Of a stretch of 37,175 nucleotides of DNA, positions 1-37,175 are shown one piece after another; positions within the stretch are counted from its first letter, which is position 1, and every line of letters starts with the position of its first letter. Origin of the DNA: an uncultured Ignavibacteriota bacterium (GTDB lineage: Bacteria; Bacteroidota; Ignavibacteria; Palsa-1295). The notes beneath the pieces were generated by a model. The model had not been told where the DNA came from, searched no databases, and saw nothing but the letters and a program-made list of their open reading frames with translations. The stretch is from contig CAIUMP010000010.1 of NCBI GenBank assembly GCA_903900335.1, positions 1 to 37,175 on the forward strand. Direction: 5' to 3'. The position numbers and the translations under genes were made by a program.

Positions 1-1920
1 ACCTTGTGGTCCAGTAAGTCCAGAGGCACCGGTATTGCCTGTAAGTCCCGAAGCACCGGTGACACCGATGGGGCCTTGTGGTCCCGTCGCACCGGTGTTG
101 CCAGTCAAGCCAGAAGCGCCGGTTAAACCAGATGCTCCAACGTCACCTGTCGGACCCTGTGGTCCTGTCGCGCCAGTGTTGCCGATCGGACCCTGCGGTC
201 CTGTTGCACCGGTATTACCAATGGGACCCTGCGGCCCTGTGAGACCAGAGGCACCGGTGTTGCCCGTAAGTCCCGAAGCACCGGCGACACCGATGGGGCC
301 TTGCGGCCCCGTCGGCCCAGCAATTCCGGAAGGTCCCTGCGGTCCTGTTGGGCCAGAAGCACCAGAAGGTCCCTGTGGTCCGGTTGGGCCTGAGGGACCG
401 GAAGCACCAGAAGGACCCTGTGGCCCCGTAGGACCTGAGGGACCGGAAGCACCAGAAGGACCCTGTGGCCCCGTAGGACCTGAGGGACCGGAAGCACCAG
501 AAGGACCCTGTGGCCCCGTTGGACCGGAAGCGCCAGAAGGACCTTGCGGGCCCTGCGGGCCTGCCACGCCTTGCGCACCGGTGCTACCCGTTGGTCCGGC
601 TACGCCTTGCGCGCCGGTGCTACCCGTTGGTCCGGCAACGCCTTGGGCGCCGGTGCTACCTGTTGGTCCGGCAACGCCTTGCGCGCCGGTGCTACCTGTT
701 GGTCCGGCAACGCCTTGGGCGCCGGTGCTACCTGTTGGTCCGGCGATGCCTTGCGCGCCGGTGCTACCTGTTGGTCCGGCAACGCCTTGGGCGCCGGTGC
801 TACCTGTTGGTCCGGCAACGCCTTGGGCGCCGGTGCTACCTGTTGGTCCGGCAACGCCTTGCGCGCCGGTGCTACCTGTTGGTCCTGCCACGCCCTGCGC
901 GCCGGTGCTACCCGTTGGTCCGGCAACGCCTTGCGCGCCGGTGCTACCTGTTGGGCCAGTGACGCCTTGAGGTCCCGTGTTTCCCGTTGGCCCTTGCGGA
1001 CCGGTGGGGCCGGTTGGACCGGAGGCACCGGCGTCGGATGGTGTCCAAACACCATTGTGTAAAACGAGAACCTGACCACTGGTCGGAGTGGTGGGGGAAA
1101 CTGGAATGTGCTGAATCGAGTCGGCAGAGGCCGTGTTGGATTTAATATCCACGTACGATCGTGTTGCAGCATCCTGCGCCGAGGTGGGGTCGGCCAGATT
1201 GTGGATCTGATTGCCATACATGCTGAGGCCGCTGGCGCCCCGAAGCTCTGTATTCCCATTGACCTGTAGGTTGCCCTGGATGATCGTTGTTCCAGATTGA
1301 GTCCCTGCACCCTTTGTGGTGGTGATGCCATCGACTGGCTTGGTGGAATTCTTCAGGAGGAGAGTATTGGTGCCTGGGTCGATCGATGCCTCAAGCCCTT
1401 CGGTCACGATGTTAATGTCGCCGCCCTTGCTCGAAAGCTTTTGCCCATTGACCGAAAGCGATCCGACGTAATCCGTACCCATCTTCTTGGCAGTGATCGC
1501 GCCATCGGCTACGTTCATCGCGTACGGGACCGTGCTAAGCTGGGTTAGCGGAAGCATTGCCTCGCCGCCGATCTCGACACCCACGAACAGCGGCCCATCA
1601 AGGGCAGCAGCCCCTGGAAGCGGGTTCTCCCCGGCTCCAAGATCGAGCGAGAAGATGCCGTTCTGAACGTGCGTCAGGTAGCTCCCTTTCCAGATCGGGT
1701 GTGTGCCTTCCTTATCGGTGAACAGGTTGACCGCGATCGTGTATTCGCCATCCTTGACCGGCTGACCGTCCTTGCCGGTTATCATTCCCTGGTAGGAAAT
1801 GGTCTTTGGGATCGTGATACTTTGGGTTTGCGGCGCGGGTGCAGTAACCTGGGCCGAAATTTTACCGGCACCAGCCATTAACGCAGCACCAACCGAAAGA
1901 GAAAGTAAGAAACGTCTCAT
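1..1920 (-). CDS. Collagen-like (Gly-X-Y) secreted surface protein, C-terminus beyond the window edge
   Basis: The frame opens at ATG 1920 and stays open to base 1, giving at least 640 residues without a stop. Residues 1-24 form a signal peptide ([17 protein letters not shown], then a cut near SAQ). Residues 25 to about 297 are a globular head. It begins with an ISYQGMI...[10 protein letters not shown] pattern followed by [10 protein letters not shown] and [13 protein letters not shown], a head type I recognise from other exported proteins with collagen-like or phage-tail-like tails. From residue 298 onward every third residue is glycine ([13 protein letters not shown] and so on), about 114 triplets within the window, dominated by 12-residue [12 protein letters not shown] units and 15-residue [15 protein letters not shown] units. 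The expected product is an exported triple-helical fibre. The C-terminus, which would show any T9SS sorting domain, is not in view. Plus-strand and minus-strand ORFs in other frames here are by-products of the repeat. Function is unknown, but the collagen-like architecture is certain. Confidence 0.9.
391..525 (-). repeat. 45-bp in-frame tandem repeat in the collagen-like tail
   Basis: Three consecutive 45-bp units start at 391, 436 and 481. The first two are identical and the third has one difference. A more diverged unit precedes them at about 346-390. Each encodes 15 residues of Gly-X-Y ([15 protein letters not shown] type). Confidence 0.9.
557..988 (-). repeat. 36-bp in-frame tandem repeat encoding [12 protein letters not shown]
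   Basis: Eleven near-identical 36-bp units begin at 557, 593, 629, 665, 701, 737, 773, 809, 845, 881 and 917, and a twelfth degenerate unit occupies 953-988. Units differ by a few substitutions only (for example ttgcgc versus ttgggc, and acctgtt versus acccgtt), which suggests recent amplification or gene conversion. The unit length is a multiple of three, so copy-number change keeps the collagen-like frame. Confidence 0.95.
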
Positions 1921-1976
1921 GTTAAAAAGGTCCTAAAGTTTAATCCAGGGAAATCGGGTAGATGGGATGGTAAGCC

Positions 1977-2005
1977 TGCATGATCCTGATCGACAGGATC
2001 GTGCA
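1977..2005 (-). promoter_or_regulatory. 12-bp stem hairpin in the leader of the collagen-like gene
   Basis: The left arm 1977-1988 (tgcatgatcctg) and right arm 1994-2005 (caggatcgtgca) pair over 12 positions with one mismatch, read as a G-U wobble if the plus strand is transcribed, around a 5-nt loop. It lies about 57-85 nt upstream of the ATG at 1920. No T-run follows, so it is not a canonical terminator. Confidence 0.55.
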
Positions 2006-2021
2006 AGGCAATAAGCACACA

Positions 2022-2035
2022 GCCGCTTTCGCGGC
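2022..2035 (-). promoter_or_regulatory. GAAA-tetraloop hairpin in the same leader
   Basis: On the minus strand the sequence reads GCCGC-GAAA-GCGGC, a 5-bp GC stem closed by a GNRA-type tetraloop. It sits 16 nt upstream of the 12-bp hairpin in the direction of transcription. A structured leader is inferred. Confidence 0.45.
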
Positions 2036-2116
2036 GATATAAAAATTCTTCAAGTTCAAGCTATTTCTTACAGAGTAGAAAGAAAGAACATCCGGAACTG
2101 ATACGGGCCGTTGGCG

Positions 2117-2148
2117 ACCTAATGGTCGCGCCCCTTCGACCATTAGGT
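2117..2148. promoter_or_regulatory. Perfect 12-bp inverted repeat, 8-nt loop
   Basis: Arms 2117-2128 (acctaatggtcg) and 2137-2148 (cgaccattaggt) are exact reverse complements. A second small palindrome (cttctcagaag) follows directly. There is no T-tract on either side and no gene ends here, so a terminator role is unlikely. An operator or RNA structure is possible. Confidence 0.5.
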
Positions 2149-3088
2149 GCTTCTCAGAAGCCCCGAAATCAAAGGTGTGGGGATTTTCTCACCGACATCA
2201 CGCAAAAAGGCTCAGCAACAGTGCGGTAGCCTAATCTGCAGATTCAAACCGTACAAGGACTCGATCGGACGACAATCCGAGGGGAACATCCCATTTCCTG
2301 GCACGACATGCTAAATTGACAAAGAAAATCGCGCGACTGCAATCCGCACAATACCACTCAAGGATTCTGAGCTGATACTTTTACTGCGAGATTTCCGACA
2401 AACGGTGTCCAAGAGAACAGTTGTGTGCCAGAGTACAAACAGGCCAACCCGGCTCGGCCTGTCCACCACAGAACTTCGTGACTCTGCAAAAGTATGCCAA
2501 GGATAAGATAGGCGAAACGGGCTCAAAAAATGATGCTACTTTTTGTTTCGTGTGCAATAGTTGGACGGTATGGCAGCTTCCGTATGAATATAGTACACTT
2601 CTCAGAGTAGAGAATTTCGGTGATTTATAGAAAGTGGGTGATTGTGTGGGAAAATTCTAGCCACGATGTACCAAATTTGGACGGCGCCGAACCTCAAAGC
2701 AACTCGCTAGACAAGAATCATAAGGTGGTGGCATGCCGCGCTACTCCACACATCGATGAAAATTGCGCAATTTGATGTATTTGCTCCGTTGTCTTACCGT
2801 ACGAGCTACTGTCAGCTGTGGCATAAGCCTGAAGCATGCGTGGGCTCAGTGGGTAAGGTGCGTGCAGGAGAGCAGCAGCTGGTGGGGCTCTCGGAGCGAT
2901 GCACGATATCCGGATTAGAGCAAATTAATCCAAGCCAGCCACCTATTCCGCCATCATATCGGAACCAGCCGGGAGCATTGCAGAGTTGGTAACCGAGTTG
3001 GCTGGTGGATCGCCCACTTGCTTGGACCAGGCTTTCGCCGTATCTCTCGTTGTCGCGTATCAGCATAGCTATAACGCACCAATTATCA

Positions 3089-3643
3089 ATGGCACGTCCA
3101 TTATTTCTTGTGTTACTCGTCCTTTGTTGGATAGGGGTTGGGCATGCCAACGCACAGTCTGTTGACTCAAGCAGGGTGGTTGAGGTATTTGGTTTACGGG
3201 TTGGGGCCGGGTCAAACCCAGCGCATTCCGGCCCGAATCCGATAATCTGTCCGTATTACGAGGTGCCCGCAGGTAAGCTGCTGCTTTCTGCTGAGTTACT
3301 CGTCTCCTTTGTCAGCGCATCGACGATGAGTTTCCCAACGTATAACGAATCAACTCTCGAAAGCTACGGATTCCATGCTCTTCTGCGGAGTACCTTCCAC
3401 GGCGATGATAAGCACTACCCGGATCAGTTTGGATTCTTTGCAGGCGGTGGTCTTGGTTTCGATGTATATCGAACAGAAGTATCCGCCAGCATTCCGCTCG
3501 TCTTTGGTGATCTGCTCGGGCTGGGCGGTTTGACGCAGTTAGAAGTTGCTGCGCGCGCAACACCGCTGTTCTATTTCGGGGAACGTCCCGGCATCTCCTA
3601 CGGGCTTACGGTCGGCCTTCGCTTCATGAACGAATCACGGTAA
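3089..3643 (+). CDS. Small exported protein, probable outer-membrane or periplasmic protein of unknown function
   Basis: This is a 184-residue protein when started at ATG 3089. A longer GTG-started form from 3005 would place 28 odd residues ahead of a clear signal peptide (MARPLFLVLLVLCWIGVG, cut after NAQ). The mature part alternates hydrophobic and polar residues, with glycine-rich stretches such as FGFFAGGGLGFDVY and SYGLTVGLRF near the end. These resemble beta-strands of a small outer-membrane barrel, but no family is recognised. Its stop is 6 bp before the ATG of the next gene, so the two are probably co-transcribed. Confidence 0.75.
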   Translation: MARPLFLVLLVLCWIGVGHANAQSVDSSRVVEVFGLRVGAGSNPAHSGPNPIICPYYEVPAGKLLLSAELLVSFVSASTMSFPTYNESTLESYGFHALLRSTFHGDDKHYPDQFGFFAGGGLGFDVYRTEVSASIPLVFGDLLGLGGLTQLEVAARATPLFYFGERPGISYGLTVGLRFMNESR

Positions 3644-3649
3644 TCCGCC

Positions 3650-4681
3650 ATGACACGCACATTCTTCTGCTTCGCGATGATCCTGGTGGGATTACTCAGT
3701 CCAGCTCTTCTTCACGCGCAGGCGATTCCAACTTCCCGAACCAGCTTCAACACAATTCCGGCGTTTCAGCGATCGCTTGCTTCTGCCAGACGTGTTCTGG
3801 ACACAACGAATCCCTTACCTTCCGCCGACACCTCGATACGCTCCGGCACGGATTGGACACGAATCGGAATCACAGCAGGTAGCCTAACGGCCGCGATCAC
3901 CGCACTACACATCTACCAGCTCAATGCCTGGTGGGCGAACCGGCGGGCACCATTTCATGTGATCGAGGATGGAGACTACCAAGTCAACTTCGACAAATTC
4001 GGCCACCTGTTTGGGGCCTATTACAGCTCCTATTTCTTTGACGAGGCCTATCGTTGGGCCGGCGTTGACACGGCGGAGTCCGCCATGCTGGCAGCCCTGA
4101 GTGGCGCGTTTTGGGAGTTCTATGTGGAGATAGAGGATGGCTTCGCGAGTGATTGGGGATTTTCCCGCGGCGATGCAAAGTCCGACATGCTCGGAGCGGC
4201 ATTTTATCTGATGACGCGTCGTGCTCCGATCTTGCGAGACATCAAGTACAAATGGTCTTACTTCCCGAGCTATAAGTATCTCCACAATCAACCGGACATT
4301 CCGGGCCAGACCCTCAACTTCATCGAGGATTATACGGGCCAGTCCTACTGGTTCTCGCTGGATGTGCATGCGGCGCTCAAGGATGCCGGCGTCGAGAACG
4401 CATGGCCGTCATGGTTGCGGGTCGCGCTTGGTGCTTCTGGCGACGGTCTGGGGCCGATGGATTTCAACTCCCCAACGGGCAACCCCTACGATCTCCGCCA
4501 CCTGGAGTGGCTTGTCTCGCTTGATTACGATCTCGGATCACTGATTCCCGAGTCTTCTTCAGGCTTCCTCAATTTCGTCCGGCGAGGATTGAACTACTGG
4601 CACTTCCCAGCCCCGGCCTACGAGTTTTCCCCCGAACATCGCTTCTTTATCCTGTTCCCGCTCAAGATGACGATCGGCTGA
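3650..4681 (+). CDS. DUF2279 family exported protein
   Basis: This is a 343-residue protein with a signal peptide (residues 1-24, ending LLHAQ). The central block from about residue 95 to 190 has the DUF2279 pattern: NFDKFGHLFGAYYSSYFFDEAY, then a hydrophobic AALSGAFWEFYVEIEDGF stretch, then WGFSRGDAKSDMLGAAFY. Related proteins are described as predicted periplasmic or membrane-associated proteins of unknown role. The C-terminal half is rich in aromatic residues (SYFPSYKYLHNQ, RRGLNYWHFPAPAYEFSPEH) and ends in FFILFPLKMTIG, as in outer-membrane-associated proteins. It lies 6 bp after the previous gene and is convergent with panB 46 bp away. Family assignment is by pattern recognition only. 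Confidence 0.8.
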   Translation: MTRTFFCFAMILVGLLSPALLHAQAIPTSRTSFNTIPAFQRSLASARRVLDTTNPLPSADTSIRSGTDWTRIGITAGSLTAAITALHIYQLNAWWANRRAPFHVIEDGDYQVNFDKFGHLFGAYYSSYFFDEAYRWAGVDTAESAMLAALSGAFWEFYVEIEDGFASDWGFSRGDAKSDMLGAAFYLMTRRAPILRDIKYKWSYFPSYKYLHNQPDIPGQTLNFIEDYTGQSYWFSLDVHAALKDAGVENAWPSWLRVALGASGDGLGPMDFNSPTGNPYDLRHLEWLVSLDYDLGSLIPESSSGFLNFVRRGLNYWHFPAPAYEFSPEHRFFILFPLKMTIG

Positions 4682-4727
4682 GCGCTCATCAGTGAAGATT
4701 TAGCCCAATACGTCCGTGGGGCTCTGA

Positions 4728-5561
4728 CTAGTACGATTCCCCCTCGTTCGGAAATGCACCACTTTTGACGTCCGAATCATATTGCCCGACAGCCTTGCGT
4801 ACTGTGACGGCGAGCGAGGCATAGTGCCGCACGAAGCGCGGGTGAAACTCCTCGGTGAGGCCCAGCATGTCGTGCATCACGAGCACTTGTCCATCGCAAT
4901 GAACCCCAGCACCGATGCCGATGGTCGAGATGCGTAGTGAGTCCGTCACTTCCCTGGCAAGCGCAGCGGGTACTTTCTCAAGTACAACGGAAAAGGCACC
5001 GGCTTCTTGAAGTGCAAGGGCGTCACTCTTTATTCGCTCTGCTTCGTCGTGTGACTTACCGCGCGTGGCATAGGTGCCGAATTGGTGAATGGATTGCGGA
5101 GTGAGCCCGAGATGCCCCATCACAGGAATGCCCGCCTCGCTCATCATCCGAACGAGATTCGCCACGCGTTCACCACCTTCCACTTTCACGGCGCCTGCGC
5201 CGGTCTCCTTCATGATGCGCCCCGCATTGCGGAAGCCCTCTTCGGCATTGACCTGATAGCTCATGAAGGGCATGTCGCAAATGACCATCGCGTGTTCGCG
5301 CGCGCCACGCACGACCAGCCGCGCATGGTAGATCATTTCGTCCAGCGTGACGGGGATCGTCGTCTCGTTGCCTTGGATAACGTTCGATAAGGAGTCACCA
5401 ACGAGCAGCATGTCCGCACCGGCGTCATCAAAGAGCCGCGCGAACGTGAAATCGTAGGCGGTGATCATCGTCACCTTCTGTCCGCGTTTTTTCATTTCGC
5501 GGATGGTGCGCGTGGTTACACGCTTTGTCTCGACAGGAGCGGTGCGGTCTTCGTTTGACAT
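4728..5561 (-). CDS. panB: 3-methyl-2-oxobutanoate hydroxymethyltransferase (ketopantoate hydroxymethyltransferase)
   Basis: PanB makes ketopantoate from alpha-ketoisovalerate using 5,10-methylenetetrahydrofolate, the first committed step of pantothenate and coenzyme A synthesis, in the cytosol. The 277-residue length is normal for the family. Expected residues are present: Mg-binding D56 (VGDSLSNV), D96 (ICDMPFMSY) and E128 with K126 (AVKVEGG), and catalytic E195 (VLEKVP). The GHLGLTPQ and FGTYATRG motifs are also present. The ATG at 5561 lies inside the end of the upstream octanoyltransferase gene, a 46-bp overlap in another frame, which implies co-transcription. No panC, panD or panE is in the window. 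Confidence 0.97.
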   Translation of the reverse strand: MSNEDRTAPVETKRVTTRTIREMKKRGQKVTMITAYDFTFARLFDDAGADMLLVGDSLSNVIQGNETTIPVTLDEMIYHARLVVRGAREHAMVICDMPFMSYQVNAEEGFRNAGRIMKETGAGAVKVEGGERVANLVRMMSEAGIPVMGHLGLTPQSIHQFGTYATRGKSHDEAERIKSDALALQEAGAFSVVLEKVPAALAREVTDSLRISTIGIGAGVHCDGQVLVMHDMLGLTEEFHPRFVRHYASLAVTVRKAVGQYDSDVKSGAFPNEGESY

Positions 5562-6340
5562 TGCTGTTGTCCTGAAAAATGAGTTACAAATCGTTCTTGG
5601 ATAGAGTCCGCCGCCTCATCGGCGGAGATCGGCCTCTGGAAGACATCGGAAAGCGTAGCGGTCTCACGCATCAACAACTCTCGCATTCGCGCGCGGCCTG
5701 CTTCGGGTAGTGCAAGAAATTCCGTCAGTCGTAAGTGGTCGTTCGTTAGCAGGATGGAGCCATGTTGTAATACGACCTCGCCAAAGCGGCGCTGCGCAGA
5801 ACCGATCACCTTTCGACCGTGATACGTCACCTCATGCCGTGCACTGCTGGCAAAGCACGCCTCGTTGGTGAGCGTTCCGGCGCTGTAGATCTCGTTGAAT
5901 GGCTTGGCTGTGGTTCGGCCCGTGATCTCCATGCTCGAATATTCTGCTCCCAGCCCTTCCAGCGAAGCGAGCAATGCCTCGATGATGAAATTATGGACGG
6001 CATAGATCCCCAGGCTTACTTCTGCTCGCAGCACTACACCATAGGTCAGTTCATTCGCGTGAAGCACGGCTCGCCCACCGGTAGGCCGGCGCACGACATC
6101 CACGCCCGCCGCCTGACACGCTTCTACATCCACGGATTCCATTTTCTGCTGGTATCCGATGGAAACCGCGTGGGGCTGCCAGGTGTATAACCGAAGCACA
6201 TTCGGCAGCGTTGGGTCTGTCAGGCGTTCGCGGGCAAGCGCCTCCTCACGCTCCATGTGGTGCGCTCCGGTGCGGTCAAGATCCCGCTCGATGATCCAGT
6301 TTGAATTGCCGGGATGCAATTGCTGTTGGCTAATAAGCAT
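5516..6340 (-). CDS. LipM-like octanoyltransferase / lipoate-protein ligase A family protein
   Basis: A 274-residue member of the biotin/lipoate ligase fold. It should transfer an octanoyl or lipoyl group to lipoyl domains such as GcvH or E2 subunits. Motifs are RRPTGGRAVLH (84-94), the conserved GRKVIGSAQRR (175-185) with lysine 177, and LQHGSILL (191-198). Cysteine 162 in the EACFASSARHE segment sits where LipM-type octanoyltransferases carry their acyl-thioester cysteine, which favours LipM over an ATP-dependent LplA ligase. I chose ATG 6340. A longer frame to 6532 adds 64 residues of low-quality sequence rich in Ser and Arg. The start codon overlaps that of the divergent permease gene, and the 3' end overlaps panB by 46 bp. 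Confidence 0.85.
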   Translation of the reverse strand: MLISQQQLHPGNSNWIIERDLDRTGAHHMEREEALARERLTDPTLPNVLRLYTWQPHAVSIGYQQKMESVDVEACQAAGVDVVRRPTGGRAVLHANELTYGVVLRAEVSLGIYAVHNFIIEALLASLEGLGAEYSSMEITGRTTAKPFNEIYSAGTLTNEACFASSARHEVTYHGRKVIGSAQRRFGEVVLQHGSILLTNDHLRLTEFLALPEAGRARMRELLMRETATLSDVFQRPISADEAADSIQERFVTHFSGQQQCQTKTAPLLSRQSV

Positions 6341-7616
6341 GAAAGAGATAGAAACGAAGCAACAGGGGGAAAGGTCGCCAGAGACCGACGGTAGTCCGGT
6401 CGGGCAGGGACTGCGCTCGGCGGTTGTCGAGGAAAGGTCGCGCGTTGGAACGTGGGACACGCGGCCAGGCGCGCACCGCGACAAGCGAACCCTGGTGGAG
6501 CGATTCAGTTCGCTCGTGCGGCTCAAGCTCATCGATCGCTATGTGCTGAAGCAATTCTTCCTTGGCGCCATGGTGGCCATTGTCAGCTTCATCATCATCT
6601 ACATCGCGGTGGACCTGATGGAGAAGCTCGATAAGTTCTTGGATCGCAAGGTACCAGTAAAGTACATTGCCGAGTATTACATCAACTTTATTCCGCAGAT
6701 CATCGCACTGATATTGCCGGTTGCTCTCCTGCTAGGCTCGCTGTTTACCACCGGCCGGATGTCCACGCAGAATGAGATCATCGCCATGCGCTCAGCGGGG
6801 ATCTCACTGTACCGCCTGATGGCCCCATTCGTGGTTGCTGCGACGCTGCTGAGTGGGGGAGCGGTCTATTTCAACGGTTGGATATTGCCGAAAGCAAATG
6901 CGCGTGTTGAAGAGATCATGCGGGACTACGTGCATGAAGATCTCATGGCGAATTCAGAGTTCGACATGTACTTACAGGACTCTCCAACGAGGATCGTCTC
7001 CATGTCAGATTACTCCCTTACGCAGAAGCGCGCAAACAGGATCAGCGTCCAGGATTTTGATCCGATCAATATCACACACATGACGCGGCGCACGGATGCT
7101 TCGATCATGACATGGGATACCGTCCACAATACGTGGCTGCTGCAGGGTGCGGTCGAACGAACATTCGTTAGTGATACATCCAGTGAACGTGTGCGAACCC
7201 TTTCGGTGGAGGAGAGCAGAATGCAGTTCGCATTCACCCCGAAGGAGTTGCAGGAGCGGCTGCTTAAGATGGACGAGATGACGAACCCCGAACTTGCACG
7301 GCGCATCGAGCTAAAGCATAAGTCCGGGCAGGATGTCTCCGGTGACCGTGTGGATTACAATGCGAAGTACTCGCTGGCGTTTACATCGCTCATCGTAGTG
7401 CTCTTTGGTGTGCCCTTTGCCTCGAAGAAGAAGCGCGGAGGGTTGAGCTTTGAATTCTCTATCGCGATAGGAATTGCATTCGCCTTCCTCACATTCTCCA
7501 AGATCTCTCAAACCTTCGGGAATTTCGGACTTGCATCACCGGCTTTTACGGCGTGGTTCGCGAATATCCTTTTTTTCCTCGGTTCGTTGATCGTGATCTG
7601 GAAGGCACAAAAATAG
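6339..7616 (+). CDS. LptF/LptG family lipopolysaccharide-export permease
   Basis: LptF and LptG form the inner-membrane part of the LptB2FG ABC exporter that pulls lipopolysaccharide out of the membrane. This 425-residue protein shows the family layout. Three N-terminal membrane segments (about 73-95, 117-136, 155-178) are followed by a periplasmic domain of about 165 residues and three C-terminal membrane segments (about 345-362, 372-393, 402-421). Family signatures include LIDRYVLKQFF, ALILPVALLLGSL, and ARRIELKHKSG before the last segments. The start is uncertain. ATG 6339 adds about 50 charged residues before LIDRYVLKQF, while in-frame GTG codons at 6495 and 6516 would give a more typical N-terminus. 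F versus G cannot be told apart here. Confidence 0.88.
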   Translation: MKEIETKQQGERSPETDGSPVGQGLRSAVVEERSRVGTWDTRPGAHRDKRTLVERFSSLVRLKLIDRYVLKQFFLGAMVAIVSFIIIYIAVDLMEKLDKFLDRKVPVKYIAEYYINFIPQIIALILPVALLLGSLFTTGRMSTQNEIIAMRSAGISLYRLMAPFVVAATLLSGGAVYFNGWILPKANARVEEIMRDYVHEDLMANSEFDMYLQDSPTRIVSMSDYSLTQKRANRISVQDFDPINITHMTRRTDASIMTWDTVHNTWLLQGAVERTFVSDTSSERVRTLSVEESRMQFAFTPKELQERLLKMDEMTNPELARRIELKHKSGQDVSGDRVDYNAKYSLAFTSLIVVLFGVPFASKKKRGGLSFEFSIAIGIAFAFLTFSKISQTFGNFGLASPAFTAWFANILFFLGSLIVIWKAQK

Positions 7617-7645
7617 AAGAGAGGCCAGTGGCCTCTCTTCTATTT
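7611..7645. terminator. Bidirectional intrinsic terminator
   Basis: A perfect 16-bp inverted repeat (aaatagaagagaggcc / ggcctctcttctattt) surrounds a 3-nt loop, with A/T-rich outer arms giving a U-rich tract in both directions. It overlaps the permease stop codon and lies 50 bp past the stop of the convergent gene, so it can end both units. Confidence 0.9.
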
Positions 7646-7695
7646 CTCGATTCTTATACTCCGTACATTAGTCGCAGACCTGAGGTCTCAATCCG

Positions 7696-9729
7696 TTAGT
7701 GTGCGACGATCAACTTGGCAGTCTTGATCCCTTGCGAACCGACCAACCGCACAAAGTACACACCGGAGGCGTATGCTTCTGTGTTCACGGAATAATTGTA
7801 GCTGCCCGGTGAAAGCGGAGCGTTTGTAAGCACAGCGATCTCACGTCCAGCGGCATCAACGATGGAAAGACGGGCATTGTCCGAGGTTACTTCGCTGACG
7901 TTGATGTTCAGCGATTCGCCGATTCGGGTCGCTGACAAGGTAGTGTTTGCCTGTGCAACATTCGCGACACCGGCGAGTGTAAGCTTCACCCCTTTTGTTG
8001 CTCCGCCGCTTTCCAGGTAGTACGATCCGCTTGGTGTTGTCGTTAAGGCTACGGCGCGCACAACATAAATACTACTGTTGTTCATTGGTGCTGCGTCAGT
8101 GAAGTTCGTCGCCGTGACCGGTGACGAATTCAGTTTGATCAATGTATCCGAGCTTGACTTTGCACGGTAGATGTTGTAACCGGGGACGTGGATCGCCGGA
8201 GCAGTCCATGTGAGCTTAAGGGAGCTATTCAGGTCAAGGCTGGCGGTGAGGGCGGTCGGAGGTGCCGATAGATACTTCATCCGCAGCGTGGGGTCTCCCA
8301 TCAACGCAAGATGAATTCCGGAAGGGTCGATGCACGGCTGCACATAATCTCCGTTAATACCGTCATTCTGCGTGATGCGAGCGCAATATCCGAATGTCTC
8401 GCCAAGGCCAAGCGGGTGGTAGTACCAGAACGGACGCGATGCCCAGCAGCTTTCGAGGCCATAGCTACCGGCCAGCGGCGCGCGGGTGAAATTATTCGGT
8501 GAATCCCAATCACCGAAGAAGCTACCGAAGACCATGAAGAACGTCGACGCAGTTTGTGACTTTGCGCACTCCGGCGTCGTGCCGACTCCACCACACGTCG
8601 TGTAAGAGCCAGGACCGCAGCCATACGCCCACACATATTTCGCGGTATCAAGATAGCCGAACCAATCGCTTGCGCTACTGACCGCGTGGAAATTTACCAT
8701 ACTGTCCGTGCCAACCAGTGTTGGGAAATTTCGCCACGCATCTTCTCCGGGAACATCGTAATATGCAAAGACACCAAAGTTCACATTGATAAGTGCTCGC
8801 TGTGGCATGACGAGCGCACCCGTGCGATACGCGTGGTCGCGGTTAAGGTAGTTGCGAAGCAGGGCGGTGTCTGATAGGGTGAAGTTGGTCATGTTCAATA
8901 GATCCACACGACCGACCTCCAGGCTCATCAGGTCCGTGATGGCATCCTGATCGAACTTGCCATCGCCGATGATATTCTTTCCGCGTGGATCGAAGGCGGT
9001 GGTGTCCACAGTGCTTTCATCCGTCCAGGAACCGAGGAAATTACCGTAATAGACATCGGCTGGCCAGGAGCCTTGATGATTGCCGTTGCCGGGCGTGTGG
9101 CCATCGGGTACGATGTCGCCGGAATAGGGGACTGGCACATGACCGAGAATGAATAAGGAGCGAACGTGATCCGGATCATTTGCCTGATCCGCAGCGAGTA
9201 TGCTCTTGATAGAAGTATCAGAGTCCTTTCGGAGCACATCGTGACGGATGACTCCCCATCCTTCTGCGCGCACGTCAGCGATCCACTGGTCGATCTCTGT
9301 CTTGAGCGGTACCGCGTAGGTTTTATCCACAAGCAGTATCACCACTCCAGGCTGCGTTGGCAACTCGACGTTAATGCCGCTCGTAATGTAGCCATTTGCA
9401 TTCCATGAGGTGGTGCCTTTCTTCGCGGCTTCCACTACGCTGTACTCGTACCGTGTGTTTGGCAGAGCGGTCTTGTCGGTGTAGGAGGAAGCTGTCTTGG
9501 CCAGCACTGTGCCTTTACCCCATCCCGGGGCATCACCAAGCAAGCGGCGATAGACGGTATAGGATACAGCGGAAGTATCAGCTTTCCATTTCAGTGTGAT
9601 GGATGGAGGAGTTGCCTGTGTTGAGGCCGTTAGTTGGACAGTATAGTCCCAGGCGTCTTGTTGCGCGAGCACATTCGAAGCTGCCAACGTTAAGAGAACG
9701 CTGCAAAGCAAACCAAAAATATTCTTCAT
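7696..9729 (-). CDS. T9SS-exported protein with gingipain-like (peptidase C25-like) core and flanking fibronectin type III domains
   Basis: A 677-residue protein. Residues 1-22 are a signal peptide. About 30-120 is a fibronectin type III-like domain (SITLKWKADTSAVSYTVYR). About 125-490 resembles the C25 fold: PGVVILLVDKTY, LFILGHVPVPYSGD, WPADVYYGNFLGSW, LEVGRVDLL and the late LALMGDPTLRMKY, which match the order of C25 motifs. A His-Cys pair at H348 (FHAVSS) and C371 (AYGCGPGS) has roughly the gingipain spacing, but the usual GHG is absent, so activity is doubtful. About 495-590 is a second fibronectin-like domain. The last 75 residues, ending SGVYFVRLVGSQGIKTAKLIVAH-type sequence, are a T9SS sorting domain. 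It starts 24 bp after the acyl-CoA ligase stop and is the last gene of that unit. Confidence 0.8.
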   Translation of the reverse strand: MKNIFGLLCSVLLTLAASNVLAQQDAWDYTVQLTASTQATPPSITLKWKADTSAVSYTVYRRLLGDAPGWGKGTVLAKTASSYTDKTALPNTRYEYSVVEAAKKGTTSWNANGYITSGINVELPTQPGVVILLVDKTYAVPLKTEIDQWIADVRAEGWGVIRHDVLRKDSDTSIKSILAADQANDPDHVRSLFILGHVPVPYSGDIVPDGHTPGNGNHQGSWPADVYYGNFLGSWTDESTVDTTAFDPRGKNIIGDGKFDQDAITDLMSLEVGRVDLLNMTNFTLSDTALLRNYLNRDHAYRTGALVMPQRALINVNFGVFAYYDVPGEDAWRNFPTLVGTDSMVNFHAVSSASDWFGYLDTAKYVWAYGCGPGSYTTCGGVGTTPECAKSQTASTFFMVFGSFFGDWDSPNNFTRAPLAGSYGLESCWASRPFWYYHPLGLGETFGYCARITQNDGINGDYVQPCIDPSGIHLALMGDPTLRMKYLSAPPTALTASLDLNSSLKLTWTAPAIHVPGYNIYRAKSSSDTLIKLNSSPVTATNFTDAAPMNNSSIYVVRAVALTTTPSGSYYLESGGATKGVKLTLAGVANVAQANTTLSATRIGESLNINVSEVTSDNARLSIVDAAGREIAVLTNAPLSPGSYNYSVNTEAYASGVYFVRLVGSQGIKTAKLIVAH

Positions 9730-9753
9730 AGTGGGCGTTGATCAATTCAAGCT

Positions 9754-11553
9754 CTATCCAGTCGATCGGCCCTGATAGAGCGATTCAATGAGTTCACGAT
9801 AACGCTCTTCGACGGCTTTCCGTTTGACCTTCATCGTCGGCGTCATCATGCCGTTCTCGACCGTGAAGGCTTCGTGGAGCAGTTCGAATCTGCGAACACG
9901 TTCATAACTTGCAAGTTCTTTCTGAAGCATCTCGATGTCTGCGTTGATCGCGGCGCGAACTTCCGAGTTTCCCACCACATCCTTCTCGCTTCCGCGTGCG
10001 ATGCCTGCCTCGCGAAGCGAAGAGAAGTCCGGCACGATCAGCGCCGTGCAGAACTGCCGCTTATCGCCGATGAGCATGATCTGGTCGATGTATCGGGATT
10101 GCGTTAACAGCGATTCGATCGGCGCGGGTGCAATATTCTTCCCGCCGCTGGAGACGAGCAGATGCTTTTTGCGATCGGTGATCCGCAGATCACCGGCGGA
10201 ATCGAATTCGCCGATGTCACCCGTGTGGAACCAGCCATCGGCATCGATGACTTCGCGGGTCTCGTCGGGTAGTTTGTAATAGCCTTTCATCACGTGCGGG
10301 CCGCGCGTCAGAATTTCTCCATCTTCTGCTATGCGAATTTCGATGTTCGGCATTGGCTTCCCAACGAATCCCCACTTCAATCGCTTGTAGTTGCTGACCG
10401 AGATGATCGGCGAAGTTTCTGTTAATCCGAAACCTTCGATGATCGGCATTCCAAAACTAGCGAATGCACGACCCACCTCCGCAGGCAGTGCAGCAGCACC
10501 GGAAATGAAGTAGCGCACACGGCCACCCGTCTTCTCACGGATCTTCTCCAGTACCAGTTTGTCAGCCAGCGGTTTGAGAAGTTTTGCTGCCAGAGGCACG
10601 GGCTGCCCTTCGAGGCCACGGCCATTCTTCGCACCGACCGCAAGACCCCAGTCGAAGATTCTCCGCTTTGCAGGAGTAAGTTTGTCGCGGGCGCGCATCA
10701 AGCGGGAATAGACGCGCTCATAGAAGCGTGGAACACCTGTCATGATCGTCGGCCGGATCTCCAGCATGTTCTCGGCCACGGTATCCACGGACTCCGCCAG
10801 CCCGACCGTGAAACCCATCATCATGAAGAGATGCATCGCGATGTGCTCGAACGCATGGCAGAGTGGTAGGAAGGAGAGCGCCACGTCGTGCTCGTCAATG
10901 TGCGGCAGCATTCCAATTGCTCCATCGAGATCGGAGAGGACGTTGTGGTGCGTCAGCATCACGCCTTTGGGGTTGCCAGTCGTGCCGCTCGTGTAGATGA
11001 TCGTCGCGAGATCATCCGGCGTTGCCCTCGCGGCCTCGTGATCGAAGTCAGGCGCACTGCCACCGAGAGTGGAGAGTTCTGCGAAGTGCATTATCCGTGG
11101 AGTGGACGGTTTGGCCAGTGTCGTGCTATCGTTGAAAATGACGATGGCCTCAAGTGCTGGACAGGCCTCAACGATCTTCTTCGCTTTGCCGAATTGCAGA
11201 TCGTTCGAAACAAGCAGGAGCTTCGCCCCGCTGTTATTCACGATGAACTCCACCTGCTGTGCTGTCAGCGTTGGGAACATCGGCACGATGATCGCACCCA
11301 GTGCCAGCGCGGCAAAATCGGCCATGAGCCACTCCGGTCGAGACTCGGAAAGAAGCGCAATGCGATCTCCGCGCTGCACGCCGAGCTTGGCGAATCCCGC
11401 AAATGTTTCCCGCGTCCTCGCGCCGAACTCAGCGAAGCTCATGTCGCGGTAGGGTTCGCCGTGTATGCGCTTGTAGCGAAGATAGACGCGCTCCTTCAAC
11501 TCGCCAGATGTGCGCGAAAGGAACGGCTGGATCAGGGTAGTGTAGTCAATCAT
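9754..11553 (-). CDS. Long-chain fatty acyl-CoA ligase (AMP-forming, FadD/FAA1-like)
   Basis: A 599-residue adenylate-forming enzyme that should activate fatty acids to acyl-CoA through an acyl-AMP intermediate. The nucleotide-binding loop YTSGTTGNPKG is at 187-197. GFGLTETSP, the GWFHTGDIGEFD motif, LRITDRKKH and the C-terminal KNIAPAPIE hinge region follow. Length and the C-terminal KVKRKAVEERY match the FAA1-type group used for long or very long acyl chains. It starts 36 bp after the rfbD-like gene, which suggests co-expression with dTDP-sugar synthesis. Exact substrate is not readable from sequence. Confidence 0.93.
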   Translation of the reverse strand: MIDYTTLIQPFLSRTSGELKERVYLRYKRIHGEPYRDMSFAEFGARTRETFAGFAKLGVQRGDRIALLSESRPEWLMADFAALALGAIIVPMFPTLTAQQVEFIVNNSGAKLLLVSNDLQFGKAKKIVEACPALEAIVIFNDSTTLAKPSTPRIMHFAELSTLGGSAPDFDHEAARATPDDLATIIYTSGTTGNPKGVMLTHHNVLSDLDGAIGMLPHIDEHDVALSFLPLCHAFEHIAMHLFMMMGFTVGLAESVDTVAENMLEIRPTIMTGVPRFYERVYSRLMRARDKLTPAKRRIFDWGLAVGAKNGRGLEGQPVPLAAKLLKPLADKLVLEKIREKTGGRVRYFISGAAALPAEVGRAFASFGMPIIEGFGLTETSPIISVSNYKRLKWGFVGKPMPNIEIRIAEDGEILTRGPHVMKGYYKLPDETREVIDADGWFHTGDIGEFDSAGDLRITDRKKHLLVSSGGKNIAPAPIESLLTQSRYIDQIMLIGDKRQFCTALIVPDFSSLREAGIARGSEKDVVGNSEVRAAINADIEMLQKELASYERVRRFELLHEAFTVENGMMTPTMKVKRKAVEERYRELIESLYQGRSTG

Positions 11554-11589
11554 GGGTAAGTTTGAGACGAACCCCCACCAGTGCGATCG

Positions 11590-12480
11590 TTACGGAAGAG
11601 GGGGAGTCACTGCGGTTGATATGTTTTTACTCAAAGCAGAGATCGCTCGCTCTAACTCAACAAGCACATTGTTTGGTTTTACTTGTGCCTCAAAACGTTC
11701 ATCATATAGCACGGTATCAACTCGGCGCGGTGTGTGGAAGCGATCGAGCTCGGACTTCTCAATGCGTTGGGGCTCCGCGCGCAGTCCGGTGCGAGCGAGC
11801 ATTTCCCCGATCTCGAATGGGGTGGTCACGCCTTCATCATACACATTCCAAATGCCATTCCAATCGGCAGCGCTATTAACGACATGCTCCACCGTTCTTG
11901 CAATGATCGCGACGCTGCTGACGGAGTTTGGTGTATCCACAAGTTTGGGGTAAGCCATCAGTTTCATCAGCGTGTTGCGCGGGGAGTCTGTTGCTGAATA
12001 GACCTGACGCGGACGCAAAATCGCCAACTGGGTTGGATCGAGATCCATCAGCATTGCGTCTGCCGCAGATTTCGTCCACGAGTATAGGCACGCCGGGGAA
12101 GGTGGCATGTCGGGGGTGAAGGGTTTGCCCTCGTCAGTGTAAGGCCCATCCCACACGCAGCCGCTGGAGAAGTGTATGTAGCGCGTATGCCGCGGGGAGC
12201 CGGGAAAAGCACCGATCAGCTTGTTGTGATCGCGTATCCGCGTGTACAGCCTGACGGGTGCTTCCAGATTGCAGCGGACCGCTTCGCGAGCGTTCTCTTC
12301 GCACCAGGTAAGGTGGGTCTTACCCGCAGCATTTACGATCGCGTCTGGCGCGATGACATCCAACGCCTCTGTAGAGAGGTCGTCGAGATCGTGCGGCCAC
12401 GTGTGTAGATCGAAGCCCGTGAGCTCGTTCGCGAGGGCCTGGCCGATCTGGCCACGGCCGATGATGAGGAGTTTTGTCAT
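11590..12480 (-). CDS. rfbD: dTDP-4-dehydrorhamnose reductase-like SDR protein (RmlD/RfbD family)
   Basis: A 296-residue short-chain dehydrogenase/reductase with an N-terminal nucleotide-binding motif (IIGRGQIGQAL, 6-16), IVNAAGKT, and the RmlD-type middle SSGCVWDGPYTDEGKPFTP followed by YSWTK, which supplies the YxxxK catalytic pair. RmlD reduces dTDP-4-keto-L-rhamnose to dTDP-L-rhamnose. The middle motif differs from the usual STDYVFDG form, so another dTDP-sugar reductase activity is possible. It lies 7 bp after rfbB and is third in the rfbA-rfbB order. The neighbours strongly support a dTDP-sugar role. Confidence 0.78.
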   Translation of the reverse strand: MTKLLIIGRGQIGQALANELTGFDLHTWPHDLDDLSTEALDVIAPDAIVNAAGKTHLTWCEENAREAVRCNLEAPVRLYTRIRDHNKLIGAFPGSPRHTRYIHFSSGCVWDGPYTDEGKPFTPDMPPSPACLYSWTKSAADAMLMDLDPTQLAILRPRQVYSATDSPRNTLMKLMAYPKLVDTPNSVSSVAIIARTVEHVVNSAADWNGIWNVYDEGVTTPFEIGEMLARTGLRAEPQRIEKSELDRFHTPRRVDTVLYDERFEAQVKPNNVLVELERAISALSKNISTAVTPPLP

Positions 12481-12487
12481 TCGAACC

Positions 12488-13471
12488 TTAAACGCTCAAC
12501 CACCAACCCTGGTTTGCCAGCCACCAATCAATCGTGCGGCTCAGCCCATCTTCGACCGGCGTTTTTGGTGACCACCCGATCTCCTGCTCGGATCGCGACC
12601 AATCCAACGCATAGCGGCGGTCGTGCCCAGCCCGGTCCGAAACGTGCTGGATGAGCGTGGGTGGGAATTCCCGGCCGGTCTTCTCCGAAAGGATGCGCAG
12701 AAGAAGATGGACGAGTTCTACATTCGAAATTCCTACCGCATTGCCTTCTATTCCGGGACCACCGAAGTGATAAATGCCACCCGTCTCGCCGTGCTCGAGA
12801 ACGTTCAATATTCCCGCACAGTGGTCGTCCACGTGGATCCAGTCGCGGATCTGTTTGCCATCGCCGAAAACGGTGATCTCGCGTCCGGCCAGCGCGTTGG
12901 TGAGCACCATCGGTATGAATTTCTCAGGATGCTGAAAGCGTCCGTAGTTATTCGTGCATCGGGTGACGCGCACATCAAGGCCATGCGTGTGATGATAGGA
13001 GAGTAGCAGCAGATCAGCGGCGGCCTTCGAAGCAGAGTAGGCGCTTGATGGCCTCAGCGGAGAAGCGTGCGTAAATTTTGCGGTGCCATCAATGGAGCCA
13101 TAGACTTCGTCTGTTGAGATCTGGACGAATGTCCTCACGCCATACCGCCGGGCGGCTTCGAGAACGGTAACCGCGCCGAGCACATTCGTTTCAACAAACG
13201 GCAGCGCAAGTGAGATCGAGCGGTCCACATGGGACTCGGCGGCGAAGTTAACGACTGCATCGAACGGAATCCCATCGAGGCCATTCGCAAAGACGTTGTC
13301 AAGTGCGCCAGCCTCGCGAATATCACCATGAATGAATGCCCCGAAGACATTCTTGCGATTACCGGCGTAGGTTAGCAGATCGTAGGTGAGTGTGCTATGA
13401 CCCTGCTTCTGCACATAGTCCGCGAAATTCGCGCCGATAAATCCGGCGCCTCCGGTGACAAGTAGATTCAT
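12488..13471 (-). CDS. rfbB: dTDP-glucose 4,6-dehydratase
   Basis: RfbB (RmlB) converts dTDP-glucose to dTDP-4-keto-6-deoxyglucose with bound NAD. The 327-residue protein has the Rossmann motif VTGGAGFIGANF (5-16), the catalytic STDEVYG (119-125, with the Thr-Asp-Glu triad) and YSASK (145-149). NFAAESHVDRSI and TRCTNNYGRFQHPEKFIP are classic RmlB sequences. Start ATG 13471 is 6 bp after the rfbA stop. It forms an operon with rfbA and the rfbD-like gene. Confidence 0.96.
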   Translation of the reverse strand: MNLLVTGGAGFIGANFADYVQKQGHSTLTYDLLTYAGNRKNVFGAFIHGDIREAGALDNVFANGLDGIPFDAVVNFAAESHVDRSISLALPFVETNVLGAVTVLEAARRYGVRTFVQISTDEVYGSIDGTAKFTHASPLRPSSAYSASKAAADLLLLSYHHTHGLDVRVTRCTNNYGRFQHPEKFIPMVLTNALAGREITVFGDGKQIRDWIHVDDHCAGILNVLEHGETGGIYHFGGPGIEGNAVGISNVELVHLLLRILSEKTGREFPPTLIQHVSDRAGHDRRYALDWSRSEQEIGWSPKTPVEDGLSRTIDWWLANQGWWLSV

Positions 13472-13477
13472 GCTTTA

Positions 13478-14230
13478 TTAGTAGTGCGGGGCAGATTGAC
13501 GGACCAATTCATTCGCACGCGCCAGCGAAGGGAATGTCCCCGCGTCGCTCCAGTAGCCATCCACGATGGAAGCGCGCAGACGGCCGCTTTCAAGATAGCT
13601 ATTATTCACATCAGTGATCTCCAGCTCGCCACGACCTGATGGCGTCAGCGTGCGAATGATGCTAAAGACATCCGGCGGATAACAATAGACGCCCGTAACC
13701 GCGTAATTCGACGGCGGCACTTCCGGCTTTTCGATGATGTGCTTGACGCGCATCGTGCCCGGCTCCAATTCCGCCACACCAAACCGCTCTGCATCCGGCA
13801 CTTCCTTTAGCAGGATGTGCGCCGAATCCGGCTCCCGAGTGAACTGCTCGATCAGCGGTGCGATGGAGGACTCAAAAATATTATCACCAAGCATTACGCA
13901 CATGGGCTGACCACCGGCGAAGCGCTCGGCGAGCGCCAGAGCCTGCGCGATACCCCCCGCTTCGTCCTGCACGCGGTAGGTAAGCGCACAGCCGAAATCC
14001 TTGCCCGAGCCGAGCAGTGAGATAAAATCGCCCATGTGCTCCGTGCCGGTGACGATAAGAATATCCGTGATGCCGGCGGCGACGAGTTTCTTGATGGGAT
14101 AGAAGATCATCGGCATTTCGCCGATGGGCAGCAGGTGCTTATTCGTGACCGTGGTACACGGATAGAGCCGCGACCCCGTGCCGCCAGCTAAGATAATGCC
14201 GATACAATTGACTGCTGAATCGCTGTTCAC
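13478..14230 (-). CDS. rfbA: Glucose-1-phosphate thymidylyltransferase
   Basis: RfbA (RmlA) joins dTTP and glucose-1-phosphate to form dTDP-glucose, the first step of the pathway. The 250-residue protein carries the nucleotidyltransferase signature GIILAGGTGSRLYPCT (11-26) with K31 in TNKHLLPIG, then YRVQDEAGGIAQAL and MLGDNIFE. This is the shorter thymidylyltransferase form, which lacks the extra C-terminal part of about 40 residues seen in the ~290-residue group. It begins with GTG at 14230. It is the first gene of the minus-strand unit that runs to 7696. Confidence 0.93.
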   Translation of the reverse strand: MNSDSAVNCIGIILAGGTGSRLYPCTTVTNKHLLPIGEMPMIFYPIKKLVAAGITDILIVTGTEHMGDFISLLGSGKDFGCALTYRVQDEAGGIAQALALAERFAGGQPMCVMLGDNIFESSIAPLIEQFTREPDSAHILLKEVPDAERFGVAELEPGTMRVKHIIEKPEVPPSNYAVTGVYCYPPDVFSIIRTLTPSGRGELEITDVNNSYLESGRLRASIVDGYWSDAGTFPSLARANELVRQSAPHY

Positions 14231-14502
14231 TGGTTGCTTGGAAGTGCAGAGCGTGGATACCCCGTCACTATCTGATGGTGTGCGGGAAGTGACAAAACAC
14301 TTTGTTTCAGGAGAGGTTCGAAACCTGATGGCCTACCAAAAAAGAAACGGGAGCCAGCGGCACAACATAATTGGAGTTGGGCAATGTATGGCTGGGATCG
14401 AGTAGCTCGGGCTTCCAGCCCGACTTCCCGCTGAGGTGCAACGGAATGTTGGAGTTTGATGTGCTGGATTTTTCTTGCAGCCACTTCGGTTCGGAACACA
14501 CT
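14231..14502. promoter_or_regulatory. Divergent intergenic region between rfbA and the persulfide dioxygenase gene
   Basis: These 272 bp must hold promoters for both directions. A 6-bp stem hairpin (tcgggc-ttcca-gcccga) lies at 14407-14423. Its core ggcttccagcccgac recurs at 36811-36825. No clear -35/-10 pair was identified. Confidence 0.4.
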
Positions 14503-15894
14503 ATGTATATCGAACAACTCTATACCAACTGCCTCGCCGAAGCGGCGTATTATGTCGAGAGCGCGGGCGAAGCTGTTATCATTGATCCCATTCGCGAGAC
14601 CGAAGCCTATGTGGAAATGGCTGCCTCGCGTGGCGCCACGATCAAGTATGTTCTGGAGACGCACTTCCATGCGGATTTTGTCTCCGGTCATTTGGACTTG
14701 GCCAATGCTACGGGCGCGGAGATCGTCTTCGGTCCCGGCGCGGAGCCGAACTATCCGATCCATCAGGCTAAAGATGGCGAGATCCTCCGTGTTGGCAATG
14801 TCACCGTCGAGGTGCTGCATACGCCGGGTCATACGCCGGAATCTACGTGCTATTTGCTGCGCGACGAGTCCGGCAAGGCCCATGCTGTTTTTAGCGGCGA
14901 CACGCTGTTCGTTGGCGATGTTGGTCGCCCCGATCTGCTCGATGGCAAGATGACCAAAGAGGCGCTGGCGGGAATGATGTACGATTCGCTCACCACGAAG
15001 CTCGCTCCGCTGGCCGATGATGTGCTGGTCTATCCTGCGCATGGGCCGGGTTCGGCATGTGGGAAGAATATCGGAAAAGAGACGTGGTCCACGATGGGCC
15101 AGCAGAAGGCATCGAACTATGCGCTTCAGCCAATGACACGCGAGGAGTTTGTTGGCAAGCTAACACATGGTCTTGCTGCACCGCCGAGATATTACTTCAA
15201 GGATGCTGCGATCAATCAGCAAGGATATGCGGCATTGAAGGAAGTGCTCGCGAAGAACATCCAAGCGCTCACGCTCGCGCAGTTCAATGAAGCCGTTGCT
15301 TCCGGCGCGCTGGTGTTGGACACCCGCACACCGGATGAATACGAAGCCAGCCACATTCCGAACTCGCTGAACGTCGGAATTGATGGCACGTACGCCTGGT
15401 GGGTTGGAACACTGGTAGATATTGCAACTCCGCTCGTTATTATTGCGAATGCCGGTCGTGAGACGGAAGCTGTCACACGGCTTGCGAGAATTGGATATGA
15501 GAATGTTCGTGGTTACTTAGGCGGCGGATTTGCGACGTGGGCAAAAGCGAATTCGAATGGCGCGTCCGTTGTCTCTATTGATCCGCAGGATTTTCCAGCG
15601 AAGTATCAGGCTGGTCTGCCAGTACTGGATGTCCGCAATCACGGCGAGTTCGACAATGGTCACATTGCGAACGCGATCAACATTCCGCTGGGTGAATTAG
15701 AGGCGCGTTTGCCGGAGCTGGACAAGAGCGGTAAGTATCTGGTGCATTGTGCCGGCGGTTACCGCTCCATGGTGGCAACAAGTATATTGCGTCAGCACGG
15801 CTTCAACAACACCGTGAATGTTCGTGGTGGCTTTGGGAAGATGAAGCAGTATTGCGAAGATGCGGTTGTGCTACCGGCAGCAGAGCTGGTGTAG
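14503..15894 (+). CDS. Persulfide dioxygenase (ETHE1-like MBL fold) fused to two rhodanese domains
   Basis: A 463-residue protein expected to oxidise glutathione persulfide to sulfite and to handle sulfane sulfur in the cytosol. The metallo-beta-lactamase domain (1 to about 225) has THFHADFVSGH (53-63), HTPGHTPES with H110, SGDTLFVGDVGRPDL with D133, and YPAHGPGS with H180, as in the ETHE1 group. The usual HxHxDH sequence has phenylalanine at the last position, which I believe is common in this subgroup. Rhodanese 1 (about 258-345) lacks the catalytic cysteine (IIANAGRET). Rhodanese 2 (about 368-455) has it at C416 (VHCAGGYRS). ATG 14503 is chosen because the fold starts there (MYIEQLYTNC). 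A frame extended to 14371 adds 44 non-conserved residues. Confidence 0.93.
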   Translation: MYIEQLYTNCLAEAAYYVESAGEAVIIDPIRETEAYVEMAASRGATIKYVLETHFHADFVSGHLDLANATGAEIVFGPGAEPNYPIHQAKDGEILRVGNVTVEVLHTPGHTPESTCYLLRDESGKAHAVFSGDTLFVGDVGRPDLLDGKMTKEALAGMMYDSLTTKLAPLADDVLVYPAHGPGSACGKNIGKETWSTMGQQKASNYALQPMTREEFVGKLTHGLAAPPRYYFKDAAINQQGYAALKEVLAKNIQALTLAQFNEAVASGALVLDTRTPDEYEASHIPNSLNVGIDGTYAWWVGTLVDIATPLVIIANAGRETEAVTRLARIGYENVRGYLGGGFATWAKANSNGASVVSIDPQDFPAKYQAGLPVLDVRNHGEFDNGHIANAINIPLGELEARLPELDKSGKYLVHCAGGYRSMVATSILRQHGFNNTVNVRGGFGKMKQYCEDAVVLPAAELV

Positions 15895-15896
15895 GA

Positions 15897-16100
15897 TTAG
15901 GGTTGGTGGCGGGTGGTCCGAATGTGTTTAGGATCCTCCCGCCGCTGCACGAAGGTCAGCAGCACTGCTGCGATGATCGAGCCCGCGCCGTATGCGAACT
16001 CCTGAAACGTGTCGTCTGTCGTCAGGGATAGGATCGCCATCGCCACCGAAGCGCAGAGCAATAGCAGGCGTGCCAGGAAAGCGAAGCGATTAGAGGGCAT
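15897..16100 (-). CDS. Small two-helix membrane protein, hypothetical
   Basis: A 67-residue frame from ATG 16100 (a TTG start at 16130 would add 10 residues). It has two hydrophobic stretches, about 8-25 (LARLLLLCASVAMAILSL) and about 36-52 (GAGSIIAAVLLTF), then a basic tail RREDPKHIRTTRHQP, a layout expected for a small inner-membrane protein. Its stop lies 2 bp from that of the upstream dioxygenase gene on the other strand. No family is recognised. Support is only the two plausible membrane segments. Confidence 0.5.
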   Translation of the reverse strand: MPSNRFAFLARLLLLCASVAMAILSLTTDDTFQEFAYGAGSIIAAVLLTFVQRREDPKHIRTTRHQP

Positions 16101-16167
16101 GCCAGAGTTAGTATCCAAGAGTTGTACCAACTATGTCCCGAAGCAATAAGACATTACGAAATCTGTG

Positions 16168-16285
16168 ACGTCATTGCGAGGCGACCCCGTTAGGGGTAAC
16201 GAAGCAATCCGTAATTCAGTGTGTTGCTCAGTCGCTCATCAACAAGGGATTGCTTCGTCGTGCTTCGCACTCCTCGCAAAGACGT
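16168..16285. repeat. Palindromic intergenic repeat of the TCATTGCGAG...GAAGCAATC type
   Basis: The outer arms acgtcattgcgagg (16168-16181) and cctcgcaaagacgt (16272-16285) are inverted with one mismatch. The inner arms gaagcaatcc (16201-16210) and ggattgcttc (16247-16256) are perfect. Elements with these words occur in intergenic regions of many unrelated bacteria. No transposase is present and no clear target-site duplication is visible, so it resembles a MITE or REP-like element. Confidence 0.8.
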
Positions 16286-16305
16286 TATTCTGGGGTATGA
16301 AAACC

Positions 16306-16331
16306 GAGAGCCGCTGTTTCCAGCGGCTCTC
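16306..16331 (-). terminator. Intrinsic terminator of citrate synthase gene
   Basis: An 11-bp perfect stem (gagagccgctg / cagcggctctc) encloses a 4-nt loop 26 bp past the gltA stop. On the minus strand it is followed by a short T-rich stretch (GGTTTTC). Confidence 0.8.
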
Positions 16332-16356
16332 TTCGAGTTTCGAATTTGAGTACAGT

Positions 16357-17547
16357 TTACGCTCTGTCTTCGACGGGCGTCCACTTGGCATCAACCTCAC
16401 CGGTGTAATCCGCCATCGGGCGAATGATGCGGTTGTTGGCGTACTGCTCCAGATCGTGAGCTACCCAGCCGGAGACGCGGCTCACGGCGAAGATCGGCGT
16501 GTAGAGATCCAGCGGAATACCCATGAGATAATAGGTGCTGGCCGAGTAGAAGTCCACGTTCGAATAGAGGTGCTTCTCTTCGAGAATGAACTGCTCGATG
16601 GTCTTCGACATCTCGTACCACTGCGGCTGGCCAGTGCGCTTGCCCATTGCTTCGGAGAACTTGCGGAGATGCGTTGCGCGTGGGTCTTCGGTGCGATAGA
16701 CGCGATGTCCGAATCCCATGATCTTTTCCTTGCGTGCCAGCGCATCGGTAATCCACTCGCGTGCCTTCGTCGGGTCGCCAACGCGGAGCAACATACGCAT
16801 GACCTGCTCGTTAGCGCCGCCATGCAGCGGTCCCTTCAGTGCGCCGATCGCACCGACAACAGCGGAGTACATATCAGAAAGTGTTGCAGCGATACAGCGG
16901 CCGGTAAAGGTCGAAGCATTGAACTCATGATCTGCATGAAGAATGAGAGCGGAGTCGAACATCTTAACGATCTCTTCGTCCTGCTCTTTGCCAAGCAGAA
17001 GATAGAGGAAGTTGGCCGCGTGACCAAGGTTGGACTTGGACTCCAGGAATTTGCGGCCATTGCGGGCTGCATCATAGTAGGCAACGAGGAGCGGCATCAT
17101 ACCGATCATGCGAATGCCCTTGTCAATGTTCGCCTCGCGAGACATGTCTTCTGCCTGTGGATCGTACAAGCCAGCCTCGCTGACGAGCGTGCGCAGCGCC
17201 GCCATTGGGTGGATATTGCGCGGCATTTGCTCGATGCGCTCCATGACCTGCGGAGCGACCTTGCGGCTGGCGACAAGCTTTGAACCAAAATCCGTGAGTT
17301 CGGAAGCATTTGGGAGCTTACCGTAGATCAGCAAATAGGCAGTCTCTTCGAACGAACCTTTGACGAGGTCGTGAATATCATAGCCACGGTAGGCAAGAAT
17401 GCCCCGTTTGCCATCCAATAGGCAGATGGAGCTTGTTCCGGCAACAACATCTTCCAAGCCGCCCTTGGGGGCCGCTGGTTTGGTCGTGCCGTTGGTGGAT
17501 GCGGTTGGTTGGAGTGTCGCTGCGGAATTCTGTGAGTCCTGTGCCAT
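16357..17547 (-). CDS. gltA: Citrate synthase
   Basis: Citrate synthase condenses acetyl-CoA with oxaloacetate at the entry of the TCA cycle. The 396-residue protein has the catalytic residues H242 (GPLHGGAN), H281 (MGFGHRVYRTEDPRA) and D332 (SNVDFYSAS), plus ILHADHEFNAST. The first 28 residues are a low-complexity Ser/Thr/Gln extension before the usual start GLEDVVAGTSSICLLDG. The overall type is the short bacterial form shared with 2-methylcitrate synthases, so secondary propionyl-CoA activity cannot be excluded. It is monocistronic, with its own terminator and a 430-bp divergent upstream region. Confidence 0.95.
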   Translation of the reverse strand: MAQDSQNSAATLQPTASTNGTTKPAAPKGGLEDVVAGTSSICLLDGKRGILAYRGYDIHDLVKGSFEETAYLLIYGKLPNASELTDFGSKLVASRKVAPQVMERIEQMPRNIHPMAALRTLVSEAGLYDPQAEDMSREANIDKGIRMIGMMPLLVAYYDAARNGRKFLESKSNLGHAANFLYLLLGKEQDEEIVKMFDSALILHADHEFNASTFTGRCIAATLSDMYSAVVGAIGALKGPLHGGANEQVMRMLLRVGDPTKAREWITDALARKEKIMGFGHRVYRTEDPRATHLRKFSEAMGKRTGQPQWYEMSKTIEQFILEEKHLYSNVDFYSASTYYLMGIPLDLYTPIFAVSRVSGWVAHDLEQYANNRIIRPMADYTGEVDAKWTPVEDRA

Positions 17548-17978
17548 AATCGATCGATTTTAAGAGGTCAAACGTAATACCGGGAGGAGTCGGTGCGTCA
17601 CGTTGCGAAAAAGGAATAACGGCCCGAAATCGGGCCAAACCGCGCCGAATCCGCTAGGATGGCGTCCACCCCTCGCAGGGCTTGGGTCATCCGGTGCGAA
17701 TGAGAAATCATTCGCGCTGCCGTAAACAGAAAGAATTGAAAAAAATTCTGTTATGAAACGGAAGTTCGGGGGTTTTTCCTACCGAGCGGAGTTGACATTG
17801 GAAATTGAGACTCAATTAAACCAAATGTCGGCGCTTTTACCTAAGTCACGCGGTGTCATATAGCAGTACACCCTTCAAAGTTTAAATCATCGTTTTCTTT
17901 GCGATCGGATCCCCCGGGCTTCGATCGCGGATCTTGCAGGTTGTCGGAGATCCACCAACTTACTTCAGGAGTTATAGA
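17548..17978. promoter_or_regulatory. Divergent 430-bp intergenic region with four inverted repeats
   Basis: Stems seen on the plus strand are as follows: ggcccg-aaat-cgggcc (17621-17636); GGATG/CATCC (17657-17661 with 17688-17692), with ACCC/GGGT nested inside it; gcgaatga-gaaa-tcattcgc (17696-17715), a GNRA tetraloop hairpin; and agaatt/aattct (17732-17749). Only the plus-strand copy gives the GAAA loop, so a leader RNA of the 17979 gene is favoured. A TTGACA at 17794-17799 has no convincing partner. Nothing matches a riboswitch class that I know. Confidence 0.4.
17967..17971 (+). promoter_or_regulatory. Ribosome binding site of the 17979 gene
   Basis: An AGGAG lies 7 nt before ATG 17979. 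It selects this start over the upstream in-frame candidate at 17934 and places a clean signal peptide at the N-terminus. Confidence 0.75.
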
Positions 17979-19316
17979 ATGAAACGCTTCACTCAAATTC
18001 TCATGATCGCTCTCTGCCTCATCGCAGGCAGCACGGCTAGCTTCGGTCAGATCCGTCGGGACACGACCGTTCAGCCCCAGCCTCCGACCCCACCGGATAC
18101 GGTCAAGGGACCACAGCTTGGTGGCGGCGGCCGCGGCAGGGACACCGTTGTTCATCATCGTGATACGATCATTCGCCATCGCGATACGATCATTCATCGC
18201 CCGGATACGATCATTCGTCGTCCAGACACGAATATCCATCTGCGTCGCGACACAACGATCCGTCATAAGCTTGACAGCATTATCAATAATCGTCGTCATG
18301 TGCGCGATACCACGATCCGTCGTCTCCCGCCTCCTCCGGACACGACCAAGCATCGGAATCCGCCTCCGCCGGACACGAGCAGGCATCGTAATCCTCCTCC
18401 ACCCGACACGAGCAACCATCGTCCTATCCGCAAGATCGACACCACAAATATCCGTGGCCGTCTTGACAGCTTGATCGGTAAGCTTCGCGGAAGAGGAATT
18501 CTCGACAGCATCATCGCCCATCTTAAAGGTGGCAAGCTCGGCGGCAACACAGGTGGTGGCACCGGGGGTGGTCAGACTGGCGGCGGCACGGGTGGTGGAA
18601 CTACCGGTGGCGGCACTGGCGGTGGCACAACAGGTGGTGGAACTACAGGTGGCGGCACGGGTGGTGGAACCACGGGTGGTGGCACGGGTGGTGGAACAAC
18701 CGGCGGCGGTAAAGACACAGCGATCGTGATCGGTGGCGGCACCACAGGCGGTGGTACAACAGGTGGTAAGGATACATCTATCGTCGGCGGCGGCACAGGT
18801 GGTGGCACGACCGGCGGCGGAACAGGCGGAACCGGTGGCGGTACGGGTGGTACTGGCGGCGGAACAGGTGGAACAGGCGGCGGAACAGGTGGAACAGGCG
18901 GCGGTACAGGCGGAACTGGCGGTGGAACACCACCACCTCCTCCACAGCCACCACCACCACCTCCTCCAGGCGGCACGAAGGGCGGCGGAGTATTCCTCCC
19001 ACCGGACACCGTGAAGCATGGCCTGACCAACGGTCAGCAGGGTGGTAACCTCGGGTTCGTCGCAGTGGTACCAAACCCACTCATGGGCAGCGCCGGACAG
19101 AACGCGACCGTCAGCTTTACGCTTACAAACGCGACGACGGTGATGGTAGCCGTCTTCGATCAGGTTGGCAATCAGGTACAGGTGCTGATGGATCAGTCCG
19201 TTGACGCTGGCGCTCACAGCGTCACGCTCCGTGGCTCATCGTTGCGCGCCGGACTCTACATCGTTGAGGTGAACGCAGGTGGTGAGTTACAGACCTCGCG
19301 CCTCATCGTTCAGTAA
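17979..19316 (+). CDS. Low-complexity T9SS cargo: Asp-Thr/His-Arg repeats, Gly-Thr linker, poly-Pro, sorting domain
   Basis: A 445-residue secreted protein of unknown function. Residues 1-24 are a signal peptide (MKRFTQILMIALCLIAGSTA). Residues 27 to about 157 contain some 14 units built on [R/P/L/I]DT or DS, followed by hydrophobic or Thr and then Arg/His (RDTIIRH, RDTIIHR, PDTIIRR, RDTTIRH), then three PPPPDTxxHR units. Residues 188-317 are almost only Gly and Thr (TGGG units), interrupted by KDTAIV and KDTSIV. Residues 318-330 are poly-Pro with one Gln. Residues 363-445 form a T9SS type A sorting domain (VVPNPLMGSAGQ, AVFDQVGNQV, SLRAGLYIVEV, SRLIVQ). The large antisense frames here come from the repeat composition. 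A surface-displayed structural or ion-binding role is only a guess. Confidence 0.88.
   Translation: MKRFTQILMIALCLIAGSTASFGQIRRDTTVQPQPPTPPDTVKGPQLGGGGRGRDTVVHHRDTIIRHRDTIIHRPDTIIRRPDTNIHLRRDTTIRHKLDSIINNRRHVRDTTIRRLPPPPDTTKHRNPPPPDTSRHRNPPPPDTSNHRPIRKIDTTNIRGRLDSLIGKLRGRGILDSIIAHLKGGKLGGNTGGGTGGGQTGGGTGGGTTGGGTGGGTTGGGTTGGGTGGGTTGGGTGGGTTGGGKDTAIVIGGGTTGGGTTGGKDTSIVGGGTGGGTTGGGTGGTGGGTGGTGGGTGGTGGGTGGTGGGTGGTGGGTPPPPPQPPPPPPPGGTKGGGVFLPPDTVKHGLTNGQQGGNLGFVAVVPNPLMGSAGQNATVSFTLTNATTVMVAVFDQVGNQVQVLMDQSVDAGAHSVTLRGSSLRAGLYIVEVNAGGELQTSRLIVQ
18540..18929 (+). repeat. Gly-Thr coding tandem repeat tract
   Basis: About 390 bp of imperfect 9- to 15-bp units built on ggtggtggaac and ggcggcacggg encode (T)TGGG repeats. 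Third-position variation keeps the units from being identical at DNA level while the protein stays almost invariant, which indicates selection on the Gly-Thr composition. Confidence 0.85.
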
Positions 19317-19350
19317 GGAGTCTTTGGTTTAGAGCTAAGACATAGCAAGC

Positions 19351-19387
19351 GGAGGGTCGCGTATTACAACGCGACCCTCCTTTTTTT
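19351..19387 (+). terminator. Intrinsic terminator after the low-complexity cargo gene
   Basis: A 12-bp stem (ggagggtcgcgt / acgcgaccctcc) with a 6-nt loop is followed directly by seven T. It ends only 26 nt before the ATG of the next gene on the same strand. Confidence 0.95.
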
Positions 19388-19413
19388 GAATAGGTATTTT
19401 CACCGTCAGAGTT

Positions 19414-20406
19414 ATGCGTAAGCCAGTCCTACTCATCGCATTCGCAGTCATTCTCCTACTTAACAGCGGCTCAAGTTTCGCGCAAAGTCGAAAGGCCACG
19501 CAGACCTTGAATTGGGACGAACTGGTTTATGCGAACCTCGATCAAGTCTACCCGTGGGAGCTTCCGCAGCCTTTCAAGTATCCTTCACCATTCACTGGCA
19601 ATGACACTGTCACGAAGATAACTGGTTTTGGCGAGCGATTTAGCTCGCCGTTCACCACCACCTACATTGACAGCATCGTTGTAGGGATGGAAATCGATCG
19701 GCTCGACTCAGTGGCTGGCAATGAGGTGTTGATCGAGGCTCGGCCAGAGCTTACATACCAGGGCAAACTGCTGACCAGTTTTAGCAACCCGGCCTTTGCA
19801 ACTATCCATGTATTACCTGGGGACTTGCCAGACAGCGTTCTGACCCTTTCCATCTATCCAATCGCTCACGCAAAATCAGATTCTGACTTTTTCATCAGTG
19901 TTCGTTTGACCGACACGGCACATGCGCACATCTATGTGGTCGGGGACAGCGTGAGGTCCAAAGTTGCGCGAGCCACCGTAGAAGATAGCGATAGGTCGCG
20001 GCTCTATCTGTGGTCGCCGTTACAGGCATATATGGCGAACACCTACTGGGGAGGAGATACTTCGCTGCATTGGTATCCGAATTTCATGATGATCGCGTAT
20101 GTCTCCAGTCCAACGGGAAGCGTTGCAGAGATCTACCCAACGGCCGTTGATCCGCTCACGTTCTTTGTTGAGCGAACTGTTACTGGGGAGATCATTCTGC
20201 ATTTTACACCGGAGTCCACGGGCTCAACGCGGCTGGACCTCTTTGACGAAAATGGCCGAGAAGTAGCTTGCTTGCTGGATGCTGTTATGCCGCCACAACC
20301 ATTTGCGGTGCAGCTTCCCACGAACACCTTGGCAAGCGGGCGCTACTTTTGCAAGATCACCACGGGTGGAAAATCGGAGATTCGGCGCATTGCGATCGCG
20401 CGCTAA
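19414..20406 (+). CDS. T9SS-exported protein of unknown function
   Basis: A 330-residue protein with a signal peptide (residues 1-24, ending SSFAQ). The middle part contains beta-rich stretches such as YIDSIVVGMEIDRLDSVAGN and VLPGDLPDSVLTLSIYPI, a style seen in secreted beta-sandwich proteins. The last 75 residues (VERTVTGEIILHFTPESTG, RLDLFDENGREVA, LASGRYFCKITTGGKSEIRRIAIAR-like ending) are a T9SS sorting domain. It starts 26 nt after a strong terminator, so its expression needs readthrough or a promoter overlapping that terminator. It is convergent with the histidine kinase gene 26 bp away. No enzymatic motif was seen. Confidence 0.82.
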   Translation: MRKPVLLIAFAVILLLNSGSSFAQSRKATQTLNWDELVYANLDQVYPWELPQPFKYPSPFTGNDTVTKITGFGERFSSPFTTTYIDSIVVGMEIDRLDSVAGNEVLIEARPELTYQGKLLTSFSNPAFATIHVLPGDLPDSVLTLSIYPIAHAKSDSDFFISVRLTDTAHAHIYVVGDSVRSKVARATVEDSDRSRLYLWSPLQAYMANTYWGGDTSLHWYPNFMMIAYVSSPTGSVAEIYPTAVDPLTFFVERTVTGEIILHFTPESTGSTRLDLFDENGREVACLLDAVMPPQPFAVQLPTNTLASGRYFCKITTGGKSEIRRIAIAR

Positions 20407-20432
20407 GGAGGCCGTAGGCGTAGACGGTGTAT

Positions 20433-22088
20433 TTAGTCTTCCGCATCAACTCTTCCAACGATCGGAAGGCTGATCGTAACCTCAGTGCCGACACCGAGTT
20501 CACTCTGTATCGATATCTCACCGTTCAATAGTTTGATGTAATTCCGAGCAAGGGGCAGGCCAAGGCCTGTCCCTTCGTATTCACGGCTGAAGCCAGAGCT
20601 TTCCTGCTTGAACTTCTCAAACGCCTTTTCCGTGAATTCTTGTGACATCCCTATTCCTGTATCTCGAATGCGGATCAGTGCGCGATCTTCCATGGGGCCT
20701 CCTGGGACTCGGACCTTCCGCTCTTCGGTCAGTGCTATGTGAACCAACCCACTGTGCGTGAATTTGATCGCGTTGTTGATGATCTTCTCCAGTGCTTTAC
20801 GAAAGCGCTCCTTTTCGATCAGCACGATCACGTCTTGTGCGTGGAGATCGAGGATGAAGTCCAACCCTCTTTCGGCTATGGCCGGACGGAATTCCACAAG
20901 CGCCTCCTCCAGCGTCTCATGAAGCAATGTTGGATAGAGAATGCGCTGCGTTGGCGTCGTTTCTATTGCCGAGATCTCGATGATCGATGTAACGGTCGAA
21001 AGCAATCGCTGCCCACTGCGTTGAATGCTTTGCGAGTACTCACGCAGATCGTCCTGCTGCAATTCCTCCGCCAGCATCGAGCTGAATCCAAGGATGGAGT
21101 GAAGCGGTGTGCGAAGTTCGTGACTGAAGTTTGAGAGGATATTGGATTTGAGCCGGCTGATCTCCTCCGCCTCTATCCTGGCCGCCACGAGCTCCGCCTC
21201 CGTGCTCTTCCGTTCTGTGATGTTCGTCAAAAAGGTGATGACTACAGGCTCGCCATCGAGCATGGTAGGGCAGAGACCGATGGAAACGGGCACAGCGTGG
21301 CCATCCTTGTGCAGCACTTCTGATTCGAAGGAGCCTCGCAACAATTCGCCACGCAGGAACTGCTGCCATAACTCTTCGATCGGCGGAAGAAGGTCGCGCG
21401 GAACATACTGCGTGACTGTTTGGCCGGTCAACTCCTCACGTGTTCTACCACAAATATCAACTGCTGCCTGATTGATGTAGAGGATGGTACCCATCTGTTC
21501 GCGCGCGACCAAAATGCAGAGACCCAAGCCTGCAACATCTGCCGCTTCCACGATGGCCTGATACCGCTCCTGTGCAGCGTGTTGAGTTGTTACGTCCACC
21601 ATGACCCCGATCATTCCCCGCTTACCGTCCGGGTGGTTTACGGAAGTGATCCTATCTTCCAGCCAGATGTATTCGCCGTTGCGCTTTCGTGCCCGGAATT
21701 GCTGAATGAAGCCGAGTGGCCTGCCAGCCTCATTCCACGCCCTGATCTGTCGGTCCACCTGCTCGCTGTCATCGGGGTGGATCAATTCCGGAAACTTGGT
21801 TCGATCCTGGGTAAGCTCCTCAGCGGTGTAGCCAAGTAAGGATTCGATATTTCGAGAGATGTATTCGCGCCCGCCGCCCGTCTCATAAAGAATGACATAG
21901 GGCAGCTGGTCTAGCAGCGTCGCGAGGCGTCGCTCTGTCTTACGAAGCTCCGCTTCCATCGCCTCAGCGGCGCCGTGTGCCGAAGCGGGAGACTCCACTT
22001 CCGGGATGGCGGAAGCGCCCACGCCAGAAACCCTTGAGTCTGGCTGGTTCGTCTTTCGGGTACGCAATATTCTTGATAAGAACCCCAT
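20433..22088 (-). CDS. PAS-domain sensor histidine kinase, apparently soluble
   Basis: A 551-residue kinase of a two-component system. A short coiled segment (about 40-58) leads into PAS 1 (about 58-168, LDQLPYVILYET...GYTAEEL...IHPDD) and PAS 2 (about 175-292, GRTREELTGQTV). A HisKA domain follows with phospho-acceptor H323 in NFSHELRTPLHS. The ATPase domain has an N-box (IINNAIKFTHSG), a G1 box (IRDTGIGM) and a G2 box (GTGLGLPLARN). No membrane segment is visible, so it should sense a cytosolic signal. No response regulator is adjacent, so it is an orphan here. ATG 22088 is preferred to the TTG one codon earlier. Confidence 0.93.
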   Translation of the reverse strand: MGFLSRILRTRKTNQPDSRVSGVGASAIPEVESPASAHGAAEAMEAELRKTERRLATLLDQLPYVILYETGGGREYISRNIESLLGYTAEELTQDRTKFPELIHPDDSEQVDRQIRAWNEAGRPLGFIQQFRARKRNGEYIWLEDRITSVNHPDGKRGMIGVMVDVTTQHAAQERYQAIVEAADVAGLGLCILVAREQMGTILYINQAAVDICGRTREELTGQTVTQYVPRDLLPPIEELWQQFLRGELLRGSFESEVLHKDGHAVPVSIGLCPTMLDGEPVVITFLTNITERKSTEAELVAARIEAEEISRLKSNILSNFSHELRTPLHSILGFSSMLAEELQQDDLREYSQSIQRSGQRLLSTVTSIIEISAIETTPTQRILYPTLLHETLEEALVEFRPAIAERGLDFILDLHAQDVIVLIEKERFRKALEKIINNAIKFTHSGLVHIALTEERKVRVPGGPMEDRALIRIRDTGIGMSQEFTEKAFEKFKQESSGFSREYEGTGLGLPLARNYIKLLNGEISIQSELGVGTEVTISLPIVGRVDAED

Positions 22089-22247
22089 CAATCAAGCAAA
22101 CTTAATCCATACGGTCACACAGCACAAGCCCACTGAAGCGAGCTGTGAACGGCGAAGATCCAACAGGCTGAACGCTACGACATGTAACGACTATACGAAC
22201 GCAACTTCGTCAAGAACATTCACGCACACCATGCGTCGGCGCGTATC

Positions 22248-22925
22248 CTAACTCTGAGAGCGCTTTCGATTGCGATTTCGCAGCCATTCGATCACGGGTG
22301 GAAGCAACGACAGAACGATGACCGTCCCGATCACCAGATATAGGTAATCACCGATCCTCGGAATCTTCTCGCCCAACAGCAGACCGAGTAACAGCCCTGC
22401 GAAGATCCAGATCACACCGCCAATGACGTTGAACAACAGAAACCGCTTCCACTCCATCTCTGCTGCTCCGGCCACGACGGGCACAAAGGTGCGAATGATC
22501 GGGATGAAGCGTGCGAGGATGATGGTCTTGCCACCGTGCTTTTCGTAAAATGTGTGCGTGCGCAGCAAGTGCTCTCGTTTGAACAAACGCGAATCTTCCC
22601 GCTGATAGAGCGTCTTCCCAGCTTTTCTTCCAATGAAGTAGCCTACCATTTCACCAATGATCGCGCTCACGACGAGCAGCAGAGCGAGTGGCAGGACGTC
22701 GAGCGCTACCTTTTGCGTGCCGATCAGGATGCCGGCGGTGATGAGCAGCGAATCACCCGGCAGGAAGAAGCCCACGAGCAGTGCATTCTCCGAAAAGATG
22801 ATCAGCGCCAGCGCGATATAGCCGCCTTTAACGACGAGGTGCTGAATGCCATCGGCGCTGGTAAGAGTGTGAAAATAGTGACTGAGTTGGTCCATTATGC
22901 TGATCTTTGCAAACTCGAGGTTCAT
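22248..22925 (-). CDS. DedA family membrane protein
   Basis: A 225-residue integral membrane protein of the DedA/VTT family, implicated in lipid scrambling and envelope homeostasis. Signatures are SENALLVGFFLPGDSLLITAG, GEMVGYFIGRKAGKTLY, and HGGKTIILARFIPIIRTFVPVVAGAAEM, followed by two hydrophobic C-terminal helices and a basic tail. ATG 22925 is preceded by GGAAGGGGAG. An internal ATG at 22895 lacks such a site. The upstream 125 bp carry a 21-bp tandem duplication that could be an operator. Confidence 0.92.
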   Translation of the reverse strand: MNLEFAKISIMDQLSHYFHTLTSADGIQHLVVKGGYIALALIIFSENALLVGFFLPGDSLLITAGILIGTQKVALDVLPLALLLVVSAIIGEMVGYFIGRKAGKTLYQREDSRLFKREHLLRTHTFYEKHGGKTIILARFIPIIRTFVPVVAGAAEMEWKRFLLFNVIGGVIWIFAGLLLGLLLGEKIPRIGDYLYLVIGTVIVLSLLPPVIEWLRNRNRKRSQS

Positions 22926-22955
22926 CTCCCCTTCCGAAAGCTACTGCTTCTCCTG

Positions 22956-22997
22956 CACGTTGCGCGCTTCTAAGCACATGTTGCGCGCTTCTAACCA
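22956..22997 (-). promoter_or_regulatory. Tandem 21-bp duplication upstream of the DedA gene, candidate operator
   Basis: Two copies, 22956-22976 and 22977-22997, share gttgcgcgcttctaa (minus strand TTAGAAGCGCGCAAC) and differ at a few flanking positions. They lie 31-72 bp upstream of the start codon. A 21-bp period is two helical turns, so two proteins would bind on the same DNA face. No coding sequence covers them. Confidence 0.4.
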
Positions 22998-23050
22998 TGA
23001 GTCTGCGTTAATTGCGCCCGAAAAGCGTAGTAAAATAAGCGGCCAAAGCG

Positions 23051-24259
23051 CTATCTGGTTTTCACCTCTTTTACCGAGCTTATCCAGACGGTTGAGATCA
23101 CTGCTATGGCACTCCCGAACAGGAACGGGGCGGCGGGCCCGAAGTTTTGCCAAAGCACGCCTGCGATCAGGCTTGCCGGAAGCACGGCAATGCCGATGAC
23201 CCCATTATAGATTCCATACGCGGCACCGCGCTCTTCCGGAAGGACGAGGTCCGCAACGAACGCCTTCTCTACGCCTTCGGTGAGTCCGTAGAAGATGCCA
23301 TAGGCGATGTAGAGTACCCAAATGTGCCATGCCTCGCTCGCCATCGCAAAGCCTAAATAGATGATCGCGTAGGTGAGCCAACCAGCACGAATAAGCGCAC
23401 GCCGTGAGATCTTGTCCGACAACACACCAGCAGGGTATGCTGCGAGCGTCGTCACCAGATTAAAAAGCGCGACAATAACGAAGATCTGCCAAATGGATAT
23501 ACCGAGGCTTTGGGCTCGAAGCAACAGAAATGCATCGCTCGAAAGACCAAGGGTAAAAAAGGTCACGACGATCAGGAGCGTCCGAAAGCGTTTATCGCGC
23601 CCGACCTTCAGGATATGGCTGAAGGGTGGAGGGGTGCGGCGGTCGCGCTTCTGTTCCTTGACGATGAGGAAAATGATCAGAGCGGCAAGGATACTCGGAA
23701 TGAAGGCGATCATCATGAGTGTCTTCCATTGCGGCATCGAGATCGAGTCAATAGGGCTGCCGCTCCAATAATAGAGAAACCCTGCCGCCAGCAGCGCACC
23801 CATCACGGCACCCGCAGGATCAAGCGCACGGCTCAAACCAAATGCACGACCACGCATCCCGGGTGAGACGGAGTCAGCGATAAGGGCGTCGCGCGGGGCA
23901 GTACGAATGCCTTTCCCTGCGCGGTCCAGAAATTTGCTGAGTAAGGGAAGCACCCATGTGGTTGCGAAGTACAACATCGGTCGAGCAATCGCGGTCAGGC
24001 TGTAACCTGCACCTGCAATGGTCTTCCTGCTTGCCCAGCGATCACTATACCAACCGGAGACAACTTGCAGGAGTGACGCCGTTGTGTCTGCGATGCCTTC
24101 TATGGCACCGATCAGTGACTTCGATACACCCAGTGTCCCAGCAAGGAATAGCGGAAGCCCGCGCTGCACGATCTCACCGGAAATGTCATTGAACATTGCG
24201 GCTATGGAAATCCAGACCACGTTAGCCGGAAGACGCTCTTTCCTTGAGGGTTTGCTCAT
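23051..24259 (-). CDS. Major facilitator superfamily transporter
   Basis: A 402-residue protein with about 12 hydrophobic segments. The MFS motif A-like GWYSDRWASRKTIAGAG follows TM2, and a second, weaker copy is at AGVLSDKISRRALIRAG in the second half. RAGKGIRTAPRDALIADS is a sequence I associate with a group of uncharacterised bacterial MFS exporters. Substrate cannot be predicted. It starts 41 nt after a terminator hairpin of the upstream lipoprotein gene and ends 125 bp before dedA on the same strand. Confidence 0.92.
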   Translation of the reverse strand: MSKPSRKERLPANVVWISIAAMFNDISGEIVQRGLPLFLAGTLGVSKSLIGAIEGIADTTASLLQVVSGWYSDRWASRKTIAGAGYSLTAIARPMLYFATTWVLPLLSKFLDRAGKGIRTAPRDALIADSVSPGMRGRAFGLSRALDPAGAVMGALLAAGFLYYWSGSPIDSISMPQWKTLMMIAFIPSILAALIIFLIVKEQKRDRRTPPPFSHILKVGRDKRFRTLLIVVTFFTLGLSSDAFLLLRAQSLGISIWQIFVIVALFNLVTTLAAYPAGVLSDKISRRALIRAGWLTYAIIYLGFAMASEAWHIWVLYIAYGIFYGLTEGVEKAFVADLVLPEERGAAYGIYNGVIGIAVLPASLIAGVLWQNFGPAAPFLFGSAIAVISTVWISSVKEVKTR

Positions 24260-24300
24260 TTCGCTCAGTTTGAGAATTGTGATGAATCGTCTTCTAAACG

Positions 24301-24330
24301 AAGAAGCCGGAGACAGTGCTCCGGCTTCTT
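24301..24330 (-). terminator. Intrinsic terminator-like hairpin
   Basis: A perfect 12-bp stem (aagaagccggag / ctccggcttctt) encloses a 6-nt loop. In the minus direction it lies 48 bp past the stop of the DUF4397 lipoprotein gene. The following U-tract is weak (CGTTTAG). Confidence 0.8.
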
Positions 24331-24378
24331 TATAGGAATCTAGATTGGTGGCTGATCGGGTATTCCCACCCGCGAGGG

Positions 24379-26073
24379 TTAGTAAGGATTCGTTCGGAAG
24401 ATCAGCAGTTTGTGGTTCGCTCTGGTACCAACAAGCGCCACTTCGTAGATTCCACCAGCGACTGCCTGGAAAGTCTCATCCGGCACGGTGATCGGCGGAT
24501 AACCCACAGCGTTGGCGGGTCCGATCATAGAGGAGATCGTGATCGGCACGATCTGTCCTGGCTGTAAGCCGGTAATGACGGACGAAGTGTCGTAGCGATT
24601 GAAGTCGAAGCCGGTAAGCTTACCACCGGTCAGGTTGAATGCGCTGGAATCCTTTCCACGCCCCGAGGCCTGGAACCAGAAGGCGCTAAAGAATCCGTTG
24701 GCCTTTGTGCCCGCGCGGATGATACCGGGCAGGAACACGAGTCGGATAGACGTTGGTGGGCAGACATCCGGAATCTGCGCGACCATGCCCTTCCATGTCT
24801 TGGGGTTCTTGGCAGGAGGAGCAACGGAGTCCGCAAAGAAGAACGTGTAGGACTTGTTGTTGTCGGAAAGCAGGTTCTTCGCTGTCAAGCCCTGCAGAGC
24901 GTCGGCCTTTGGTACCTCAAAGAGCATGTGCTTGGTGGAGTCCGCAATTCCATCGGTTGCCCATACGCGAATGTCGAGCGGATTCGGAAGCTCAGCGTTG
25001 ACAAAGTTGACATCATAGACCGGATTACCCTTGTCGGTCTGGCTGTTAACGACAACCTTTGCGCCACCAACAGAGAGCGGTGCGATCGGGTCAATGCTGA
25101 AATTCAAATGCTGAGGCAGTGTCAGCGCATTGAATACAAAGCCTAATTTGCTATCGCGCAAGGTATCTGACGTATAGCTACCGTAGGGATTTGGTGAATC
25201 AACAATGCCATTGATGACATTATATCGCATCGAAACCGGTACTGGGACGGTAAGATCATTTCCAGCGTTGTTATCGTCGAAAGAGCGCAGGCGAAGCGTG
25301 TCCAGCTTGTCCGTAACGGTATCTTCCGGGGTCTGCGCCGGGGTACGGCAGAGGTCACCAGAGTAGACGATCGAGTAGTAGCTGCCGGCGATCGGCGTCT
25401 GGTTGACAAGGCGTGCAACGACGGCACCCGTTCCAACATCTACAAGGTAGAAGGTCGAGCCAACATCCTGAACGACTGGCATCGGGAAGTAGCTGCCGAC
25501 ACCATTGAAGCCAATGCCAGCTGCCGGTGTGAGGAGGGTGGTCGAGTTCGGATCGTTCACGTGCAGAGCCAGATTGCCGGTGTTCGGCAACTGATTGATG
25601 AAGCGGATAAAGGCGTTATTGGCACCCGTGCCCCCGGTATGATCCTCCACAACCTGATCCTGGTAGGTGTTGGCATCAGACTTTGTGATGATCCACGTGT
25701 AGGTCTTCCCAGCCTGGAACGTGTAATCGCGCATCCGGAAGGAGCGGAGTGTGTCGCGCGTTGGGCGAGCGACCATGTGGTAGGTCGTGCCGGCTTGTCC
25801 CGTCAGGATGCCGGTGGTATAGACGGCACCCCCGCCGTAATCGAGGTTGTAGATCTTCGCATTTTGGGCCGGGGTCTCGCCGACGGCATCCCAATAAATA
25901 TCCATCGGAGGATTGCAGTATCCTGCGAAATTCATGACACGAAGTGTCGCGAATCCCTGGGTGCCATAGTCCACGGTCGGCGGCTGGCATCCCGAGGAAA
26001 GGAGCGAACCGACACCAAGAAGCACTCCGAGCAAAGCCCGGCGCAGAAAACCTGAGGAGAAGAGACGTTTCAT
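24379..26073 (-). CDS. DUF4397-type lipoprotein
   Basis: A 564-residue exported protein with a lipoprotein signal (basic MKRLFSSGFLRR, hydrophobic core, lipobox SSGC with C29). It contains repeated beta-sandwich units of the DUF4397 kind: ATLRVMNFAGYCNPPMDIYWDAVG (about 42-65) and FIRFINQLPNTGNLALHVND (about 151-170). The ending GGIYEVALVGTRANHKLLIFRTNPY-like segment is also typical of these cell-surface lipoproteins. No catalytic motif was seen. The gene has its own terminator and a 350-bp upstream region. Confidence 0.85.
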   Translation of the reverse strand: MKRLFSSGFLRRALLGVLLGVGSLLSSGCQPPTVDYGTQGFATLRVMNFAGYCNPPMDIYWDAVGETPAQNAKIYNLDYGGGAVYTTGILTGQAGTTYHMVARPTRDTLRSFRMRDYTFQAGKTYTWIITKSDANTYQDQVVEDHTGGTGANNAFIRFINQLPNTGNLALHVNDPNSTTLLTPAAGIGFNGVGSYFPMPVVQDVGSTFYLVDVGTGAVVARLVNQTPIAGSYYSIVYSGDLCRTPAQTPEDTVTDKLDTLRLRSFDDNNAGNDLTVPVPVSMRYNVINGIVDSPNPYGSYTSDTLRDSKLGFVFNALTLPQHLNFSIDPIAPLSVGGAKVVVNSQTDKGNPVYDVNFVNAELPNPLDIRVWATDGIADSTKHMLFEVPKADALQGLTAKNLLSDNNKSYTFFFADSVAPPAKNPKTWKGMVAQIPDVCPPTSIRLVFLPGIIRAGTKANGFFSAFWFQASGRGKDSSAFNLTGGKLTGFDFNRYDTSSVITGLQPGQIVPITISSMIGPANAVGYPPITVPDETFQAVAGGIYEVALVGTRANHKLLIFRTNPY

Positions 26074-26425
26074 TCGTGAATTATTATAGCCAAAATTCTT
26101 GAGAACCTACCTGGAATTCCGCACATCCCTGATGTACGGCCATACGGGAAAGACTCCATAATCCGCTGTCAACATCAACAAGTACACCCGAAGAGGGGAA
26201 AAGTCGCAGTCGAGGGCCTCTCAGAACGTTGCACTTCTCCAAAGTGGAACGTGGAAACCTCGGGCAGCAATTATAGAACTGCAAATATACGAGATTGATG
26301 GCATCATCCCGTAGAATTCGCCAGTCTTCACGGAAATTTGGTAGAATTGCCAGATTTCTGCCATTCACACCCAATAAGAAAATTGCCAATCAGAGACTAG
26401 GAAGCCCGTTTTGCAGAATGACTGC
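26074..26425. other. Intergenic region upstream of the lipoprotein gene
   Basis: There is no convincing gene in these 352 bp. A direct repeat gtagaatt(c)gccag occurs at 26311-26324 and 26341-26353, 30 bp apart, and a weak hairpin (gttgcactt / aagtggaac) lies near 26233. No terminator of the Ycf48-like gene was recognised. Confidence 0.4.
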
Positions 26426-28708
26426 TTATTCGACCGAAATTGGCACAATCGAGGTAGTCCCGTCTTGGCTGAGCCGTAGAAAGTAAGTGCCAGGTCCATA
26501 TCCGCTGAATGAGAATGCGTGCGAATGAGCACCTTGCGCTTCCTTCTCGCTGAGCAGCTGACTTACGCTTTTCCCGCCAGCATCCCAAAGTTCCAACAGG
26601 ACGGGGCCGGCTTGAGTCATAGTGTACTCGATCCTACAATCGCCTCGTGTGGGATTTGGGTAAACGTGGAGTTGAATTGGTCGCTTTGCTTCGATCGGCT
26701 TAACAGAGCGCTCCGCAATATCAAGTTGAACGATCCATCCTTCAATGCCATAGAGCAAGACCTGGTGATCGTTTCGCCAGTGAAATACCAGGCGATTTCC
26801 GTTCGCGATCGGGACGGTCACAGGTTGCCACGTTATCCCACCGTTAGTGGTGAAGGAGAGGAGGACCGTATCGAGCATCAGCCTTGATGAGGTGGCACGA
26901 GTTGCGACTATGCCGATCTGCCTGTTAAAGAAGCTCATCCCAAGGCTGTCACCAGGGCATTTAAGAAATTCCCACGTTTTTCCCTTGTCCTTGGATTCGA
27001 TAAGGGCATCGGATGCTTGTGCCAGGATCGAGCCTTCGGGCAAGGCCTGGATTCTTCTGACAACGGCAGGGGTGCCACTGATAACCGAGTTCACCCCATT
27101 CCAACTCAGACCACCATCGGTTGTCCGCAGGATAGTGCCGTTGGTCCCGCCGGTCACCCCTATAGAAGAGTCCATAAACGCGACCGATTTGAGGAACTCC
27201 GAAGTGCCAGACTCTATAACCTGCCAGTTCTTACCGGTATCGGTCGAGCGGGAGATGTAGCCGAAATCACCCACGATAACAGCATTCGAGGTGGTCTGAA
27301 ATACCACCCCGTGGAGGCGTTCGAGGGTGTGGCTGTCTGGAGATGATTGATCAGCACCGCCATTGAGTAATCGGTCAATCAACCCAGCAAAACCGCATGC
27401 GATTACGACGTTATTCCCTCTGGATGCGACGGAGTTCAATACTCCATTTCCTTCAAGAATCGTTCTATAAAAGCTCGACCCGCCATCGGAGGTAAGTTCA
27501 AGGAAGCTAGGAGCGCCTACTGCACAGCCACCCAATCCGTCATCTCCGAACGCAATATCTAAAACATTCAATGTGCCACCGAAGCCAAACCCTGCAGAGA
27601 ATGGCTGGATCCCGCTACTGCTGTCGCTGCTACTAGAGGGAATCCGAATCCCAATCCTACCGTACTCTCCGACAAGATAGAGGTCGATGGTTGTGTCGTC
27701 ATCTCGAACAACGGTGCCGCTGCTCCATCGAGAAGAGGCATTATCGGTTCCGCCATCTGCATCAAACGTGTGAGCCGCTGGATACGACTTCCATCGATAG
27801 GCCGCCGGAAAAATGGTCGAGTCGAGCGCGGAATACGTGACGAGGTCGTCACCCGAGACGAGCCAGGCATCAAGATTTGGCGTTCCTACTTTGACGATTC
27901 CGCGGACGGGACCGGAATTCGGGTGTGACCGGAAAGTTGAATCCGGATCCACTCCTCGAGGATCGGCATGTCCGCGGATGATGTAGAGAGGCAACTCTGG
28001 CATCTCTGGTGAGAGCAGGATGCTGTCGGCACCAGCCATTGCGACTGCAGCGAAATCGATGTGCCTTACCATCGCCGGAAGCGTGGCATAGGGAAATTTC
28101 AGGGGGTTCCATGTCTTACCACTATCGACTGTTTGCAGGATCGTTGTGTCATTCCCGACAGCCACACCTGCATACGCGGTGCCGAACGCTACGGCTCTCA
28201 GTTGCTTCGTCGTTCCGGAGTTCAACAAAGTCCAGGTCGCCCCAAAGTCGATGGAGCGCATGAGTAAACCGGAGTCTCCAGCGGCAATCACGACGCCGGC
28301 TCGATTTTCAGCAAGCGCGTCAATCGTGCGATGTGTTCCAAGACTAACAGGTACCCATGCCGCGCCGGAGTTTTTGCTTCTGGATAACCAGCCGGATGAG
28401 CCTGCTACAATGGCATGCGTGGGTAGGTCGTACGTCGCGGCGAATAGGGTGACGGAATCAGGAATATTTGCAGTGACAGGAGAAAAGGCGGAGTTGTAGA
28501 GTCCTCCATTCAGGCTTCGCATCACTCGTCCAGAGTCCCCAACAGCGATCATTTGCCTTGCAGAGGAGGAGGCAACTGCGTGCCAGGTCAGTGTAGTCGG
28601 GCTGATCCGAGTGATGTTCTGGCCTAGTACAATAGCAGAGGCTGCGCAAACTTGAATAACAATTAGTAACAGGGTTCGGAAGGATGGTTTGGGGAGGTTG
28701 AAATTCAT
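26426..28708 (-). CDS. T9SS-exported Ycf48/BNR-repeat beta-propeller protein
   Basis: A 760-residue secreted protein from ATG 28708 (MNFNLPKPSFRTLLLIVIQVCAAS signal; the GTG-started form from 28780 adds 24 unlikely residues). The body is built of Ycf48-like/BNR propeller repeats recognisable as SxDxGxTW blades: SKNSGAAWVPV, SIDFGATWTLL, TVDSGKTWNPL, STDTGKNWQVI, TTDGGLSWNGV, SKDKGKTWEFL and TTNGGITWQPV. The last 80 residues (LHVYPNPTRGDCRIEYTM, LLELWDAGGKSV, GPGTYFLRLSQDG) are a T9SS sorting domain. The function is probably binding or scaffolding at the cell surface. Confidence 0.9.
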   Translation of the reverse strand: MNFNLPKPSFRTLLLIVIQVCAASAIVLGQNITRISPTTLTWHAVASSSARQMIAVGDSGRVMRSLNGGLYNSAFSPVTANIPDSVTLFAATYDLPTHAIVAGSSGWLSRSKNSGAAWVPVSLGTHRTIDALAENRAGVVIAAGDSGLLMRSIDFGATWTLLNSGTTKQLRAVAFGTAYAGVAVGNDTTILQTVDSGKTWNPLKFPYATLPAMVRHIDFAAVAMAGADSILLSPEMPELPLYIIRGHADPRGVDPDSTFRSHPNSGPVRGIVKVGTPNLDAWLVSGDDLVTYSALDSTIFPAAYRWKSYPAAHTFDADGGTDNASSRWSSGTVVRDDDTTIDLYLVGEYGRIGIRIPSSSSDSSSGIQPFSAGFGFGGTLNVLDIAFGDDGLGGCAVGAPSFLELTSDGGSSFYRTILEGNGVLNSVASRGNNVVIACGFAGLIDRLLNGGADQSSPDSHTLERLHGVVFQTTSNAVIVGDFGYISRSTDTGKNWQVIESGTSEFLKSVAFMDSSIGVTGGTNGTILRTTDGGLSWNGVNSVISGTPAVVRRIQALPEGSILAQASDALIESKDKGKTWEFLKCPGDSLGMSFFNRQIGIVATRATSSRLMLDTVLLSFTTNGGITWQPVTVPIANGNRLVFHWRNDHQVLLYGIEGWIVQLDIAERSVKPIEAKRPIQLHVYPNPTRGDCRIEYTMTQAGPVLLELWDAGGKSVSQLLSEKEAQGAHSHAFSFSGYGPGTYFLRLSQDGTTSIVPISVE

Positions 28709-28937
28709 CAAATTAGCTTTGCGATAGGAAACAGCATAAGGCGTTGTGCAAATATACGCGGTTGCAACGCGTTTAGTCACGAAACGTTGCTTCGAACTGT
28801 CGTAGTGAACAGCGTTAGAATGGCACCTCGCATGAACAGCGACACGGGTTTCCCTAGGAACGATTGCGGTAGTATTCGATTTCGAATCGTCAATTTATCG
28901 GGAGCATTAGCGATGCTATCGTGTTGATAGATCAACG

Positions 28938-28967
28938 AGGAAGTGCGATCCGGACGAGACACTTCCT
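28938..28967 (+). promoter_or_regulatory. 8-bp inverted repeat in the leader of the TPR gene
   Basis: Arms aggaagtg (28938-28945) and cacttcct (28960-28967) pair perfectly around a 14-nt loop about 70 bp before ATG 29040, in the divergent region between the Ycf48-like and TPR genes. There is no T-run, so an operator or leader hairpin is more likely than a terminator. Confidence 0.3.
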
Positions 28968-29039
28968 TACCCCGGGCGTTTTGCGAAAGCAATTCGGGTA
29001 GTTTTTGATACTGGTTATGAACCGCGCACACCAAAGGCT

Positions 29040-30638
29040 ATGAACGTATTCGATGATTTCGAGCCCTTCGGATTCGAAGGCGAGGATGATTTTGGAAGCG
29101 GCCCGGACCCCTTTGGAGGGGAGCCGGACTCAAAGTCTCGCGAAGAAAAGCGCGAGCGGCGCCGAAAATATTTTGAAGAGGAGCTCAAGCGTTACCGCGA
29201 GGAAAAACGCGAAAGGCTCTCAAGCGACTCTACCCTCGCCGATGATCGCACATCCGACGGGGGATCCTCCGATCGCCCCGAGCGGCAATTCCTCAATCCC
29301 GAAATTTTAGAAGAGTTAGTAGATTACTGCATCGAGAACGAGAAGTTCGATGAGGCACTTGATTTCTGCTTGCTCCTGACCGAGCGCGCGCCATTCAATG
29401 GCGAAGGCTGGCATCGGCGCGGAATGCTCGAAGCTCATCACGCAAAGTTTGACCAGGCCATCGAGTCCTACGAGCACGCGCTGACACTTATGCCAGGCGA
29501 CAACGAACTGCTCATAAATTACGGCATCGCGCTGGACGCCATCGGGCGCACACAGGAAGCTCTTGCGATCTTCAATCGCACCCTGACTTCCGATCCCAAC
29601 AACGACGAAGCGCTCTTCAACAAGGGCATCTGCTTTGAAAAAGCGGAGCGCCTGGATGAGGCCATCGCGATCTTTACCTATCTCAAGGATAACAAAGATA
29701 TTGCGAAGGACGCCTACTATGAACTCGGCTTCTGTTACGACACGAAGGGCGATCTGGAAAAAGCGCTCGCCGCGTATGAAGCACATCTCGACATAGACCC
29801 GTTCAATTATAGCGCATGGTACAATCATGGCATCATCTATAATCAGATGGGCATGTACCACAAGGCGATCGAGAGCTACGAGATGGCGCTCGCGATCAAA
29901 GAGGAGTTTGGCGCAGCATGGTATAATCGCGGAAATGCCTATGCCAATTTAGGCAAGCTCGGCGAGGCGATCGAGTCCTATAAAGAATGTTTGAAGTACG
30001 ACGCGGAGGATGTCAGCGCCTGGCACAATCTTGCCAATGCGTATGAAGAGCAACGCCGCTGGCGCGACGCTATCCGATGCTTCTCGCAGGCGTTGAAGTA
30101 CGAGCCAAAACATGCCGAAAGCCTGTTTGGACGCGGCTCCTGCTACGATGCGATGGATCAGCACGCGAAAGCGCTGGAGGATTACGACGCTGCGCTGGCG
30201 ATCAGCAATAAGTATTCGGAGTTGTGGTATGCCAAGGCCGACGCTCTCTATAATTTAGGACGTCACGAAGAAGCGGTGATCGCCTACCGGATGGTGCTCG
30301 AACTCGCGCCGAATGATTTCGAAGCATGGTTTGATTACGCCGAGACACTCTTCGACATTAAGCGGTTCAAAGAGGCGCTGGACTGTTACGAGACCGCCAT
30401 CGCGCTGCAACCCGGTTGGCCGGATGCACATTATGGCCGCGCAAAGGCGCTCTATCACGAGCCGAATTTCTTTGAGACTGCCGTAGAGCTGCTCATCTCG
30501 TTCCGCTTGGCTCCCGAGTTGCTACAGCAATATGAGTCCGAATTCCCCTCGCTCGGAAAAGAGGCGGACTTCGTCCGGCTCGACGGGATGATCCGCGAGC
30601 ATTTGAACGACCCGAACTCGCTGGTTCACAGGAAGTAA
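29040..30638 (+). CDS. Tetratricopeptide repeat protein, cytosolic
   Basis: A 532-residue protein without signal peptide or membrane segment. Residues 1-35 are acidic and Phe/Gly/Asp-rich. Residues 34-60 are highly charged (EEKRERRRKYFEEELKRY) and likely helical. From about residue 85 to 480 there are about ten to eleven 34-residue TPR units with the W/Y-x-N/R-x-G/A...A...Y/F...AL...P pattern (AWYNHGIIYNQMGMYHKAIE, AWYNRGNAYANLGKLGEAIE, AWHNLANAYEEQRRWRDAIR). It probably acts as a protein-interaction scaffold. Such TPR proteins are widespread in this lineage. It is convergent with the 30666 gene 27 bp away. Confidence 0.93.
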   Translation: MNVFDDFEPFGFEGEDDFGSGPDPFGGEPDSKSREEKRERRRKYFEEELKRYREEKRERLSSDSTLADDRTSDGGSSDRPERQFLNPEILEELVDYCIENEKFDEALDFCLLLTERAPFNGEGWHRRGMLEAHHAKFDQAIESYEHALTLMPGDNELLINYGIALDAIGRTQEALAIFNRTLTSDPNNDEALFNKGICFEKAERLDEAIAIFTYLKDNKDIAKDAYYELGFCYDTKGDLEKALAAYEAHLDIDPFNYSAWYNHGIIYNQMGMYHKAIESYEMALAIKEEFGAAWYNRGNAYANLGKLGEAIESYKECLKYDAEDVSAWHNLANAYEEQRRWRDAIRCFSQALKYEPKHAESLFGRGSCYDAMDQHAKALEDYDAALAISNKYSELWYAKADALYNLGRHEEAVIAYRMVLELAPNDFEAWFDYAETLFDIKRFKEALDCYETAIALQPGWPDAHYGRAKALYHEPNFFETAVELLISFRLAPELLQQYESEFPSLGKEADFVRLDGMIREHLNDPNSLVHRK

Positions 30639-30665
30639 GCGCGGGCAGCCGCTCCGGACAGCACC

Positions 30666-33600
30666 TTATCGGCGAATAACAAACTGCCGCGTGGCTACTG
30701 CGTTTCCTGAGCTCAACCGGAGGTAGTAGGACCCTTTCGGCAAATGCGACGTGTCCAGTGTGAAGCCGTTGCTGCCGGTGACGGACGATGATCGAGTGAG
30801 AACCTGGTCGCCCAGTAGATCAAACACTGCGATCCCTGATACCCCATCCCCGATACCGCGCACCCCAACTGCGATCTCATCGCGCGCCGGATTAGGCACA
30901 ATGCTCTCGATCTCAAACGTGTGTGTGCCGACAAAACCACTCAGCATATTATCGGGACATACCGGATCAAGCGTGAACATCGCTGAGGATGTATCCGATG
31001 ATACGCCGAGACAGGCGGACTCATTCGCTTGCGCTGAGATGCTTACCGGATCAAGCCAGATGCGGGTCTGCACCGTGTCGGTGACGAAGGTTTGACAGGT
31101 GAGCGTGGCGACGAGCGAATCACTGGACATGGTGAAGCCCTGAGGTAGAGGGATGTGCAGGAATGCTCCGTCGAGTTGATATTGCAGTGGTGTCCGTGTG
31201 CCGTATTGAACATCCACATCATACCTCTGTCCCACCACCGTGAGTGATACCGGCGTGATCAGATCGGTGTTGAACCAGACGCGAAGATCCAGCGAAGTTA
31301 TGTCCGCCGATGTGATGGCTGAGAGTGGTGATGGTGTGCGAACATAGATCGGGATATTCACCAAACCACTGGTGGCGCTGTGCAACGCTGTTGCCGCAAC
31401 GCCCTGACCCAGATGAAATTGTATCTTCGCTGGTGGCACAGCACTCGCTGACACAAGAACCGTCGTATCGTGCCGAACACCATCTTCGCCATGAAAAAAG
31501 ACGCGGATGATGGACGTAGCCGTTCCCGTATCAGCGGATGATGGATAGAACGAGGCGATGATGCCGATGGAATCGTGATTGCCGATCTGGTAATCGAGGA
31601 TCGAACTTGCGATGATGGGCAGGGTGAGAGTGCCGGGGGCGGCACTCTCCACGCGGGTGGAGTCGATGGTTAGTTTTTGGTCGGCGCAGAGGCTATCGAA
31701 GAGCCAGATGGTGTCGGAGGCGGTGGTGCAGCCAGCGATGAGTTGCGGGAGGGCGAGCGCCGTTCGCGGCACAGAGAGCGCGGGTGTGGAGGGGATGCCG
31801 GTGCCGGAAATAGTGATGGTGGTGTCGTGGCCCCCATCGTTGCCATGCAGATTCGCAGAGTGGAACGTGAGCGTGCCCGAGTGCGCGCCAGCCGTGCGAG
31901 GAGCGAAGTAGAACGTGAATGTCTTCCGACCAGAATCCGGCACAAGGAGTGTATCGTTTGCAGAAGAGAGATACGAGAGCGTGGCGTCTCCCACGAACTT
32001 GATATTCGTAATGCGGAGCGTATCGCAGCCCGTGTTCGAGATATTGGTGGAGAGCGTGGTGTCCCCCGCGCAGAAGGAAAAACTCCCCGCTTGGAGGGAG
32101 GTGCTGAAGACGTTCAGAATGCCCATCCCTTGAATGCCGGTGCCAAGAGTAGGAAGTGTGTCCCAACTGGAGACGCCTTGCTGCGTGGTATGTATGCGAA
32201 GAGAACCATGTGAGTCGCCACCTAAACTCGGATGAAAACGCACGACGACTCTTCCGCTGCCGTCAACGGCAAGCACGCTGTCGAACGAGAGAACGGAATA
32301 GTCTGAGCCGTCGGCAATGATACTATCGACTTTCAACGAGCCGCAACCATGATTCCGAATAAGGAATGAGGTGTCAGTGAATGAGCAGGTGCCTGTGGGG
32401 TCATACGATAGTTCGTACTTAGACAAAGTATGGCTTGCCTTGCCGGAAGTCGCAACGAGATGAAGCGAAACCGTCGTGTCATATTCCTGTCCGGTTGTGA
32501 TACTTCGATAGTGAATAACGATCCCGTTCGTAACCGTCGTATCTTTGGTGAAGGCCGCGCCGGGATTCCAGCGGTATTCGACGAAGCCGGAATCATTGGA
32601 GCCATACAATTTCGGTAATGCGGGAATGCTATCTAATGTGAGCGCGCCCAATCGAACGAGTGTGGAGTCGGCGAAGGAGATGCTATCAAGTTCGAATGCA
32701 TCGCAGTGCTCGTTATGGAAGCGGAAACGGTTAGCAATATTGGAGCACACAGATGTAGTGCTCTGCAAAGACGTATCGCTAAGAAGAGGATGCGCGAAGC
32801 CATTTCCCAGCTTCCCATCACCTCCATCTTCAGTTAGCCACACACCCCCGCTTGCATCGAATGCAATTACTGTTGCCCCGTGGCAACCAAGTACACAGAA
32901 GCGAGTTTCCCATAAATTAGATGGTCCGCCTACACTCAGCCACGTGTGCCCCGTGTCCGTTGAACGATAAAGACCGGTATTAATATGAGTAGATTTTCGA
33001 GGGTCAGGGTCAAACGCCGAGCCACTAAGATTGTTCTCCGTTTGCATATAAACAACATCCGATGCACCTTCGACATCCATCGTATACACCAGTGTATCAG
33101 GCACGTGAGACGTCTTGATCGCAGAAATCCAGTCCCACGTGCCTCCTGTATCGAAGGAGACGTAGGGTCCGCCTACCCTTCCTATAAAAAAAGCGTTCCA
33201 CTTTTCACAGCCCCACAACCCCCACCCGGTATAATCAAACGTGTTGCAATAAATACCATCCCAGTGTTTTCCCCCATCTACAGTCTTGTAGAAATGTGGA
33301 GGTTCAGGAGGTAATCCGTTTGACTGGGTAGCCCAAGGTGCCGTCGAGTAGATTAGACCTACTTTGCCTATCCAAGCAGAGCAAAAGGCATCCCTCCATG
33401 GTTCGCTATATTGAGTTTTCCCGATCATCAACAGCAGAATCGAGTCTGTTTCGGGTTGACCGGCAACTTCGGCCATACCGGTGGGAGTATCCCAATATGC
33501 GTTAGGGTTTTCGGTCACCTTTTGATAGCCACCTGAAATTATTCCAGGAACGACGACCCAACTAAGGCCACCATCGACAGTCTTCCAAAGTACGTTTGTT

Positions 33601-33974
33601 AGAGCGCCCGCCATAAGGGAAGCCCATCCGGTGTCCAAATTCTTCATGTAAATGGAGGTAATCCAGCCATTCGGTTTCTGCTGGTCATTAATTGGCGTGG
33701 TACTCTGAATCCAATTAGTCCCATCTACTGTGTGCCATATCGTTGGTCCGTTGATATTTCCTTGTTTTGGATCTGGCCCTTGCGCAGCAATAAGTCCGTG
33801 CTGTTTGCTCCAGAAATATCCGCACGTTCCCATGGATAGCTGCTGCTGACCGAACTCATCCGTGTAGTTGGGCAAATGGAACACTGTTTTCCAGTGGGAA
33901 TTTAATTGACCATAGCTACTTCCGGTGCATGTAAGTAGCGTGACAAGAATGAACGCGAGGATCTTGCTCGTCAT
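30666..33974 (-). CDS. Large T9SS-exported protein with BNR-like repeats, ASH/HYDIN-like domains and a cohesin-like domain
   Basis: A 1102-residue secreted protein. The signal peptide covers 1-22 (LTCTGSSYGQ). Residues about 25-390 carry Ycf48/BNR-type blades (KTVDGGLSWVVV, KTVDGGKHWDGI, SFDTGGTWDWI, STDTGHTWLSV). About 400-820 holds repeated beta-sandwich units of the choice-of-anchor D/HYDIN type (SFLIRNHGCGSLKVDSI, STNISNTGCDTLRITNI, VRFHPSLGGDSHGSLRI). About 825-990 resembles a cohesin-like domain (VNIPIYVRTPS...SLDLRVWFNTDLITP). The T9SS sorting domain ends the protein (SIVPNPARDEIAVGVRG...SHLPKGSYYLRLSSG). ATG 33974 is preceded by AGGGAGG, and its first bases overlap the upstream stop codon (ATGA). 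Confidence 0.9.
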   Translation of the reverse strand: MTSKILAFILVTLLTCTGSSYGQLNSHWKTVFHLPNYTDEFGQQQLSMGTCGYFWSKQHGLIAAQGPDPKQGNINGPTIWHTVDGTNWIQSTTPINDQQKPNGWITSIYMKNLDTGWASLMAGALTNVLWKTVDGGLSWVVVPGIISGGYQKVTENPNAYWDTPTGMAEVAGQPETDSILLLMIGKTQYSEPWRDAFCSAWIGKVGLIYSTAPWATQSNGLPPEPPHFYKTVDGGKHWDGIYCNTFDYTGWGLWGCEKWNAFFIGRVGGPYVSFDTGGTWDWISAIKTSHVPDTLVYTMDVEGASDVVYMQTENNLSGSAFDPDPRKSTHINTGLYRSTDTGHTWLSVGGPSNLWETRFCVLGCHGATVIAFDASGGVWLTEDGGDGKLGNGFAHPLLSDTSLQSTTSVCSNIANRFRFHNEHCDAFELDSISFADSTLVRLGALTLDSIPALPKLYGSNDSGFVEYRWNPGAAFTKDTTVTNGIVIHYRSITTGQEYDTTVSLHLVATSGKASHTLSKYELSYDPTGTCSFTDTSFLIRNHGCGSLKVDSIIADGSDYSVLSFDSVLAVDGSGRVVVRFHPSLGGDSHGSLRIHTTQQGVSSWDTLPTLGTGIQGMGILNVFSTSLQAGSFSFCAGDTTLSTNISNTGCDTLRITNIKFVGDATLSYLSSANDTLLVPDSGRKTFTFYFAPRTAGAHSGTLTFHSANLHGNDGGHDTTITISGTGIPSTPALSVPRTALALPQLIAGCTTASDTIWLFDSLCADQKLTIDSTRVESAAPGTLTLPIIASSILDYQIGNHDSIGIIASFYPSSADTGTATSIIRVFFHGEDGVRHDTTVLVSASAVPPAKIQFHLGQGVAATALHSATSGLVNIPIYVRTPSPLSAITSADITSLDLRVWFNTDLITPVSLTVVGQRYDVDVQYGTRTPLQYQLDGAFLHIPLPQGFTMSSDSLVATLTCQTFVTDTVQTRIWLDPVSISAQANESACLGVSSDTSSAMFTLDPVCPDNMLSGFVGTHTFEIESIVPNPARDEIAVGVRGIGDGVSGIAVFDLLGDQVLTRSSSVTGSNGFTLDTSHLPKGSYYLRLSSGNAVATRQFVIRR

Positions 33975-36226
33975 GGTACCTCCCTGTTTGGAATAATCAA
34001 AAAAACGAATGCCGCTCGAATGAAGAAATCGAACGGCATTCGACGATATATTAATTTAACGAGCAACATTGTACGGTTTACAATGACGACCCCTTGCGGG
34101 AATTCGATTTGATAGTAGTACGTCCCGGCAGGAAGCTTGTCTCCAGTAAAGTAGAAGAAGTGCTTCCCGGCGTACGTTGCGTCCATGTTGTCCTTCAGAA
34201 CTTCGTGACCAGTTTGATCGACTATTCTGATGGAGGCCGTCCCAGTTTGAGAAGTCTCGAACGGAATGGTAGTCTTGAAACCTGTTGCCGAGCCAAAAGG
34301 ATTCGGGAAGTTCGGCTCGCCGTTGTTGGCAGGAGCGATTGTGGAACTACCGCCGCCAGCCGCTATCTTCGGCGCTGGGTATGTGTATGTAACGGACCCG
34401 TTGTCACCGATGGAGCTTGACCAATCCGAGGTGAAGGTGGTTGCGCCAATGTTGCAGTCGAAGCAGACCGTGATGTCCATTTCTCCGCAACAGCCTAGCG
34501 GGCTACCTGGCCCTTGGACGACAGTCATTGTGTGGGTTGTTGTATCGAAAGACCACATCCAACCAAGCGGTAAGCCGGTGGGACTGCTTGGCGAGCAGCC
34601 TGTCGGTACGGTAAAGGAGAAGCTGTTCTCACCAGACCCGCAATCTGCTGGGTCGTCCGCGTGCCACTTCCATTTCATACAGTTGACGCTAACCTCTTCG
34701 AGGGTGACGTAGTCGTAATTATGCCATCCATCGCTGCAGCACAGACCGCCGTCTCCAGGATTGATCGAAACGGTGTGGAGTTCTCTCGTTGGCCATTCTG
34801 GAAGAAACTCTCCCGTAACTCCGGACCATACTCCGAAGACATTCTTATATTCTCCCCCTGCAACATGGCAATCACAGGTCTGGAAACAAAAGTCCAACGT
34901 CCTGCACCCTGTTGTATCAGCCCCATTGATATCGAATTCGTCCGTGCAGCCGCTCGAACTCACGTGATCCCACCCTGCCGGCCAACTTGTCACTTCCCAG
35001 CAGCGCGGACTATTGCTAAGGGTATCACAGTGATTGATGAATATGCGCGTTAATGGGTCATTGTTACTACGGTGCATTGTAAAACAATAGGTCCAGATAC
35101 CCGTGCTCGGAGACTGCGTTACCAGCCCATACGTGAAGGGTGTTTGGTGGGCGACTTCACAGCACCCGGTTGGATTCGTGTAAAGCGGCGCAGCAGGAAC
35201 AGAGTTATTACAGACAATACTGTCATTACCATGCACGTCGGTGCCCAAGCTATCATTCCATGTATGTAGAGAGACAGTCTCAGTAGCACAGAGCCCACTT
35301 GTACACTCGTTTGAAATGAAGCAAAATTCTGCGACTCCACAATTAGGAATCCCAGCGGTATTCATTCCGCTAAACACTGCAGTGCTTTGATTCAAAAGTA
35401 GATTACTCCATCCAGCAGGCATACTCAGCAACTTCCAAGTATGCTTCCCGGTGCAATCAAAATCGAATTCTACATGATAGAGTCTGCCTGGGGTATTATG
35501 ATGAACGTCCAGACACAATATGTCACGATTATCGCGTGAGGTGCTATGTGTGAATGAGATTGAATCACAGTGTTCCCAGCAACTCCAAGCAGTACTGTCA
35601 GGGCATACATCGCTGAAGAGCCTGGCGTCGATCAACGAACTGGTCGTTGTGGTTCCATTCCCATGCGTTGTCTTAATATAAAATGGGAGATGGGTTCGCC
35701 CCATTCCACAGCACACGCAGAGTGTAAGCCATCCTTGTCCACCCGTCTCAATCTCGCCAGGAGGTGGTCCAATATTCCCTTTGAAGTTCCGATGTCCAGG
35801 CGTTTCCCCTGTAAAATCTTCATGCCAGTATCCGGTCTTGAAGTGGCTGAAAGGATCATTCAGAAAAGTAGTTCCATCATTCCATTGAGTGTCCATGGTG
35901 ACGACGCAGAACCACCCGGCCGAACTCTGACTGGAGTCAGGGTCAATTATCTGGAAGCTTGTGATTTGAGCGCAAGCATCAATTCGAAATGTCATGCAAT
36001 ATACCCCTTCGGCGTTTGTCTCCTGGCTCTCCAGCGTGAAGCCGTCGGAGCAACCCGCTTTGCTCGCTCTGGGAATCGCTAAGAGCGACAAAAGGGCCAG
36101 CATAACTGTTAGGAAATACGCGCGGGAGATCGCGCGAAGGCGAGGCGCGGAATGCGGCTCGTGGTTTGTCCGTCTGCTCGATAGGGCGGCGGAGAAGCCC
36201 GTTCGTTTTGAAGTTAATGGTATCAT
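33971..36226 (-). CDS. Cysteine-rich four-module T9SS cargo with a readthrough C-terminal extension
   Basis: A 751-residue protein from ATG 36226 (AGAAG five nt upstream; a TTG at 36247 or ATG at 36103 are alternatives). The signal segment FLTVMLALLSLLAIPRASKAG follows a long basic stretch. The mature part has about 36 cysteines in four related modules (about 59-208, 215-340, 355-495 and 496-592). Each has an early C-x-aromatic strand, a later W-P-A-G-W or LGW word in three of them, and a closing FCF..C or VCFDC. Residues about 640-724 are a T9SS sorting domain (PNFPNPFGSATG, LPAGTYYYQIEFPQG, RTMLLVK). The frame then continues 27 residues (LIYRRMPFDFFIRAAFVFL...) through an intrinsic terminator to a TGA overlapping the next ATG. 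I do not recognise the modules as a named domain. Confidence 0.85.
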   Translation of the reverse strand: MIPLTSKRTGFSAALSSRRTNHEPHSAPRLRAISRAYFLTVMLALLSLLAIPRASKAGCSDGFTLESQETNAEGVYCMTFRIDACAQITSFQIIDPDSSQSSAGWFCVVTMDTQWNDGTTFLNDPFSHFKTGYWHEDFTGETPGHRNFKGNIGPPPGEIETGGQGWLTLCVCCGMGRTHLPFYIKTTHGNGTTTTSSLIDARLFSDVCPDSTAWSCWEHCDSISFTHSTSRDNRDILCLDVHHNTPGRLYHVEFDFDCTGKHTWKLLSMPAGWSNLLLNQSTAVFSGMNTAGIPNCGVAEFCFISNECTSGLCATETVSLHTWNDSLGTDVHGNDSIVCNNSVPAAPLYTNPTGCCEVAHQTPFTYGLVTQSPSTGIWTYCFTMHRSNNDPLTRIFINHCDTLSNSPRCWEVTSWPAGWDHVSSSGCTDEFDINGADTTGCRTLDFCFQTCDCHVAGGEYKNVFGVWSGVTGEFLPEWPTRELHTVSINPGDGGLCCSDGWHNYDYVTLEEVSVNCMKWKWHADDPADCGSGENSFSFTVPTGCSPSSPTGLPLGWMWSFDTTTHTMTVVQGPGSPLGCCGEMDITVCFDCNIGATTFTSDWSSSIGDNGSVTYTYPAPKIAAGGGSSTIAPANNGEPNFPNPFGSATGFKTTIPFETSQTGTASIRIVDQTGHEVLKDNMDATYAGKHFFYFTGDKLPAGTYYYQIEFPQGVVIVNRTMLLVKLIYRRMPFDFFIRAAFVFLIIPNREVP
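33999..34041 (-). terminator. Canonical intrinsic terminator located inside the extended reading frame
   Basis: On the minus strand the arms GAATGCCGTTCGA and TCGAGCGGCATTC form a 13-bp stem with one G-U wobble and a 9-nt loop, then G and seven T. It lies just after the expected end of the sorting domain (codon at 34055-34057) and 24 nt before the start of the next gene. Confidence 0.9.
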
Positions 36227-36247
36227 CGTTTCTTCTAAATGTGACAA

Positions 36248-37175
36248 GCCGTTGCCGTGGTCATTCTTCCTCTAAGATGTGATGACCCGGCCCCGCGCTC
36301 GCCGTTTGATTTTGGGAATGCATGAAAAGTCCCCCGCCTGGTTTCCCAGTCGAGAGGCTTAAACTTTGTATGTCTCGAAGATGCACCGTTACTCATACGG
36401 TTCTTTGAGAGTTAATCTGTGGGCTTCAATCAGCTTTGAACGAAAGCGGCAATGGAGCTAGTGGCAATTTTCTCCTACGAACATACAACAAAAAAAGTTC
36501 GAAGTCAAGCGTTGAATAGCATTCCGTAGGAATAATAGGGGGGGTAAATGTATCTCATTGAAAATCAATGAGTTACGGGTAGAATTAATTTTCTGTGAGG
36601 TCGAGCGTCCTCGCTCGACACGGTGGGCATTGCGAAGAGGCCGTCCTTCTCTTGCACAACACTCCCAGCGCCGCAAGCAGAACGCTCCTGCGCATCAAAA
36701 TCCCAATCAGACGAATTCCCATACAATGAAGACCACCGAAGCGGCAAAAAGGTAACAGCTAAGGGGGCAAGAGAAATGAAAATAATTGGGCGCGGGGTCG
36801 GGGAGGTCGTGGCTTCCAGCCCGACCCGCGCTTACTAACTGCGTCCTGTCTTCGCAAATAGTTGTCTCGCCGCTACCCCCCCTCCCATCATTCCAATTTG
36901 CAACGACGTGAGGTTCACGTGCCTGTTTATGGAACGGCGTGTTCTGTTTTGAGACAAGTATTTCTGTGCGGAGGTTGTACGGCTCGGCGGGCGCGCGATT
37001 TTGCAAGAATTCCTTGCTTCTTTACCGAATTCCCAGTCGGTTTGGGAACCGCAAAATATTTATGGAAAGCGTTTTCTGTCATATAGACAAAAAGCTGTAA
37101 GCTGTTGATTTATATGAGAAGTTCATGAATTATGAATTGACACGCACTATATATTAGGTCGGTTTGGGCCGCTGG
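36248..37175. other. 0.9-kb region at the right edge without a convincing gene
   Basis: Only short ORFs without recognisable features occur. Inverted repeats are visible at 36554-36572 (ctcattga/tcaatgag), 36600-36619 (gtcgagcg-tcct-cgctcgac) and 36790-36831 (gcgcggggtcggg/cccgacccgcgc, one bulged G, 17-nt loop). The left part would be the promoter and leader of the cysteine-rich cargo gene. AT-rich sequence near 37080-37160 may belong to a unit beyond the window. Confidence 0.5.

Follow-up and report, generated by a model that had tools for sequence, protein, structure and literature searches.

The window, as we call the whole analysed stretch of 37,175 nucleotides from an uncultured Ignavibacteriota bacterium, contains two tandem genes for T9SS cargo proteins, the upstream of which, P0001, lacks a stop codon at the end of its sorting domain and is open across a terminator-like hairpin as far as the start of the second gene, P0002. 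A stop and a hairpin at this place are conserved in relatives, and the geometry of the resulting tail is unremarkable. Most likely, an ordinary tandem of genes for secreted proteins has undergone a private mutation here or contains a base error, and the explanation that we favour, with a probability of about 0.72, is a lineage-specific loss of the P0001 stop in an ancestral hairpin-separated cargo tandem, the hairpin being older than the loss. The ancestral state would have been two T9SS cargo genes in tandem with the family's usual intercistronic hairpin, terminator-like and a few nt after the upstream stop, already present between them. This stop would have been lost by an A-to-T change or by a one-T insertion, and the next in-frame stop, which lies by chance 27 codons further on within the P0002 start, would have given P0001 a non-conserved tail. 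Translation over the hairpin would then weaken termination, as in Escherichia coli.

Two tandem cargo genes and their junction

P0001 is encoded on the minus strand at 33971-36247 and comprises 758 aa when counted from a TTG, with an in-frame ATG at 36226-36224 corresponding to residue 8. Its translation consists of a signal-peptide-like N-terminus, a passenger and a C-terminal T9SS-type sorting domain, a beta-sandwich of residues 640-731 (34055-34330, minus strand) that was delimited by an alignment with eight homologues and an AlphaFold2 model. This last folded part ends ...GVVIVNRTMLLVK with the motif MLLVK, whose terminal K codon is found at 34057-34055, and up to here the frame is open across 731 codons. 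As the sequence-only reading had stated and minus-strand translation confirms, the following codon is TTA (Leu, 34054-34052), one base away from TAA, and the frame then runs on, in total over the TTA and 26 further sense codons, to an ATGA shared with the next cargo gene. The tail LIYRRMPFDFFIRAAFVFLIIPNREVP of 27 codons thus occupies 33974-34054 on the minus strand, and its TGA (33973-33971) overlaps the ATG of P0002 by 4 bp (33971-33974, minus strand). A Shine-Dalgarno-like AGGGAGG is located 4 nt upstream of this ATG (33979-33985, minus strand). Within the tail lies the hairpin, with 14 pairs and a 9-nt loop (34006-34042, minus strand), the stem of which begins 9 nt past the TTA codon and is directly followed on its 3' side by a run of seven T (33999-34005, minus strand).

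The downstream gene P0002 (30666-33974, minus strand) encodes 1102 aa with choice-of-anchor-D-like repeats and a type A sorting domain. In the profile search it scores above the curated cut-offs (39.8 bits for PF18962, 39.7 bits for TIGR04183) and by these scores clearly belongs to the T9SS type A cargo. The source genome is a 4.0-Mb draft of 62 contigs, in which relatives of P0002 with 56-74% identity are cut at the ends of contigs C31 and C33 and at the starts of contigs C8 and C56. It therefore seems to be this multi-copy family that makes the assembly break.

The missing stop codon in comparison with relatives

The contig with the single near-full-length orthologue of P0001 (G006, 42% identity) breaks off upstream of the stop and does not include the orthologous codon, and therefore the stop was compared using homologous sorting domains that are joined to other passengers. 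Eight such gene ends from tandem pairs were drawn from five genomes of the same genus or family, namely G001:C6 (two), G001:C18 (two), G002:C132, G003:C15, G005:C39 and G011:C323. All eight have TAA or TAG directly after [VI][KR], exactly at the position where P0001 has TTA. A P0002-type cargo start follows downstream in at least seven of them, and the downstream frame of the G011 copy is broken. The assertion that such proteins normally stop at the end of the domain likewise holds beyond these homologues: the stop lies at -3 to +7 residues relative to the end of the domain in 70/70 other sampled sorting-domain ORFs of the window's genome, in 30/30 of five relatives and at 79/79 loci from named genomes. 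By this sequence comparison the TTA is an outlier, and the missing stop is beyond chance. A second strain with the P0001 site was found neither among genome contigs, searched with P0001 alone, nor in IMG/VR, searched by domain alignment and by exact pattern. An 86-nt segment of the site retrieved only itself from its own genome and is therefore not a dispersed repeat.

Several relatives show variants of the tandem arrangement. On G001:C6 (L100) and G001:C18 (L101) three T9SS cargo genes each follow one another, with similar sorting domains on different passengers, and at every junction the stop is immediately followed by a hairpin and the next start lies no more than about 30 nt away. The upstream genes of G002 (L105:2082-2564, 160 aa) and G003 (L104:1626-2192, 188 aa) consist of a signal-like segment, a short linker and a sorting domain, an architecture that looks like the result of a passenger deletion, and the shortened ORF of G003 begins like a P0002-type protein. 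Furthermore, at about 2449-2620 of G003:C43 (L111) a remnant of a P0001-type domain, QNYPNPLDAASGFNTTIPFVTSA, is found directly 5' of, and in frame with, a P0002-type cargo gene.

How the stop may have been lost

TAA is converted to TTA by a single-base change. Equally simple is a one-base T insertion, AAATAATAT to AAATTAATAT, after which the former TAA is out of frame by one base. The proposal of a lost or mis-called stop is supported, as the homologues have TAA or TAG exactly here, but it had missed this insertion, which fits as well as the A-to-T change. One base is also all that is needed for a sequencing or assembly error, in which case MLLVK would be directly followed by TAA in the organism, and the consensus would carry a wrong or an extra base. 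In favour of this, all relatives have the stop, an extra T in AAATAATAT would also yield the string that is observed, the assembly consists of 62 draft contigs at whose ends copies of the P0002 family are interrupted, and the named relatives are MAGs. However, no frameshift is apparent in the remaining long ORFs of the window, which are open, and the site is not a long homopolymer. We consider such an error unlikely and infer that the mutation is real.

The stop loss might also be one step in the decay of P0001 into a pseudogene, which would be in line with the shortened upstream genes of G002 (160 aa) and G003 (188 aa) and with the short domain remnant ahead of the cargo gene in G003:C43. In the window, however, the passenger, the signal-peptide-like segment and the sorting domain of P0001 are all intact, and the tail need not inactivate the protein because P. 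gingivalis tolerates CTDs extended by His (PMC11285876). Decay is therefore quite improbable. Two further possibilities were considered for the open frame. Programmed stop-codon readthrough was rejected, as TTA is an ordinary Leu codon under table 11 rather than a stop that ribosomes could read through. A fusion of both proteins by a -1 frameshift at GTTAAATTAA is conceivable in principle, since the downstream frame is open for 27 codons 5' of its ATG, but the site carries no conserved signal.

For a stop loss in an ordinary tandem, the length of the tail is unremarkable. When the stop is skipped in silico, 30 of the 68 measurable sampled cargo genes of the genome gain at least 27 codons (about 44%), and three of the eight homologues stay open beyond the hairpin as far as the next start or into it: the first pair of G001:C6 gains 23 codons and ends over the next start, G011 gains 20 codons and ends just ahead of it, and G002 continues straight into the downstream frame. 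Therefore, an open tail is not special, and the 4-bp overlap needs merely the right frame because the next genes here often begin with ATGA.

The sorting domain of P0001 and its tail

The C-terminal domain of P0001 scores just below the curated cut-offs for sorting domains, with 23.4 bits for CHU_C (cut-off 27) and 22.1 bits for TIGR04183 (cut-off 23). The 92 residues preceding the tail align with 48-77% identity to the eight domains of the relatives. In the AlphaFold2 model of residues 640-758 the domain has six strands with a pLDDT of 88-97 in the core blocks, and the tail, modelled at low confidence (pLDDT about 58), is appended to a domain of normal fold. The best Foldseek matches of the domain model are largely Ig-like or FlgD-like beta-sandwiches, and T9SS CTD structures are absent among the top 50, which limits this support to the fold class. 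According to the model, P0001 has the Ig-like beta-sandwich that is expected of the C-terminal domain of a T9SS type A cargo. It differs in that the domain is not the C-terminus of the protein: 27 residues follow, which is the case in none of the 70 other cargo ORFs of the genome.

In the alignment with the eight homologues, none carries the 27-codon tail. Its codon usage lies between coding and out-of-frame values, so that it may be under selection, and the tail includes the hydrophobic stretch FFIRAAFVFLII. The tolerance of T9SS domains for changes at this end varies. The RgpB domain is blocked in function by a truncation of two residues, and PorU is blocked when its last six residues are replaced, but tolerates eight added His (PMC11285876). 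PorZ and PPAD likewise accept C-terminal His tags in P. gingivalis (PMC11285876). By analogy, 27 residues with a hydrophobic stretch are a harsher test of P0001 secretion than these His extensions, and we would expect the effect of the tail on secretion to be nearly neutral or mildly harmful. An evolved role for the tail is unsupported.

A closely placed hairpin between the cargo genes

The sequence-only reading had described a stem of 13 bp with seven T, and this is what is found, with 14 pairs if one G-U is counted besides the 13 Watson-Crick pairs. The hairpin has a dG of -24.7 kcal/mol compared with a mean of -10.3 for shuffled sequences (z -5.6), and none of 200 shuffles was as stable. 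With its stable GC-rich stem and the immediate T-tract it has the features of a Rho-independent terminator. A pattern-based terminator scanner gave no call, because its loop limit is 8 and the loop has 9 nt.

All eight relatives likewise have a stable hairpin 3' of the stop (z -4.1 to -9.0), whose stem starts 4-13 nt after the stop, compared with 9 nt after the TTA in the window. From the stem to the next cargo start there are 9-29 nt in the relatives and 31 nt in the window, as counted by eye. The stems have no evident sequence in common. The T-tracts are strong in the window and in G003 and weak in G001, G005 and G011, those of the relatives ranging from six T to almost none. Among control cargo genes, i.e. 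those with the best-scoring PF18962 domains, which belong to a different branch of sorting domains than P0001, a stem near the stop (score of at least 10, start within 15 nt of the stop) was found in 10 of 99 (9/70 in the own genome, 1/29 in relatives). The comparison with the eight relatives gives a Fisher p of about 1e-7, a value that overstates independence because the eight share descent. The closely placed intercistronic hairpin is a conserved feature of the whole family and a firmer result than the stop loss. Regarding the position of the stop relative to the hairpin, which would be conserved in a translation-controlled attenuator, the distance of 4-13 nt applies to all eight relatives, which share descent, and the window has no stop there. 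Just upstream of position 390 of G006:C343 (L103), another P0002-type gene is preceded by a strong hairpin of about 15 bp that ends 12 nt before the ATG, and the preceding possible stop lies farther off.

Translation across the hairpin

In E. coli, translating ribosomes repress terminators that they cover or closely approach (PMC4824070). The terminator tR2 is almost silent a few bp past a stop and at full strength beyond about 30 bp, and shifting the stop from 28 to 5 nt upstream lowers termination from about 90% to under 10% (PMC4824070). By this yardstick the hairpins of the relatives are already within the range in which ribosomes finishing the upstream gene would open them. Since ribosomes repress terminators that near to a stop in E. 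coli, translation-sensitive readthrough may be a trait of the family without the need of a lost stop, and the stop loss in the window would carry ribosomes over the stem and could do no more than open it further.

No sigma-70-like promoter is called on the minus strand from the hairpin to the ATG of P0002, a result that has to be read with the reservation that promoters of this bacterial group may differ, and there is little room for a promoter because the next start is so near to the stem. Therefore, transcription of P0002 probably comes from upstream, either passing a hairpin that is leaky or gated by ribosomes or starting at a promoter inside P0001.

The earlier suggestion that translation through the hairpin prevents termination and couples the two genes is physically plausible in view of the E. 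coli data (PMC4824070), but nothing shows that it has evolved or is needed here, as the relatives keep an intact stop 4-13 nt before the hairpin and their next genes start 9-29 nt after it. In its strict form, translation of the hairpin would block termination by design, P0002 would be made only during translation of P0001, and the overlap would add translational coupling. The effect of the stop shift on tR2 (PMC4824070), the hairpin within the frame, the ATGA overlap and the lack of a sigma-70-like call between the hairpin and the P0002 ATG agree with this. However, the arrangement is not conserved, as translation ends before the hairpin in 8/8 relatives, P0002 has its own AGGGAGG, the geometry of the tail is expected by chance, and no new mechanism is needed because the spacing in the relatives already permits repression by ribosomes. 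Evolved coupling at this site is thus very improbable.

A further and rather improbable reading is that tandem cargo genes in this Kapabacteria-like family are split by a translation-gated hairpin, in which the stop lies a few nt before the stem and the next cargo gene 9-31 nt after it, so that the ribosome finishing the upstream gene would set readthrough and thereby the ratio of the cargo proteins. In the window the stop would have moved past the hairpin and turned an adjustable gate into one that is largely open.

If the stop loss that we favour is real, the window offers a natural test of whether T9SS sorting domains tolerate a long hydrophobic C-terminal tail. It would be a test, too, of whether an intercistronic hairpin is opened by translation into it in bacteria other than E. 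coli. More rewarding to pursue is where the hairpin sits across the family: its distances of 4-13 nt from the preceding stop and 9-29 nt from the following gene suggest partial, translation-sensitive termination between genes of secreted proteins. Our literature search found precedents for the mechanism only, and none on T9SS operons of Kapabacteria or on such an arrangement of stop and hairpin.

Comparison with known systems

Like gene pairs coupled by ATGA, the stop of the P0001 tail overlaps the start of P0002 by 4 bp. In contrast to these, the overlap would exist only through the loss of the ancestral stop and is in use in no relative, and P0002 has an AGGGAGG of its own. The junction resembles the ribosome-repressed terminators tR2 and pyrBI of E. 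coli (PMC4824070) in that a GC-rich hairpin with seven T is near to or overlaps the end of the upstream gene. However, those were measured in E. coli, whereas the hairpin of the window is a predicted terminator and the T-tracts of its relatives vary. With T9SS type A cargo (PF18962 / TIGR04183), P0001 shares the signal-peptide-like start, the passenger and a C-terminal beta-sandwich whose last residues form a [VI][KR]-like motif, at which the homologues of its domain terminate exactly. It differs in scoring just under the cut-offs and in the 27 residues that extend beyond the terminal motif.
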